Origin: Paenibacillus ginsengihumi DSM 21568
GTDB taxonomy: Bacteria; Bacillota; Bacilli; Paenibacillales; NBRC-103111
Assembly: GCF_000380965.1 (NCBI RefSeq)
Contig: NZ_KB905550.1
Span: 62,001-126,000, forward strand
Length of the DNA: 64,000 nucleotides
Direction: 5' to 3'
This document shows positions 1 through 64,000 of the stretch, piece by piece. Below the pieces are notes generated by a model. That model was not told the DNA's origin. It was given only the letters and a program-made list of their open reading frames with translations, and did not search any database. Each line of letters starts with the position of its first letter. The first letter of the stretch is position 1. Position numbers and translations under genes: made by a program.

Positions 1-34
1 TAAAATTTATTTCGTGTGATCTGTATGGCATGTT

Positions 35-63
35 TTGTTACATTGCTAGAATTGCCATATAGT
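35..63 (+). promoter_or_regulatory. Putative sigma-A promoter of oppA
   Basis: TTGTTA at 35-40 and TATAGT at 58-63 are separated by 17 bp, a normal vegetative promoter layout, about 30 bp before the oppA start. It was read by eye only; no start site is known. Confidence 0.5.
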
Positions 64-92
64 TACATAATCAACTTTTTAGGGGGATGCCT

Positions 93-1754
93 ATGAAATG
101 GAAAAAGCTGCTTGCATTGGCCACCATAGGGGCCATGCTGGGAACGACCGCCTGCTCGGGCGGCGGCAACGGGCCCGGAGAACAGGGGGACGGAGACGGC
201 GGCAATGCGCCGGCGCAGGAGCTGAGAATCAATATGGCTGCCGAACCGCCGGCTCTGGACAGCTCCATTGCGACGACGAACCCGACCTTTACGATTTTGA
301 ATGCCATTCATGAAGGCTTGTACCGATTGGATGCAGACGGCAAGCCGACGCCGGCGCTGGCCAAGGAGCTGCCGAAGATTTCCGACGACGGACTTGTATA
401 TACGATTGAGCTTCGCGAGGGGTTGACCTGGGCGGACGGTTCGCCGCTGACGGCTCGCGATTTCGTCTATGCATATCAGCGCACGCTGGATCCGGCCACC
501 AAGGCAAAGTATGCGACGATGCTTTCCTGGATCAAGGGGGGCACTGCGCTGAATACGGCGGCGCCGGATCAAGTGGAGGCGAAGAAAGCCGAGCTTGGCG
601 TCAAGGCGCTCAGCGATACGACGCTGGAAATTACGTTGGAACGCCCGGTCGCGTTTTTTACAAGCCAATTGTCCTTGCCGCTTTTCTTCCCGCAGAAGAA
701 AGAGTTTGTCGAGGCGCAGGGCGAGAAGAACGGCGCGGATGCGGACAAAGTGATCGGCGCAGGACCGTTCAAGCTGGAGAGCTGGGCCCATGAGCAGCAG
801 CTTGTCATGGTGAAAAACGACAAGTATTGGGACGCCGCCAACGTAAAGCTGGAGAAAGTGACAGTTAACGTGGTGAAGGATCCTAACACCGCCTTGAACA
901 TGTTCGAGACGAACGAGGTCGACCTGACCGAGCTGCGCGGAGAGCAAGTCCAGATGTTCAGCGGCAAGCCGGAGCTGGTCTTCAAGAAGGAATTCGTATC
1001 GGCGTATGTCTTGTTCCATAACAACAAGTTTCCGGCGTTCAAGAATGAGAAGATTCGCAAAGCGCTCGGCATGGCGATCGACCGCAAAACGTACAACGAA
1101 GTCGTCCTGGGCGGGTCCTCCATCCCGTCGACCGGGCTCGTTCCGGGTACGGTCAGCGACGGCAACGGCCAGGAGTTCCGCAAGACCGCCGGCGACACGC
1201 AGCCCCCGTACGACGTGGAGAAAGCGAAGCAGCTGCTGGCTGAAGGCTTGCAGGAACTGGGCATGAGCAGCCTGCCGAAGTTCAAGCTGACGTCCGACGA
1301 TACGGAAACGTCCAAGAAGTCGCTGGAGTTCATTCAAGCCCAATGGAAGCAAAATCTCGGCGTTGATGTCGAAGGCGAGCCGCTGCCGTTCGCGCTGCGG
1401 GTCAAAAACATGCAGGAGCATAACTTCGACGCGCTGATCTCGCTGTGGGGAGCGGATTACGACGACCCGATGACGTTCCTCGACATGTGGGTGTCCGATA
1501 ACAAATCGTTCAACTATATCGAATATAACAGCAAGGCTTACGACGATCTGGTGAAGGCGGCGGACAAGGAGACCGATCTGGCGAAGCGCGCGCAGCTGCT
1601 GGTCGAAGCCGAGCAGCTGCTGATGAAGGAGATGCCTCTTGCGCCCCTCTACTTCCGCACGAGGCCGTACGCGAAGAAGACGAATGTGGAAGGCGTCATT
1701 TTGCCGCCGATGTCCAAGGAATGGGAGCTCAAGTGGGCTTATATCAAGTCATGA
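93..1754 (+). CDS. oppA: Oligopeptide ABC transporter substrate-binding lipoprotein (OppA-like)
   Basis: Extracytoplasmic peptide-binding lipoprotein of an Opp/Dpp-type importer (SBP family 5), 553 aa, the usual length. An N-terminal signal ends in a lipobox with Cys21 (LGTTAC), followed by a Gly-rich linker and then the typical start of the mature domain (INMAAEPPALDSS). The ATG at 93 is preferred over the one at 87 because AGGGGG at 81-86 is then correctly spaced. It is first in a five-gene transport operon; two hairpins lie between it and oppB. The exact peptide specificity (Opp versus Dpp) cannot be read from sequence. Confidence 0.9.
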   Translation: MKWKKLLALATIGAMLGTTACSGGGNGPGEQGDGDGGNAPAQELRINMAAEPPALDSSIATTNPTFTILNAIHEGLYRLDADGKPTPALAKELPKISDDGLVYTIELREGLTWADGSPLTARDFVYAYQRTLDPATKAKYATMLSWIKGGTALNTAAPDQVEAKKAELGVKALSDTTLEITLERPVAFFTSQLSLPLFFPQKKEFVEAQGEKNGADADKVIGAGPFKLESWAHEQQLVMVKNDKYWDAANVKLEKVTVNVVKDPNTALNMFETNEVDLTELRGEQVQMFSGKPELVFKKEFVSAYVLFHNNKFPAFKNEKIRKALGMAIDRKTYNEVVLGGSSIPSTGLVPGTVSDGNGQEFRKTAGDTQPPYDVEKAKQLLAEGLQELGMSSLPKFKLTSDDTETSKKSLEFIQAQWKQNLGVDVEGEPLPFALRVKNMQEHNFDALISLWGADYDDPMTFLDMWVSDNKSFNYIEYNSKAYDDLVKAADKETDLAKRAQLLVEAEQLLMKEMPLAPLYFRTRPYAKKTNVEGVILPPMSKEWELKWAYIKS

Positions 1755-1773
1755 TGCGATAAGCTAGTCGGCT

Positions 1774-1804
1774 GGGGCCGTTCCGTCGCCGTTGGAACGG
1801 CCCC
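1774..1804 (+). terminator. Intercistronic hairpin between oppA and oppB
   Basis: A perfect 11-bp stem (GGGGCCGTTCC at 1774-1784 with GGAACGGCCCC at 1794-1804) begins 20 bp after the oppA stop and has no T-run. It could be a partial terminator or an mRNA-stabilising stem that raises binding-protein output relative to the permeases, which is common for ABC importers. A second stem (AAGCGCCG at 1907-1914 with CGGCGCTT at 1919-1926) sits just before the oppB ribosome site. Confidence 0.5.
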
Positions 1805-1955
1805 GCTTTAGCTTGAGGGCGGGTGAAGCCGCTACCGCCAGCTGCCTGCGCCGACCGCCCGGCCCCAGCCTGGCGAAGCCGTTTAGCCGGCCGCGAGGCC
1901 GCCGGGAAGCGCCGCTAACGGCGCTTGCTTTCAATCGCTTCGGAGGAGGTGTGCC

Positions 1956-2891
1956 ATGCTTCGATATATTGTGCGCCGTCTTGTTTATATGTTGATCACT
2001 TTATGGCTCATCGTCACGTTTACGTTCGTGCTCATGAAATTTTTGCCGGGGGACCCTTTCGGCGAAGATTCGCAGAAGCTGACCATCGAGCAGCGGGCCG
2101 CGCTGGCCAAGCAGTACGGGCTCGACAAGCCGATATGGGAGCAGTATTTGCAGTATGTGGGCAATGTGGCGAAGGGGGATCTCGGGGTTTCGTTCCAATT
2201 CCCGACCCGCAAAGTAACGGATATCATCAAGCAGGCGTTCCCCGCCTCGCTCGAGCTCGGGCTGTGGGCGCTGCTGATCGCCGTTGTGTTCGGTCTCCTG
2301 CTTGGCATCGTCGCTGCGCTGAACCATAACAAAGGGGCCGATATCGCCGCGATGTTCACCGCCGTGCTGGGGGTCTCCATTCCGTCGTTCGTGCTCGGAC
2401 CGCTGCTGTCCTACTTTATCGGCAACAAGCTGGGCTGGCTGCCCGTCGGCATGTGGACAAGCTGGGAGCATCGGATTTTGCCCTCGATCGCCCTGTCGTT
2501 CGGCACGATCGCCATTCTGGCCCGCTTGATGAGGACCTCGATGCTGGACGTGCTGAATCAGGATTACGTCAAGACAGCCAAGGCCAAGGGGCTGTCGCAA
2601 AGCGCCATCGTGCGCCGGCATACGATCCGCAATGCCATTCTCCCCGTCGTGACGGTGCTTGGCCCGATCTTCGTCAACCTCATCACCGGGACGCTCGTCA
2701 TCGAACAAATTTTTGTCGTTCCGGGTCTCGGCAAGCATTTCGTTCAGTCCATCTATTCGAACGACTACACGATGATTATGGGGCTGACGATCTTTTATTC
2801 GTTCATTCTTGTGACGGTGCTGTTCATTACCGATATCATTTACGGCTTCGTCGATCCGCGCATCCGCTTGGCCAAAGGAGGAAGCAGATAA
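1956..2891 (+). CDS. oppB: Oligopeptide ABC transporter permease (OppB)
   Basis: Inner-membrane permease of the Opp/Dpp family, 311 aa. It starts with the family N-terminus (MLRYIVRRLVYMLITLW), has about six membrane segments, and carries the EAA loop that contacts the ATPase near residues 200-215 (DYVKTAKAKGLS). A strong GGAGGAGGT at 1942-1950 precedes the ATG. The stop overlaps the oppC start by one base (TAATG), so the two are translationally coupled. Confidence 0.93.
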   Translation: MLRYIVRRLVYMLITLWLIVTFTFVLMKFLPGDPFGEDSQKLTIEQRAALAKQYGLDKPIWEQYLQYVGNVAKGDLGVSFQFPTRKVTDIIKQAFPASLELGLWALLIAVVFGLLLGIVAALNHNKGADIAAMFTAVLGVSIPSFVLGPLLSYFIGNKLGWLPVGMWTSWEHRILPSIALSFGTIAILARLMRTSMLDVLNQDYVKTAKAKGLSQSAIVRRHTIRNAILPVVTVLGPIFVNLITGTLVIEQIFVVPGLGKHFVQSIYSNDYTMIMGLTIFYSFILVTVLFITDIIYGFVDPRIRLAKGGSR

Positions 2892-3805
2892 TGGAAATCG
2901 CGAAAGAGACGCTGCGGCCGGTGCGGAATAAAGCGCCTGCCGGGGAATCGATCGTCCGCCCCTCCCTGTCCTATTGGAAGGATGCCTGGAGGCGGCTGAA
3001 GCAGAACAAGCTGGCCATGTTCGGCCTCGTTACGCTCGGGCTGTTATCGGTACTGGCCATTGTCGGCCCCTGGATATCCGGGTACGATTACGCGACGCAA
3101 AACTACGACATTCGCAACCAGACGCCGAGCGCGTCCCATTGGTTCGGCACCGACGATTTCGGCCGCGATCTGTGGACGCGGGTCTGGTGGGGCACCCGCA
3201 TTTCGCTGTTTATCGGGCTGGCGGCCGCGCTGCTCGATCTGGTGATCGGCGTCATTTACGGGGGAGTCTCCGCTTATTACGGCGGGCGGGTCGACGATAT
3301 CATGCAGCGTATCGTTGAGATTATTTACTCCATTCCGTTCCTGCTCATCTCCATCCTGCTCATTGTCGTCATCGGTCCCGGCGTCAAGACGATCATCATC
3401 GCCTATGCCATTACCGGCTGGGTGCCGATGGCCCGGCTCGTGCGCGGGCAAATCCTGTCGCTTAAGGAGCAGGAATACGTGCTTGCGGCAAAGGCGCTCG
3501 GCGCCGGCGGTTCCCGCATCATCTTCCGGCACCTGGTGCCGAACGCGCTCGGGCTGATCATTGTGCAAATTACGTTTATCGTGCCGACAGCCATATTCGT
3601 CGAGGCATTCCTCAGCTTTATCGGGCTTGGCATCAAGGTGCCGCTCGCCTCGCTCGGCTCCTTGCTGTCCGACGGCGTCAACGTAATCCGGAATTATCCG
3701 CACCGCGTCATTTTTCCGACCGTGGTCTTCAGCCTGATCCTGCTCAGCTTTAACCTGCTCGGCGACGGGCTGCGGGACGCGCTGGACCCGAAAATGCGCA
3801 AATGA
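2891..3805 (+). CDS. oppC: Oligopeptide ABC transporter permease (OppC)
   Basis: Second permease subunit, 304 aa. It has a cytoplasmic N-tail of about 40 residues, a first membrane helix (MFGLVTLGLLSVLAIVGPW), the OppC N-domain motif (HWFGTDDFGRDLWTRV) and an EAA loop near residue 193 (QEYVLAAKALGAGGSR). The start at 2891 follows AAAGGAGGA; the frame is open further upstream but that part overlaps oppB. It pairs with OppB to form the channel. Confidence 0.93.
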   Translation: MEIAKETLRPVRNKAPAGESIVRPSLSYWKDAWRRLKQNKLAMFGLVTLGLLSVLAIVGPWISGYDYATQNYDIRNQTPSASHWFGTDDFGRDLWTRVWWGTRISLFIGLAAALLDLVIGVIYGGVSAYYGGRVDDIMQRIVEIIYSIPFLLISILLIVVIGPGVKTIIIAYAITGWVPMARLVRGQILSLKEQEYVLAAKALGAGGSRIIFRHLVPNALGLIIVQITFIVPTAIFVEAFLSFIGLGIKVPLASLGSLLSDGVNVIRNYPHRVIFPTVVFSLILLSFNLLGDGLRDALDPKMRK

Positions 3806-3840
3806 TTTTCCAATCCACCGGTGCAAGGAGGTAGCCTCGA

Positions 3841-4859
<1,019 letters not shown>

Positions 4860-4863
<4 letters not shown>

Positions 4864-5816
4864 GCGAACAGCCGATATTGCAGGTAAGCGGCCTGAAGAA
4901 GCATTTTCGGCTCGGCCGCGGCAGCACGTTGAAGGCGGTCGACGGCTTGAGCTTTGCCGTTCGCCGCGGGGAGACGTTCGGCCTTGTCGGCGAATCCGGC
5001 TGCGGCAAGTCGACGGCCGGACGGACGATCATCCGGCTGTATGAAGCGACGGAGGGCGAAGTGCTGTTCGACGGAGAGAATGTGCACCGGCTGAAGGGCA
5101 GCAAGCTGCAGTCGTTCCGCCGCAAAATGCAGATGGTTTTTCAGGACCCGTACGCCTCCCTGAATCCGCGCATGACGGTGGGCAACATTATCGCGGAAGG
5201 GATCGACATCCACGGGCTGTACACCGGCAAGCAGCGCCGGGAGCGGGTCCACGAGCTGCTCCGCGCGGTCGGACTGAACGAGGAGCATGCCGGCCGCTTC
5301 CCGCACGAATTTTCCGGCGGCCAGCGGCAGCGCATCGGCATCGCCCGCGCGCTGGCGATCGAGCCACAGTTCATCATTGCCGACGAGCCGATCTCCGCGC
5401 TCGACGTATCGGTGCAGGCCCAGGTCGTCAACCTGTTCAAGAAGCTGCAGCGCGAGCATGGGCTGACCTACTTGTTCATCGCGCACGATCTGGCGATGGT
5501 GAGACACATTTCCGACCGGATCGGGGTCATGTATTTAGGCAAGCTCGTCGAGGTGACGGCGTCCGAGGCGCTGTACGCGAAGCCGCTGCATCCTTATACG
5601 CAGTCGCTGCTGTCAGCCATTCCGATCCCGGACCCCGCGCTCGAGCGCACCCGCGAGCGTATTATTCTGGAAGGCGAAATACCGAGCCCGCTCAATCCGC
5701 CGAGCGGCTGCCCGTTCCGCACCCGCTGTCCGAAGGCGATGCCGGAATGCGCGGCGGCGATGCCGGAGCTGAAGGAGGCGGGGCCGGAGCACTACGTCGC
5801 ATGCCATTTGTACTGA
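4860..5816 (+). CDS. oppF: Oligopeptide ABC transporter ATP-binding protein (OppF)
   Basis: Second ATPase of the importer, 318 aa. Walker A GESGCGKST is near residue 43, signature FSGGQRQR near 151, Walker B FIIADEPISALD, and the C-terminal CPFRTRCPKAMPEC motif is shared with OppD. The start at 4860 is chosen because it forms the ATGA overlap with oppD and gives the family N-terminus MSEQPILQV; an upstream ATG in the same frame would run far into oppD. Confidence 0.93.
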
Positions 5817-5840
5817 ATGAGTCTGTTTGTCATCTTCGCC

Positions 5841-5898
5841 AGAAGCTTCCTTGCCGCCGAATGACGCCGAATCATCCGGGGGGCGGAAGCTTCTTTGC
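5841..5898 (+). terminator. Probable terminator after oppF
   Basis: AGAAGCTTCC at 5841-5850 pairs with GGAAGCTTCT at 5885-5894, followed by TTT. The loop is long (34 nt) and the T-run short, so efficiency is uncertain, but it lies between the end of opp and the start of an independent promoter. Confidence 0.5.
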
Positions 5899-5959
5899 GC
5901 TGCTTCTCTCTGCTGCCGGGCGGCGGGCGGCGACAGGCCCGAAGGCCAAAATTGCGGCT

Positions 5960-5988
5960 TTGACGATTGTCGCGAACATGTGTACAAT
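5960..5988 (+). promoter_or_regulatory. Sigma-A promoter of bshC-ahcY
   Basis: TTGACG at 5960-5965 and TACAAT at 5983-5988 with a 17-bp spacer, five of six consensus bases in each box. It is about 40 bp before the bshC start and would drive bshC and ahcY together. Confidence 0.65.
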
Positions 5989-6027
5989 CAAAGGGTATTC
6001 ACTTACATAATGGAAGGCGGTGCGCGC

Positions 6028-7662
6028 ATGCGTATAGAAGCGTGGAACGTACCGACAGGCCAACCGCTCGCCGATGATTATTGGCAACGGTTCGAACGGA
6101 CGGCCGGACTGTATGAGGAGAATCCGCGCGACCTTGTCTCCTGGGAGCGCAGGGCGGCGTGGTTGGATAACGAGGAACGCCCCCGGGCTGACCGCCGCGC
6201 ATTGGCTGAAGCGCTGCTCGCATTCAACGAGCGGTACGGATCTAGCCCCGAAACGGCCCGCCACATCAGGCTGCTCGCCGACTCCGGCGCCCTGTGCGTT
6301 GTCGGCGGCCAGCAGGCAGGGCTGTTCACCGGACCGCTGCTTGTCATATATAAGGCGCTGACGATTATTCGCACGGCGAAGGAAGCCGCGGAGAAGCTCG
6401 GGCGGCCCGTCGTGCCCGTATTTTGGATTGCCGGCGAGGATCACGATTTCGACGAGGCGAACCATATTTTCGCGCTGACGCCGGAGCTGCAGGCGGAGCG
6501 AATCCGGCTGGAGCATCCGACCGGAGGCCGCGAGCCGGTCAGCCGGCTGAAGCTGAGACCGGAGCAGTGGCTTGCTGCTCTCGAGCGCCTGGACGCCAGC
6601 CTGCAGCCTACGGAATTCAAGCCGGGGCTAATGGAGAAGCTGAAGCAATTCGCCGCGCAGTCAGAAACCTTGGTCGACGGCTTCGCCTTTATGATGGCAT
6701 GGCTGTTCGGCCATGAGGGGCTTGTGCTGATCGATTCAGGCGATCCGGCTATTCGCCGGCTCGAAAGCCCGCTGTTCCGCCGGCTGCTCGAGCGCAACGA
6801 GGAGCTGGCGGCCGCCCTGCTGGAAGGGAAGAAGCGGCTGGAGGCGGCCGGGTACGAGGCTCAGGCGGACGTTCCCGCGAACGGGGCCAATTTGTTCGTG
6901 ATCGATGGCGGCGAGCGGATTTTGCTGTACCGCAGCGGGCGCGAAGCTTTTGCCGACCGCAAGGGCGAGCGGACGTACGGGGCGGCGCAGCTGCTCGATT
7001 GGGCGGAGACGGCGCCGGAGCGGCTGAGCAACAATGTGATGACGCGGCCTTTGATGCAGGATTATCTTTTTCCGGTGCTGGCGGCCGTGCTGGGGCCTTC
7101 CGAGATCGCTTACTGGGGGCTCACCCGCGAGGCGTTCCGTTGCTTCGGCCTGCGGATGCCGATCCTGCTGCCGCGAACAGGCTATACGATCGTCGAGGGC
7201 ACGATTCAGAAAAATATGCAAAAGTACGGCCTGTCCGCCGAGGACGCGCTGCTTAAGCTGGAGCAGCGCCGGGACGAATGGCTGCGCAGCCGCGATACGC
7301 TGCGCTTCAGCGAGCGTTTCGCGGAAGTAAGGGAGCAGTTCGCCCGCTGGTATGAGCCGATTTTGGCCGATCTGTCCGGAGTGAATCCCGCTCTCGGCAA
7401 GCTGGGAGCCACGAACCGCGACAAAATTATGGAGCAGATCCGCTTCCTTGAGAACAAGGCGGAGGAGGCGGCGAAGGCGCAGTTCGAAGCGGCGCTCAGG
7501 CAGTACAAGCGCATCGGAATGTCGCTCGCGCCGGAAGGGAAGCCGCAGGAGCGGTTCTACAACGTCACGGCTTATTTGAACAAGTACGGCGAGGCGTGGT
7601 TGCAGCAATTGGCCGATGCGCCTACTGACGGCGATTCGCTTCACTACATATGCTATATGTAG
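6028..7662 (+). CDS. bshC: Bacillithiol biosynthesis cysteine-adding enzyme BshC
   Basis: BshC adds cysteine to GlcN-malate, the last step of bacillithiol synthesis in the cytoplasm. It has 544 aa, close to the family length of about 540. Recognisable family segments are VGGQQAGLFTGPLLVIYK near residue 92, WIAGEDHDFDEANH near 133 and LPRTGYTIVEG in the C-terminal half. The start at 6028 (MRIEAWN) follows GGAAGG; an ATG at 6010 is in frame but its codons are the ribosome site itself. It is 32 bp from ahcY and probably co-transcribed; the link is thiol and methionine-cycle metabolism. Confidence 0.9.
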   Translation: MRIEAWNVPTGQPLADDYWQRFERTAGLYEENPRDLVSWERRAAWLDNEERPRADRRALAEALLAFNERYGSSPETARHIRLLADSGALCVVGGQQAGLFTGPLLVIYKALTIIRTAKEAAEKLGRPVVPVFWIAGEDHDFDEANHIFALTPELQAERIRLEHPTGGREPVSRLKLRPEQWLAALERLDASLQPTEFKPGLMEKLKQFAAQSETLVDGFAFMMAWLFGHEGLVLIDSGDPAIRRLESPLFRRLLERNEELAAALLEGKKRLEAAGYEAQADVPANGANLFVIDGGERILLYRSGREAFADRKGERTYGAAQLLDWAETAPERLSNNVMTRPLMQDYLFPVLAAVLGPSEIAYWGLTREAFRCFGLRMPILLPRTGYTIVEGTIQKNMQKYGLSAEDALLKLEQRRDEWLRSRDTLRFSERFAEVREQFARWYEPILADLSGVNPALGKLGATNRDKIMEQIRFLENKAEEAAKAQFEAALRQYKRIGMSLAPEGKPQERFYNVTAYLNKYGEAWLQQLADAPTDGDSLHYICYM

Positions 7663-7694
7663 CGCTCAAATTTCTATAATAAAGGAGCATGTTC

Positions 7695-8960
7695 ATGAGT
7701 AAAGCATTGAACCGCAGCATCGTCCGCGACATGTCGCTGGCGCCGGAAGGCCATTTGAAAATCGACTGGGTGCGCGCGCATATGCCCGTCCTGAACCGGA
7801 TTCGCGAGCGCTTCGAGCAGGAGCAGCCGTTCAAGGGGCTGAAGGTGGCGATTTCCCTGCATCTGGAGGCCAAGACCGCTTATTTGGCCAAGGTGGTGCA
7901 GGCGGGCGGCGCGGAGGTCGCCATCTGCGGCAGCAATCCGCTGTCGACGCAGGACGACGTCTGCGCGGCGCTGGTGGAGGACGGCATTACCGTCTATGCC
8001 AAATACAACCCGGAACCGCAGGAATATAAGGACCTGCTCATCAAGACGCTGGAGACGGAGCCGGACCTGATCATCGACGACGGCGGCGACCTGGTGACGG
8101 TGCTTCATTCGGAACGCAAGGATTTGCTGAAAAATGTGCGCGGCGGCGCCGAAGAGACGACGACCGGCATTTTGCGCCTGAAGGCGCTGGAGAAGGACGG
8201 CCAGCTGCAGTTCCCGATGGTCGCCGTAAACGACGCGTTCTGCAAATATTTGTTCGACAACCGCTACGGCACCGGCCAATCCGTGTGGGACGGCATTAAC
8301 CGCACGACGAATCTCGTCGCCGCCGGCAAGACGGTCGTTGTCGTCGGTTACGGATGGTGCGGCAAAGGCGTCGCGATGCGGGCCAAGGGGCTGGGTGCGA
8401 ATGTCGTCGTGACCGAGATCGACGCGATCAAAGCGGTCGAAGCGTACATGGACGGCTTTGCCGTCATGCCGATGAAGGAAGCGGCGAAGGTCGGCGACTA
8501 TTTCGTCACCGTGACCGGCAACCGCGACTGCATTCGCGGCGAGCACTACGAGGTGATGAAGGACGGCGCGATTTTGTCCAACGCCGGCCATTTCGATGTC
8601 GAAGTGAACAAGCCGGAGCTGGAGGCGCTCTCCGTCTCCAAGCGGACGGTCCGCCGCAACATCGAGGAGTACACGCTGAAGGACGGACGCAAAATTTATT
8701 TGCTGGCTGAGGGACGTCTGGTCAACCTGGCGGCAGGCGACGGCCACCCGGCGGAGATCATGGACATGACGTTCGCGCTGCAGGCGATGTCTCTGAAATA
8801 TGTGAACGACCATTACAAGGAAATCAGCAGCCGCGTCGTCAACGTGCCTTACGAGCTTGACGAGCAGGTTGCCCGCTACAAGCTTGAATCGCTCGGCATC
8901 GGCATCGACAGCCTGACAGAGCAGCAACGAGCTTATCTGGACAGCTGGGCGGAGCACTGA
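7695..8960 (+). CDS. ahcY: S-adenosylhomocysteine hydrolase
   Basis: Splits S-adenosylhomocysteine into homocysteine and adenosine, NAD-dependent. It has 421 aa, the shorter form lacking the insertion of about 40 residues found in many longer homologues. Evidence: DDGGDL near residue 130, the Rossmann motif [13 protein letters not shown] near 215, and the C-terminal [19 protein letters not shown] at 7681-7687 is 7 bp from ATG 7695 and only 1 bp from ATG 7689, so 7695 is chosen. B. subtilis uses the Pfs/LuxS route instead, so this marks a different methyl-cycle design. A strong terminator follows. Confidence 0.92.
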
Positions 8961-9035
8961 TCGCCGCGCCGCCTCCGGGCGGCAGCAGCTGTCCCGAATT
9001 CCTAAGTGGCTGGGCAGCTTGAATACCGACTTAAG

Positions 9036-9082
9036 AACGCGCCTCCTTTCGGCTTCGCGCCGGGGGAGGCGCGTTTTGTTGT
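9036..9082 (+). terminator. Rho-independent terminator after ahcY
   Basis: An 11-bp stem (AACGCGCCTCC at 9036-9046 with GGAGGCGCGTT at 9065-9075) is followed by a T-rich tract (TTTTGTTGTTTT). Confidence 0.85.
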
Positions 9083-9102
9083 TTTGTCGTTGTTTCGCTT
9101 TC

Positions 9103-9145
9103 GCTAACGCTTGCCACGGTGCTTATTCCCCTCAAAAGGATCGAT
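9103..9145 (+). repeat. Partial copy of the GCTAACG repeat module
   Basis: These 43 bp align without gaps to 13873-13915 with 36 identities (shared GCTAACGCT, GCCAC, GCTTATT, CCCTC and ATCGAT), and also resemble 23979 onward. It is an isolated fragment of the module present in both composite repeat blocks and ends just before the PhoP boxes. Confidence 0.6.
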
Positions 9146-9157
9146 CGGGCCATGGCT

Positions 9158-9233
9158 TTTACAAAACTTTATCAATCATTTTACGATCTGTTAACGTTGG
9201 CCTCAATTGTCGTTTACAAACCATCGTTATGAT
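9158..9233 (+). promoter_or_regulatory. PhoP-box array and promoter of the alkaline phosphatase gene
   Basis: TT(A/T)A-like hexamers occur in phase every 11 bp: TTTACA 9158, TTATCA 9169, TTTACG 9180, TTAACG 9191, a degenerate one at 9202, and TTTACA 9213. This matches the known Bacillus PhoP tandem repeat (TT(A/C/T)ACA with a spacer of about 5 bp). A promoter with TTGTCG at 9207-9212 and TATGAT at 9228-9233 overlaps the last repeats. Phosphate-starvation control is inferred. Confidence 0.75.
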
Positions 9234-9280
9234 GGGTTCGAGAAACGCATGAACATATATTTGATCTGGAGGGTTGTTCA

Positions 9281-10987
9281 TTGAAAAAGCGCATGTTAAA
9301 GTCGGCGCTCGCTGTCGGACTGGCACTGACCGCAGTGTCGGTAGGAACGGCATCGGCGGTCGAGACCGGCCGCTCGGCCTCATCCAAAAATCTCATCGTA
9401 TTGATCGGCGACGGCATGGGACCGGCACAGGTGACCGCAGCCCGCAATTACCTGATGTACAACAAGGGGATCGAGCACCTGGCGCTCGACAGCATTTATG
9501 TCGGACAAGCGACCACCTACGCCGACCGCGGCGAAGACGGGGATACTGTCGTTTCCGGAGTAGTGACCGATTCGGCCTCTGCCGGAACGGCGTTCGCAAC
9601 CGGACACAAAACCTATAATGCCGCAATTAGCGTATCCAACCAGGAGGTGGCGAGGCCTTATGCTTCCGTGATCGAAGCGGCGATCAGAGAGGGCAAGTCG
9701 ACCGGGCTGGTGACGACGGCGCGGATTACCCATGCGACTCCGGCCGTATACGCTTCGCATGTGCGCAGCCGGGACAATGAAAATGCAATCGCCGCGCAAT
9801 ATTTGGAAAGCGGCGTCGATGTGCTGCTTGGCGGAGGCAGCGACTATTTTATCAGCAAAGCCGACGGCGGCAAGCGTCCCGACAGGACCATCTTGGCCGA
9901 TTTTGAAGCGAAAGGATACAAGTATGTCAAAGACAGCGCCGGGTTAAGCGCGCTGCCGGCCGACAGCGGGAAGGTGCTTGGCTTGTTCGGCAAATCCCAT
10001 ATTGCCTATGTTCCCGACCGGACCGAGGAGATTCCTTCGCTGGCGCAAATGACCCAAAAGGCGCTCGATATTTTGTCCCAGAACGAGAACGGCTTTGCGG
10101 TTATGATCGAAGGCGGACGGATCGACCACGCTTCTCATGCCAACGATTTTCCGACTACCGTGCAGGAAACGCTCGATTTTGACGCAGCGGTTCAGGTCGC
10201 TCTTGATTTTGCCCAAAAAGACGGCAACACCTCGGTCGTCATTACGGCTGACCACGAGACAGGCGGCCTCTCCTTGTCCCGCGACAATATCTACGAGCTG
10301 AACATGGATCTGTGGGATAAGCAAAAGCATTCTTCCGAATTCATCAGCAAGCGCTTGAAAGAAGCGAAAACCGCCGATGAGGTGAAGCAGATCGTTGCCG
10401 AAAACACCTGGATCAACGATTTGAGTGACGAAGAGGCGGCCCGAATTCTGGAAGGCGACGGCTCTTCTTATGCCCGGGAAGGCGCGTATAACGCCGTCGT
10501 GTCCAAAAGATTGCTCGTCGGCTGGAGCGGCCACGGCCATTCCGCCGTTGACGTCGGCGTATGGGCATACGGGCCGATCGCCGATCTGGTGAAGGGGCAA
10601 ATCGACAATACGCAAATTGCCGTTCAATCGGCGAAGGTCATCGGAGCCGATCTGGAAGCGGCGACTGCGAAGCTGCAGGCCCAATATTTGTACCCCAAGT
10701 TCAAAGTGACCCGCGACGGAGAGGTGCTGTATCCGGCGAAAGATTTGGCCGAGGCGCTGGGGGCGGCTGTGGAGTGGAACGACAGCTCGCGAACCGCTAC
10801 CATTCGCGCAGCCGGCAATACGCTGCAGATCGGCGCGGACAATGCCGCGGTCATGATGAATGGAGCGGATACAGGCCTGAGAGGAAACATCGACAACGGA
10901 AAGCTGTATTTGCCGCTTGCCGCATTCAATCACGCGACCGGCATGAACATGACCTGGGATTCCTTGTCCGAACGCATTGTGAAATAG
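9281..10987 (+). CDS. Secreted alkaline phosphatase with C-terminal stalk domain
   Basis: PhoA-family phosphomonoesterase, 568 aa, extracellular or wall-attached. It has a signal peptide with probable cleavage after ASA (residues 24-26), then metal and catalytic motifs: GDGMGPAQVTAARNY, TDSASAGTAFATGH with the catalytic Ser, MIEGGRIDHASHAND, ITADHETGG and WSGHGHS. The last 95 residues or so (KFKVTRDGEVLYPAKDL onward) look like a copper amine oxidase N-terminal-like stalk domain, often seen on Paenibacillus surface proteins. The start is TTG with GGAGGG upstream. The phased PhoP boxes imply induction by phosphate limitation. Confidence 0.9.
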   Translation: MKKRMLKSALAVGLALTAVSVGTASAVETGRSASSKNLIVLIGDGMGPAQVTAARNYLMYNKGIEHLALDSIYVGQATTYADRGEDGDTVVSGVVTDSASAGTAFATGHKTYNAAISVSNQEVARPYASVIEAAIREGKSTGLVTTARITHATPAVYASHVRSRDNENAIAAQYLESGVDVLLGGGSDYFISKADGGKRPDRTILADFEAKGYKYVKDSAGLSALPADSGKVLGLFGKSHIAYVPDRTEEIPSLAQMTQKALDILSQNENGFAVMIEGGRIDHASHANDFPTTVQETLDFDAAVQVALDFAQKDGNTSVVITADHETGGLSLSRDNIYELNMDLWDKQKHSSEFISKRLKEAKTADEVKQIVAENTWINDLSDEEAARILEGDGSSYAREGAYNAVVSKRLLVGWSGHGHSAVDVGVWAYGPIADLVKGQIDNTQIAVQSAKVIGADLEAATAKLQAQYLYPKFKVTRDGEVLYPAKDLAEALGAAVEWNDSSRTATIRAAGNTLQIGADNAAVMMNGADTGLRGNIDNGKLYLPLAAFNHATGMNMTWDSLSERIVK

Positions 10988-11009
10988 TTGAACATGGTTT
11001 GAGCATGGA

Positions 11010-11032
11010 CAGGAGAGCGCGCTGCTCTCCTG
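11010..11032 (+). terminator. Hairpin between the phosphatase and the ABC genes
   Basis: A 9-bp stem (CAGGAGAGC with GCTCTCCTG) and a 5-nt loop lie 22 bp after the phosphatase stop. The downstream tract (TATATGTTT) is weak, so some readthrough into the ABC genes is plausible. Confidence 0.45.
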
Positions 11033-11078
11033 TATATGTTTCGGGGCGGCCAGGCCGAAGAGAAGGGGGAGCGCAGCC

Positions 11079-11786
11079 GTGATACGTATAGAACAGCTGG
11101 AAAAATCGTACCGGCTTCAAGGACAAACGAAGCTTATTTTGCAAATACCTTATTGGTCGGTGGCCGAAGGGGAGCGGATCGCCCTGTTAGGTCCGAGCGG
11201 AAGCGGTAAAAGCACATTGCTGCACCTGATCGGCGGCGTGCTGCCGGTTGACCGGGGAGAGCTTCAGGTGTGCGGCAGCAAAGTGAGCGGGATGAATGAG
11301 GCGGAGCGGGATGCGTTTCGGGCCGCCAATATCGGCTATATTTTTCAGGACTTTCACTTGATCCCGGCTTTGACGGCGAGGCAGAACGTGGAGATGGTGC
11401 TGGGCGGACCTGCTGATAGGCGCAGCCGGATGCAGCAGCTGAAGGAATGGTTTTCCCGGGTAGGGCTGGCTGAGCAAATGGATCATTTGCCTTCCCAGCT
11501 GTCGCGCGGTCAGCAGCAGCGGGTGGCGATCGTTCGCGCGCTGATCAATCGGCCGCCGTTGATTTTGGCTGACGAACCGACGGGCAGCCTCGATTGGGAG
11601 ACAGGGGGGCTGGTGATGAAGCTTTTGCTCGACCTGTGCGAGCAGGAGGGGCTGACGCTGCTTGCCGTTACCCATGATCTTTACCATGCCCGGCTGTTTC
11701 CGAAAACCGTACCCATCAGCGATATGAATCGACTTCTGCAATCAGCGGACGGATTGGCCGTCGCAGCCGGAAGGGGCGAACGCTAA
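11079..11786 (+). CDS. ABC transporter ATP-binding protein (LolD/MacB type)
   Basis: Cytoplasmic ATPase of 235 aa that partners the following permease. Walker A GPSGSGKST is near residue 38, the Q-loop FQDFHLIPALT near 88, signature LSRGQQQR near 142 (Arg in place of the usual second Gly), and Walker B LILADEPTGSLD near 163. This is the short MacB/LolD/FtsE-like type that drives mechanotransmission permeases rather than substrate channels. GTG start with a GGGGGAG ribosome site. It overlaps the permease start by one base (TAATG). Confidence 0.88.
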   Translation: MIRIEQLEKSYRLQGQTKLILQIPYWSVAEGERIALLGPSGSGKSTLLHLIGGVLPVDRGELQVCGSKVSGMNEAERDAFRAANIGYIFQDFHLIPALTARQNVEMVLGGPADRRSRMQQLKEWFSRVGLAEQMDHLPSQLSRGQQQRVAIVRALINRPPLILADEPTGSLDWETGGLVMKLLLDLCEQEGLTLLAVTHDLYHARLFPKTVPISDMNRLLQSADGLAVAAGRGER

Positions 11787-12991
11787 TGAACGGCTGGAAG
11801 CTGCTGTGGAGAAATATGCTTTACCGCAAGAGCTTGTCGTTGCTTACGATTTTTGCCGTTGCCGTCACGGTTTCCCTGTTCGTTCTGCTGCTGCTCTGCA
11901 AGGACGGATTTGAACGGGGCGCTGCCAACGGATACGGCCCGTTCGAGCTTGTGATCGGTGCGGAAGGCAGCGAATCGCAGCTGGTGCTCAATACGTTCTA
12001 CCGTGCGGGCGCCCCGACCGGCAACATTCCGCTGGAAGTGCTTCAAGCGGTCAGCGAGGAGAATCAGGTGGACGCCGCTTTCGGCATGACAGCAGGGGAT
12101 CATTACAACGGCTTCCCTATCGTCGGCATGGACCCGGCTTATTTTCCTGTCAGGTATGGCGACCGCCACTTGAAAGAAGGCAGGCTGTACGGGCAGCTGG
12201 GAGAAGTGACGCTCGGTTATGCGGCGGCCCAATCGCTGGGCGTTCGCGTCGGCGACCAATTCAGCGGCGCGCACGGATTAATCGGACATCATGAATTGGA
12301 GGAAGAGCACGGCGATCACGAGGAGGATGCGCATGAAAGCTTCAAATATACGGTAGTGGGCGTGCTTCCCAAGCTGAATACCGCCGACGACCGGGCTATT
12401 TTCACGACGATGGATTACGCCTGGGCGGTGCATGACCATCAGCAGGGAGCCAGGGAAGTGACGGCCATTTTGGTCAAGCCGAAATCATTGCTGGGAGCGC
12501 AGTCCGTCAAGCAGAAGTACGATCAATGGGACCGGGTACAAGCGGTTTATACGAGCAAAGCGGTTGCCGATCTATTGAATATGGTAGATACCGGCAGCCA
12601 AATCTTGACGCTTGTCATGACGATCTGCGTATTGCTGGCCGCCTCGTCCCTGCTGCTTTCCTTAACGGCCGCCTTTCACGAAAGAAAAAAGGATATCGGC
12701 TTGCTCAGATTAATCGGCAAATCGAAATCGTATATTTTGCTGACGCTGCTCGGGGAGGGAATGGTGCTGACCGCCGCCGGTCTGGCAGCCGGCTTGCTCG
12801 TTGGGCACGCCGCGGGCTGGCTGATCAGCGAGCCGCTGTTCACGGCGACAGGCATCCAATTGGAAGGATTTCGGCTGTCGGCGAACGAGGTTTATATCAC
12901 TGCGTCCGCGCTGGCTCTCGGCGCGATTGCTTCCATTATTCCTGCAGTGAGGCTGTACCGCGTCGACGCGCAATCGCTGTTTCGCAGCTAG
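11786..12991 (+). CDS. MacB/FtsX-type ABC permease with His-rich extracytoplasmic loop
   Basis: Permease of 401 aa with the type VII ABC layout: TM1 at residues 16-36, a large external domain to about 265, then three membrane helices (about 270-293, 325-350, 370-390). Residues 163-183 of the external domain hold six His and many Glu/Asp (pattern HGLIGHHELEEEH then GDHEEDAH), a likely metal-binding loop. Similar His-rich permeases occur in zinc-linked gene sets such as V. cholerae zrg. The substrate is not known; zinc or another divalent metal is my inference. The Zn-dependent phosphatase lies just upstream. Confidence 0.8.
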   Translation: MNGWKLLWRNMLYRKSLSLLTIFAVAVTVSLFVLLLLCKDGFERGAANGYGPFELVIGAEGSESQLVLNTFYRAGAPTGNIPLEVLQAVSEENQVDAAFGMTAGDHYNGFPIVGMDPAYFPVRYGDRHLKEGRLYGQLGEVTLGYAAAQSLGVRVGDQFSGAHGLIGHHELEEEHGDHEEDAHESFKYTVVGVLPKLNTADDRAIFTTMDYAWAVHDHQQGAREVTAILVKPKSLLGAQSVKQKYDQWDRVQAVYTSKAVADLLNMVDTGSQILTLVMTICVLLAASSLLLSLTAAFHERKKDIGLLRLIGKSKSYILLTLLGEGMVLTAAGLAAGLLVGHAAGWLISEPLFTATGIQLEGFRLSANEVYITASALALGAIASIIPAVRLYRVDAQSLFRS

Positions 12992-13034
12992 GCGCAGATA
13001 GCGAGCGCAGCCTTCGTTCGGGCGCCGCCTGCGT

Positions 13035-13285
13035 GGTGACAATTGGGCCGGCGGATTACCGCCAAATTTTCGGGAAGAGACGCCTATGCCGCTGGCGCAG
13101 CACCATCAAATGGTGAAAATGGGCTGCCCGCCCTGGGGGGCTATTTTCAAGATAGACGCCCATGCCGCCGCACGGCACCATCAGATGATGAAAATGGCCG
13201 CGGCGTACCAAGCGCTATTTTCAAGATAGACGCCCATGCCGCTGGCGCAGCACCATCAGAAGGATGAAAGTGGGCTGGGGGCCCG
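13035..13285 (+). repeat. Tandem 74-bp repeat array, block 1 left
   Basis: Three diverged units start at about 13065, 13141 and 13215, recognised by CTATTTTCAAGATAGACGCC, then CACCATCAGA, then GATGAAAATGG. The preceding 30 bp (GGCGGATTACCGCCAAATTTT) resemble the 3' end of the 89-bp unit at 14221. No gene with a ribosome site is seen in this stretch. Confidence 0.85.
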
Positions 13286-13294
13286 GGGTCATGA

Positions 13295-13544
13295 TAGCAA
13301 ATGTTGTATTTTGTACAACAAAAACGGGGAAATAACCCGCATTCGCGGCTCAATGTTGTATTTTGTGCAACATTTCGAGCGATGTTTCCGGTTTTGAAGC
13401 CAATCGCCTCTAAATTGTTGCACGAAATGCAGCATTTCCCTTCATTTTGTGCGAAGGGGGCGGAAAATGTTGCATTTTTTGCAGGATTTGTCGCCCCATG
13501 TGCCCGAGTCTGCCCGGGGAAGGGCCGCGCTAACGCGGAACTCG
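13295..13544 (+). repeat. 250-bp TGTTG element, copy 1
   Basis: Aligns to 23672-23921 over exactly 250 bp with no net gap. It contains a hairpin made of TGTTGTA and TACAACA separated by TTTTG, and further TGTTGCA / TGCAACA words. A reading frame opens at 13301 in both copies but has no ribosome site, so I annotate it as a repeat rather than a gene. Confidence 0.8.
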
Positions 13545-13750
13545 CACTATACCACGGATTTCGCACGCTAATGTGGAGTCCGAACGCTGGCGCGGGTTTC
13601 GGGGGCCGCCGGCTGAGCATATCCGTCGCAGTAAAGGATAGATTTGCGCAATATAGGGCCATTCCGAAGGCAAGGTTTTCTCAGCGTTTTCAGAAAAGCT
13701 GCCGGAAGGATCAAGTAACAATAAAGCGTTAAAGTGTTAAATTGAGGCGG
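13545..13750. other. Unique spacer inside repeat block 1
   Basis: About 200 bp absent from block 2. I see no ribosome site, hairpin or recognisable gene here. Confidence 0.4.
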
Positions 13751-13868
13751 GGCCTTCCGTACCAGGCAAAACTGCCGCTCAAGCGCGCCCGCTCATCCGT
13801 TGAATGTGCTTCGATCGAAGCTTCTCTTCATGCTCGCCAGCCTAGGGTGCAGTTTTGCCGGGCAGGCC
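13751..13868. repeat. Inverted repeat enclosing about 75 bp
   Basis: GGCAAAACTGC at the left end (13764-13774) and GCAGTTTTGCC at the right end (13849-13859) are perfect complements, with outer GGCCT and AGGCC arms. Only the right arm sequence persists, altered, in block 2. Confidence 0.6.
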
Positions 13869-14090
13869 TTAAGCTAACGCTAGCCACAGAGCTTATTTCC
13901 CTCGAAATCATCGATTTGAAATTGAACGCAAGTGAGCAGCCTTATTTGGCATTTTGGGCTGCCAGATTCAGCGTTTTTGACAAAATAGCGCTACCAGCCT
14001 GCGTTACATTTTTCAAAGGCAGCATTTCATCAAAATAGCGTTTGTCACTGGCGTTAGAAATTCGGAAGCTTCGGCAGGAGCGCAGGAAGG
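13823..14090 (+). repeat. GCTAACG module, copy 1
   Basis: Aligns to 23939-24197, starting with TCTCTTCATGCTCG and ending with GCTTCGGCAGGAGCGCAGG. Internally it has CTAACGCTAGCC, GAGCTTATTT, AGTGAGCAGCCTTATTTGGC and AAAATAGCG words. It is noncoding by appearance. Confidence 0.8.
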
Positions 14091-14165
14091 GACGGTTCAG
14101 GAAGAAGCAGCTGTTGAAATGAACACGGCTTGAGGTTTGTTGGAATATTTTTCAATAAAGACATC

Positions 14166-14410
14166 CTGCCATGTGTGGCACCATCAGAAGATGAAAATGT
14201 GCCGCCCGCCCTGGGGGGCTATTTTCAAGATAGACGCCTATGACGAGCGCTTCCTGCCGTCATCGGTCATCACCTGCGGTATTGAAATTTTGTCGGCGGA
14301 TACCGCCAAATTTTCAAGATAGACGCCTATGACGAGCGCTTCCTGCCGTCATCGGTCGTCACCTGCGGTATTGAAATTTTGTCGGCGGATACCGCCAAAT
14401 TTTCAAGATA
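14166..14410 (+). repeat. Right-hand repeats of block 1: partial 74-bp unit plus 89-bp tandem duplication
   Basis: A partial 74-bp unit (CACCATCAGAAGATGAAAAT onward) runs to 14220. Two 89-bp units follow, 14221-14309 and 14310-14398, nearly identical (one substitution seen), and the start of a third (ATTTTCAAGATAG) merges into the ribosome site of the lipoprotein gene at 14421. Confidence 0.9.
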
Positions 14411-14420
14411 GGAGGTAACA

Positions 14421-15332
14421 ATGAAGGCGAACAAAGTGATATGTGCGGCGTTCTTGCTCATTGCTGCTGGCGTCGCCGGCGGCTGCGGCACCCGGCAAAC
14501 GCACGATGAGGGAGGAACATTCGCCGCCGCGCAGGAGCAACTGCCGGCAGAGCCGGTTCAAGCCGCTTCATCCGCTGCGCCTGGCCTGTTAGCGGCCAGC
14601 GAGGCTGCCGGGCAATCGCCGAAGGGAGCAAGCCAGGCTGCCGGCAGCGGCAATGCGGCAGAGGCTCAGGCGCGGCCGGATGCTCAAGCCGTGCCTGCCG
14701 CTGCTGCGCAGGCCGCCCCGGCAGCAGACGCGGCCTCGCAAGAGTCAGCCGCTCCGCCCGCTTCCGCGGCAGAAGAAGCGCCGCCGAAGTCATCGGCTCT
14801 GCCCGCTGCCGCGGCCGGTGCAGCGTCTGCAGCCGCCTCCGCGCACGCCGGAGCGGCTCCTCCCGGCAGCGAGCAGGCCGCCGCCGCGCTGCCGCAGGAA
14901 GCGGCGAAGCCGGACGGCGCCGCTGCGGAGAACAGTTCCGCGCAAGCGAACCATGCGGGGCATCCTGTCATCAAATGGTCGGAGTTTTTTGACGATGACA
15001 TGCAAATAGCCCCCTCCAGCAAATTTTGGGATTTGTCGGAGCAGCAGAAAACCGTGGAAATAAAAGGCTTCATGGGAGAGGTTCTGTCTTTTGAGAAGCG
15101 CTGGTTTCTGCTCATTCCCGAGCCGGGCGCGGAATGTCCGTTCGACAATGGAGATGAGACGTACTGGAACAAAATCATGATCGTTTTTGTCCCGAACGAG
15201 ACGAAGCTGCGCTATACATCGGGGCCGTTAAAGGTAACGGGGCGGCTGGATGTCGGGATCAAAGTGGATGAGTCAGGGTATAAAACGATGTTCCGTCTAT
15301 ACGATGCATCCTTCGAAAAAATCAAGGAGTAA
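14421..15332 (+). CDS. Lipoprotein with Ala-rich linker and DUF3299-like C-terminal domain
   Basis: Surface lipoprotein of 303 aa. The signal ends at Cys22 (GVAGGC). Residues 30-175 are an Ala/Ser/Pro/Glu low-complexity linker with no fold expected. Residues 180-303 form a compact domain: KTVEIKGFMGEV, WFLLIPEPGAECPF, IMIVFVP, GPLKVTGRLDVG and FRLYDASFEKI. This pattern resembles DUF3299 proteins, some of which sit with zinc-linked ABC genes in proteobacteria; the match is from memory and not certain. GGAGGTAAC at 14411 fixes the start. It is 1.4 kb from the His-rich permease, across repeat block 1. Confidence 0.7.
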   Translation: MKANKVICAAFLLIAAGVAGGCGTRQTHDEGGTFAAAQEQLPAEPVQAASSAAPGLLAASEAAGQSPKGASQAAGSGNAAEAQARPDAQAVPAAAAQAAPAADAASQESAAPPASAAEEAPPKSSALPAAAAGAASAAASAHAGAAPPGSEQAAAALPQEAAKPDGAAAENSSAQANHAGHPVIKWSEFFDDDMQIAPSSKFWDLSEQQKTVEIKGFMGEVLSFEKRWFLLIPEPGAECPFDNGDETYWNKIMIVFVPNETKLRYTSGPLKVTGRLDVGIKVDESGYKTMFRLYDASFEKIKE

Positions 15333-15459
15333 AATTCCAATGCAGTAAAATGAATGCAACATTATTGGCGCTGCCCTCGTCTATGGAGCTGAACGGCCGG
15401 AGGCAAGTGTCCGGCGTTCGCCATATTTCCAATGGCTATAACAGACAGGGGGCGAAGCG

Positions 15460-16509
15460 ATGGAAAGCAGACGGATGGCGGAGCAGACAGACGGCGGCCG
15501 ACGGCCGGCGGGAGGCCGCGCCGCGAAGCTCGTGCGGGCGCTTATCGCCGCTGCGCTTGCTATGGCGCTGGCTAGCGGCTGCAGCGCGGCGGGAACATCG
15601 GGGGCGGCAGAGCAGGCGGCCTCCGGCCGCGCCGCAGATTCGGCCGGCAAGTCGCTCGGCGCGGCAAACGGCAACGCCGCGGCCCTGACCGTGGCGCCGA
15701 GAGAAGGCGGCGTGACGCCGGTTTCGGCAGCGGCGGGACAGGAAGCCGAGCGCAAAATCATTTACGAGGCGGAGCTATCCATGACGTCGGGGGATTATGC
15801 GGGGACCGTGGTCAGCATCCAGGAATCGGTGCGCCAATGGGGAGGCTACGTGCTGCAGTTCCATGAAAGCTCCGGCTCAGTGAACAAAAGCGGCACCTTC
15901 GTCATCAAGGTGCCGGCGCAAGGTTTCGATCCGCTGCTGGCGGAGCTGGAGAAGCTCGCTCCCTTGGACAGCAAATGGATGAGGGGAGAGGACGTCACGG
16001 AGGAGTTCGTCGACCTCGAGTCCCGCTTGAAGGCGAAGCAGGCGGCGGAGGAGCGGCTGCTTGAGTTTATCGGCAAAGCCTCCAAAACCGACGAGCTGGT
16101 CGCCTTCTCGAACGAGCTGGCCAAGGTGCAGGAGGACATTGAGGCGCTGAAGGGCCGGATGCGTTATTTGGAGCAGAATGTCGCCTACTCGACGATCCGG
16201 CTCAGCCTGAAGCAAAAGGTCGGTTCGGCGGAGGCGCTCCAGGCGCCGGGGCGCGAGCCGCTTGCGCAAAGGGCGTCCGAAGCGCTGCAGGGCACGCTGG
16301 CGGTGCTGGCGTTCTTGTTCGAAGGGCTTGTCGTCATCGTCGTCGGGGCGCTTCCCGTGCTGGCGCTGCTGTTGCTCATCCTCGCTTCTCTCTGGCTGTG
16401 GCGGCGCAAGCGCAGGCAAAAGCTGCGAGACATCCGGGACCGGCTGGCAACCGAGAACCGGCTTGCGGCGGACGACGGCAGCGAGGCGAACGAGCAAGCG
16501 CCGCGATGA
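15460..16509 (+). CDS. DUF4349-family membrane lipoprotein
   Basis: 349 aa. A long basic N-terminus and hydrophobic segment end in a lipobox at Cys41 (LASGC). An Ala-rich linker follows, then the DUF4349 domain ([14 protein letters not shown] through [15 protein letters not shown], residues about 100-250) containing a coiled-coil ([15 protein letters not shown]), then a C-terminal membrane helix ([23 protein letters not shown] cut here to its core) and a basic cytoplasmic tail. DUF4349 proteins have no established function; envelope sensing or anchoring is only a guess. The start has GGGGG at 15448. A strong terminator follows at 16616. Confidence 0.85.
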
Positions 16510-16612
16510 CGAGCGTCTGTTCACGCATTGCCCGACCGCGGGCTGGAGCCTGCGGATGCGGCCGATCATGGAAAGCTTCATGCATAACCTTGTCGGAAAA
16601 ATCAGCCTGCGG

Positions 16613-16653
16613 AAAAATCCTGCTGAAGACGAAGCGCTTCAGCAGGATTTTTC
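16613..16653 (+). terminator. Terminator before mraZ
   Basis: AATCCTGCTGAAG at 16616-16628 pairs perfectly with CTTCAGCAGGATT at 16637-16649, flanked by A-rich and T-rich tracts, so it could work in both directions. It insulates the division cluster from the lipoprotein genes. Confidence 0.9.
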
Positions 16654-16680
16654 GTTTGTTCGCCGAATTTTTACTGTACA

Positions 16681-16720
16681 AGTGGAGGAAAGTGGGGTAA
16701 AGTGGTGGGAAAGGGGTGAC
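16681..16720 (+). promoter_or_regulatory. MraZ operator: four 10-bp direct repeats
   Basis: AGTGG occurs at 16681, 16691 and 16701, with a degenerate AAGGG at 16711, each one helical turn apart, immediately before mraZ. MraZ is known to bind G-rich direct repeats with 10-bp period at its own promoter, so autoregulation of the cluster is the natural reading. Confidence 0.75.
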
Positions 16721-16726
16721 CAGTGG

Positions 16727-17164
16727 ATGTTCATGGGGGAATATCAACACACCATCGACGAGAAAGGCCGAATGATCATTCCGGCCAAATTTCGCGATGC
16801 CCTCGGAACATCGTTTGTCGTCACCCGTGGCTTGGACCAATGCTTGTTCGTGTATCCGATGGATGAGTGGGCGGTGCTGGAGAAGAAGCTGAAATCGCTG
16901 CCGCTGATGAAGTCGGACGCCCGCGCCTTTACCCGCTTTTTTTTCTCGGGAGCGACGGAGTGCGAGCTGGACAAGCAGGGGAGGGTGAACATCCCGAAAA
17001 ATTTGGTCGAGCATGCCAAGCTGGAGAAGGATTGCGTCGTGATCGGGGTGTCCAACCGCGTGGAGATTTGGAGCAAGGCGATCTGGGAAAGCTATTCCCA
17101 GCAATCGGAGGAATCGTTCAGCGAGATCGCCGAGAAGCTCGTAGATTTCGATTTCGACCTCTAG
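16727..17164 (+). CDS. mraZ: Transcriptional regulator MraZ
   Basis: DNA-binding SpoVT/AbrB-fold regulator of the division and cell-wall cluster, 145 aa. Two MraZ repeats are seen: [19 protein letters not shown] and [18 protein letters not shown], each with the DxKGR/DKQGR motif. The start MFMGEYQHT matches the B. subtilis protein, with GGGG at 16713-16716. It probably represses or tunes the downstream genes through the repeats just upstream. Confidence 0.95.
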
Positions 17165-17255
17165 AAAGCTTGGCCGCCGGACCCGTTCTTTGCAGCGACC
17201 GGTTCACAAGTGTCATAAGGTCGAAAGCCGACAGCCGGGAGGAGCCTGAAGAGAG

Positions 17256-18215
17256 ATGTTTCATCATGTAACCGTATTGAAGCAAGAGGCCGTGGAAGGA
17301 TTACATATAAAGCCTGATGGAATTTACGTCGACTGCACGCTGGGCGGGGCCGGACACAGCAGCGAGATCGCTTCCCGGCTCAGCCTGGACGGGCTGCTCG
17401 TCGCGTTCGATCAGGACGAGATCGCACTCAAGCACGCCCGCGAGAGACTGGCCCCGGCGGGCGAGCGGGTTAAGCTCGTGCGCAGCAATTTCCGCTATCT
17501 CGAGGAGGAGCTTAGAGCCATTCCTGCAGCGATGAAGGAAGGGCGGCCCCAGGTTGACGGCGTACTGTTCGATCTCGGGGTATCGAGCCCGCAATTGGAC
17601 GAGGCGGAACGCGGCTTCAGCTACAACCATGACGCCGAGCTCGATATGCGCATGGACCGTTCTTCCGAGCTGACGGCGAAGGCTGTCGTGAACGAATGGC
17701 CGGAGCGAGAGCTTGCCCGCATATTGCACGAATACGGCGAAGAGAAGTTCGCCCGGCGAATTGCCGCCCGGATCGTTGAGGCGCGCAGGATGAGGCCGAT
17801 CGAGACGACCGGCGAGCTGGTCGAATTGATCAAGGAGGCGATCCCGGCTGCGGCGCGCCGCACGGGCCCTCATCCGGCCAAGCGCAGCTTTCAGGCGATC
17901 CGCATTGCGGTCAACGATGAGCTGGGCGCCTTCGAGGATGCGCTGGAGCAGGCGATACGCTGCCTGAAGCCCGGCGGACGCGCCGCCGTTATTACGTTCC
18001 ATTCACTGGAGGACCGCATTTGCAAGCAGACGTTCGCCAAATATACGGAGCGTTGCACGTGCCCGCCGGATTTTCCGGTTTGCGTCTGCGGGCGGCATGG
18101 AGTCGTAAAGCTGGTCAACCGCAAGCCGATCGAGCCGGGCCCGGAGGAGCTGGAGGCGAACCCGCGGGCCCGCTCCGCAAAACTGCGCATTGCCGAGAAG
18201 CTTCCGGAGCGGTGA
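17256..18215 (+). CDS. rsmH: 16S rRNA (cytosine1402-N4)-methyltransferase RsmH
   Basis: Methylates N4 of C1402 in 16S rRNA using S-adenosylmethionine; 319 aa, the usual length. The SAM-binding motif is [10 protein letters not shown] near residue 26, followed by the family motifs [24 protein letters not shown] and [14 protein letters not shown], and a Cys-rich [13 protein letters not shown] near the C-terminus. It is second in the mraZ cluster, 91 bp after mraZ. Confidence 0.95.
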
Positions 18216-18279
18216 ACGGCACCGCCCCGGTCTCGTCATCTTCTATACTAAACTACCGCCAAAGGAGGATTTACGCCCA

Positions 18280-18705
18280 GTGCCAGCCTATATTCAAGGA
18301 AACTTAGCCGTCGAACAGAAAAGCAAGGGGGACAAACGCCCCAGCTACAAGGAAACCAGGAAGGTTGTCGTCAAGACCAAAACGCTGCCCGTGCAGGAAA
18401 AATTGCTGTATTTGTTTACGGTTATCGTGTGCGTGCTGGTAGCAAGCGTCATTATTTGGCGGTATGCGCAAATCTATGAAATGAATTCTGCCATTCAAAA
18501 AATACAAACAGAGATTAACAACTTGGAAGCGGAGAACCGAATCCTGAAGCAGAAAATCGACGAATTGGCGGACCCGAGAAATCTGGAAAACCAGGCCAGA
18601 GCATGGGGGATGACAACGCCGCAGCAGGAGCAATCCAATTCCGCAGGCGGCCGCAATTCCGTCGCTTCGTCTGCGCAATCGACCAAATCGAAAGATCGTC
18701 CCTGA
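18280..18705 (+). CDS. ftsL: Cell division protein FtsL
   Basis: Bitopic divisome protein of 141 aa. A cytoplasmic tail of about 45 residues rich in Lys is followed by one membrane helix (LLYLFTVIVCVLVASVIIW) and an external leucine-zipper coiled coil (IQTEINNLEAENRILKQKI). It forms the DivIB-DivIC-FtsL complex that controls PBP2B. The start is GTG 18280 behind AAAGGAGG at 18261-18268; the open frame extends further back but overlaps the rsmH end. Assigned by position and topology since FtsL sequences diverge. Confidence 0.85.
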   Translation: MPAYIQGNLAVEQKSKGDKRPSYKETRKVVVKTKTLPVQEKLLYLFTVIVCVLVASVIIWRYAQIYEMNSAIQKIQTEINNLEAENRILKQKIDELADPRNLENQARAWGMTTPQQEQSNSAGGRNSVASSAQSTKSKDRP

Positions 18706-18753
18706 CCCTGGCCAGAAAGTCCGAAGTTGAATCACGGGGGAGGTATTGCAGCG

Positions 18754-21177
18754 ATGGTCAGAAGGATCAAGCTACGTTCCATGCTGCTCGGGGGGGTATT
18801 CACCCTCCTTTTTGTCATTTTGGTAGGCAGATTGTATTGGGTGCAGGTGGTCCAGGGCGCCGAGCTGCTCGTTCAGGCCCAGGAAAAATGGGAGGTCGAC
18901 AAGCAGCTGACGGCGGTTCGCGGCTCCATTCTGGATCGCAACGGCAAGGTGCTGGCGGAAGACGCCCCGGCGTTTACCGTAGCGCTAACTCCCAAGCTGA
19001 TCAAAGATTACGGGCTGGAGGACGAGGTCGTTCGCAGCCTGGCCTCGTTTCTTCGCACCTCCGACGATCCGGCGGCGCAGGCCGAGCTGGAGAACAAAAT
19101 CCGCAAGCGCCTCAGCAGCGGCGCGGGGCAGGTGGAGATTCGCAACGAAGGCTGGAAAATCGACAGCGCGAAAGCAGCGGAGATTCGCGAGTGGGTCAAA
19201 AAATTAAAGGAACAGGTCAACGCGAAATGGAGCATCGGCATTTTGCTGATCGAGGAGCATAAGCGCTACTACCCCGGCGGCTCACAAGCGTCGCACGTGA
19301 TCGGCTTCAGCGATAAGGAAGGCAAGCCGATCATGGGCCTGGAGAAGCAGCTGGACAATTATTTGAAGGGCACGGACGGTTTCCTGCGCTACGGCCGGGA
19401 CCCGAACGGCGTCGAGCTGCCGGACACCGAGGTTAAGTACCAGGCGCCGGTCGACGGCAGCAACGTGAAGCTGACGATCGACAAGAACATCCAATTTTAT
19501 ATAGAGAACGCCTTGAAAAAGGTGTACGAGAAATACAACCCGAAAAGCATCATGGCCATCGCGCTCGATCCGAAGACGATGGAGGTGCTCGGGATGGCCA
19601 ATCTGCCGACGTTCGATCCGAACAAATATTGGGAGATGAAGGACGGCAGCACGGTAAACCATGCCGTCGCGTCCCAGTACGAGCCGGGCTCGACATTCAA
19701 GCTCGTCACGCTGGCCGGCGCCGTGGAAGAAGGCTTGTTCAATCCGGGGGAGAAGTTTCAATCCGGCTCCATCGTCGTAACCGGGGAGAAGCTTCACGAC
19801 CATAACCGGGTAGGCTGGGGGCGTATCGACTATCTGGAAGGATTGAAGCGCTCCAGTAACGTGGCGTTCGTCAAGCTCGGCTATGAAAAGCTGGGAATGG
19901 AGAAGCTGCGGGAATATATCGACCGGTTCGGCTTCGGCGCCAAGACGGGCATCGATCTGCCGGGCGAGGTCGGGGGGATCGTGAACATGCGGTATCCCGC
20001 CGAATTCGCGACGGCCACCTACGGCCAAGGCTTGACGGCGACGGCGATCCAGCAGGCGGTCGCCTATGCGGCGATCGCCAACGGCGGCCTGTTGATGAAG
20101 CCCCACGTCGTCAAGGAAATCGTCAACCCGCAGACCGGCGAGGTCGTCTATAGCAGCAAGCCGGAAGTCGTTCGCCGCGTCGTGTCGGAGCAGACGGCCA
20201 AGCAGGTGGGCGAACTGCTCGAGCAGGTCGTCGCCGACCAGCAGATCGGCACGGGCAAGAAGGCCGCGATCGAAGGCTACCGCGTTGCCGGCAAGACGGG
20301 GACGGCGAACAAGGTCGTTCCCGGCGTCAAAGGGTACGCCGAAGGCAAATGGGTCATTTCCTTTATCGGTTATGCTCCTATTGAAGATCCGCGCATCGTG
20401 CTGGCGATCATCGCCGACGAGCCGGATCTCGGCAACAATTATCATTTGGGCGGGGACGTTGCGGCCCCGGCGTTCAAGGAGATCGTCTCGCAGACGCTTC
20501 GCTACATGCGCGTGCCGTCCACGGTGACGGAGCAGCAGCGGCAGACGGCGGAGCAGGCGTCCCGCACGGTCGTTCCGGAAATGACGGGCATGACGCTGGC
20601 GCAGGCGAAACAGGTCGCTTCCCAATACGGCATCGAAGTCGAAGCGATCGGCAAAGGAGACAAGGTGCTCGCCCAATCTGTGCAGGCAGGTACGAAAATC
20701 GCCGTTGACCAGCGAATGTATGTAGTGATGCAGAACGACGGCGAAGTGACGCCGCCCAACCTGACAGGCCAATCGCTGCGCGATGCGATCGCCGTATGCT
20801 CGCTCGCCAAGCTGCGCTGCGAATCGACCGGCGAAGGCTATGTCGTCTCGCAGACGTTGGAAGGCGAAGGAAAAGACCGGGTGCTGAGGCTGCAGCTTAT
20901 GCCGTACAACGAGATCGAGGCGGCCGGAGGATTCGAGAAAGCCGCCGCCGCACTTGCCGCTGCGGCATCAAGCGGCAAAGACGCGGCGCAGCAGGACGAT
21001 TCATCCGGGAAAGACGACTCCCGGTCAAGCGGCGCAGGCGGCAAGGACGAATCCCGCCAGACGGGCGCGTCCGGCGACAATGAAGCGCGCCGCGATGGAA
21101 CGTCCGGCAGCAGGAGCGAACAGGGCGTTGGCAGCGAGAGCAGCAACACGGCAGAGAACGGTGCCGGCAATAGCTAG
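18754..21177 (+). CDS. pbpB: Penicillin-binding protein 2B (division transpeptidase)
   Basis: Septal class B PBP of 807 aa: N-terminal membrane anchor, dimerisation domain (residues about 55-230), transpeptidase with Ser313 in STFK, SSN at 367-369 and KTG at 514, then two PASTA repeats (about 605-720). The tail of about 75 residues is rich in Gly, Ser and Asp. Start MVRRIK at 18754 follows GGGGGAGG. The TAG stop lies inside the low-complexity tail: the same frame continues 37 sense codons of similar composition to a TAA at 21289-21291 (see findings). Confidence 0.93.
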   Translation: MVRRIKLRSMLLGGVFTLLFVILVGRLYWVQVVQGAELLVQAQEKWEVDKQLTAVRGSILDRNGKVLAEDAPAFTVALTPKLIKDYGLEDEVVRSLASFLRTSDDPAAQAELENKIRKRLSSGAGQVEIRNEGWKIDSAKAAEIREWVKKLKEQVNAKWSIGILLIEEHKRYYPGGSQASHVIGFSDKEGKPIMGLEKQLDNYLKGTDGFLRYGRDPNGVELPDTEVKYQAPVDGSNVKLTIDKNIQFYIENALKKVYEKYNPKSIMAIALDPKTMEVLGMANLPTFDPNKYWEMKDGSTVNHAVASQYEPGSTFKLVTLAGAVEEGLFNPGEKFQSGSIVVTGEKLHDHNRVGWGRIDYLEGLKRSSNVAFVKLGYEKLGMEKLREYIDRFGFGAKTGIDLPGEVGGIVNMRYPAEFATATYGQGLTATAIQQAVAYAAIANGGLLMKPHVVKEIVNPQTGEVVYSSKPEVVRRVVSEQTAKQVGELLEQVVADQQIGTGKKAAIEGYRVAGKTGTANKVVPGVKGYAEGKWVISFIGYAPIEDPRIVLAIIADEPDLGNNYHLGGDVAAPAFKEIVSQTLRYMRVPSTVTEQQRQTAEQASRTVVPEMTGMTLAQAKQVASQYGIEVEAIGKGDKVLAQSVQAGTKIAVDQRMYVVMQNDGEVTPPNLTGQSLRDAIAVCSLAKLRCESTGEGYVVSQTLEGEGKDRVLRLQLMPYNEIEAAGGFEKAAAALAAAASSGKDAAQQDDSSGKDDSRSSGAGGKDESRQTGASGDNEARRDGTSGSRSEQGVGSESSNTAENGAGNS

Positions 21178-21291
21178 GCGAACGAATCCGCAACGAAAGA
21201 CGCCGGGACCGGAAATTCCAGGACCAACGATACGACAAACAACGATTCGAAGAACAACGGCTTAATCCGCATAGGCGGCAAGACGCCTTAA
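21178..21291 (+). other. In-frame tail extension after the pbpB amber stop
   Basis: Continuing the pbpB frame past TAG 21175-21177 gives 37 codons rich in Asn, Thr, Asp and Ser, ending NNGLIRIGGKTP and TAA. This looks like former coding sequence cut off by a nonsense change, or a readthrough extension; it has no ribosome site of its own. Confidence 0.5.
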
Positions 21292-21398
21292 CCGAATATC
21301 CGAAAGTGCGGCGAACCGGACAGCTTGTTCTAACCCCTGGTTGTCCTGAATAGGCATGATAAGGAACGATCTGCTTGTTCAGGAGGGAGCGAACGGTC

Positions 21399-23348
21399 AT
21401 GAAGGCATCGAACGTCACGGTTCGCCGCCGTTTATTTGCCGCATTGGTTGTCGGAGCGATTCTATTCTTGGCGCTGGTAGTTCGCCTCGCTTATGTGCAG
21501 ATTTGGATGGGGCCGAGATTGTCCCAGGAAGCGGAGGACAACTGGCGCCGCAATATACCGGTCACCGCCAAGCGCGGCGAGATTATCGACCGCAACGGCG
21601 TAAAGCTGGCGTACAATGTCAGCACGCCGACCGTCATGGCGATCCCGGCCCAGGTGAAGGACGCCGAAGCGACAGCCGCCCGCTTGGCCGATGCGCTGCA
21701 GATGGATGCGGACAAAGTGCTGGGCATGATTACGAAGCGGGCGTCCAGCGTGTATATCAAGCCCGAAGGGCGGAAAATTTCCCAGGAAAAGGCCGAGGAA
21801 ATCCGCGCGATGGGGCTGCCCGGCATCGTCGTGACCGAGGACAACAAGCGTCACTATCCGTTCGGCGAGCTGGCGGCGCACGTTCTCGGCTTCACCGGCA
21901 TTGATAATCAAGGGCTTACGGGCATAGAATCAACATATGACGACCTGCTGACAGGCATTAACGGCAGCATCTCCCGGCTGACCGACGCCAGCGGCAGGGA
22001 GATGCCGAATTCGACAAGCAAATATACGAAGCCTCAGGACGGGTTGAATCTGCAGCTGACGATCGACAGCCATCTCCAATCGATTCTGGAGCGGGAGCTT
22101 GATCAGGCGATGGTCAAATATCAGCCCAATCATGCGATCGCCATCATGATGGACCCGAACAACGGCGAAATTTTGGCGATGGGGGCGAGACCGGGGTACG
22201 AGCCGGGCAATTTCCAGGCTTATCCCGTCGAGAATTACAACCGCAACCTGCCGATCTGGATGACGTACGAGCCGGGCTCCACCTTCAAGATCATCACCTT
22301 GGCGGCGGCGCTGCAGGAGAACAAGGTGAACCTGAACGAATCGTTCTACGATCCCGGCGCGATCGAGGTGGCCGGGGCCCGGCTCCGCTGCTGGAAACGG
22401 GGAGGGCACGGGAGCGAGACGTTCCTGCAAGTTGTCGAAAATTCGTGCAACCCGGGGTTCGTCGTCATGGGCGAAAGGCTCGGGAAAGAGAAGCTGTTCG
22501 AATACATTCACAATTTCGGCTTCGGCAAAAAGACGGGCATCGATCTCGGCGGCGAAGAGAACGGCATCCTGTTCAAGCCGTCGCGCGTCGGTCCGGTGGA
22601 GCTGGCGACGACCTCCTTCGGCCAAGGCGTATCCGTCACGCCGATTCAGCAAATTACGGCCGTCTCTGCAGCGATTAACGGCGGGAAGCTCTATAAGCCG
22701 CATGTAGGCAAGGCCTGGTATCATCCGGAGACCGGCCAGCGGCTCGGGACGATGGAGCCGGAGCTGGTGCGGCAGGTCATCTCCGAGGAGACGTCCAGGA
22801 AGGTGCGCGAGACGCTCGAGAGCGTCGTCGCCAACGGCACAGGCCGCAACGCCTTCATCGACGGATACCGCGTCGGAGGCAAGACAGGGACGGCGCAGAA
22901 GGTGGTAAACGGCCGCTACTCCGCAAGCGAGCACATTGTCTCGTTTATCGGCTTCGCTCCGGCGGACGATCCGAAGGTGGTCGTATATGCCGCGGTGGAC
23001 AATCCGCAAGGCATCCAGTTCGGCGGCCTGATCGCCGCTCCGCTGGTAAAAAATATTATGGCCGACGCCCTGAGCTACATGGGGGTCGAACCGCGCAAGG
23101 AGCAGCTTGACCGCAAGTACGTGTACGGGGATACGCCGATCGTCGAAGTGCCGAACATGGTTGGCATGACGGTAGCGGATATATACGAGAGCCTGAACAT
23201 GAACTTCAACCTGGCCAAATCCGGCGCGGGCAAATATGTCGTCAACCAGGTGCCCAAAGCAGGCAGCCGCGTGGAGCGGGGCTCCACGATCCGCATCTAT
23301 TTGTCGGATGCGGAGCCGCCGCAGCAGCCGGAAGGCCATTCGCCGTAA
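21399..23348 (+). CDS. spoVD: Stage V sporulation protein D (spore cortex transpeptidase)
   Basis: Class B PBP of 649 aa that makes cortex peptidoglycan in the mother cell. It has an N-terminal anchor, dimerisation domain, Ser294 in STFK, SCN at 349-351, KTG at 495, and one C-terminal PASTA domain (EVPNMVGMTVADIYESL onward). The SCN variant and the single PASTA domain fit SpoVD rather than a second PBP2B. AGGAGGG at 21381 fixes the start at 21399. It normally abuts murE, but here a 1.1-kb repeat block intervenes. Confidence 0.92.
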   Translation: MKASNVTVRRRLFAALVVGAILFLALVVRLAYVQIWMGPRLSQEAEDNWRRNIPVTAKRGEIIDRNGVKLAYNVSTPTVMAIPAQVKDAEATAARLADALQMDADKVLGMITKRASSVYIKPEGRKISQEKAEEIRAMGLPGIVVTEDNKRHYPFGELAAHVLGFTGIDNQGLTGIESTYDDLLTGINGSISRLTDASGREMPNSTSKYTKPQDGLNLQLTIDSHLQSILERELDQAMVKYQPNHAIAIMMDPNNGEILAMGARPGYEPGNFQAYPVENYNRNLPIWMTYEPGSTFKIITLAAALQENKVNLNESFYDPGAIEVAGARLRCWKRGGHGSETFLQVVENSCNPGFVVMGERLGKEKLFEYIHNFGFGKKTGIDLGGEENGILFKPSRVGPVELATTSFGQGVSVTPIQQITAVSAAINGGKLYKPHVGKAWYHPETGQRLGTMEPELVRQVISEETSRKVRETLESVVANGTGRNAFIDGYRVGGKTGTAQKVVNGRYSASEHIVSFIGFAPADDPKVVVYAAVDNPQGIQFGGLIAAPLVKNIMADALSYMGVEPRKEQLDRKYVYGDTPIVEVPNMVGMTVADIYESLNMNFNLAKSGAGKYVVNQVPKAGSRVERGSTIRIYLSDAEPPQQPEGHSP

Positions 23349-23434
23349 GGCACGAGGGCGCTGCTGGCGGGAGCGCCGCCGGCTCGCCCCGCCCAAGGGG
23401 CGGGGCTGACACCATCCCGCTGCGGCGGGCCGCG

Positions 23435-23668
23435 CTTTTTGCAAAATAGACGCCCATGCCGCTGGCGCGGCACCATCAGAAGAGGAAAATGGGCCGCAGC
23501 CCTGGGAGCTATTTTCAAGATAGACCCCCATGCGGCTTGCGCGGCACCATCAGATGGTGAAAATGGGCCACGGACACCGGGCTATTTTCAAGATAGACGC
23601 CCATGCCGCCTTGCGCGGCACCATCAGAGGATGAAAATGGGCTGCGGGACCGGGGCTATTTTCAAGAG
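23435..23668 (+). repeat. Tandem 74-bp repeat array, block 2 left
   Basis: Units begin at about 23435, 23509 and 23582 with a partial one at 23656 (periods 74, 73, 74). Each has TTTTCAAGATAGACGCCCAT or a variant, GCGCGGCACCATCAGA and GATGAAAATGGGC. Homologous to 13065-13285. Confidence 0.9.
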
Positions 23669-23671
23669 AGC

Positions 23672-23921
23672 TAGCAAATGTTGTATTTTGTACAACAAAA
23701 ACGGGGCAGTAACCCGAACTCGCGGCTCAATGTTGTAGAAAGTGCAACATTTCGGGCGATATTCTTCGATTTGAAGCCAAACTCGCCCAAATTGTTGCAC
23801 AAAATGCAACATTCCCCTTCCTTTTGTGCGAAGGGGGCAGAAAAAGTTGCATTTTTTGCAGGATTTGTCGCCTCATGCGCCTGGGTGTGCCTGGGGAGGG
23901 ACCGCGCTAATGCGGAGCTCG
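23672..23921 (+). repeat. 250-bp TGTTG element, copy 2
   Basis: Gap-free partner of 13295-13544 with about 36 substitutions across the shared reading frame. The same TGTTGTA / TACAACA hairpin is present. Confidence 0.8.
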
Positions 23922-23938
23922 AACGCTGACGTGGAGCG

Positions 23939-24197
23939 TCTCTTCATGCTCGCTAGTCTAGGGTGCTGTTTTGCCTGGGCTAACGCTAGCCAGAGAGCTT
24001 ATTTAGCTCGAAACGATCGTTTTGACATTCTAACGCAAGTGAGCAGCCTTATTTGGCATTTTGAGCTACCCGATTCAGCGTTTCTGGCCAAATAGCGTTA
24101 CGACGTTTCGTTACATTTTAAAAAAGGTACGATTCAGCAAAATAGCGTTTGTCACGATCGTTAGAGATTTGGAAGCTTCGGCAGGAGCGCAGGAAGG
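23939..24197 (+). repeat. GCTAACG module, copy 2
   Basis: Partner of 13823-14090, same order and strand, 9 bp shorter. It lacks the left arm of the inverted repeat seen in block 1. Confidence 0.8.
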
Positions 24198-24213
24198 GGC
24201 AGCGAGCCCCGGG

Positions 24214-24390
24214 CTATTTTCAAGATAGACGCCCATGCGGCTTGCGCAGCACCATCAGAGGATGAAAATGGGCCACGGACACCGGGCTATTTTCAAGATA
24301 GACGCCCATAACGAGCGCTGAATCACGTCATCGGCCGTCGCCTGCGATGCTGAAAATTTGCTGGATATCATCGTCAAATTATCAGAATAG
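24214..24390 (+). repeat. Right-hand repeats of block 2
   Basis: One 74-bp unit (24214-24286) and then a diverged form of the 89-bp unit (from 24287: TAGACGCCCATAACGAGCGC, GTCATCGG, CGTCAAATTATCAGAATAG). The order matches the right end of block 1. Confidence 0.8.
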
Positions 24391-24393
24391 GGC

Positions 24394-24422
24394 TTTTCAC
24401 GCCGCGTTTTTTTGTCCATAAT
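24394..24422 (+). promoter_or_regulatory. Putative sigma-A promoter of murE
   Basis: TTTTCA at 24394-24399 and CATAAT at 24417-24422 with a 17-bp spacer, 34 bp before the murE start. It begins where the repeat block ends, so murE probably has its own promoter after separation from spoVD. Confidence 0.5.
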
Positions 24423-24455
24423 AGATACCATGTCTGAAGAAGGGGAGGGGACCTT

Positions 24456-25952
24456 ATGCAGCTGAAGGAGCTGGCATCCCAGCTTGCGGTTTGCCGCTTG
24501 ACCGGCGACGGAGATACGGAAATTTCCGGCATCCAATTCGATTCGCGGCGCGTCCGTCCCGGAGATCTGTTCGTGTGCGTGTCCGGAAAGCCTGGCATTC
24601 GGGACCGTCATGAATTCGCCCGGCAGGCCGTTCTGCAAGGCGCCGCCGCGCTTGTCGTCGAACGCGACGTCGAGGCGGAGGTCCCCAAATTGTACGTAAA
24701 GGACGGATGGCGCGCCCTGGCGGAGCTGTCCGCCCATTTTTACGGTTATCCGAGCGAGCGCATGAAGCTGATCGGCGTGACCGGAACGAACGGGAAAAGC
24801 ACGACGACCTCGCTCATCGAACAAATGCTGGCGAGCTGCGGCATGAAGACGGGATTGATGGGCACGGGGATCACCAAGATCGGTTCCCGCACGCTGAGCA
24901 CGGCCGGCACGACGCAGGACGCCAACGATTTGCAGAAGCATCTGCGGGAGATGGCCGATATCGGCACCGAGTATTGCGTGATGGAAGTGTCCAGCCACGC
25001 GCTGGAGCTCGGCAGAGTGCATGGCGCAAGATTTCGCACCGCCGTCTTTACGAATTTGACGCAGGATCATCTTGATTTTCACGGCACGATGGAGCGCTAC
25101 CGCGCCGCCAAGGGAATGCTGTTCGAGCGGATGGACAACGCCTTCGCCAGCGTGCCGGAGCGCCGCCAGTTCGCCGTGCTGAATGCGGACGACGACGCTT
25201 CTGCCGTGTACGCTGCAAGAACTGCCGCCCAGCTCGTGACTTACGGCATCGAGCGGCCGGCGGACGTCCGCGCCGAGCGGATCGCGCTGACCGCACGCGG
25301 CACCCGATTCCGCTGCGCGACGTTCCGCGGGGCGGCGGACATCGAGATGAAGCTGGTCGGCCGCTTCAATGTATACAATGCGCTGGCGGCCATCGCCGCC
25401 CTGCTGGGGGAAGGGATCGCGCTGGAGCGAATCGCCGCCGCCCTGGCGCAGGCCTCCCCGGTCGAAGGGCGAATGGAGGTGGTCAGCGCCGGCCAGCCCT
25501 TCCTCGTGCTCGTCGATTACGCGCATACGCCCGACGGGCTGGACAACGCCTTGACGGCGATCCGCCAGTTTGCCGAAGGCCGCGTCTATTGCGTCTTCGG
25601 CTGCGGCGGGGACCGCGACCGCACCAAGCGCCCGCGGATGGGCGAGACGGCGGCCCGGCTGGCCGATTATTTGCTCGTCACCTCGGATAATCCGCGGAGC
25701 GAGGACCCGGAAGCGATTCTCCGCGATATCGTGCCGGGCATCGAGCGGGCAGGTCTGCCGCCGGACCGGTACGAGCTGGACGTTGATCGGCGCAGCGCAA
25801 TTCAAAAAGCGATTGATCGGGCGGCCCCGGGCGATGTAGTATTGATTGCGGGGAAAGGACACGAGACGTATCAGGAAATCGCCGGAGTGAGGCACGAGTT
25901 CGACGACCGTCTCGTCGCCAAGCAAGCGATAAGGGGAAGATATCATGATTAA
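24456..25952 (+). CDS. murE: UDP-MurNAc-L-Ala-D-Glu:meso-DAP ligase MurE
   Basis: Adds meso-diaminopimelate to the cytoplasmic peptidoglycan precursor; 498 aa. The ATP loop GVTGTNGKSTTTS is near residue 108, and D411-N-P-R is the signature of DAP-specific rather than Lys-specific enzymes. GGGGAGGGG precedes the ATG. It overlaps murF by 8 bp. The DAP specificity agrees with the patA, dapL and dapH genes at 51-54 kb. Confidence 0.96.
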   Translation: MQLKELASQLAVCRLTGDGDTEISGIQFDSRRVRPGDLFVCVSGKPGIRDRHEFARQAVLQGAAALVVERDVEAEVPKLYVKDGWRALAELSAHFYGYPSERMKLIGVTGTNGKSTTTSLIEQMLASCGMKTGLMGTGITKIGSRTLSTAGTTQDANDLQKHLREMADIGTEYCVMEVSSHALELGRVHGARFRTAVFTNLTQDHLDFHGTMERYRAAKGMLFERMDNAFASVPERRQFAVLNADDDASAVYAARTAAQLVTYGIERPADVRAERIALTARGTRFRCATFRGAADIEMKLVGRFNVYNALAAIAALLGEGIALERIAAALAQASPVEGRMEVVSAGQPFLVLVDYAHTPDGLDNALTAIRQFAEGRVYCVFGCGGDRDRTKRPRMGETAARLADYLLVTSDNPRSEDPEAILRDIVPGIERAGLPPDRYELDVDRRSAIQKAIDRAAPGDVVLIAGKGHETYQEIAGVRHEFDDRLVAKQAIRGRYHD

Positions 25953-27357
25953 ACGGACCTTGGCTGACATCGCCGCCATGGCCGGGGGCCGGCTGTCGGA
26001 CCCGGCCATGGGGGATATCGAGATTTGCGGCGTATCCCGGGACTCCCGGGCCTTGACCCGCGGGAATCTGTACGTGCCGCTGGTCGGGGACAACTTCGAC
26101 GGGCACGAATTCGCGGCGAGCGCGCTGGCCCAGGGGGCTGCGGCCGCCTTGTGGCAGCAGGGCCGCGCCCATGCTCCGCACGGTGCGCCGCTCGTCTACG
26201 TCGACGACACGCTTGCGGCGCTGCAGCGGCTGGCCGCCGCATATCGCCGGCAGCTCGGCGCGAAGGTGGTCGGCATCACCGGTTCCAACGGCAAGACGAC
26301 GACGAAGGATTTGACGGCCGCGGTATTGGCGGCCGCCTTCCGCGTGCATAAAACCGAGGGCAATTACAACAATCACATCGGGCTGCCGCTGACGCTGCTG
26401 CAGATGGATGAACGGACGGAGATCGCCGTACTGGAGATGGGCATGAGCGGGCGGGGGGAGATCGAGCTGCTGTCCCGTTTGGCCGCGCCGGACGTGGCGA
26501 TCATCACCAACATCGGCGAAGCTCACCTGTTGCAGCTCGGCTCCCGCATCGAGATCGCCCGCGCCAAGACGGAGATCGTCGCAGGCCTCCGGGAAGGCGG
26601 GCTGCTGATTTACAACGGCGACGAGCCGCTGATCGAACAAGCGCTGTCCGAACGGCCGGAAGCCGCGGACGAAGGGCGCCGCCGGTTCGGCACGTTCCGG
26701 TTCGGCGCAGGACCGTCGAACGAGCTCAAGCCTTTGAACATACGGATGGACGGAACCTCCACCCGCTTTGAGATCGACGGACTGCCCGGAACCGGATTCG
26801 CCATTCCCGTGCTCGGCGTGCACAATGTGATCAACGCGCTGGCGGCCGCGGCGGCGGGCAAGCGCTTCGGCCTCGGCCCCGCGGCGATCGCGCGGGGGCT
26901 GGCAGCCGCGGTCATGACCGGCATGCGCATCGAGGTTGCCGTCGCGCCAAGCGGCGTCACCGTGCTGAACGACGCCTACAACGCGAGCCCGACCTCGATG
27001 CGCGCCGCGCTCCGGCTGCTTGCGGAGCTGGACGCGAAGGGGCGCAAATACGCCGTGCTGGCGGATATGCTGGAGCTCGGACCGCAGGAAGCGGAGCTGC
27101 ACCGCGAAGTCGGCCGCTCGATCGATCCGGCCGCGGTGGAGGCGGTGCTCGCTTACGGCCCGCTGGGCCGGCACATCGCCGAAGGGGCGCGCGAGCGCTT
27201 TCCGCATGAGCGGGTATTCCATTACGAGGACAAAGAGGCGCTGGCCCGCGAGCTGGCCAGCCGCACGGCGGCGGGCGATGCAGTGCTCGTCAAGGGATCG
27301 CGCGGCATGCGAATGGAGACCGTTGCCGCGCATTTGCTGCAATTAGGGGGACGGTAA
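25945..27357 (+). CDS. murF: UDP-MurNAc-tripeptide:D-Ala-D-Ala ligase MurF
   Basis: Cytoplasmic ligase completing the UDP-MurNAc-pentapeptide, 470 aa. ATP loop [14 protein letters not shown] near residue 110, family motifs [16 protein letters not shown] and [15 protein letters not shown]. Start ATG 25945 with GGGGAAG upstream, overlapping murE. The mraY start lies 2 bp after its stop. Confidence 0.95.
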
Positions 27358-27359
27358 AC

Positions 27360-28322
27360 GTGGATTTCAGTATAGTCATGCTGACGCTAGGGGTCGCGTT
27401 TCTGCTGTCGGTCATTATGGGACCGCTGGCGATACCCCTGCTGCGCAGGCTCAAATTCGGCCAGCAGGTCCGCACCGACGGACCGCAGGGTCATCTGAAG
27501 AAGGCGGGGACGCCGACGATGGGCGGCACGATCATCATGCTAGCGCTGGCGCTGGCCGTGCTCCGCTTCGGCGAGAAAAACATGGAGACCGCCCTGCTGC
27601 TGGTCGCCTCGCTCGGCTACGGCTTCGTCGGTTTTCTCGACGATTACATCAAAATCTTGTTCAAGCGCTCGCTTGGCCTGACCGCCAAACAGAAGCTGCT
27701 CGGCCAGCTGATCGTATCGGCTATCGTCTGCGTGATGCTCGTCATGAGCGAGCACAGCACGTCGCTGCACATTCCGTATTTTGACATCGATTTTAATCTG
27801 GGGTGGCTCTACTTCCCGTTCGTCGTCTTCCTGATGCTCGGCACCTCGAACGCCGTCAACTTCACCGACGGGCTGGACGGACTGCTCGCAGGCACGAGCG
27901 CGATCGCCTTCGGAGCGTATGCCGTGATCGCCTTGAACAACACGCAGCCGAACATCGCCATCTTTTCGGCCGCCATGGTCGGCGCCGTGCTCGGTTTTCT
28001 CGTCTTCAACGCGCATCCGGCCAAGGTGTTCATGGGGGATACCGGATCGCTCGGCATCGGCGGCGGGCTGGCGGCGGTGGCGATCTTGACCAAGGCGGAA
28101 ATTTTGCTGGCCATCATCGGCGGCGTCTTCGTCGTCGAAGTGCTGTCGGTCATCATCCAGGTAACATCCTTTAAAACCCGCGGCAAGCGCGTGTTCAAAA
28201 TGAGTCCGATTCACCATCACTTCGAACTGTCCGGATGGTCCGAGTGGCGGGTCGTCATCTCGTTCTGGACGGCCGGGCTTGTTCTGGCGGGACTCGGACT
28301 ATATATTAACGAGGTGTTGTAG
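27360..28322 (+). CDS. mraY: Phospho-MurNAc-pentapeptide translocase MraY
   Basis: Polytopic membrane enzyme that transfers phospho-MurNAc-pentapeptide to undecaprenyl phosphate, giving lipid I; 320 aa with about ten helices. Motifs: [28 protein letters not shown], the [12 protein letters not shown] loop and [12 protein letters not shown] start at 27360. The next gene, murD, starts 2 bp after its stop. Confidence 0.95.
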
Positions 28323-28324
28323 CC

Positions 28325-29740
28325 ATGAAACATCCTTCCGCTTACCGCGGGCTGCCGGTCGTCGTCCTGGGGCTGGCCCGCAGCGGCGTTGCCGTCGCCA
28401 AGCTGTTCCACGAGCATGGCGCCATCGTCACCGTGAACGACAGGAAGCCCCGCTCCTCGTGCCCTGAAGCTGACGAGCTGGAAGCCCTGGGGATATCGGT
28501 CGTTTGCGGCGGGCATCCCGCCGGACTCATTCACGAAGGAGTCGCCCTGGTCGTCAAAAATCCGGGCATTCCGTATTCCATCGATCCGGTCGAACGCGCC
28601 CGCGTGCTCGGCATCGAGACGGTCACCGAAGTCGAGGTGGCCTATCACATATGCCGGGCGCCGATGATCGGCATCACCGGCTCGAACGGCAAGACGACGA
28701 CGACGACGCTGACGGCCCGCATGCTGGAGGAGGCCGGCCTTATGCCGATCGTCGCCGGCAACATCGGGCGCGCCTTGACCGAAGCGGCGCTTTCGGCAGG
28801 CGAGGACAACCGCATGGTCGTGGAGCTCAGCAGCTTTCAGCTAAAAGGGACGCGCGATTTTCGCCCGACGATCGCGTGTCTTTTGAACGTTTACGAGACG
28901 CATCTCGATTATCACGGCACGATGGACGATTACGTCGCCTCCAAGCTGAAGCTGTTCGCCAACCAGTCGGAAAGCGATACGGCCGTCTTAAACTGGGACG
29001 ATCCCGTCTGCCGCAAGGCCAAGCAGCAGATCAGCGCGTCTGTCGTCCCCTTCTCCATCCGCGAGGAGCTCGATTTTGGCGTCTTCACCAGCCCGCCGCT
29101 GGCCGGCGGAAGCGGGAAGGGCAGCCGGATCGTATATCGCGATCGGCAAGGGCAGCTTCACCCGATCATGGCCGCCGCCGAGATGGGCATTCCCGGCAGC
29201 TTTAATGTCGAGAACGCGCTGGCCGCGGCGGCGATGGCGCTTGCCAGCGGCGTGCCGGCCGAGGTCATCGCCAAGGTGCTGAAGCAATTCCGCGGCGTCG
29301 AGCACCGCCTGGAATACGTCCGGACCGTGGGCGGCGTCGAATTCTATAACAATTCCAAGGCGACGAATCCGGCGGCCACGATCAAGTCGATCGAGGCGTT
29401 CACGCAAAGCGTCGTGCTGATCGCCGGCGGTCTGGACCGGGGAATGGACTATATGGAGCTGCTGCCGGCGTTTCAGCGGCAGGTCAAGGGCCTTGTCGTC
29501 ATTGGCGAGACCCGCGACAAGATTCGCAAGGTCGCCGGCCTCGCAGGGTTGACGAACGTCAAAACGGTCGATACTGGAGAGCAAGTGCAGGACACCGTCG
29601 CGGAGGCGGTCCGGGCAGCCTACGCCATGGCTGCTCCGGGAGACGTCGTGCTGCTGTCTCCGGCGTGCGCAAGCTGGGATATGTTTCCGTCCTACGAGGA
29701 AAGGGGAAGCATGTTTAAGCAGTCCGTGCATAACCTGTAA
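28325..29740 (+). CDS. murD: UDP-MurNAc-L-Ala:D-Glu ligase MurD
   Basis: Cytoplasmic ligase adding D-glutamate, 471 aa. N-terminal UDP-binding Rossmann segment (VVVLGLARSGVAVAKLF), ATP loop [13 protein letters not shown] near residue 117, and the C-terminal NNSKATNPAAT and LSPACASWDMF motifs. Tightly packed between mraY and spoVE. Confidence 0.95.
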   Translation: MKHPSAYRGLPVVVLGLARSGVAVAKLFHEHGAIVTVNDRKPRSSCPEADELEALGISVVCGGHPAGLIHEGVALVVKNPGIPYSIDPVERARVLGIETVTEVEVAYHICRAPMIGITGSNGKTTTTTLTARMLEEAGLMPIVAGNIGRALTEAALSAGEDNRMVVELSSFQLKGTRDFRPTIACLLNVYETHLDYHGTMDDYVASKLKLFANQSESDTAVLNWDDPVCRKAKQQISASVVPFSIREELDFGVFTSPPLAGGSGKGSRIVYRDRQGQLHPIMAAAEMGIPGSFNVENALAAAAMALASGVPAEVIAKVLKQFRGVEHRLEYVRTVGGVEFYNNSKATNPAATIKSIEAFTQSVVLIAGGLDRGMDYMELLPAFQRQVKGLVVIGETRDKIRKVAGLAGLTNVKTVDTGEQVQDTVAEAVRAAYAMAAPGDVVLLSPACASWDMFPSYEERGSMFKQSVHNL

Positions 29741-29788
29741 CAAGGGGGGACCAAGCCCTCCCTAATTTTAGGTTAGAGGTGTGGCTTA

Positions 29789-30886
29789 ATGGTCAAAGCA
29801 CGGTCGGCTCCGGATGTGATCATGCTTGCGGCGACGCTGCTATTGCTCGCCATCGGCGTGGTGATGGTCTACAGCGCAAGCGCAGTGCTCGCCTTCCGGG
29901 AATTCGGCGACGCCTTCTATTACTTGAAGCGGCAGGCGCTGTTTGCCGCGCTCGGCATCGTCGCCATGATCTTTACGATGAACGCGGATTACTGGGTGTG
30001 GAAAAAATACGCGAGGCCCCTGCTGATCGTCTGCTTCGTCCTGCTGGCCGCGGTGCTCGTTCCGGGGATCGGCGTCGTGCGGGGCGGCGCGCGCAGCTGG
30101 CTGGGGATCGGCTCGTTCGGCATACAGCCGTCGGAATTTATGAAAATGGGCATGATCATTTTCCTGTCCGCCTGGCTGTCCCAGGAGCGGCATCCGATCA
30201 CGCATTTTACCCGCGGGCTGCTGCCGCCGCTCGCTCTGGTCGGGGCCGCCTTCGGCCTCATTATGCTGCAGCCGGACCTCGGCACCGGCGCCGTGCTGGT
30301 CGGCGCCTCGCTGCTGATCATCTATACGGCAGGCGCCCGATTGCTGCATCTGGCCGCGCTCGGACTGGTCGGGGTGGCCGGCCTCATCGGCCTGATCATT
30401 GCCGCCCCTTACCGGCTGAAGCGGATTACGGCATTTCTCGACCCGTGGCAGGACCCGCTCGGCGCCGGCTATCAGGCGATTCAATCGCTGTATGCGATCG
30501 GCCCCGGCGGGCTCGTCGGCCTCGGCCTCGGCATGAGCAGGCAAAAGTACAGCTACCTGCCGGAGCCGCAAACGGACTTTATTTACTCTATTATTGCGGA
30601 AGAGCTCGGCTTTATCGGAGGATCGTTCGTGCTCGTGCTGTTCATGCTGCTGATATGGCGCGGCATGCGCACGGCGATTACCGCTCCGGACAAGTTCGGC
30701 AGTCTGCTCGCCGCCGGCATCGTCGGCATGATTGCCGTTCAGGTCATCATTAATATCGGAGTCGTCATCGGCATGTTTCCCGTCACCGGGATCACGCTGC
30801 CGCTCATCAGCGCGGGAGGCTCCTCGCTGACCTTGATGCTGACCTCGATCGGGGTGCTGCTCAACATTTCGCGCTATTCGAGGTGA
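29789..30886 (+). CDS. spoVE: SpoVE/FtsW-family glycosyltransferase (SEDS)
   Basis: SEDS peptidoglycan polymerase of 365 aa with about ten membrane helices. Motifs: VYSASA, the GGARSWLGIGSFGIQPSEFMK family segment, QPDLGTG and the C-terminal LPLISAGGSS. Position between murD and murG matches B. subtilis spoVE, which acts with SpoVD in cortex synthesis. Without a second SEDS gene in the window, a vegetative FtsW role cannot be excluded. GAGGTG lies before the ATG. Confidence 0.88.
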   Translation: MVKARSAPDVIMLAATLLLLAIGVVMVYSASAVLAFREFGDAFYYLKRQALFAALGIVAMIFTMNADYWVWKKYARPLLIVCFVLLAAVLVPGIGVVRGGARSWLGIGSFGIQPSEFMKMGMIIFLSAWLSQERHPITHFTRGLLPPLALVGAAFGLIMLQPDLGTGAVLVGASLLIIYTAGARLLHLAALGLVGVAGLIGLIIAAPYRLKRITAFLDPWQDPLGAGYQAIQSLYAIGPGGLVGLGLGMSRQKYSYLPEPQTDFIYSIIAEELGFIGGSFVLVLFMLLIWRGMRTAITAPDKFGSLLAAGIVGMIAVQVIINIGVVIGMFPVTGITLPLISAGGSSLTLMLTSIGVLLNISRYSR

Positions 30887-30896
30887 CGAAAGCTTC

Positions 30897-31961
30897 ATGA
30901 AAAAAATCGTATTCACCGGCGGCGGTTCCGCCGGGCACGTGACGCCCAATTTGGCGCTCATCGCCCGGCTGAAGCCGCTCGGCTGGCAGATTGACTATAT
31001 CGGTTCGCAGGGAGGCATCGAGCGCGATATTATCGGGCGCGAGGCCATCCCGTACCATCCGATCGCCTCCGGCAAGCTGCGCCGCTATTTCGATCTCCGC
31101 AACGCGAAAGACCCGTTCAATGTGCTTAAAGGGACGCTTCAGGCGTACAGGCTGCTCAGGCGTCTTCGTCCGCACATCGTTTTCTCCAAGGGCGGCTTCG
31201 TCTCCGTCCCCGTCATCGTTGCGAGCCGCCTGTGCGGCATCCCCGTCATCGCCCACGAATCGGATTTTACGCCAGGCCTCGCCAACAAAATATCGATGCC
31301 GTTCGTCTCCAGGCTGTGCGTCACGTTCCCCGAAACGCTTGAGGGCGCAGGGGATAAGGCGCAGTGTACCGGCCTGCCGATTCGCGAGCATATTTACCGG
31401 GGGAAGGCGATTCAAGGCCGGTCGCTGTGCGATTTTCACTCGCAAAAGCCGGTGCTGCTCGTCATGGGGGGCAGTCTGGGCGCCCAGAAGATCAATCAGG
31501 CGATCCGGGGCGCGCTGGAGCCGCTGCTGGAACGGTTTCAGATCGCCCATATTTGCGGCAAGGGCATGGTCGACGAAACGAAGACCGGCATTCGCGGTTA
31601 CCGTCAGTTCGAATATGTAAGCGAGGAGCTGCCGGATCTTCTCGCCAGCGCCGATCTGGTCGTCTCCCGCGCGGGTTCAACCTCGATCTTCGAATTTTTG
31701 GCATTGCGCAAGCCGATGCTGCTTATTCCGCTTTCCAGACAGGCGAGCCGCGGCGATCAAATCTGGAACGCCGCCTCGTTCGAGAAGCAGGGCTTCTGCC
31801 ATGTGCTGCAGGAGGAGGAGCTTACGCCGGAGAGTCTCGTCCGGGAAGCGGAGCGGGCATACCGCAGCCGCGAGGCGATGGCCGAGCGAATGGCCGCCGC
31901 TCCGTACCGCGACGGCACGGACGCGATCATCGAGCTCATCGAGCAATTCCGCCTGCGCTGA
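30897..31961 (+). CDS. murG: UDP-GlcNAc:lipid I GlcNAc transferase MurG
   Basis: Peripheral membrane GT-B enzyme making lipid II, 354 aa. N-terminal FTGGGSAGHVTPNLAL, then HESDFTPGLANK, GGSLGAQKIN, and the donor-site SRAGSTSIFEFLALRKPMLLIP near residue 260. It starts 11 bp after spoVE. A 213-bp gap follows before murB. Confidence 0.95.
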   Translation: MKKIVFTGGGSAGHVTPNLALIARLKPLGWQIDYIGSQGGIERDIIGREAIPYHPIASGKLRRYFDLRNAKDPFNVLKGTLQAYRLLRRLRPHIVFSKGGFVSVPVIVASRLCGIPVIAHESDFTPGLANKISMPFVSRLCVTFPETLEGAGDKAQCTGLPIREHIYRGKAIQGRSLCDFHSQKPVLLVMGGSLGAQKINQAIRGALEPLLERFQIAHICGKGMVDETKTGIRGYRQFEYVSEELPDLLASADLVVSRAGSTSIFEFLALRKPMLLIPLSRQASRGDQIWNAASFEKQGFCHVLQEEELTPESLVREAERAYRSREAMAERMAAAPYRDGTDAIIELIEQFRLR

Positions 31962-32174
31962 AGCCCGGCGAAAAAGACATGGGCGATTGTCACACTCTAT
32001 CCGATTGGACCATAAACTACACTATAACCGTGACAGAGAGACTTGGAGCCGGCAAGCCGTGCCGCCGTCCGGAAGCGGCATTTCCGGGCAGGAGGCTGCA
32101 CCTGGCAGCCCCCGTGCGCACGGCCGGCCCGCGCCGGAAGAGGCGCCCAGTCGTTCTGTGTAAGGAGGTTTCCC
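31962..32174 (+). promoter_or_regulatory. murG-murB gap with possible promoter
   Basis: TTGTCA at 31987-31992 with CATAAA about 18 bp downstream could be a sigma-A promoter, and a ribosome site TAAGGAGG lies at 32161-32168. I see no gene here; the open frame through the gap lacks a ribosome site. Confidence 0.3.
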
Positions 32175-33080
32175 ATGCAACAGGTCATTGCCGAGCTGTC
32201 AAGCGGCGAATACGGCGAACCGAAAATCCAGGAACCGCTCGCTCCCTATACGACATGGAAGATCGGCGGTCCCGCCGACCTGCTCCTGATTCCACGCAGC
32301 AAGGAGGAGCTCGCAGCGGCTGTCAAGCTGCTGAACCGGCACGGAACGCCCTGGATGATGCTCGGAAAGGGCTCCAACACTTTGATCTCCGACAAAGGGG
32401 TGCGCGGCGTCGTCATCAAGCTCGGCGACGGTCTCGATTATGCGCGCTTCGAGGGAGACACCGTGACGGCGGGCGGCGCCTATTCGTTCATCAAGCTGTC
32501 CGTCTTGGCCGGCAAGGCGGGTCTGACCGGTCTGGAGTTCGCTGCAGGCATTCCGGGAACGGTGGGAGGCGCTGTTTACATGAACGCCGGGGCTCACGGG
32601 TCCGACGTGTCGCGTATTTTACAGAGGGCTGAAGTGCTGCTGCCGACAGGAGAGTTGGCTGTGCTGCAGAAGGACGATATGGCTTATGCCTACAGACATT
32701 CGATCCTTCAGACGAGGCCCGGCATCGTCACCGAAGCGGTATTCAAGCTGGAGCACGGCGACCGCAATGAAATCGCCGCCGCCCTGGCTGCGTACAAGGA
32801 CCGGCGGCGGCGGACGCAGCCCCTGCAGCAGGCGTGCGCAGGGAGCGTGTTCCGCAATCCGGAAGGCCATTATGCCGCAAAGCTGATCGAAGAAGCCGGC
32901 CTCAAAGGCTTGAGGGTCGGCGGTGCCGAGGTTTCGCCGCTGCATGCCAATTTCATCGTCAACACCGGGCAGGCAACAGCCCAGGATGTGCTTTCCCTCA
33001 TTGAGCAGATTCGCCGCACGGTAGAGCAAAAATACGGCGTGAAGCTCATTCCTGAAGTATTGGTGGTGGGGGAGCGGTAA
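32175..33080 (+). CDS. murB: UDP-N-acetylenolpyruvoylglucosamine reductase MurB
   Basis: FAD flavoenzyme reducing the MurA product to UDP-MurNAc with NADPH, 301 aa. Motifs: TTWKIGGPADL, the FAD-binding LGKGSNTLISD and GIPGTVGGAVYMNAGAHG, and catalytic AGSVFRNPEG. The start at 32175 is fixed by TAAGGAGG seven bases upstream; the longer upstream frame has no comparable site. Confidence 0.95.
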   Translation: MQQVIAELSSGEYGEPKIQEPLAPYTTWKIGGPADLLLIPRSKEELAAAVKLLNRHGTPWMMLGKGSNTLISDKGVRGVVIKLGDGLDYARFEGDTVTAGGAYSFIKLSVLAGKAGLTGLEFAAGIPGTVGGAVYMNAGAHGSDVSRILQRAEVLLPTGELAVLQKDDMAYAYRHSILQTRPGIVTEAVFKLEHGDRNEIAAALAAYKDRRRRTQPLQQACAGSVFRNPEGHYAAKLIEEAGLKGLRVGGAEVSPLHANFIVNTGQATAQDVLSLIEQIRRTVEQKYGVKLIPEVLVVGER

Positions 33081-33095
33081 ATCGGAGGTGGGACT

Positions 33096-34364
33096 TTGGA
33101 AAAGCTGGTTATCGAAGGCGGCAAACCTCTGTCGGGTGCGGTCCGCATTCACGGGGCCAAAAATGCGGCGCTGCCCATTCTGGCCGCTTGCATTATGGCG
33201 GAAGGGGAAATCACGATCGAGAACGTTCCCGATTTGTCGGATATCGATGTGATGCTGGACATTCTTAAGGCATTGGGCTGCCGAACGGAGCGCAGGGGCG
33301 AGCAAATTATCGTCGATGCGCTCAAGGTATGCGAGCATCATATCCCGGAGCATCTCATGAGTCAGATGAGATCCTCCATCTTCCTGATGGGACCGCTGCT
33401 TGCCAGACTTGGCCGGGTAGAGCTGTACCAGCCGGGCGGCTGCGCCATCGGCGAAAGAAAGATCGATCTTCACCTGCGCGGGTTGGCAGCGCTCGGCGCC
33501 GTGATCGAAGAAAGCGGCAGCAAAATCGTTTGCACGGCGGAAGAACTTACCGGCGCCGAAATCGCCCTCGATTATCCGAGCGTCGGAGCGACGGAGAACA
33601 TTATGATGGCCGCGGTCATGGCCAAGGGCCGAACGATTATCGCCGGCGCGGCGCGCGAGCCGGAAATTCAGGACCTGCAGCATTTCCTCAACCGCATGGG
33701 GGCGCGCATCATCGGCGCGGGTACGGATACGATAACGATCGATGGCGTTCCCGAGCTGATGCCTTGTTCTTACCGCATTATTCCCGACCGCATTGTGGCA
33801 GGAACGCTGATGATCGCCGCAGCGGCCACAAAAGGCAACATCACGCTGGAGAACGTCTGCCCGGCGCATCTGACGTCGGCGATCCATGTGCTGAAGCGGG
33901 CAGGTGTTCAAATCGCGATCGACGATGATATAATGAATATAAGCAGTCACGCCAGGCCCAAGCCGGTGGAGCGCATCGTTACCGCCCCGCACCCGTCCTT
34001 CCCGACCGATCTTCAATCGCAGATCATGGTGCTGTTGTCTCTTGCCGACGGAGTCAGCATCATCAAGGAAACGGTATTCGAAGGAAGATTCAAGCATGTG
34101 GACGAACTGACGCGGATGGGAGCGGATATCCGGATCGATCTCAGCTCCGCGTTCATCCGGGGCGTGCCGAGATTGTACGGCGCGACGGTGGAAGCGACGG
34201 ACCTTCGGGCCGGCGCCGCGCTGGTCATCGCCGGCCTTGCCGCCCAAGGCACGACCGTTGTCGAGCAGGTTCATCATATCGACAGGGGATACGCCCGGAT
34301 CGAGCAGATGCTGAGACATCTCGGAGCGAATATCGTCAGGACGTCTCCGGTCACTACCGAATAA
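33096..34364 (+). CDS. murA: UDP-GlcNAc 1-carboxyvinyltransferase MurA
   Basis: First committed step of peptidoglycan synthesis, transferring enolpyruvate from PEP; 422 aa. Substrate motif GAKNAALPILAA near the N-terminus, and Cys116 in PGGCAIGERKIDLH, the loop Cys attacked by fosfomycin in this family. TTG start with GGAGGTGGG upstream. B. subtilis keeps murAA elsewhere, so its place between murB and divIB is a Paenibacillaceae-like feature. Confidence 0.95.
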   Translation: MEKLVIEGGKPLSGAVRIHGAKNAALPILAACIMAEGEITIENVPDLSDIDVMLDILKALGCRTERRGEQIIVDALKVCEHHIPEHLMSQMRSSIFLMGPLLARLGRVELYQPGGCAIGERKIDLHLRGLAALGAVIEESGSKIVCTAEELTGAEIALDYPSVGATENIMMAAVMAKGRTIIAGAAREPEIQDLQHFLNRMGARIIGAGTDTITIDGVPELMPCSYRIIPDRIVAGTLMIAAAATKGNITLENVCPAHLTSAIHVLKRAGVQIAIDDDIMNISSHARPKPVERIVTAPHPSFPTDLQSQIMVLLSLADGVSIIKETVFEGRFKHVDELTRMGADIRIDLSSAFIRGVPRLYGATVEATDLRAGAALVIAGLAAQGTTVVEQVHHIDRGYARIEQMLRHLGANIVRTSPVTTE

Positions 34365-34411
34365 TCGCGTGTTCGTGCTCTTATTTCATCCATATGACTA
34401 TCGCCGCTGAA

Positions 34412-34444
34412 ATATCCCTTTCCGAATATAGGAGAAAGGGATAT
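34412..34444 (+). terminator. Hairpin between murA and divIB
   Basis: ATATCCCTTTC at 34412-34422 pairs with GAAAGGGATAT at 34434-34444 (11 bp, 11-nt loop). There is no T-run, so partial termination or mRNA processing is as likely as a true terminator. Confidence 0.5.
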
Positions 34445-34475
34445 CCGGCGGTTTACATATTTGAGGAGGGTATTC

Positions 34476-35408
34476 ATGTCGGCAGAAGACAGACTTCCCG
34501 TGATTCAGAAGCCGAAAGCGAGAACCGGCAGCAGCAAGAAGCTGCTTCTGTTTCTGTTTATCTTTTTCGTTACGCTGCTTCTCGTGCTGTTCTTTCAATC
34601 CAGCCTAAACGAAGTGACCGAGGTCGAGATTGTAGGCCAGGAGCTCGTCTCCGCGGAAGAGATCGGACAAGCCTCCGGCGTGAAGCTCGGCGATCATTTC
34701 TTCTCCGTCCCTTCCGGCCAGATCGAGCAGGGCGTCGAGCAGCTGCCGATGATCGAGTCGGCCGAGGTCAGCAAGCATTTTCCCGGGAAGATTCGCATCG
34801 AGGTCAAGGAATATCCGAAGGTCGCTTACCAGATGGGCGAAAGCGGCGGGCTCGAGGCGCTTCTGGCCGATGGCAGCGCCATACCGGTGACCGCCCGGAC
34901 GGGCGTGGCGCTGGACATGCCGCTGCTTACCGGCTGGGCGGATAACGACCCGCTGAAGCTTGAGCTGTGCCGGACGATGGCCGACATTCCGGCGGACCTG
35001 TTCAGCGACGTGTCGGAAATTTTGCCTTTTCCCAGCTCATCCTATCCCGATAAAATCAAAATGTATACGCGTTCCCAATATGAAGTGCATACGCTGATTT
35101 CCTATTTGCCCGAGAAGATGAAAGCATTGAACTCCTATATCGCCACATTGAAGGAAGACAACAAGATCGGAGGGATATTGACGCTGCTTGAGGCGGACTC
35201 TCACGGGCCTTACGATCCGCAGGCCGGCAGGAAGACGCGGCAGGAGACGGACAGCCTGCAGGAAGACGTGAGGAGCGGGCAGGAGGATGCGAAGGGTCAG
35301 CAGGGCGATCCGAAGGGTCGGCAGGACGCCCGGCAGGACGGCCAGGAAGATCCGAAGAACGGACTGGAAGGGGATTCCGCCCGCGAAAAGGAAGTACCAG
35401 GAAATTGA
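34476..35408 (+). CDS. divIB: Cell division protein DivIB/FtsQ
   Basis: Divisome membrane protein of 310 aa: cytoplasmic tail, one membrane helix (LLLFLFIFFVTLLLVLFF), POTRA domain starting at VTEVEIVGQELVSAEEI, a beta domain, then a hydrophilic tail of about 60 residues made of repeating QED, GQQGDPKGRQD and QEDPK words. It stabilises the FtsL-DivIC pair. GAGGAGGG at 34463-34470 fixes the start. The final TGA overlaps a putative downstream promoter. Confidence 0.92.
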   Translation: MSAEDRLPVIQKPKARTGSSKKLLLFLFIFFVTLLLVLFFQSSLNEVTEVEIVGQELVSAEEIGQASGVKLGDHFFSVPSGQIEQGVEQLPMIESAEVSKHFPGKIRIEVKEYPKVAYQMGESGGLEALLADGSAIPVTARTGVALDMPLLTGWADNDPLKLELCRTMADIPADLFSDVSEILPFPSSSYPDKIKMYTRSQYEVHTLISYLPEKMKALNSYIATLKEDNKIGGILTLLEADSHGPYDPQAGRKTRQETDSLQEDVRSGQEDAKGQQGDPKGRQDARQDGQEDPKNGLEGDSAREKEVPGN

Positions 35409-35433
35409 CAAGCCCCCCTACTCAACCTATGAA
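35405..35433 (+). promoter_or_regulatory. Putative sigma-A promoter of ftsAZ
   Basis: TTGACA at 35405-35410 and TATGAA at 35428-35433 with a 17-bp spacer. The -35 overlaps the divIB stop. Confidence 0.5.
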
Positions 35434-35484
35434 AAGAATGATAAAATTATCATTATGGGTTAACAGAAAAAGTTTGTTAAAAAA

Positions 35485-35513
35485 AGAGGGAAATCTAAAC
35501 CCGCGTTGAATAC
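35485..35513 (+). promoter_or_regulatory. Putative sigma-H promoter of ftsAZ
   Basis: AGAGGGAAA at 35485-35493 and GTTGAATAC at 35505-35513 are 11 bp apart, near the sigma-H consensus (RNAGGAWWW, 11-12 bp, RNNGAATWW), one mismatch in the -35. In B. subtilis one ftsAZ promoter is sigma-H dependent, raising FtsZ for polar septation. Confidence 0.6.
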
Positions 35514-35576
35514 ATAACAGAAGGTTTTTTCAACCAGGCGTGTTTGGATTATTTAGCTTACAGGAGGTGCCAAGGG

Positions 35577-36833
35577 TTGAGCAGCAATGACATCATTGTT
35601 AGTTTGGACATCGGTACATCCAAAGTTCGAGCGATTATTGGGGAAGTCGTTAACGGCACCATTAATATAATTGGCGTTGGATCCGCCGACTCGCAAGGCA
35701 TTCGCAAGGGAGCCATTGTCGATATCGATCAGACCGTGCAATCGATTCGCAATGCGGTTGACCATGCAGAACGAATGGTGGGCATTCAGATTTCAGATGT
35801 GTATGTCGGCATTTCCGGCAATCATATCGCCCTGCAATCGAGTCATGGCGTCGTAGCCGTCTCGAACGAGGACCGAGAAATAGGGGACGACGATATCGAG
35901 CGCGTCATTCAGGCCGCGAAAGTCATCCCGTTGCCGCCCGAGAGGGAGATTATCGGTGTTGTGCCTAATCAATATGTCGTGGACGGAACAGACCAGATTC
36001 AAGATCCCCGCAGCATGATCGGCGTTCGTCTGGAAGTGGAAGCGACGATCGTGACCGGCGCCAAGACGGCGATTCACAATTTGCTGCGCGTCGTCGAGAA
36101 ATCGGGATTGCGCGTCGCTGGTCTCATTCTGATGTCGCTGGCCGGCGGGCACGTCGCGCTGTCGAAGGACGAGAAGGCGATGGGCACGGTGCTCGTCGAC
36201 ATCGGCGCCGGCTCGACCACGATCGCCGTCTTCAACGAGAACAACATGGTAGCCACGTCCACGCTGCCGATCGGGGGCGAATTTATAACGAACGATATTG
36301 CCTACGGGTTAAGAACCCAGGCCGATATCGCCGAGAAGATCAAGCTTAAGTTCGGCTGCGCGATCGTCGAGCATGCGGCTGCCGATCAAGTGTTCAAGGT
36401 GAACAGGATCGGCAGCAACGTGGACAAGGAATTTTCACAAATCGATCTGGCTTCGATTATCGAACCCCGCGTCCAAGAAATTTTCCATCTGATTCGTCTG
36501 GAAGTGCAGCGCCTCGGTTATTCCGACCTCGCAGGCGGCTACGTGCTGACGGGCGGAACGGTTTCCATGCCCGGCATCCTCGCCGTCGCCCAGGCCGAGC
36601 TGGCTGCATCAGTCCGCATCGCTGTGCCCGATTACATCGGAGTGCGCGACCCGTCCTTTACGAGCGGTGTGGGCATTATCCAGTACGCTTCGAAATATTT
36701 GCGCCATTCCGCCAAGCCGCCCAGCATGGTGAAGAAGTTGGTCAACAGCAGCAAGAAAGCGTCGTCTCCGTCAGCCGAACCTGAAGCGTCGATGATGGAA
36801 CGATTTAAAAACTGGCTTAAGGAATTCATTTAG
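35577..36833 (+). CDS. ftsA: Cell division protein FtsA
   Basis: Actin-fold ATPase that tethers FtsZ to the membrane, 418 aa. Motifs: [17 protein letters not shown] at the N-terminus, [14 protein letters not shown] near residue 218, the GGTVSMPGI segment, and a C-terminal amphipathic helix ([13 protein letters not shown]) that inserts in the membrane. The start is TTG 35577 with AGGAGG at 35562. Confidence 0.95.
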
Positions 36834-36879
36834 GGTTCGGTCCGAAGCAGGAATGCAAATTGAGGGGGAAGACGCTCAC

Positions 36880-38010
36880 ATGTTTGAATTTGATTTGGAT
36901 ATGGAAGGTTTAGCAAAAATAAAGGTGATTGGTTGCGGCGGCGGCGGAAGCAACGCCGTCAACCGGATGATCGACAACGGCGTCAAGGGCGTGGAATTCA
37001 TTACGGTGAACACGGACGCCCAGGCGCTGCATTTGGCCAAATCCGAGCAAAAGCTGCAGATCGGCGACAAGCTGACGCGCGGTCTCGGAGCCGGAGCCAA
37101 CCCGGAGGTCGGCAAGAAGGCGGCTGAGGAATCGCGCGAGCTGATCGCCAATACGCTGAAGGGCTCCGACATGGTGTTCGTCACCGCCGGCATGGGCGGC
37201 GGCACAGGAACAGGGGCGGCGCCTGTCATTGCCGAGATCGCCAAGGAGTGCGGCGCGCTGACCGTCGGCGTCGTGACGCGCCCCTTCCGCTTTGAAGGCA
37301 TGAAGCGCGCCAGACAGGCGGAGCAGGGCATTGCCGCGTTGAAGGAAAAGGTCGACACGCTGATCATTATTCCGAACGACCGATTGCTGGAAATCGTAGA
37401 CAAGAAGACGCCGATGCTGGAGGCGTTCCGCGAAGCGGATAACGTGCTGCGCCAAGGCGTGCAAGGCATCTCCGACTTGATCGCCGTTCCCGGACTCATC
37501 AACCTCGACTTCGCCGACGTGAAGACGATCATGACCGAGCGCGGCTCGGCGCTCATGGGCATCGGCACGGCGACGGGCGAGAACCGCGCCGCCGAGGCAG
37601 CGAAGAAAGCGATCATGTCGCCGCTGCTCGAGACGTCGATCGACGGCGCACGCGGCGTGCTGCTTAACATTACCGGCGGCTCGAACCTGTCCTTGTACGA
37701 GGTCAACGAAGCGGCGGATATCGTAGCCAACGCTTCCGATCCCGAAGTGAATATGATTTTCGGCGCCGTCATCGACGAGAACCTGAAGGATGAAATTCAG
37801 GTTACGGTCATCGCGACCGGCTTCGAGCACAAAGCCGACGCGCCGCCTCTGCGTTCGCAAGCGGGCGCATCGCAGGGACAAGGCAGCAAGCAGGAAAGCA
37901 TCGACAACCGCCTGAACAACCTGCGTCCGTTCGGCGGCCAGACGTCTCCGGAGCAGCTCGATATCCCGGCATTTTTGCGCAACCGCAACCGCGGCGGCTT
38001 TGATAAGTAA
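36880..38010 (+). CDS. ftsZ: Cell division GTPase FtsZ
   Basis: Tubulin-like GTPase forming the Z-ring, 376 aa. GTP signature [10 protein letters not shown] near residue 106, NTDAQAL and NDRLLEI motifs, short linker, and C-terminal peptide [10 protein letters not shown] that binds FtsA and SepF. Start MFEFDLDM at 36880 with GAGGGGG upstream; the earlier in-frame ATG at 36853 has no site. A strong terminator follows. Confidence 0.97.
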
Positions 38011-38055
38011 GACGCTATAATCTCATATCATATATTTTGGAAGCTCCTATATCGG

Positions 38056-38100
38056 AAACCGCCTTTTGGCCTGAGAATTGGCCATAAAGGCGGTTTTTCT
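38056..38100 (+). terminator. Rho-independent terminator after ftsZ
   Basis: AAACCGCCTTT at 38056-38066 pairs with AAAGGCGGTTT at 38086-38096, followed by TTCTTTT. It closes the division cluster. Confidence 0.9.
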
Positions 38101-38332
38101 TTTGAACAGCGTGAAAGGAACCAGCAAGGCGCTCTCTCCTATTGAAGAAGCGCCAAGTAGCCGCAGCTATAGGAGCGTCCGCACGGCGGCGAGAACGTTG
38201 TCAGGTTATGGCAGGACCATAGCCGCCATGCGGATCGCCCCGGCCCCCTTGGCAAGCGCGGGCCGGAGGCTTTGTGTGCCGTCCCCAAAAGTCTCCACCA
38301 AGCGCCGTTTTTCTCTTTTTCCGCAGCGGTTC

Positions 38333-38399
38333 TCCGACAAAAAAAGATCGTTTCCCTCGGCAAGTTTCAACAGACTTTGGAATATGATTGAATTATACT
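38333..38399 (+). promoter_or_regulatory. Putative Spo0A-activated promoter of spoIIGA
   Basis: TATACT at 38394-38399 is a good -10. A poor -35 (TTCAAC at 38366-38371) stands 22 bp away, the same unusual spacing as the B. subtilis spoIIG promoter. Reverse-oriented 0A-box-like TTCAACA at 38366 and TCCGACA at 38333 (each one mismatch from TTCGACA) are 33 bp apart, three helical turns. The rest of the 38101-38448 gap shows no gene. Confidence 0.45.
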
Positions 38400-38448
38400 T
38401 GTCTCAATCGTTGGATGAGAGGTTAGCTGCGGCAAGGAGGCTGGGAGA

Positions 38449-39351
38449 ATGGTCGTTTATCTCGATATCATTTTCCTCGTCAATGTGCTGATCGACGGAG
38501 CGCTTCTATGGGCGACAGCTCGCGCGAGAAGCCTGCGCTTCCGCTGGTGGAGGCTGGCGGCGGCTGCGGCTCTCGGCGGGGCGTACGTCGTGTTCCTGTT
38601 CTTCCCTCCCTTGTCGTTTCTTTACACGCTCGGCGTGAAGGTAGCGCTGTCGCTGCTGATGCTGCTCATCGCCTTCGGCTTCGGAGGCCTGCAGCATTTT
38701 GCCCGCAATACGGCCGCCTTTTACGCGGTGAATTTTGCCGTGGCGGGGGCGATATTGGGGCTTTATTACATCCGTGATTCGTCCGACGACGTGCTCGCGG
38801 GCCTTGTCGACGCCCGGGTGATCGAGCCGCTGCCCGCCGTTGTGCTGCTCGGGCTCGCCCTCGGCTTTTGGCTGCTGCGCAAGGTGCTTCAGACGGCGAA
38901 GCGCAGGCAGGAAGTGGAACAGTTCATCGCCCAGGTGGAGGTGCAGATCGGCGATGTCTCCGCGAGCTGCGCGGGACTGATCGATACGGGCAACCAGCTC
39001 TACGATCCTCTGACGAAGACGCCGGTCATGGTGATGGAGGCCGCCCAATGGGGCGACCATATTCCGGAAGCGTGGCTGCGCCAGATCAGGAGGGCGGAAG
39101 TCGATCGGATCATTGCCGCCATCGGGACGGACGATGCCTTTATGTGGCAGGACCGCCTGCGGCTGGTGCCTTATCGGGGGGTGAACCGCAATACGCAATT
39201 TATGCTGGCCATCAAGCCGGACCGGGTGATCATCACCTCCGGAGACAAGCGGATCGAGGCGATGAAGGTGCTGGTCGGCCTGGACGGCGGGAGCTTGAGC
39301 GCGGACCAAGCGTACCAGGCCATCATTCATCCGGCGCTGCTCCAGCCTTAA
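38449..39351 (+). CDS. spoIIGA: Sporulation sigma-E processing peptidase SpoIIGA
   Basis: Membrane aspartic protease that removes the SigE pro-sequence, 300 aa. The N-terminal half has five hydrophobic segments; the cytoplasmic half carries the protease motif GLIDTGNQLYDPLT near residue 180 with the catalytic Asp. AAGGAGG at 38434 fixes the start. It is followed 78 bp later by its substrate gene sigE, as in B. subtilis. Confidence 0.94.
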   Translation: MVVYLDIIFLVNVLIDGALLWATARARSLRFRWWRLAAAAALGGAYVVFLFFPPLSFLYTLGVKVALSLLMLLIAFGFGGLQHFARNTAAFYAVNFAVAGAILGLYYIRDSSDDVLAGLVDARVIEPLPAVVLLGLALGFWLLRKVLQTAKRRQEVEQFIAQVEVQIGDVSASCAGLIDTGNQLYDPLTKTPVMVMEAAQWGDHIPEAWLRQIRRAEVDRIIAAIGTDDAFMWQDRLRLVPYRGVNRNTQFMLAIKPDRVIITSGDKRIEAMKVLVGLDGGSLSADQAYQAIIHPALLQP

Positions 39352-39429
39352 ATCCGCCACCTGGCGACGGACGGCTGCCTGGCATAAATCCGACAAATAC
39401 CGACTAACGAAATGGGAGGAACGCGAATC

Positions 39430-40152
39430 ATGTGGGTCAAGTGGAAGCTGATCATGCAAATTTTCTATTTCCGCCTTTTGCTGCTGCTGGGGTTGAAAGG
39501 GGAGGAGATTTATTACATCGGAGGAAGCGAAGCGCTGCCGCCTCCACTCACCCGCGAAGAGGAAGAGTATTTGCTGGAAAGGCTTCCATCCGGCGATGCG
39601 GCGATACGCGGCATGCTTATCGAAAGAAACCTCAGGCTCGTCGTGTACATCGCCCGCAAGTTCGAGAACACCGGCATCAATATCGAGGACCTGGTCTCGA
39701 TCGGAGCGATCGGGCTTATCAAGGCGGTCAACACCTTCGATCCGGAGAAAAAAATCAAGCTGGCTACCTACGCGTCCCGCTGCATCGAGAACGAAATCCT
39801 CATGTATTTGCGGCGCAACAGCAAGATCCGTACGGAAGTTTCGTTCGACGAGCCGCTGAACATCGACTGGGACGGCAACGAGCTGCTGCTGTCCGATGTG
39901 CTGGGCACGGAGAACGATACGATTTACCGCAACATCGAAGAGCAGGTCGACCGCAAGCTGCTGCACAAAGCGCTAGACAAGCTGTCGGAGCGGGAGCGGA
40001 CGATCATGGAGCTGCGCTTCGGCCTCACCGACGGCGAGGAGAAGACGCAGAAGGACGTGGCCGATATGCTCGGCATTTCCCAATCCTATATATCGCGGCT
40101 GGAGAAGCGGATCATCAAACGGCTGCGCAAGGAATTCAATAAAATGGTCTAA
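39430..40152 (+). CDS. sigE: Sporulation sigma factor SigE (pro-form)
   Basis: Mother-cell early sigma factor, 240 aa, close to the 239 of B. subtilis. The first 27 or so residues are the hydrophobic/basic pro-sequence ([17 protein letters not shown]) removed by SpoIIGA. Region 2 motifs [16 protein letters not shown] and the region 4 helix-turn-helix [17 protein letters not shown] are intact. GGGAGGA at 39415 fixes the start. An in-frame upstream ATG at 39412 overlaps the ribosome site. Confidence 0.95.
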
Positions 40153-40259
40153 ATTGGCAATAAAAAAATTATGTTCGCATCGCATCATTTGCAGCCTTGT
40201 CCGGCTTGCTTTTTCGGCGAACGCCCTGCCTGCCGGCCAGGCGGGCGGGGAAGGGAAGC

Positions 40260-40287
40260 GCATAAAAAACAGGACCAAGGAGATAAT
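40260..40287 (+). promoter_or_regulatory. Putative sigma-F promoter of sigG
   Basis: GCATA at 40260-40264 and GGAGATAAT at 40279-40287 fit the sigma-F consensus (GYWTA and GGNNANANT), 14 bp apart. Transcription would start near 40294, downstream of the left arm of the hairpin described next. Confidence 0.5.
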
Positions 40288-40309
40288 TAACAGTAATGTT
40301 TCTCCTTGG
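40275..40309 (+). promoter_or_regulatory. Leader hairpin abutting the sigG ribosome site
   Basis: CCAAGGAGA at 40275-40283 pairs with TCTCCTTGG at 40301-40309 (9 bp, 17-nt loop). The right arm takes the first two bases of the GGGAGGT ribosome site. The left arm overlaps the putative sigma-F -10, so only readthrough RNA from sigE would contain both arms. Confidence 0.6.
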
Positions 40310-40321
40310 GAGGTATACACG

Positions 40322-41104
40322 GTGACCCGAAACAAAGTCGAAATTTGCGGTGTGGACACATCGAAGCTGCCGGTTCTAACCAATGCCGAAATGCGCGAGC
40401 TGTTCGTTCAACTGCAGTCGCACAGCGACCGGTCTGCAAGAGAGAAATTGGTGAACGGCAATCTCCGGCTCGTTCTGAGCGTCATTCAGCGCTTCAACAA
40501 CCGCGGGGAATTTGTGGACGACTTGTTCCAGGTCGGCTGCATCGGACTGATGAAAGCCATTGATAATTTCGATTTGAGCCAAAACGTGAAATTCTCCACT
40601 TACGCGGTGCCGATGATTATCGGGGAAATACGCAGGTATCTCCGGGACAACAATCCGATTCGCGTCTCCCGCAGCTTGCGGGACATCGCTTATAAAGCGC
40701 TGCAGGTGCGCGATCAGCTCACGAATCAAAATTCCCGCGAGCCCACGATCTACGAAATCTCGGAGGCGCTGGGCGTGCCGAAGGAGGACGTGGTGTTCGC
40801 GCTGGACGCGATCCAGGACCCGGTCTCGCTGTTCGAGCCAATCTATCACGACAGCGGCGACCCGATCTATGTAATGGACCAGATCAGCGACGATCGGAAC
40901 AAGGATATTTCCTGGATCGAGGGCATTGCCCTCCGGGAAGCGATGCGCAAGCTCAACGACCGGGAAAAAATGATTTTGTCCATGCGCTTTTTCGACGGAA
41001 AGACGCAGATGGAGGTGGCCGACGAGATCGGCATTTCGCAAGCGCAAGTATCGCGATTGGAAAAATCAGCGATCTCCCAGATGCAAAAGCACGTCAAGCA
41101 ATAG
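40322..41104 (+). CDS. sigG: Forespore sigma factor SigG
   Basis: Late forespore sigma factor, 260 aa, equal to the B. subtilis length. N-terminus VTRNKVEICGVDTSKLPVL, region 2 KLVNGNLRLVLSVIQRFNNRGE, DLFQVGCIGLMKAIDNFDL, and region 4 MEVADEIGISQAQVSRLEK. GTG start at 40322 with GGGAGGT at 40308-40314; the open frame further upstream is noncoding leader. It lies 169 bp after sigE, preceded by its own sigma-F-like promoter. Confidence 0.96.
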   Translation: MTRNKVEICGVDTSKLPVLTNAEMRELFVQLQSHSDRSAREKLVNGNLRLVLSVIQRFNNRGEFVDDLFQVGCIGLMKAIDNFDLSQNVKFSTYAVPMIIGEIRRYLRDNNPIRVSRSLRDIAYKALQVRDQLTNQNSREPTIYEISEALGVPKEDVVFALDAIQDPVSLFEPIYHDSGDPIYVMDQISDDRNKDISWIEGIALREAMRKLNDREKMILSMRFFDGKTQMEVADEIGISQAQVSRLEKSAISQMQKHVKQ

Positions 41105-41147
41105 CTGCAAACACGATGCGCACAGCTTCGCACGCAATCGATTGAGC

Positions 41148-41181
41148 GACCCGACCCGCCCTGCGGGAAAGGTCTTTTTTT
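41148..41181 (+). terminator. Rho-independent terminator after sigG
   Basis: Outer GACC/GGTC and inner CCCGC/GCGGG stems are followed by seven T. Confidence 0.85.
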
Positions 41182-41236
41182 ATTCATTCGGACAATCGGA
41201 TGAAGCGATTTTTGGGGAATTGTTGATGCCGGAAGA

Positions 41237-41265
41237 GGATGTTTTGCCCAGGTGGTACATACATA
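41237..41265 (+). promoter_or_regulatory. Possible sigma-E promoter of ylmC
   Basis: GGATGTT at 41237-41243 and CATACATA at 41258-41265 are 14 bp apart, near the sigma-E pattern (KMATATT and CATACANT). The match is partial. Confidence 0.35.
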
Positions 41266-41335
41266 TAGAGTAATCAGAAAAGCATTCGGCAGGAAAGCCG
41301 GCGCTCCGAACCGATGAGAAATGGGGTGGCTGCGA

Positions 41336-41635
41336 GTGAAAATTTCCGATTTCCAAACCAAAGATGTGATCAACATTGTCGATGGAAAAAAGCTCGGACA
41401 CGTAACGGATCTGGAGCTCGATCTGTTTCACGGCCGGATTGAAGCGATCGTCGTGCCGGCCGGCGGCAAATGGTTCGGCTTGTTCGGGCCGGGGGGCGGG
41501 TTCGTCATTCCATGGAGAAATATTGTCAAAATCGGCATGGACGTCGTGCTGGTCAAGCTGGACGACGCGCGGATGTATCGCCCGCAGGAAGATGTCGGCG
41601 AGCCTTACGATCCGGTGCGCGCTTATCGCGGCTAA
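41336..41635 (+). CDS. ylmC: YlmC/YmxH family PRC-barrel protein
   Basis: Small beta-barrel protein of 99 aa (KISDFQTKDVINIVDGKKLGH, LELDLFHGRIEAIVVP, IPWRNIVKIG). The family is widespread in spore-formers and linked to sporulation, but its molecular role is unknown. GTG 41336 is chosen because family members begin V/MKISD and GGGGTGG is well placed; ATG 41321 is the alternative. It stands between sigG and ylmD as in B. subtilis. Confidence 0.82.
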   Translation: MKISDFQTKDVINIVDGKKLGHVTDLELDLFHGRIEAIVVPAGGKWFGLFGPGGGFVIPWRNIVKIGMDVVLVKLDDARMYRPQEDVGEPYDPVRAYRG

Positions 41636-41787
41636 CGTTCCTTGCGCGCCGAATCGGCCGCATCGCTCCGGCGGGATGGGACGCTGCCTTAGGACGGCGT
41701 AGCCGCCGGTTCCGATTTTCGTGTATACTGGAGCTAATCAATCAGGCGGGCCAGCCTTTGCGGCCTGTGAAGGCAGGGGGAAGGAAG

Positions 41788-42648
41788 ATGGAACCGTTCG
41801 TGCAGGCAACGGGAGAGAACGGCTGCACGGTGCTGGAGCTGGCCGGATGGACCCGGGAGTACCCTTATATGACGGCGGGCTTCAGCTCCAGGCTGGGCGG
41901 CGTGAGCCAAGGCGCCTACGAAGGCCTGAACTGCGGCCTGCATGTCGGCGACGCGCCGAACAGCGTCGTGGAGAATCGGCGGAGGCTGGCCGCCGCTGTG
42001 CAGGTGCCGTTCGGCGACTGCGTCTATGCGGAGCAGGTGCATGGCAAAGACGTCCAGCTCGTCACGCGGAAGCAGCGCGGCGCCGGCATCGATTCGCGGG
42101 AAACGGCGCTGCAGGCGAAGGACGGCTTCGTCACGAACGAGCGGGGCGTCATGCTGCACGCGCTGTTCGCCGATTGCGTGCCGCTGTTCTTCTTCGATCC
42201 GGTGCGCCGCGCCGTAGGCCTGGCGCACGCCGGCTGGAGGGGCTCCGTGCTGCAAATCGCAAGAGCCGCCGTGGAGACGATGAGCGCGGCTTACGGCACG
42301 AAGCCGCGCGAGCTTCGCGCCGCGATCGGGCCGTCCATCGGGGCGTGCTGCTACGAGGTCGACGGGAGTGTCATCGGACGCGTCGACGCGGTGCTGGCCG
42401 AGCTCGGAATTCGCGGCGAGGGGGACGGAGCGGATTCCGTCTACCAGCTGCGGCCGGACGGCAAAGCGATGTTAAGCTTGCAACAATTGAACCGACAAAT
42501 TATGATAAAAGCAGGAATTTTGCCGTCACATATCGAAATAAGTGGCTTATGCACGAGCTGCCGTACCGATTTGTTCTACTCCCACCGCAAGGAGGGAGGC
42601 GCAACCGGACGAATGGCGGCATGGATCGGCTTGCGGGAAGAGGTGTAA
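41788..42648 (+). CDS. ylmD: YlmD, purine nucleoside phosphorylase/laccase-domain protein
   Basis: PgeF/YfiH-family Cu/Zn enzyme, 286 aa. Members phosphorolyse or deaminate purine nucleosides and were earlier called polyphenol oxidases. The metal ligands are visible: His in EQVHGKDV, Cys in FADCVPLFF and His in LAHAGWRG. A TATACT at 41724 may be its -10. GGGGGAAGG fixes the start at 41788. The role next to division genes is unclear. Confidence 0.9.
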   Translation: MEPFVQATGENGCTVLELAGWTREYPYMTAGFSSRLGGVSQGAYEGLNCGLHVGDAPNSVVENRRRLAAAVQVPFGDCVYAEQVHGKDVQLVTRKQRGAGIDSRETALQAKDGFVTNERGVMLHALFADCVPLFFFDPVRRAVGLAHAGWRGSVLQIARAAVETMSAAYGTKPRELRAAIGPSIGACCYEVDGSVIGRVDAVLAELGIRGEGDGADSVYQLRPDGKAMLSLQQLNRQIMIKAGILPSHIEISGLCTSCRTDLFYSHRKEGGATGRMAAWIGLREEV

Positions 42649-42653
42649 CCTTA

Positions 42654-43337
42654 GTGTCGATGAAAGATCGGATCGAAGCCGTGGAGGCGCGCATCGCCGC
42701 GGCCTGCGCCAGAGCCGGCCGGGACCGCGGGGAAGTGGAAGTCATTGCGGTGACAAAGTACGTATCGCTGGAGACGACCGGCGAAGCTATCCGGGAAGGA
42801 CTGCGCCATCTCGGCGAGAACCGGTGGCAGGACGCCGCTCCGAAGCTGCAGACATACGGGGAGGCGGCCGAATGGCATTTTATCGGTCATCTGCAGACGA
42901 ACAAAGTGAAGGACGTTATCGGCAAATTTCGCTATATCCATTCGTTGGACAGGCTCTCGCTGGCCAAAGAGCTGGAGAAGAAAGCGGGGCAGCTGGGACT
43001 TACGGTTCCCTGCTTCATCCAGGTGAACGTATCCGGAGAAGAGAGCAAGTACGGTCTGGCCCCGGACAAGCTGCTGGAGTTTGCCGGCGAATTGAGAGCG
43101 TTTGAGCATTTGCGGATCGTCGGTCTCATGACGATGGCGCCGTACGAAGCGGAGCCTGAAGCGACGCGGCCGGTGTTCAGAGGGCTCAGAGAGCTGCGCG
43201 ACCGGCTTAACCGGGAGGGCGTGCTCGGCTACGAAGCGCCGCATTTGTCCATGGGGATGTCAAACGATTTCGAAGTGGCGATCGAGGAAGGGGCGACTTG
43301 GGTTCGGCTCGGTTCGTCGCTCGTAGGTAGAGAATGA
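42654..43337 (+). CDS. ylmE: YlmE, YggS-family PLP homeostasis protein
   Basis: PLP-binding TIM-barrel protein, 227 aa, no known catalysis; it buffers pyridoxal phosphate. Lys35 in AVTKYVS binds PLP, with GENRWQDA, WHFIGHLQTNK, SMGMSNDFEVAI and WVRLGSSLVG as family motifs. GTG 42654 is preferred, 8 bp after AGAGGTG; ATG 42660 is possible. Its stop overlaps an unused ATG just ahead of sepF. Confidence 0.92.
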   Translation: MSMKDRIEAVEARIAAACARAGRDRGEVEVIAVTKYVSLETTGEAIREGLRHLGENRWQDAAPKLQTYGEAAEWHFIGHLQTNKVKDVIGKFRYIHSLDRLSLAKELEKKAGQLGLTVPCFIQVNVSGEESKYGLAPDKLLEFAGELRAFEHLRIVGLMTMAPYEAEPEATRPVFRGLRELRDRLNREGVLGYEAPHLSMGMSNDFEVAIEEGATWVRLGSSLVGRE

Positions 43338-43360
43338 CGTCTTTGAAGGAGGAGAGGAAG

Positions 43361-43816
43361 ATGGGCGTGATGAACAAGGTCATGAATTTTTTGGGCTTGC
43401 AGGAGGAGGAAGAGGTCATCGAGCGCGAACGGGTGCGGGACCGCGATCCGGAGCGGGGGGCGGAGGCGTTTCACGATGAGGAATATGAAACCCACGCAAC
43501 GGAGCTGCGTACTAAGAATAAGGCCAATATTGTGAGCATTCATTCGCAAAAGAACGTTCGCGTCATGCTGACGGAGCCCCGATCTTACGAAGAGACGCAG
43601 GAGATCGCCGATTACTTGCGCTCAAGACGACCGGTCGTCGTCAACCTGCACAAGGTGAGAGGTGAGCAGGCGACGCGGATCGTCGACTTTTTGAGCGGGA
43701 CGGTGTATGCGCTGAACGGATCGATTTCCAAGATCGGAACGAACATTTTCCTGTGTACGCCGGATACGGTGGAAATTCACGGCTCCATCTCGGAAATGAT
43801 GAACCCCGAAGACTGA
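43361..43816 (+). CDS. sepF: Cell division protein SepF
   Basis: Ring-forming FtsZ partner and membrane anchor, 151 aa. It has an N-terminal amphipathic helix (MGVMNKVMNFLGL), acidic/basic linker, then the SepF domain (VRVMLTEPRSYEETQEIADYL, RPVVVNLHKV, DFLSGTVYALNGSISKIG). AAGGAGGAG at 43346 supports ATG 43361 over the in-frame ATG at 43334. Confidence 0.95.
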   Translation: MGVMNKVMNFLGLQEEEEVIERERVRDRDPERGAEAFHDEEYETHATELRTKNKANIVSIHSQKNVRVMLTEPRSYEETQEIADYLRSRRPVVVNLHKVRGEQATRIVDFLSGTVYALNGSISKIGTNIFLCTPDTVEIHGSISEMMNPED

Positions 43817-43841
43817 TGCTCCAGAAAACGAGGTGAACTTA

Positions 43842-44108
43842 GTGGCAGGCTATATAATGACACTGGTTGAAATATACCGGTACGTGCTGATCGCCTATAT
43901 CCTCCTGTCCTGGCTGCCGAACGCGAGGGACAGCTTTATCGGCGAAATTTTAGGCAAGCTGTGCGAGCCGTATTTGTCGATCTTCCGTCGGTTCATTCCG
44001 CCGCTCGGCATGATCGACATCTCCCCGATTGTAGCGCTGATCGCGCTTCACTTCGTCGGATACGGACTCGTCACGGTGATTAGCTTTATAACAGGTGGGA
44101 GAATTTGA
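43842..44108 (+). CDS. ylmG: YggT-family membrane protein (YlmG)
   Basis: Two-helix membrane protein of 88 aa with the YggT motifs VLIAYILLSWLPNAR and CEPYLSIFRRFIPP...IDISPIVALIAL. Role unknown; linked to division by position and to nucleoid/chloroplast division by plant homologues. GTG 43842 follows GAGGTG. The stop overlaps the ylmH start (TTGA). Confidence 0.9.
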   Translation: MAGYIMTLVEIYRYVLIAYILLSWLPNARDSFIGEILGKLCEPYLSIFRRFIPPLGMIDISPIVALIALHFVGYGLVTVISFITGGRI

Positions 44109-44887
44109 CGAACGAGCATTTGTATCCGCATTTTCATCCGGACGAGCACCGCTTCGTCGACAAAGCGGCCGAATGGGTAGCGCGGGCGGAGCAGCACGAC
44201 GTCAAGCTGACCGATTTTTTGGACCCGCGGCAAGCTTACATTTTGACGACGCTGGTGCAGCGCAGCGCGGATGTTCACGTCCGCTTCGAAGGCGGACATC
44301 CGGACGCCGAGCGGAGACGGGCGCTCGTTGCGCCCGACTACAGGGTGCTGGACGGCGAAGATATGGGCATTCGGCTCCTTTCCGTCGAATCGCCGGATGA
44401 GAAGCTGGGGCAGCTGGATCACGGTGATTACATGGGAGCGATTCTCGGCCTCGGCATCAAGCGGGAGAAGATAGGAGACATTCATGTGCGTCCGGACGGC
44501 TGCCATGTCGTAGCGGCGTCCGAGGTGGCCGATTTCATCCGTCTCCATCTGTCGCAGGTTCACCGGGTTCAGGTGCGGACAGAGCTGCTGCCGCTGGATC
44601 AGCTCCGGATCGTTCAGACGCGGCTTGAGGAAATGAGCTTTACCGTCGCTTCCATGAGGCTGGACGGCATTGCCGGCGACGTATGGCGCCTGAGCCGGGC
44701 CAAGGTGCTCGTTCCGATCAAGGCCGGACGCTGCAAGGTGAACTGGAAGCAGACGGAGGACCCGAGCCATCCGCTCAGGCAGGGCGATGTCGTCTCTCTC
44801 CAGGGATTCGGCAGATTCAAGCTCATGGAAGTCGAGGGCACGACCAAAAAAGGCAGGATTCGCGTAAAAATCGGCAAATATGTCTAA
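44105..44887 (+). CDS. ylmH: YlmH, S4-domain RNA-binding protein
   Basis: 260-aa protein with an N-terminal HFHPDEHRFVDKAAEW segment and a C-terminal S4 domain (GDVWRLSRAKVLVPIKAGRC, GDVVSLQGFGRFKL). Recent work on homologues places it in ribosome quality control. TTG start overlapping ylmG, with GGTGGGAG upstream. Its last codons form the left arm of the following terminator. Confidence 0.9.
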   Translation: MTNEHLYPHFHPDEHRFVDKAAEWVARAEQHDVKLTDFLDPRQAYILTTLVQRSADVHVRFEGGHPDAERRRALVAPDYRVLDGEDMGIRLLSVESPDEKLGQLDHGDYMGAILGLGIKREKIGDIHVRPDGCHVVAASEVADFIRLHLSQVHRVQVRTELLPLDQLRIVQTRLEEMSFTVASMRLDGIAGDVWRLSRAKVLVPIKAGRCKVNWKQTEDPSHPLRQGDVVSLQGFGRFKLMEVEGTTKKGRIRVKIGKYV

Positions 44888-44902
44888 AATGCCGATTTTT
44901 TT
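44865..44902 (+). terminator. Terminator overlapping the end of ylmH
   Basis: AAAATCGGCA at 44866-44875, inside the coding region, pairs with TGCCGATTTT at 44889-44898, followed by more T. Confidence 0.85.
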
Positions 44903-44998
44903 TCATGAGCGGCAGCAGGAAAAACGGGGAAACCGTCGAATATAGCATAGCGTAATAGGATTGAGCTTGCCTGTCGCCAACATTCTAGGAGGTGCACC

Positions 44999-45478
44999 AT
45001 GCCTTTAACGCCGCTTGATATACATAACAAGGAATTCAGCCGCAGCTTCCGCGGGTATGACGAGGATCAGGTCAATGAATTTCTGGATCAGGTGATCAAG
45101 GATTACGAGGCGCTGATCCGTGAAAATAAAGAGCTGCAAAGCCAGCTCGCCGCGATTCAGGAACGGCTCGACCATTTCGCGAATATCGAGGAGACGCTCA
45201 GCAAGACGATCATTATTGCCCAGGAAGCTGCCGATGAAGTGAGGAACAATTCCAAGAAGGAAGCGCAGCTGATCATTAAGGAAGCGGAGAAGAACGCCGA
45301 CCGCATTATTAACGATTCGCTCGCCAAGTCGCGCAAGATCGCCCTGGAGATTGAGGAGCTCAAGAAGCAGGCCTCGATCTACCGCACCCGCTTCCGCACG
45401 CTGATCGAAGCGCAGCTGGAGCTGCTCAGCAAGGAAGACTGGACGTCGCTGGAACGGACGGAGCCCGAAGAGTCCTAA
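44999..45478 (+). CDS. divIVA: Division site and polarity protein DivIVA
   Basis: Coiled-coil protein that recognises curved membrane at poles and septa, 159 aa. The conserved N-terminus is LTPLDIHNKEFSRSFRGYDEDQVNEFLD, followed by long heptads to about residue 145. GGAGGTG just before the ATG. It is transcribed apart from ylmH, because a terminator lies between. Confidence 0.95.
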   Translation: MPLTPLDIHNKEFSRSFRGYDEDQVNEFLDQVIKDYEALIRENKELQSQLAAIQERLDHFANIEETLSKTIIIAQEAADEVRNNSKKEAQLIIKEAEKNADRIINDSLAKSRKIALEIEELKKQASIYRTRFRTLIEAQLELLSKEDWTSLERTEPEES

Positions 45479-45508
45479 GCCTCGCTCGGGCAGACGGCTT
45501 GGAGGAAG

Positions 45509-45537
45509 TTGACGCGAGGCGCAATTTTCGCTATACT
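45509..45537 (+). promoter_or_regulatory. Sigma-A promoter of the ileS T-box
   Basis: TTGACG at 45509-45514 and TATACT at 45532-45537, 17-bp spacer. Confidence 0.8.
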
Positions 45538-45540
45538 CCA

Positions 45541-45850
45541 GTAATAATAAGGCAAGATTCGAACGCGTTGATCGGGACGAGTACATGGCAGAAGCGGGAG
45601 CCAGCGAACCGGGGACTGGTGCGAGCCCGGACTTCCAAGCAGCTGTGGAAAATCACCCGTGAGCGGTCTCCCGAACGCCGGGGCCAAGAAGCCCTTGCCG
45701 GTAAGGAGACTCGGTTGATCCCGTTATCGATCGCAGAGAGTGAAGCTGTCATGCTCCCGGCATTCGGATGCGGGCTGGAGCCGCATGGCGCTTAATCAGG
45801 GTGGTACCGCGAGGCAACTCGTCCCTAGGGATGAGCGGCCTCTTTTTTGT
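45541..45850 (+). ncRNA. T-box leader (isoleucine) controlling ileS
   Basis: Stem I with the AG-rich bulges, specifier ATC at 45652-45654 (GGAAAATCACC context) for tRNA-Ile, and the conserved AGGGTGGTACCGCG at 45798-45811 that pairs with the uncharged tRNA acceptor end. A GAGGC...GCCTC stem with TTTTTT at 45811-45848 is the terminator. Uncharged tRNA-Ile should favour the antiterminator and raise IleRS. Confidence 0.93.
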
Positions 45851-45903
45851 TTACCCGGAATGAGCGGTGCACCCAAGGTCAAAACGAAAGTGGAGTGAAG
45901 AAT

Positions 45904-48672
<2,769 letters not shown>

Positions 48673-48700
48673 TCCGGCCTGACCGGGCAGGCGAAGCGGG

Positions 48701-48721
48701 AGGCGGCCGGCGCGGCCGCCT
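48701..48721. terminator. GC-rich hairpin between convergent genes
   Basis: AGGCGGCC pairs with GGCCGCCT around a 5-nt loop, 30 bp after ileS; weak T content. The remaining gap to 48874 shows nothing else. Confidence 0.4.
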
Positions 48722-48874
48722 TGCCCTTTGCCGCCGGGCCTTGCTGGCTTGCGGGAAACCTTTGACCTCGGCAAAAGCAAAATACGCGAAGCCGCAAACC
48801 GGCAGCATCCGCATCGCCCTGCCGCGCCGCCGGGCTCGCGCGGGCTCCGCTGCGCTTACGCTTTTGCTTGAAGC

Positions 48875-49642
48875 TTATTCGAGCTCCGGTTCGCGGGGCG
48901 CCTCCGGCTCGAGCAGCCCTTCGCCCTCGCCGGAGCGCATATAGTCCAGGTAAGGCCGGTTGCGGATGACGCTAACTTGCCGGCCATAGATGTCCGTCGC
49001 CAGGAAGCTTTCGTACGCTTCGACGTATCCGTCGTTTTCGTCTGCCTCCACTTCCATCTCGTCGTAATGGTTCGATACGTTGGGGTTTTCCGCCATTGCC
49101 GGCGTGTTGGAGGTGCCCCAGCTTTCGACGATTTGCCAGGCGTCCTCGCCGTCGAACTGATTTTGCTCCGCAAGCTCGTCCAGACTGGTTCGCCCGTACG
49201 GCGGTGTGAGCAGCCGCTCTTCCGCCGGCCGCTGCTCCAAGGCATGCGGATCGGGAACGTGCTCGACGCAGTACGCGGCAGCAGGATAAGCGCGCAGCCG
49301 CTCGTAAGGGATCGGGGCGCCGCATGTGCGGCAAAGGCCGTACTGCCCTTCCTCCATCCGCTGCAGCGCTTCTCGCACGTCGGTCAAATGGCGCTCGGCA
49401 TTTTCGTTCAAAGCGATGTCTTTCCCGCGTTCGTACACTTCGCTGCCCAGATCGCCCGGGTGATTATCGTAAGCGGACAATTCGCCTGTCTGGGAGCGCA
49501 GCGAGTCGCCCAGGCCGTCATGCTCGTTTAACTCTATGCGGCTTTCCAGCCATTGTTTTTCGTCGATCAATGCTTGGCGAAGCTCGGCAAGATGGGAAGG
49601 CTGCAGCAGGCTGCCGGAGCGGGAGTGGCTCTCGTTGTTCAC
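48875..49642 (-). CDS. TraR/DksA-type zinc-finger protein (YteA-like)
   Basis: 255 aa. N-terminal helices (LRQALIDEKQWLESRIE), a short acidic GELSAYDNHPGDLGSE motif, then a DksA/TraR finger CRTC...YCVEH near residues 103-125, in which the last ligand is His instead of the usual Cys. The C-terminal half is acidic and specific to the yteA family. Members are found in Bacillales, probably sporulation or stress related; function not shown. GTG start (49642) with AAAGGAGGC. It is convergent with ileS. Confidence 0.82.
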   Translation of the reverse strand: MNNESHSRSGSLLQPSHLAELRQALIDEKQWLESRIELNEHDGLGDSLRSQTGELSAYDNHPGDLGSEVYERGKDIALNENAERHLTDVREALQRMEEGQYGLCRTCGAPIPYERLRAYPAAAYCVEHVPDPHALEQRPAEERLLTPPYGRTSLDELAEQNQFDGEDAWQIVESWGTSNTPAMAENPNVSNHYDEMEVEADENDGYVEAYESFLATDIYGRQVSVIRNRPYLDYMRSGEGEGLLEPEAPREPELE

Positions 49643-49750
49643 GGGTGGTGGCGCCTCCTTTTACGGTTTACGGATCAGACTGCATATGGCCGTATTTTTT
49701 GCTATTCCCACTGTTTTTAGCTAGGTAAATCCTTGAATCGGAGGAACTGC

Positions 49751-50281
49751 ATGCTGATTTACTACATCTACGCGGCGATTGTCGTGCTGATCGATCAGGC
49801 TACCAAGCGGATCGTTGTGAACCGCATGGAGCTATACGAATCGATCCCGGTCATCGGCGAATTTTTTCAAATTACGTCGCACCGCAACAAAGGCGCCGCA
49901 TTCGGCATTTTGCAAAACCAGCGCTGGTTTTTCATCATTGTTACCCTGTTTGTGGTGGTCGGCGTGATCTGGTATTTGTCCAAAATGGTCAAAGAGCGCC
50001 GCAAGCTGCTGCCCGTCGCGCTCAGTCTCGTGCTCGGCGGAGCGATCGGCAATTTCATCGACCGCCTGCTGTTCGGCGAGGTTGTCGATTTCTTTCATTT
50101 TACATTCCGGTTTCCTTGGTTCGGCCGGGAGATTGAATACCAGTATCCGATCTTTAACATCGCGGATTCCGCCATCGTCATCGGGGTCGGGCTTATTCTG
50201 CTCGATTCGCTGCTGTCCTGGAAGGAAGAGGCGAAGGCGGCCAAAGCGGCCAAGACGGCGGAAAGCGGGGAATCACAATGA
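49751..50281 (+). CDS. lspA: Lipoprotein signal peptidase LspA
   Basis: Membrane aspartyl protease cutting prolipoproteins before the lipidated Cys, 176 aa, four helices. Catalytic Asp residues lie in GNFIDRLLFG and FNIADSAIVIG; NKGAAFG is also present. GGAGG at 49740 supports ATG 49751. The tail is Ala/Lys/Glu rich. It overlaps the next gene (ATGA). It would process OppA and the lipoproteins at 14-16 kb. Confidence 0.95.
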   Translation: MLIYYIYAAIVVLIDQATKRIVVNRMELYESIPVIGEFFQITSHRNKGAAFGILQNQRWFFIIVTLFVVVGVIWYLSKMVKERRKLLPVALSLVLGGAIGNFIDRLLFGEVVDFFHFTFRFPWFGREIEYQYPIFNIADSAIVIGVGLILLDSLLSWKEEAKAAKAAKTAESGESQ

Positions 50282-51264
50282 ATGACTTGGATCAGAAGGA
50301 ACGGTACGCGATCGAAGGCGACGAGGAGGGCGCGCCGGAAACGCTGGAATGGACGACAGGGCCGGAGCAGGCCGGCGAACGGCTGGACAAATTTTTGACC
50401 GAGGCGCTGGAATCGTACGGGGACGGCTATTCCCGCTCGCAAGTGCAGCAGTGGATCAAGGATGGGCGCGTCACGGTCGGCGGCGCCGTGGTGAAGCCGA
50501 ATTTCAAGCTGCCTGCAGCGGCGGCGGTGCGCCTGATCATTCCGGAGCCGGAGGCGGCGGAGATTGTGCCTGAGCCGATACCGCTGAATGTCGTGTACGA
50601 GGACAGCGACGTCATTGTCGTGAACAAGCCGCGCGGGATGGTCGTGCATCCGGCTCCCGGCCATACGGGCGGCACGCTCGTTAACGCTCTGCTGTATCAC
50701 TGCCAGGATTTGTCCGGCATTAACGGAATTATGAGACCGGGCATCGTTCACCGCATCGATAAGGACACGTCCGGGCTCATTATGGCGGCCAAAAACGATG
50801 TGGCTCATGCCCGGCTGGCGGAACAGCTTAAAGAGCATTCGGCCGGGCGGAAATATATCGCGCTGGTGCACGGCAATGTGCCGCACGACCAGGGCACGGT
50901 GGACGCGCCGATCGGCCGCGATCCGAAGGAGCGGAAGCTGTTCACGGTGACGGACAAAAACAGCAAGCATGCGGTGACGCATTTTCAGGTGCTGGAACGG
51001 TTCGGGGATTATACGCTGCTGGAGCTGAAGCTGGAGACCGGACGAACGCATCAAATCCGGGTGCATATGAAATTTATCGGTCATCCCTTGGTCGGCGACC
51101 CGGCTTACGGTCCGGCCAAAAGCAAAGGCATTACGATGGAGGGGCAGGCTTTGCACGCGAAGCAGCTTGCCTTCGATCACCCGCGAACCGGGAAGCGGCT
51201 GTCGTTCGAGGCGCCGCTGCCTGACGATATGAACCGGGTGCTGGAAGCGCTGCGGCTGCGCTGA
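50278..51264 (+). CDS. rluD: RluD-family 23S rRNA pseudouridine synthase
   Basis: 328 aa, YlyB/RluD type. An S4 domain at residues about 28-90 (ERLDKFLTEAL, SRSQVQQWIKDGRV) is followed by the synthase domain with catalytic Asp in HRIDKDTSGL and the LETGRTHQIRVH motif. It overlaps lspA, as in B. subtilis. Exact rRNA position modified is inferred only from family. Confidence 0.92.
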   Translation: MNDLDQKERYAIEGDEEGAPETLEWTTGPEQAGERLDKFLTEALESYGDGYSRSQVQQWIKDGRVTVGGAVVKPNFKLPAAAAVRLIIPEPEAAEIVPEPIPLNVVYEDSDVIVVNKPRGMVVHPAPGHTGGTLVNALLYHCQDLSGINGIMRPGIVHRIDKDTSGLIMAAKNDVAHARLAEQLKEHSAGRKYIALVHGNVPHDQGTVDAPIGRDPKERKLFTVTDKNSKHAVTHFQVLERFGDYTLLELKLETGRTHQIRVHMKFIGHPLVGDPAYGPAKSKGITMEGQALHAKQLAFDHPRTGKRLSFEAPLPDDMNRVLEALRLR

Positions 51265-51301
51265 CAGGGGATTTTCTGAAAATAGGGAAGAGGATGGCGT
51301 T

Positions 51302-52474
51302 ATGATGACAGAGCATGCGCTGGAGCAATGGATCAATCCGCGCGTTACAGAAATTCAAATTTCGGGAATCCGGAAAATTTCCAATTTGGTCGCCAATTAC
51401 AAGGACGCGATTACGCTGACGATCGGCCAGCCGGATTTTCCGACGCCGGACCATGTGATGCGGGCGGCCGAACGGGCGATCGCTGCAGGCCGGACGACGT
51501 ATACCCCGAATGCGGGGCTGCTCGAGCTGCGCCAGGCGGCCGCTGCTTTTGTAAGCCGCAAATACGGTCTGAACTACGATCCCGCGGAGGAAATCATTAT
51601 TACCGCCGGAGCCAGCCAGGCGCTCGATATTACGCTGCGCACGATATTGACCGAAGGCTGCGAGGTCATTTTGCCGGGGCCGATTTATCCCGGTTACGAG
51701 CCGATCGTGCGGCTGTGCGGCGCCGTTCCCGTCTATGTCGATACGGCGGCCAGCGGCTTCAAGTTGACGGCGGAGCTGCTCGAGCCTTATTTGACGGAAC
51801 GGACGCGCGCCGTCGTCATGTGCTATCCGTCGAATCCGACAGGCCGGGTGCTGGGCTTGCGGGAAACGGAGGACTTGGCGAGGCTTCTGGCCGACAAAAA
51901 TGTGTTCGTCGTGTCCGACGAAATATACAGCGAGCTCGTATACGAAGCGCCGCATGTTTCGATTGCTACGATGCCCGGCATGAGAGAGCGGACGATTGTC
52001 ATCAACGGGCTGTCGAAGTCGCATTCGATGACCGGCTGGAGAGTCGGCTTTACGCTCGCTCCGGCTTATCTGGCGCGGCATATGCTGAAGGTTCATCAGT
52101 ATAACGTGACGTGCGCCAGCTCCATCAGTCAATACGCGGCGATCGAAGCGCTGACGTCCGGCATCGACGATGCGGAGCCGATGAAGCGGGAATATGTCCG
52201 CCGCCGCGATTTTGTATACGACCGGCTGGTCGATATGGGATTCGAGCTCGCCAAGCCGGAAGGGGCGTTTTATTTGTTCCCGTCCATTCGCCGGTTCGGC
52301 CTGCCGTCCATGGAGTTTGCCATGAAGCTGCTGGACGAGCGGAAGCTGGCGGTCGTGTCCGGGGATGCGTTTTCGCCGTATGGGGAAGGCTATATCCGGA
52401 TTTCGTACGCCTATTCGATGGAACAGCTGGAGCAGGCGATGGAGCGGCTGGACGCTTTCGTCAAAAGCCGATAA
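51302..52474 (+). CDS. patA: N-acetyl-L,L-diaminopimelate aminotransferase PatA
   Basis: PLP class I aminotransferase, 390 aa. Strong likeness to B. subtilis PatA over its length (ISGIRKISNLV, TIGQPDFPTP, GPIYPGYEPIV, YPSNPTG). The PLP Lys is K239 in SKSHSMTGWR. Converts N-acetyl-2-amino-6-ketopimelate to N-acetyl-LL-DAP in the acetylase route to lysine and meso-DAP. The start may be ATG 51302 or 51305. Convergent with dapL, sharing a two-way terminator. Confidence 0.9.
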   Translation: MMTEHALEQWINPRVTEIQISGIRKISNLVANYKDAITLTIGQPDFPTPDHVMRAAERAIAAGRTTYTPNAGLLELRQAAAAFVSRKYGLNYDPAEEIIITAGASQALDITLRTILTEGCEVILPGPIYPGYEPIVRLCGAVPVYVDTAASGFKLTAELLEPYLTERTRAVVMCYPSNPTGRVLGLRETEDLARLLADKNVFVVSDEIYSELVYEAPHVSIATMPGMRERTIVINGLSKSHSMTGWRVGFTLAPAYLARHMLKVHQYNVTCASSISQYAAIEALTSGIDDAEPMKREYVRRRDFVYDRLVDMGFELAKPEGAFYLFPSIRRFGLPSMEFAMKLLDERKLAVVSGDAFSPYGEGYIRISYAYSMEQLEQAMERLDAFVKSR

Positions 52475-52483
52475 GAACAGCAA

Positions 52484-52536
52484 AAAAGAACCTCGAAGCC
52501 GCTGGCTTACCGGCCAGGCGCTCTGAGGTTCTTTTT
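52484..52536. terminator. Bidirectional terminator between patA and dapL
   Basis: AAAAGAACCTC at 52484-52494 pairs with GAGGTTCTTTT at 52525-52535, with A-run and T-run on opposite sides. Confidence 0.9.
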
Positions 52537-52567
52537 CATTGGGAGCCCGCTAGCCGGCCCCGGCATT

Positions 52568-53710
52568 TTAGCTTTGCTGCGATTTCCAAGCAATGTACCG
52601 GGTCATCGTATCGATAGCATGGCCGATGGCTTCCTCGTTCGGCTCGATTTTAGCGTGGTGCAGGCCGTACGGCGTGTCGACGCCCAGCCAAAACATAAAG
52701 CCGGGAATGCGCTCCAGGAAATAGCCGAAATCTTCCCCCGTCATCGCCTCGCTGCATTCGATCAGCTGCATCTTGCCGTCCAGCCGCAGCCAGTCCATAA
52801 ATTCGCGGGTAACCGTCTCTTCATTGTACACCTGCCGGTAATTGGCCCCGTAGTCGATTTCCGCCCGGCAGCCGAAGCCGGCCTCAATGCCTTGCAGGAG
52901 CTGCTCGATGCGCGATTTGACCAGCGTCATCGTATCCGCCGACAGCGTGCGGATCGTTCCCTCCAGCCGCGCTGTTTCCGCGATGATGTTCTGCTTCGTG
53001 CCACCTTCGATCTTGCCGATCGTAACGACGGCCGAGTCCAGCGGATTGACGCTGCGGGCGACGATCGTCTGCAGCTGGCCGACGAGCTGGCTGGCCGCTA
53101 CGACCATATCGTTTGCCAGATGCGGGAACGCCGCGTGGCCGCCTTTGCCGATCAAATCGATGAACAGCTCGGACGTATTGGCGAACAAGATGCCCGGCTT
53201 CACGGCGATGGAACCGACCGGATATTCCGGAGCGATATGCAGGGCGAAAATCGTATCCGGCATCCAGTCCCGCAGCTCGTCGGAGGCCAGCATCGGCTGC
53301 GCTCCGCCCGGGCCTTCCTCCGCCGGTTGAAAAATAAACGTAAGGTCGTCGTCGATCGGATGCTCGGCAAAATGGGTCAAGATGCCGAGCGCGATCGCCA
53401 TATGCATATCGTGGCCGCAGGCGTGCATGAAGCCGGGATGCTCGGAGCGGAACGGATAGCTCGTCTCCTCGGCGATCGGCAGTCCGTCCATGTCGGCGCG
53501 GTAGCCGAACCGGCGCTTGGGCGCCAGGCCTTTCACATTGACCAAAATGCCGGTTTTCCAGCGGCGCACCTCCAGCCTCTGCTGCGGCAGGCCGCCAATA
53601 TAATCAAGCAAATATTGCTGCGTCTTAAATTCCTGGAATCCCGGCTCCGGAATCCGGTGAAGCTCGCGGCGGATTTGTACGAAGCGGTCGCCGGTCGAAG
53701 GAATAGACAT
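52568..53710 (-). CDS. dapL: N-acetyldiaminopimelate deacetylase DapL
   Basis: M20-family metallohydrolase of 380 aa removing acetate from N-acetyl-LL-DAP. Metal motifs HACGHDMHM near residue 100 and [10 protein letters not shown] near 130; a dimerisation domain in the middle ([11 protein letters not shown]). The start [10 protein letters not shown] at 53710 has GGAG upstream on the minus strand; the open frame extends further but overlaps dapH. Co-transcribed after dapH. Confidence 0.92.
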
Positions 53711-53740
53711 GAGCGGCAAGCTCCTTTCATCGATGAAATG

Positions 53741-53767
53741 GAAGAAAGCCCGGCATGGACGCCGGGC
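53741..53767 (-). terminator. Hairpin between dapH and dapL
   Basis: GCCCGGC at 53748-53754 and GCCGGGC at 53761-53767; read on the minus strand it is followed by TTTCTT. It may attenuate dapL relative to dapH. Confidence 0.5.
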
Positions 53768-53789
53768 CGTCGGGCAGCTGTTTGCGAAA

Positions 53790-54506
53790 TTACAGCGTAC
53801 GGAGATCTTTGAGAATTTCCGTCTTGGACTTTGTTTTGTCGTCCACTTTCTTGATGATGCGCGCCGGCGCGCCGGCAACGACCGTATATTCCGGCACATC
53901 CTCGACGACGACGGCGCCGGCCGCGACGACGGAGCCCTTGCCGATGCGCACGCCTTCGAGGATGACGGCATTGGCGCCGACGAGCACATCGTCTTCGATG
54001 ACAACCGGCTGTGCCGAAGGCGGTTCAATGACGCCGGCAACGACGGAGCCTGCGCCGATATGGCACATTTTGCCGATTTGCGCACGGCCGCCGACGACGA
54101 CGTTCATATCGATCATCGTGCCTTCGCCGATCGAAGCGCCGATATTGATCGCCGCGCCCATCATGACGATCGCATTGTCGCCGATGGATACTTTGTCGCG
54201 AATGATGGCGCCCGGCTCGATGCGGGCGTTTACGTTCTTCAGATCGAGCAGCGGAATGGCGGAATTGCGGCGGTCGTTCTCAACCACATAATCCTCGATG
54301 CTGCCGGCGTTGGCGTCGAGCACGGCTTTGATGTCGGCCCATTCGCCGAACAGCACGCCGCTGCTTCCCGAGATAAAGGATTTGATGGAGGAACCGAAAT
54401 CGATCGCGTCAAGCTTTCCTTTGATATATACCTTCACCGGCGTCTTTTTGGTGCTGTTTTTAATAAAGTCGATAATTTCCTGGGTATTCATTTCGGATGT
54501 GGCCAT
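53790..54506 (-). CDS. dapH: Tetrahydrodipicolinate N-acetyltransferase DapH
   Basis: 238 aa. N-terminal DapH domain ([23 protein letters not shown]) followed by a left-handed beta-helix of hexapeptide repeats ([38 protein letters not shown]). Transfers acetyl from acetyl-CoA to tetrahydrodipicolinate, the first step of the acetylase route. Start [10 protein letters not shown] at 54506; upstream codons lack a good site. Confidence 0.93.
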
Positions 54507-54563
54507 AAGCAATGAATCGCTCCTTATCAAAATATTGGGGACGCGCGCCCCGCGACTACATCT

Positions 54564-54593
54564 TTTATAGCATAAAATAGGCCGGACAAGCAA
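54564..54593 (-). promoter_or_regulatory. Putative dapH promoter
   Basis: On the minus strand TTGCTT (54588-54593) and TATAAA (54564-54569) with an 18-bp spacer. Confidence 0.4.
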
Positions 54594-54657
54594 CGCACAC
54601 TTGCTTCTTCAATCGACAAGAGGCGACAAGATAGTACCTCCGCCCGCCGAATGGCTA

Positions 54658-54686
54658 TTGACATCCCATGTCGAACATGGGATAAT
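54658..54686 (+). promoter_or_regulatory. pyr operon promoter with spacer palindrome
   Basis: TTGACA at 54658-54663 and GATAAT at 54681-54686, 17-bp spacer. A perfect 9-bp inverted repeat (ATCCCATGT at 54663-54671, ACATGGGAT at 54675-54683, CGA between) fills the spacer and overlaps both boxes. Confidence 0.8.
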
Positions 54687-54702
54687 GCTCGTAACTGAAC
54701 AG

Positions 54703-56384
<1,682 letters not shown>

Positions 56385-56444
56385 AAGAGGCAGACGAATA
56401 TCGCCAAAGGGGCACAATACGATACGGTACAGGAGGCAGCACAT

Positions 56445-57728
56445 ATGGGCTTATGGATACTGAATGCGAGCGTTGCGGCTAACGGCAACGAGCGCTTGAG
56501 CAAGCATATTTTGACGGAAGACGGCATCATCGCCCAAATCATCGACGCAAGCGGCGGCCTGCCGGAGACGGCGGGGCACGAGACGATCGATGCCGCAGGC
56601 AGACTGGTTTCGGCCGGCCTGATCGACATGCACGTGCATTTGCGCGAGCCGGGCTTCGAGCACAAGGAGACGATTGCCACCGGCACGCGTTCCGCGGCGC
56701 GGGGCGGCTTCACGACGATCGCCTGCATGCCGAACACACGGCCGGTGATCGATACGCCGGAGACGGTGAAGCTGGTGCTCGATAAAGCCCGCAGCGAAGG
56801 CGTTGTCCGCGTCCTGCCTTACGGGTGCATCACGAAGAGCGAGCTCGGCCGCGAGCTGACCGACTTCGCGGCGCTGAAGGAAGCCGGTGTCATCGGCTAC
56901 ACGGACGACGGCGTCGGCGTGCAAAGCGCTTATATGATGAAGCAGGCGATGGCCAAAGCGGCGGCGATCGGGATGCCGATCATCGCGCACTGCGAGGACG
57001 ATACGCTGATCGAGGGCGCTGCGGTAACCGATGGGGAGTTCGCCAGGAAGCACGGACTGAAGGGCATTCCGAACGAATCGGAAGCGATTCACGTCGGCCG
57101 CGACATTTTGCTGGCTGAAGCGACGGGCGTCCATTACCACGTCTGTCACGTCAGCACGGAGCAGTCGGTGCGGCTGATCCGCCAGGCCAAGCAGCTCGGC
57201 ATCAAGGTGACGGCGGAAGTATGTCCGCACCACCTGCTGCTGTCGGACGAAGATATTCCGGGCCTGGACGCCAACTGGAAAATGAACCCGCCGCTTCGCT
57301 CGCCGCGCGACGTGCAGGCGTGCATCGAAGGGCTGGAGGACGGGACGATCGATATCGTCGTCACCGACCATGCCCCGCATAGCGCGGAGGAGAAGGCTAA
57401 GGGGCTGCAGCTGGCCCCGTTCGGCATCGTCGGGTTCGAGACGGCTTTCCCGCTGCTGTATACGAAATTCGTCGAGACGGGCCGCTGGACGCTGCAGTTT
57501 CTGATCGAGCGGATGACGAGCGAGCCGGCGCGCGTGTTCGGTCTGCCGTGGGGCAAGCTGGAAGTAGGCAAGGCGGCGGATCTGACGATCATCGATCTGC
57601 AGACAGAGCAGGAGGTAAACCCGGATACGTTCCTCTCGAAAGGACGCAATACGCCGTTCGCCGGCTGGAAGCTGAAGGGCTGGCCGGTTGCAACGATCGC
57701 AGGCGGCCGGGTCGTCTGGTCCGAATAG
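56445..57728 (+). CDS. pyrC: Dihydroorotase
   Basis: Zinc amidohydrolase cyclising carbamoyl-aspartate, 427 aa, class I type. Metal motif DMHVHLREPGFEHKE near residue 59, further His in HCEDD and CHVSTE, and TDHAPHSAEEK near 305. Follows pyrB by 60 bp with its own ribosome site. Confidence 0.96.
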   Translation: MGLWILNASVAANGNERLSKHILTEDGIIAQIIDASGGLPETAGHETIDAAGRLVSAGLIDMHVHLREPGFEHKETIATGTRSAARGGFTTIACMPNTRPVIDTPETVKLVLDKARSEGVVRVLPYGCITKSELGRELTDFAALKEAGVIGYTDDGVGVQSAYMMKQAMAKAAAIGMPIIAHCEDDTLIEGAAVTDGEFARKHGLKGIPNESEAIHVGRDILLAEATGVHYHVCHVSTEQSVRLIRQAKQLGIKVTAEVCPHHLLLSDEDIPGLDANWKMNPPLRSPRDVQACIEGLEDGTIDIVVTDHAPHSAEEKAKGLQLAPFGIVGFETAFPLLYTKFVETGRWTLQFLIERMTSEPARVFGLPWGKLEVGKAADLTIIDLQTEQEVNPDTFLSKGRNTPFAGWKLKGWPVATIAGGRVVWSE

Positions 57729-57909
57729 CCTGAACAGATAGACGAACGAAAGTCCGTGCAGAGTGCCCGGCGGTATCGCTGTACGGACGATTTTCTAACG
57801 GAAACGAGCGGCAGCAAGGCAGATCCGTCCAGCGGTTTCGCCTTTAACCTATTAGCATCCCGGCTTGCGCCAAGGGAGCAGGGATCACGTCATAAGGGAG
57901 TTGAGATCG

Positions 57910-59074
57910 ATGCAGGCAAGATTGTTGTTGGAAGACGGAACGCTGCTTACCGGACAAGCATTCGGCAGCGAAGGCGATTCGGTCGGCGAGGTCGTATTCA
58001 ATACAGGCATTACGGGGTATCAGGAGGTGCTCTCCGACCCTTCCTACTGCGGGCAAATCGTCACGATGACATATCCGCTGATCGGCAACTACGGCATTAC
58101 GCGCGACGATTTCGAATCGGTGCGCCCCTTTATTCACGGCTTTGTCGTGCGCGAACACGAGACGGTGCCGAGCAACTGGCGGGCCGAATATTCGCTGGAC
58201 AGCCTGCTGAAGGAGTACGGCATTATCGGCATCAGCGGTATCGATACGCGGATGCTGACAAGAAGAATTCGCCACCACGGCGTGATGAAAGGCATCTTGA
58301 CGACATCCGCCAAGCGCGTCGAGGAGCTGATGGAGCAGCTCAAAGGCACTCCGCTCATGACGGATCAAGTGCCGCGCGTCTCGACCAAGAGCGTCTATAG
58401 CAGCCCCGGAACGAAAGAGCGGATCGTTCTCGTCGATTTCGGCTCCAAGAGCGGCATTTTGCGCGATTTGACCAAGCGCGGCTGCGACGTGGTCGTCGTG
58501 CCGCACAGCGCGACGGCGGAGCAGATTCGTCGCCTGGCGCCGGACGGCATTTTGCTGTCCAACGGGCCGGGGGACCCGAAGGACGTGCCGCATGCGGCGA
58601 AGATGATCGCCGAATTGCTCGGCGAGTTCCCGATCTTCGGCATCTGCCTTGGCCATCAGCTGTTCGCGCTGGCCAGCGGCGCCGATACCGAGAAGCTGAA
58701 ATTCGGCCACCGCGGCGGCAACCATCCCGTCAAGGATCTGCGCACAGGACGCTGCTATATTACGTCCCAGAACCACGGTTACACGGTGAAGGAGGATTCG
58801 ATCGCCGGCACCGAGCTTGAAGTGACGCACATCAACAACAACGACCGCACGATCGAAGGATTGCGGCACAAGAAATACCCGGCATTCTCGGTCCAATACC
58901 ATCCGGAAGCGGCGCCGGGACCGTTCGACTCCAGCTACTTGTTCGATGATTTCCTGGAGATGATCCGCAAGCACAAGGCGGATCGCCCGCAGCCGCCGCG
59001 CCAGGCGCAATTCGCCGCGCAGGCGGCAGCGGACCGCAGCGGAGCCGCATCGTCAGCGAAAGGGGAACTGCACT

Positions 59075-59088
<14 letters not shown>
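57910..59088 (+). CDS. carA: Carbamoyl-phosphate synthase small subunit
   Basis: Glutaminase subunit, 392 aa. The N-terminal domain starts [12 protein letters not shown]; class I glutamine amidotransferase with nucleophile Cys in FGICLGHQ near residue 245 and [10 protein letters not shown]. The last 30 residues are Ala/Gln/Arg-rich and look variable. ATG 57910 is preferred over an in-frame upstream codon. It overlaps carB by 14 bp. In this place it is the pyrimidine (pyrAA) enzyme. Confidence 0.95.
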
Positions 59089-62290
<3,202 letters not shown>

Positions 62291-62535
62291 TTTTTCGGGT
62301 AAGCATTAGCACAGTTTCTCCATGAACCCGGCGCGATAGGCCGGGGCATGTCCCGCAGCGCCGCGCAGCGAATCCCGCGCAGCCTACGAAAGCAGGATCG
62401 CTGCGGTTCCCCGCGCCGGCAGGCGGCTTAAGCCGCAGGCTGAATTTGCGGCGGGCATGCGGAGCAGCTGTGCTAATCGAATGAATGGGAGCCTGCATGG
62501 GCAGCGGCTCTGAAAGAGGATGGGGGGCAAGAAGC
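62291..62535 (+). other. carB-pyrF gap with long-range inverted repeat
   Basis: ATTAGCACAG at 62305-62314 is complementary to CTGTGCTAAT at 62468-62477. Inside lie smaller stems, such as GCGGC/GCCGC around TTAA. No gene or clear terminator is seen. In B. subtilis pyrK and pyrD occupy this place. Confidence 0.45.
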
Positions 62536-63264
62536 ATGACCGAAACGACACAGACGGCCGAACGCATCATGGTCGCGCTCGATTACGCGACGGCGGCCGA
62601 GGCGGAGCGATTGCTTCGGATGCTGGAGGGCATTCCGTGCTATATGAAGGTCGGCATGCAGCTGTTTTACAGCGCAGGCCCGGATTTCGTCCGGCAGCTG
62701 AAGGAACGGGGATATAAAGTATTTCTCGATTTGAAGATGCACGATATTCCGAATACCGTCAAAGGGGGAGCGGAGAGCATCACCCGCCTCGGCGTGGATA
62801 TGTTCAACGTGCATGCGGCCGGCGGCAAGCGGATGATGGAGGCGGCGCTCGAGGGCGTTGACAAAGCGCTGAACGGAACGGGCGCGAGGCCGATCGTCAT
62901 CGCCGTGACCCAGCTGACCAGCACCGATCAGACGGTCATGAATCGGGAGATCGGCATTCCGGGCACCGTGGAGGATGCCGTCGTTCGATATGCCCGGACG
63001 GCTCAAGCTGCGGGGCTTGACGGGGTGGTCGCTTCGCCGCGCGAGGTGGTGCGGATCAAGAGCGTCTGCGGCGCACAATTCGCCACCGTCACTCCGGGCA
63101 TTCGCCCTGCCGGTTCGGCAATCGGCGACCAGTCGCGCGTCATGACGCCTGCCGAGGCGTTCGCTCAAGGCACCGATTACGTGGTGATCGGCCGTCCGAT
63201 TACGGGGGCGGACGATCCGCGGGCGGCGCTGGAAGGCATTGTCGCTTCCATCCACCAGGCATAA
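62536..63264 (+). CDS. pyrF: Orotidine-5'-phosphate decarboxylase
   Basis: Makes UMP from OMP, 242 aa. Catalytic segment LDLKMHDIPNTVKGG near residue 63; phosphate-binding VTPGIRP and IGRPITGADDP. Start MTETTQTAERIM at 62536 after GGGGGG; an upstream ATG in frame at 62485 is less likely. Confidence 0.93.
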   Translation: MTETTQTAERIMVALDYATAAEAERLLRMLEGIPCYMKVGMQLFYSAGPDFVRQLKERGYKVFLDLKMHDIPNTVKGGAESITRLGVDMFNVHAAGGKRMMEAALEGVDKALNGTGARPIVIAVTQLTSTDQTVMNREIGIPGTVEDAVVRYARTAQAAGLDGVVASPREVVRIKSVCGAQFATVTPGIRPAGSAIGDQSRVMTPAEAFAQGTDYVVIGRPITGADDPRAALEGIVASIHQA

Positions 63265-63307
63265 GGCCACTACGACCCATCGAACGAGAAAAGGAGCGGA
63301 TTCGCAC

Positions 63308-63964
63308 ATGACAGCCAAAACGATTACGATCAGCCCCCAGCTTGCCGACAGCATTGCGCTGGCTTTGCTGCAGATCGGGGCGATTGCCCTGCGGCCGCAG
63401 GAGCCTTTCACCTGGACGTCGGGCCTGAAGGCGCCCATTTATTGCGACAACCGGCTGACGATCTCCTACCCGGCTACGCGGGAGCTCATCGCCGACGCCT
63501 TCGTATCGATTATCCGCGAGCACTATCCCGATGCGGAAGTCATTGCAGGAGCGGCGACGGGGGGCATCCCGCATGCCGCATGGGTAGCGCAGAAGCTGAA
63601 TTTGCCGATGATTTACGTCCGCGACAAGGCTAAAGGACACGGCAAGCAAAACATGATCGAGGGCGTGCTGAAGCCCGGTCAAAAGACGATCGTGATCGAA
63701 GACCTCATCTCGACCGGCGGCAGCTCGCTCAAGGTAGCGCAGGCGGTGCAGGCCGCGGGAGCGGAGGCGCTGGGCGTGCTCGGCATCTTCTCCTATCAGT
63801 TCGAGAAAGCGAAGCAGGCGTTCGAGGAGGCCGGCATTCCGTTCGAGACGCTGACGAACTATTCGACGCTACTCGCCGTCGCGCTGCGCGAAGGCAGCAT
63901 CCGCGAGCAGGACATGGCAGTGCTGAAAGCATGGCGTGAAAATCCGGCAGAGTACGGCAAGTAA
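63308..63964 (+). CDS. pyrE: Orotate phosphoribosyltransferase
   Basis: Converts orotate and PRPP to OMP, 218 aa. PRPP motif IVIEDLISTGGSSLK near residue 120; YVRDKAKGHGKQN is the flexible loop. AAAGGAG lies before the ATG. Last complete gene; only 36 bp follow, with no terminator visible inside the window. Confidence 0.95.
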   Translation: MTAKTITISPQLADSIALALLQIGAIALRPQEPFTWTSGLKAPIYCDNRLTISYPATRELIADAFVSIIREHYPDAEVIAGAATGGIPHAAWVAQKLNLPMIYVRDKAKGHGKQNMIEGVLKPGQKTIVIEDLISTGGSSLKVAQAVQAAGAEALGVLGIFSYQFEKAKQAFEEAGIPFETLTNYSTLLAVALREGSIREQDMAVLKAWRENPAEYGK

Positions 63965-64000
63965 GCAGCCGGCTCCGCGGGCGCTCCGTAAGCGTCTGAA

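Follow-up and report, generated by a model that had tools for sequence, protein, structure and literature searches.

Intergenic repeat arrays in a Paenibacillus genome that probably derive from the ends of IS110-family elements

The window, a stretch of 64,000 nucleotides from Paenibacillus ginsengihumi DSM 21568, corresponds to positions 62001-126000 of contig C3 in a draft genome of 5.68 Mb and 144 contigs. Two noncoding blocks lie in it, block 1 at 13035-14410 and block 2 at 23435-24390. A first-pass annotation made from the letters alone had described them as composites with one module order, and that order is real: both blocks are present at these coordinates, profile HMMs return the common order D/A, B (the TGTTG element), X1, X2, C (GCTAACG), A, D, and it recurs elsewhere in the genome. 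Tandem Repeats Finder gives periods of 75 at 13078-13273, 89 at 14221-14411 and 74 at 23430-23667.

Block 1, with all features on the + strand, opens with three A units: 13080-13155, running from the left end ACGCCTATG to the right end ATTTTCAAGATAG; 13156-13229; and 13230-13297, with a degenerate right end. These are followed by the B element with its TGTTG palindromes (13299-13515, boundaries approximate). The GCTAACG module reported next is present, but it is not a single module; it resolves into X1 (about 13529-13728), X2 (about 13729-13872), which contains the previously noticed inverted repeat (13762/13849), and C (13873-14058), a 186-bp near-palindrome with ends GCTAACGC and GCGTTAG. 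A degenerate A unit (14162-14233) and two D units (14234-14322 and 14323-14411) complete the block, the last of them abutting the ribosome-binding site that serves the gene at 14421. Block 2, likewise on the + strand, holds A units at 23450-23523 (left flank GCAAAATAG), 23524-23596 and 23597-23670, B at 23676-23893 (boundaries approximate), X1 and X2 as remnants only (23900-23978), C at 23979-24165, and then, about 50 nt 3' of C, an A/D-type right end, CTATTTTCAAGATAG (24214-24228), adjoining a fourth A unit (24229-24301) and a D unit (24302-24390). It stops directly 5' of the murE promoter region; the first-pass annotation had each block end at the promoter or ribosome site of a + gene. Neither block contains a transposase, and no target duplication is visible beyond an ATAG seen by eye on both sides of block 2, again as first described.

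The murE site provides a view of the locus without the block. Matches from a MurE scan, which are named but distant relatives and were used for the murE spacer alone, have Paenibacillus piri as the best named relative among the matches listed (64% identity; very near genomes are possibly omitted). Seventeen of the 27 relative murE loci were readable, the rest being shown on the other strand or being second MurE-like matches. In all 17 the promoter region GGCTTTTCA..TTTTTGTCCATAAT is conserved (with the spelling GTACATAAT in two) and the block is absent from the 240 bp shown. The block of the window lies between GCAAAATAG and GGCTTTTCA, and ATAG stands at the insertion point in only 4 of the 17 readable spacers.

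The repeats extend far beyond the window. A unit-junction pattern, TTTTCAAGATAGACGCCCATG, allowed up to three mismatches, matches this genome 160 times on the forward and 131 times on the reverse strand, as compared with 0 for the reversed control, so that module order and junction pattern are not due to chance. A profile search of 657,026 bp (whole contigs C1 and C2 plus 140 kb of C5) found 94 D, 26 A, 17 B, 21 C, 20 X1 and 23 X2, together 3.2% of that sequence; scaled to the genome, this extrapolates to roughly 812 D, 225 A, 147 B, 181 C, 173 X1 and 199 X2, i.e. about a thousand A/D units. A modular noncoding family reaching past the window, as the first-pass annotation had suspected, is thus borne out in the form of genome-wide intergenic repeat families. 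When parts of C3, C4 and C12, picked because copies are present there, were added to give 841 kb, 154 A/D units of at least 25 bits fell into 85 arrays (gaps of at most 45 nt), 43 of which have two to five units; by the difference of these two counts, 69 of the 154 units lie within 45 nt 3' of another unit. Single A/D units are found in differing flanks. Many contigs of the draft start or stop within these repeats (e.g. C5:1, C28:1, C51:1, C13:1, C69:1 and C97:1).

Related genomes account for the A unit. Of 24 other genomes in the genus, 10 contain short matches to its core; there, a longer element present in several copies begins with the core and has an open frame of 406 aa (486 aa when extended upstream), which encodes an IS110-family transposase (PF01548, E 2e-39; PF02371, E 3.5e-24). 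The left end of such elements in sibling species corresponds to the first 45 nt of A, and their right end to its last 13 nt (ATTTTCAAGATAG); the A core is 91% identical to IS110 left ends over 46 nt in two genomes (E 4.4e-12 and 8.1e-12). A family-wide search for the core matched 23 of 104 genomes, this one included, in 7 of 22 genera, with a best E above 1e-5 in 11 of the 23 and with several matching just an inner segment of 27-36 nt. Among 17 copies compared, the relatives' transposase is unbroken from end to end in 8 (six from G016, plus L334 of G022 and L346 of G006) and broken, truncated or diverged in the remaining 9. The right end, ATTTTCAGGATAG or ATTTTCAAGATAG, was found in 9 of 18 rows (L334, L335 twice, L336, L339, L340, L341, L343 and L346), not in the other 9, and also in L344; its pattern, ATTTTCA(G/A)GATAG, is the right end of both A and D. 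In G016, two full copies 1579 bp apart meet at a junction ATTTTCAGGATAG-ACAACCATG, which is the layout found between A units. L335 and L336 of that genome are tandem pairs of identical full IS110 elements, in which the second adjoins the right end of the first and the target guide is mismatched there; the donor guide may have permitted this insertion.

Between left end and transposase, these elements have a noncoding region that is conserved in nine sequences apart from one varying loop, and a covariance model of it (R2) matches 14 of 25 genomes of the genus. The varying loop, CCGnnnnnTAGAC, acts as a candidate target guide: it matches the sequence directly left of the insertion, as in L346 (G006; target TTTCTATGTAG, guide CCGCTATGTAG), in L402 and L403 (G006; target TTGATAAG, guide GTTGATAAG) and in G016 (targets TTTATTAG/CTTATTAG, guide CCGTTTATTAG). 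Guide and insertion-site flank agree at 102 of 189 positions as compared with a permuted mean of 59.4, and none of 20,000 permutations scored as high; this count began from 38 rows, of which 3 that lacked a left end and 8 with duplicate flanks were removed, and the 27 distinct flanks that remain are not independent trials, since copies that share a guide are related. Two rows, L334 and L401, were read at the wrong place yet kept, which lowers the score. A second count gave 60 of 102 against 39.1 (17 rows). Guide and flank disagree in a G016 tandem copy (0/7), L419 (0), L413 (1) and L338 (2). A second, donor loop holds CA(G/A)GATAGAATAACC; its agreement with the right end covers 8 nt in L334 (CAGGATAG) and L346 (CAAGATAG) and 7 of 8 in G016, with one base differing in L343. 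In 35 of the 38 guide-RNA-bearing copies the left end is recognisable and an A-like core stands between flank and noncoding region; because differing, mostly guide-matching flanks stand on its left, the core is inside the IS. Judged from these alignments, the relatives' IS110 elements carry a predicted bridge-RNA-like guide matched to the insertion site; passages of PMC11208160 describe a target loop and a donor loop in bridge RNAs.

The step from a full element to a unit of A size also has a parallel among relatives. We found 16 end-only copies, in which the left end is joined to the right end in 57-61 bp without a transposase, in five genomes of four genera: L348 (two) and L351 in G020, L350 in G015, L381 in G029, L366, L367, L369, L370, L371, L372 and L373 in G112, and L376-L379 in G117. 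The four copies of G020 and G015 are identical. In G112, L366 forms a tandem with the left end of a longer copy, which reaches the noncoding region and then leaves the contig; in G117, the end-only copies share a flank type, AAATA.AGTnTTAG, with the guide-RNA-bearing L374 and L375, whose transposase genes are broken. An intact cognate transposase was accordingly not seen in the genomes with end-only copies. Five of the G112 copies (L367, L369, L370, L372 and L373) continue 3' into a shared stretch, with a second right end about 290 bp further on in L367 and L369, and may be parts of a longer non-autonomous composite element. Near L375 (G117:C213), whose transposase is truncated after 47 residues, a second IS110 transposase, 40-49% similar, lies on the other strand, possibly as a nested insertion.

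The D unit is probably a sister of A, a miniature unit of IS110 type, to judge by its sequence. The two share the right end, the junction, the start GACGCC.ATG with its stem and a TGAAAAT..ATTTTCA pairing, and D occurs in the same arrays and orientation as A. Its right end is identical to the IS110 type and its layout alike; its left end was not found in the relatives, and D matched none of 59 other genomes (70 candidates scored in each, under strict filters). With a hand-made structure and 34 of 44 distinct units, D has a covariation score of 0.129 versus 0.088 (sd 0.008) for shuffled alignments, a value that none of 500 shuffles and none of the six slid versions reached. The tail arms of D fold at -10.4 kcal/mol with their own partner and at -8.1 when swapped, whereas those of A hardly covary (-12.8 own, -12.3 swapped, sd 0.25). 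Single-sequence folding of seven stretches placed three A units and one A reverse strand among their shuffles (z 0.08 to -0.33), the D unit at z -2.1 and two B stretches at z -5.8, that of block 2, and -4.9. RNAalifold returned poor consensus structures for A1 and A2, probably owing to alignment gaps.

Taken together, the homology of both A ends to IS110 members, the guide-target match in relatives and the end-only copies lead us to propose, with a probability of roughly 0.78, that A, and probably D as well, belong to the IS110 family as miniature non-autonomous elements that were moved in trans, with self-targeting giving rise to the arrays. The units have no DEDD transposase (PF01548 plus PF02371), which the relatives' elements with the same ends do have; A keeps the ends and has the interior deleted, as in the 16 end-only copies. 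By this account the transposase gene and bridge RNA would have been deleted, leaving a left end of about 45 nt and a right end of about 15-30 nt, and a recombinase and bridge RNA made elsewhere would recognise the joined right and left ends as donor; passages of PMC11208160 report that a bridge RNA can act on a 22-bp donor when it is provided separately from the ends. The units would insert at short targets ending in AG, and where the target equals their own right end, new copies would enter at the ends of resident copies and build head-to-tail arrays. B-X1-X2-C, often directly behind an A/D right end, could then have been carried along by the arrays or have passed from one to another by recombination. 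Mobilisation in trans, which had been offered as one possibility at the outset, is thus plausible; no movement was observed. The odds are lowered, for this reading and for the bolder one below, because the guide-RNA-bearing copies beside end-only ones have a broken or incomplete transposase.

The flanks of the arrays are consistent with such targeting. The bases 5' of the first unit have the consensus GATAG (70 of 85 arrays after anchoring, repeated flanks removed). Among the 57 flanks without an upstream right end, 24 agree with GATAG in at least four of five positions and 34 end in AG, compared with 1.4% of intergenic positions and a background of 5.4%, respectively. GATAG could be the target or part of the left end; the relatives' guide matches and the murE site favour the target. 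Since GATAG equals the right end, insertion beside resident copies would be expected, and with it head-to-tail arrays. A cognate transposase or bridge RNA was not found in the draft genome: the R2 model has no match there (124 of 176 candidates scored), and neither has the motif of the noncoding region (NCR). Three PF01548 matches are present, on C26 (full length, 35% identical to the relatives' transposase), C21 (26%) and C85 (contig ends); we rejected them as drivers, as no A/D units lie around them and their noncoding ends are, by eye, unlike A or D. A driver could lie in unassembled sequence, given the contig ends inside repeats, which also mean that copy numbers and the absence of a driver call for a long-read assembly. 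A bolder version, to which we give even odds, is that these are RNA-guided miniature transposons, end-only donors moved in trans by a bridge-RNA recombinase in which target guide and donor guide were the same, so that they inserted into themselves, formed head-to-tail arrays, multiplied to about a thousand copies and persisted after their driver was lost.

What is unusual is the form and number of the parts, which in themselves are ordinary IS110 ends. Terminal inverted repeats, a defining feature of classical MITEs, are typically absent from IS110 elements, and none were seen by eye in the A/D unit alignments. The units resemble IS110 elements with a bridge RNA or seekRNA (IS621 and relatives) in their ends, in AG at both junctions, in the lack of inverted repeats and in a sequence-specific target; they differ in consisting of ends alone (about 73-90 bp here, 57-61 bp in relatives), in their very high copy number and tandem arrays, and, unlike the IS110 relatives in the genus, in having neither a transposase nor a guide-matched noncoding RNA. 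Like the MITEs of other IS, they are short, noncoding, non-autonomous and intergenic and have ends in common with an autonomous IS, but they lack terminal inverted repeats, a target duplication is not evident, and their driver would be a DEDD RNA-guided recombinase. With REP/BIME sequences they have in common that hundreds of small, partly palindromic repeats lie between genes, some in arrays; in contrast to REP/RAYT systems, there is no Y1 transposase in the genome and the ends belong to IS110. The BOX element of pneumococci is likewise a modular intergenic repeat with one module in variable number. A review of prokaryotic MITEs does not name IS110, and has IS1111 as an element inserting into a MITE (PMC10969869); nor are end-only IS110 families described in passages of PMC11187229, PMC10969869, PMC3718332, PMC11578231, PMC9769881 and PMC1525189. 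Miniature IS110 arrays have no description in the literature searched, a body that leaves most subscription papers and all preprints outside, and the titles listed on repeats of Paenibacillus, Bacillus cereus and Cohnella include nothing on the A/D family.

Bridge-RNA recombinases are under development as programmable DNA writers. If our reading is right, donors of 57-90 bp, with no enzyme or guide of their own, were amplified to about a thousand copies in one genome; they would exemplify minimal donors in the wild, offer many natural target and donor sites, and yield a testable rule, namely that a target guide equal to the donor guide leads to arrays. It also suggests that small intergenic repeats without inverted repeats elsewhere may be IS110 derivatives missed by MITE searches. 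The first-pass annotation had held that confinement of the modules to this stretch, or their being remnants of a known IS, would speak against a new family: the former is not the case, and as to the latter, A and probably D are end-only derivatives of IS110.

The alternative that survives best, and which we regard as a tentative possibility, is that the composite blocks owe their spread chiefly to homologous recombination, or to segmental copying from one ancestral block, and not to transposition of its parts. The same-strand order D/A-B-X1-X2-C-A/D at several places speaks for it, as do several loci in which homology runs across the B-X1 junction, but parts also occur alone, single A/D units have differing flanks, and the copy number and target consensus of A/D are left unexplained. 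It may hold for the B-X1-X2-C cassette, for which copying of whole composites by recombination, a route the first-pass annotation had allowed for, is likely rather than proven.

A function for the units as 5'-leader elements, acting as RNA or DNA and maintained by selection beside promoters and ribosome-binding sites, is unlikely. None of 47 arrays lies within predicted genes, and in spacers between same-direction genes 28 arrays are parallel and 10 antiparallel (gene prediction had a coverage of 0.72-0.83 and missed the gene at 14421, and gene distances are rough). TATAAT-like boxes are enriched in the 20 nt 5' of arrays (12 versus 3.6 expected), and the structure of D is conserved and covarying. 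The antiparallel arrays weaken a pure leader reading, however: both orientations exist, and for 13 of the 47 arrays the next gene is not in array direction. End-only IS110 copies explain the ends and the arrays, and an intergenic bias is expected of any tolerated insertion. On the opposite strand, TATAAT-like boxes number 9 versus about 1.8 at 10-20 nt past the array 3' end. The enrichment just 5' of A/D arrays, seen in C1, C3, C4 and C12, hints that insertion prefers promoter regions or that the target overlaps -10 boxes.

It is most improbable that the units are REP-like host repeats merely used as IS110 targets: IS110 members do insert into REP sequences, according to passages of PMC1525189 and PMC11208160, and the units are intergenic with palindromic parts, but the A-like core lies inside the IS, the end-only copies carry both ends joined, and PF01797, the RAYT (Y1) transposase family, which 5 of 14 control genomes match, has no match in this genome. 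A known structured RNA or group II intron was rejected, as Rfam gave nothing above threshold for 12000-25000 of the window (three matches with E up to 1, all outside the blocks and below the gathering score) or for L334, L343 and L346.

We return to the favoured account, of A and D as miniature IS110-type units, to set the remaining modules apart from them. The blocks are modular, as first described, but they are not one element: they combine arrays of such units with B-X1-X2-C, which on sequence grounds appears as a repeated, ordered cassette of palindromic repeats distinct from A/D. Within the 841 kb, the full order A/D-B-X1-X2-C is found in four further clusters (C1 68582, C1 183420, C4 161068 and C5 95083), and another six preserve three or more consecutive module types of it. 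In 106 clusters, the 26 B are preceded by A (11), D (5), C (1) or nothing (9), and followed by X1 (12), X2 (2), A, C or D (1 each) or nothing (9); X2 is followed by C 11 times. Exceptions include C-B-X1 (C2 6711) and B-C-X2 (C5 11669), along with a few strand changes. Because each module also occurs alone (7 B, 6 C, 8 X2 and 2 X1), B, C, X1 and X2 are separable. B has several short palindromes and strong folding, and by eye about 10 of 16 B copies begin 2-6 nt 3' of an A/D right end. The cassette spans 13299-14058 and 23676-24165 in the two blocks and, with an A/D right end some 50 nt after C in block 2, may in its own right represent a longer non-autonomous element, one bounded by a right end of IS110 type. 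A resident full-length IS110 of another subfamily (L330, G000:C26:32534-35971) adjoins GGAAAATGTTGTATTT, which resembles one end of B, and B-like palindromes may be the target of IS110 elements of this type.
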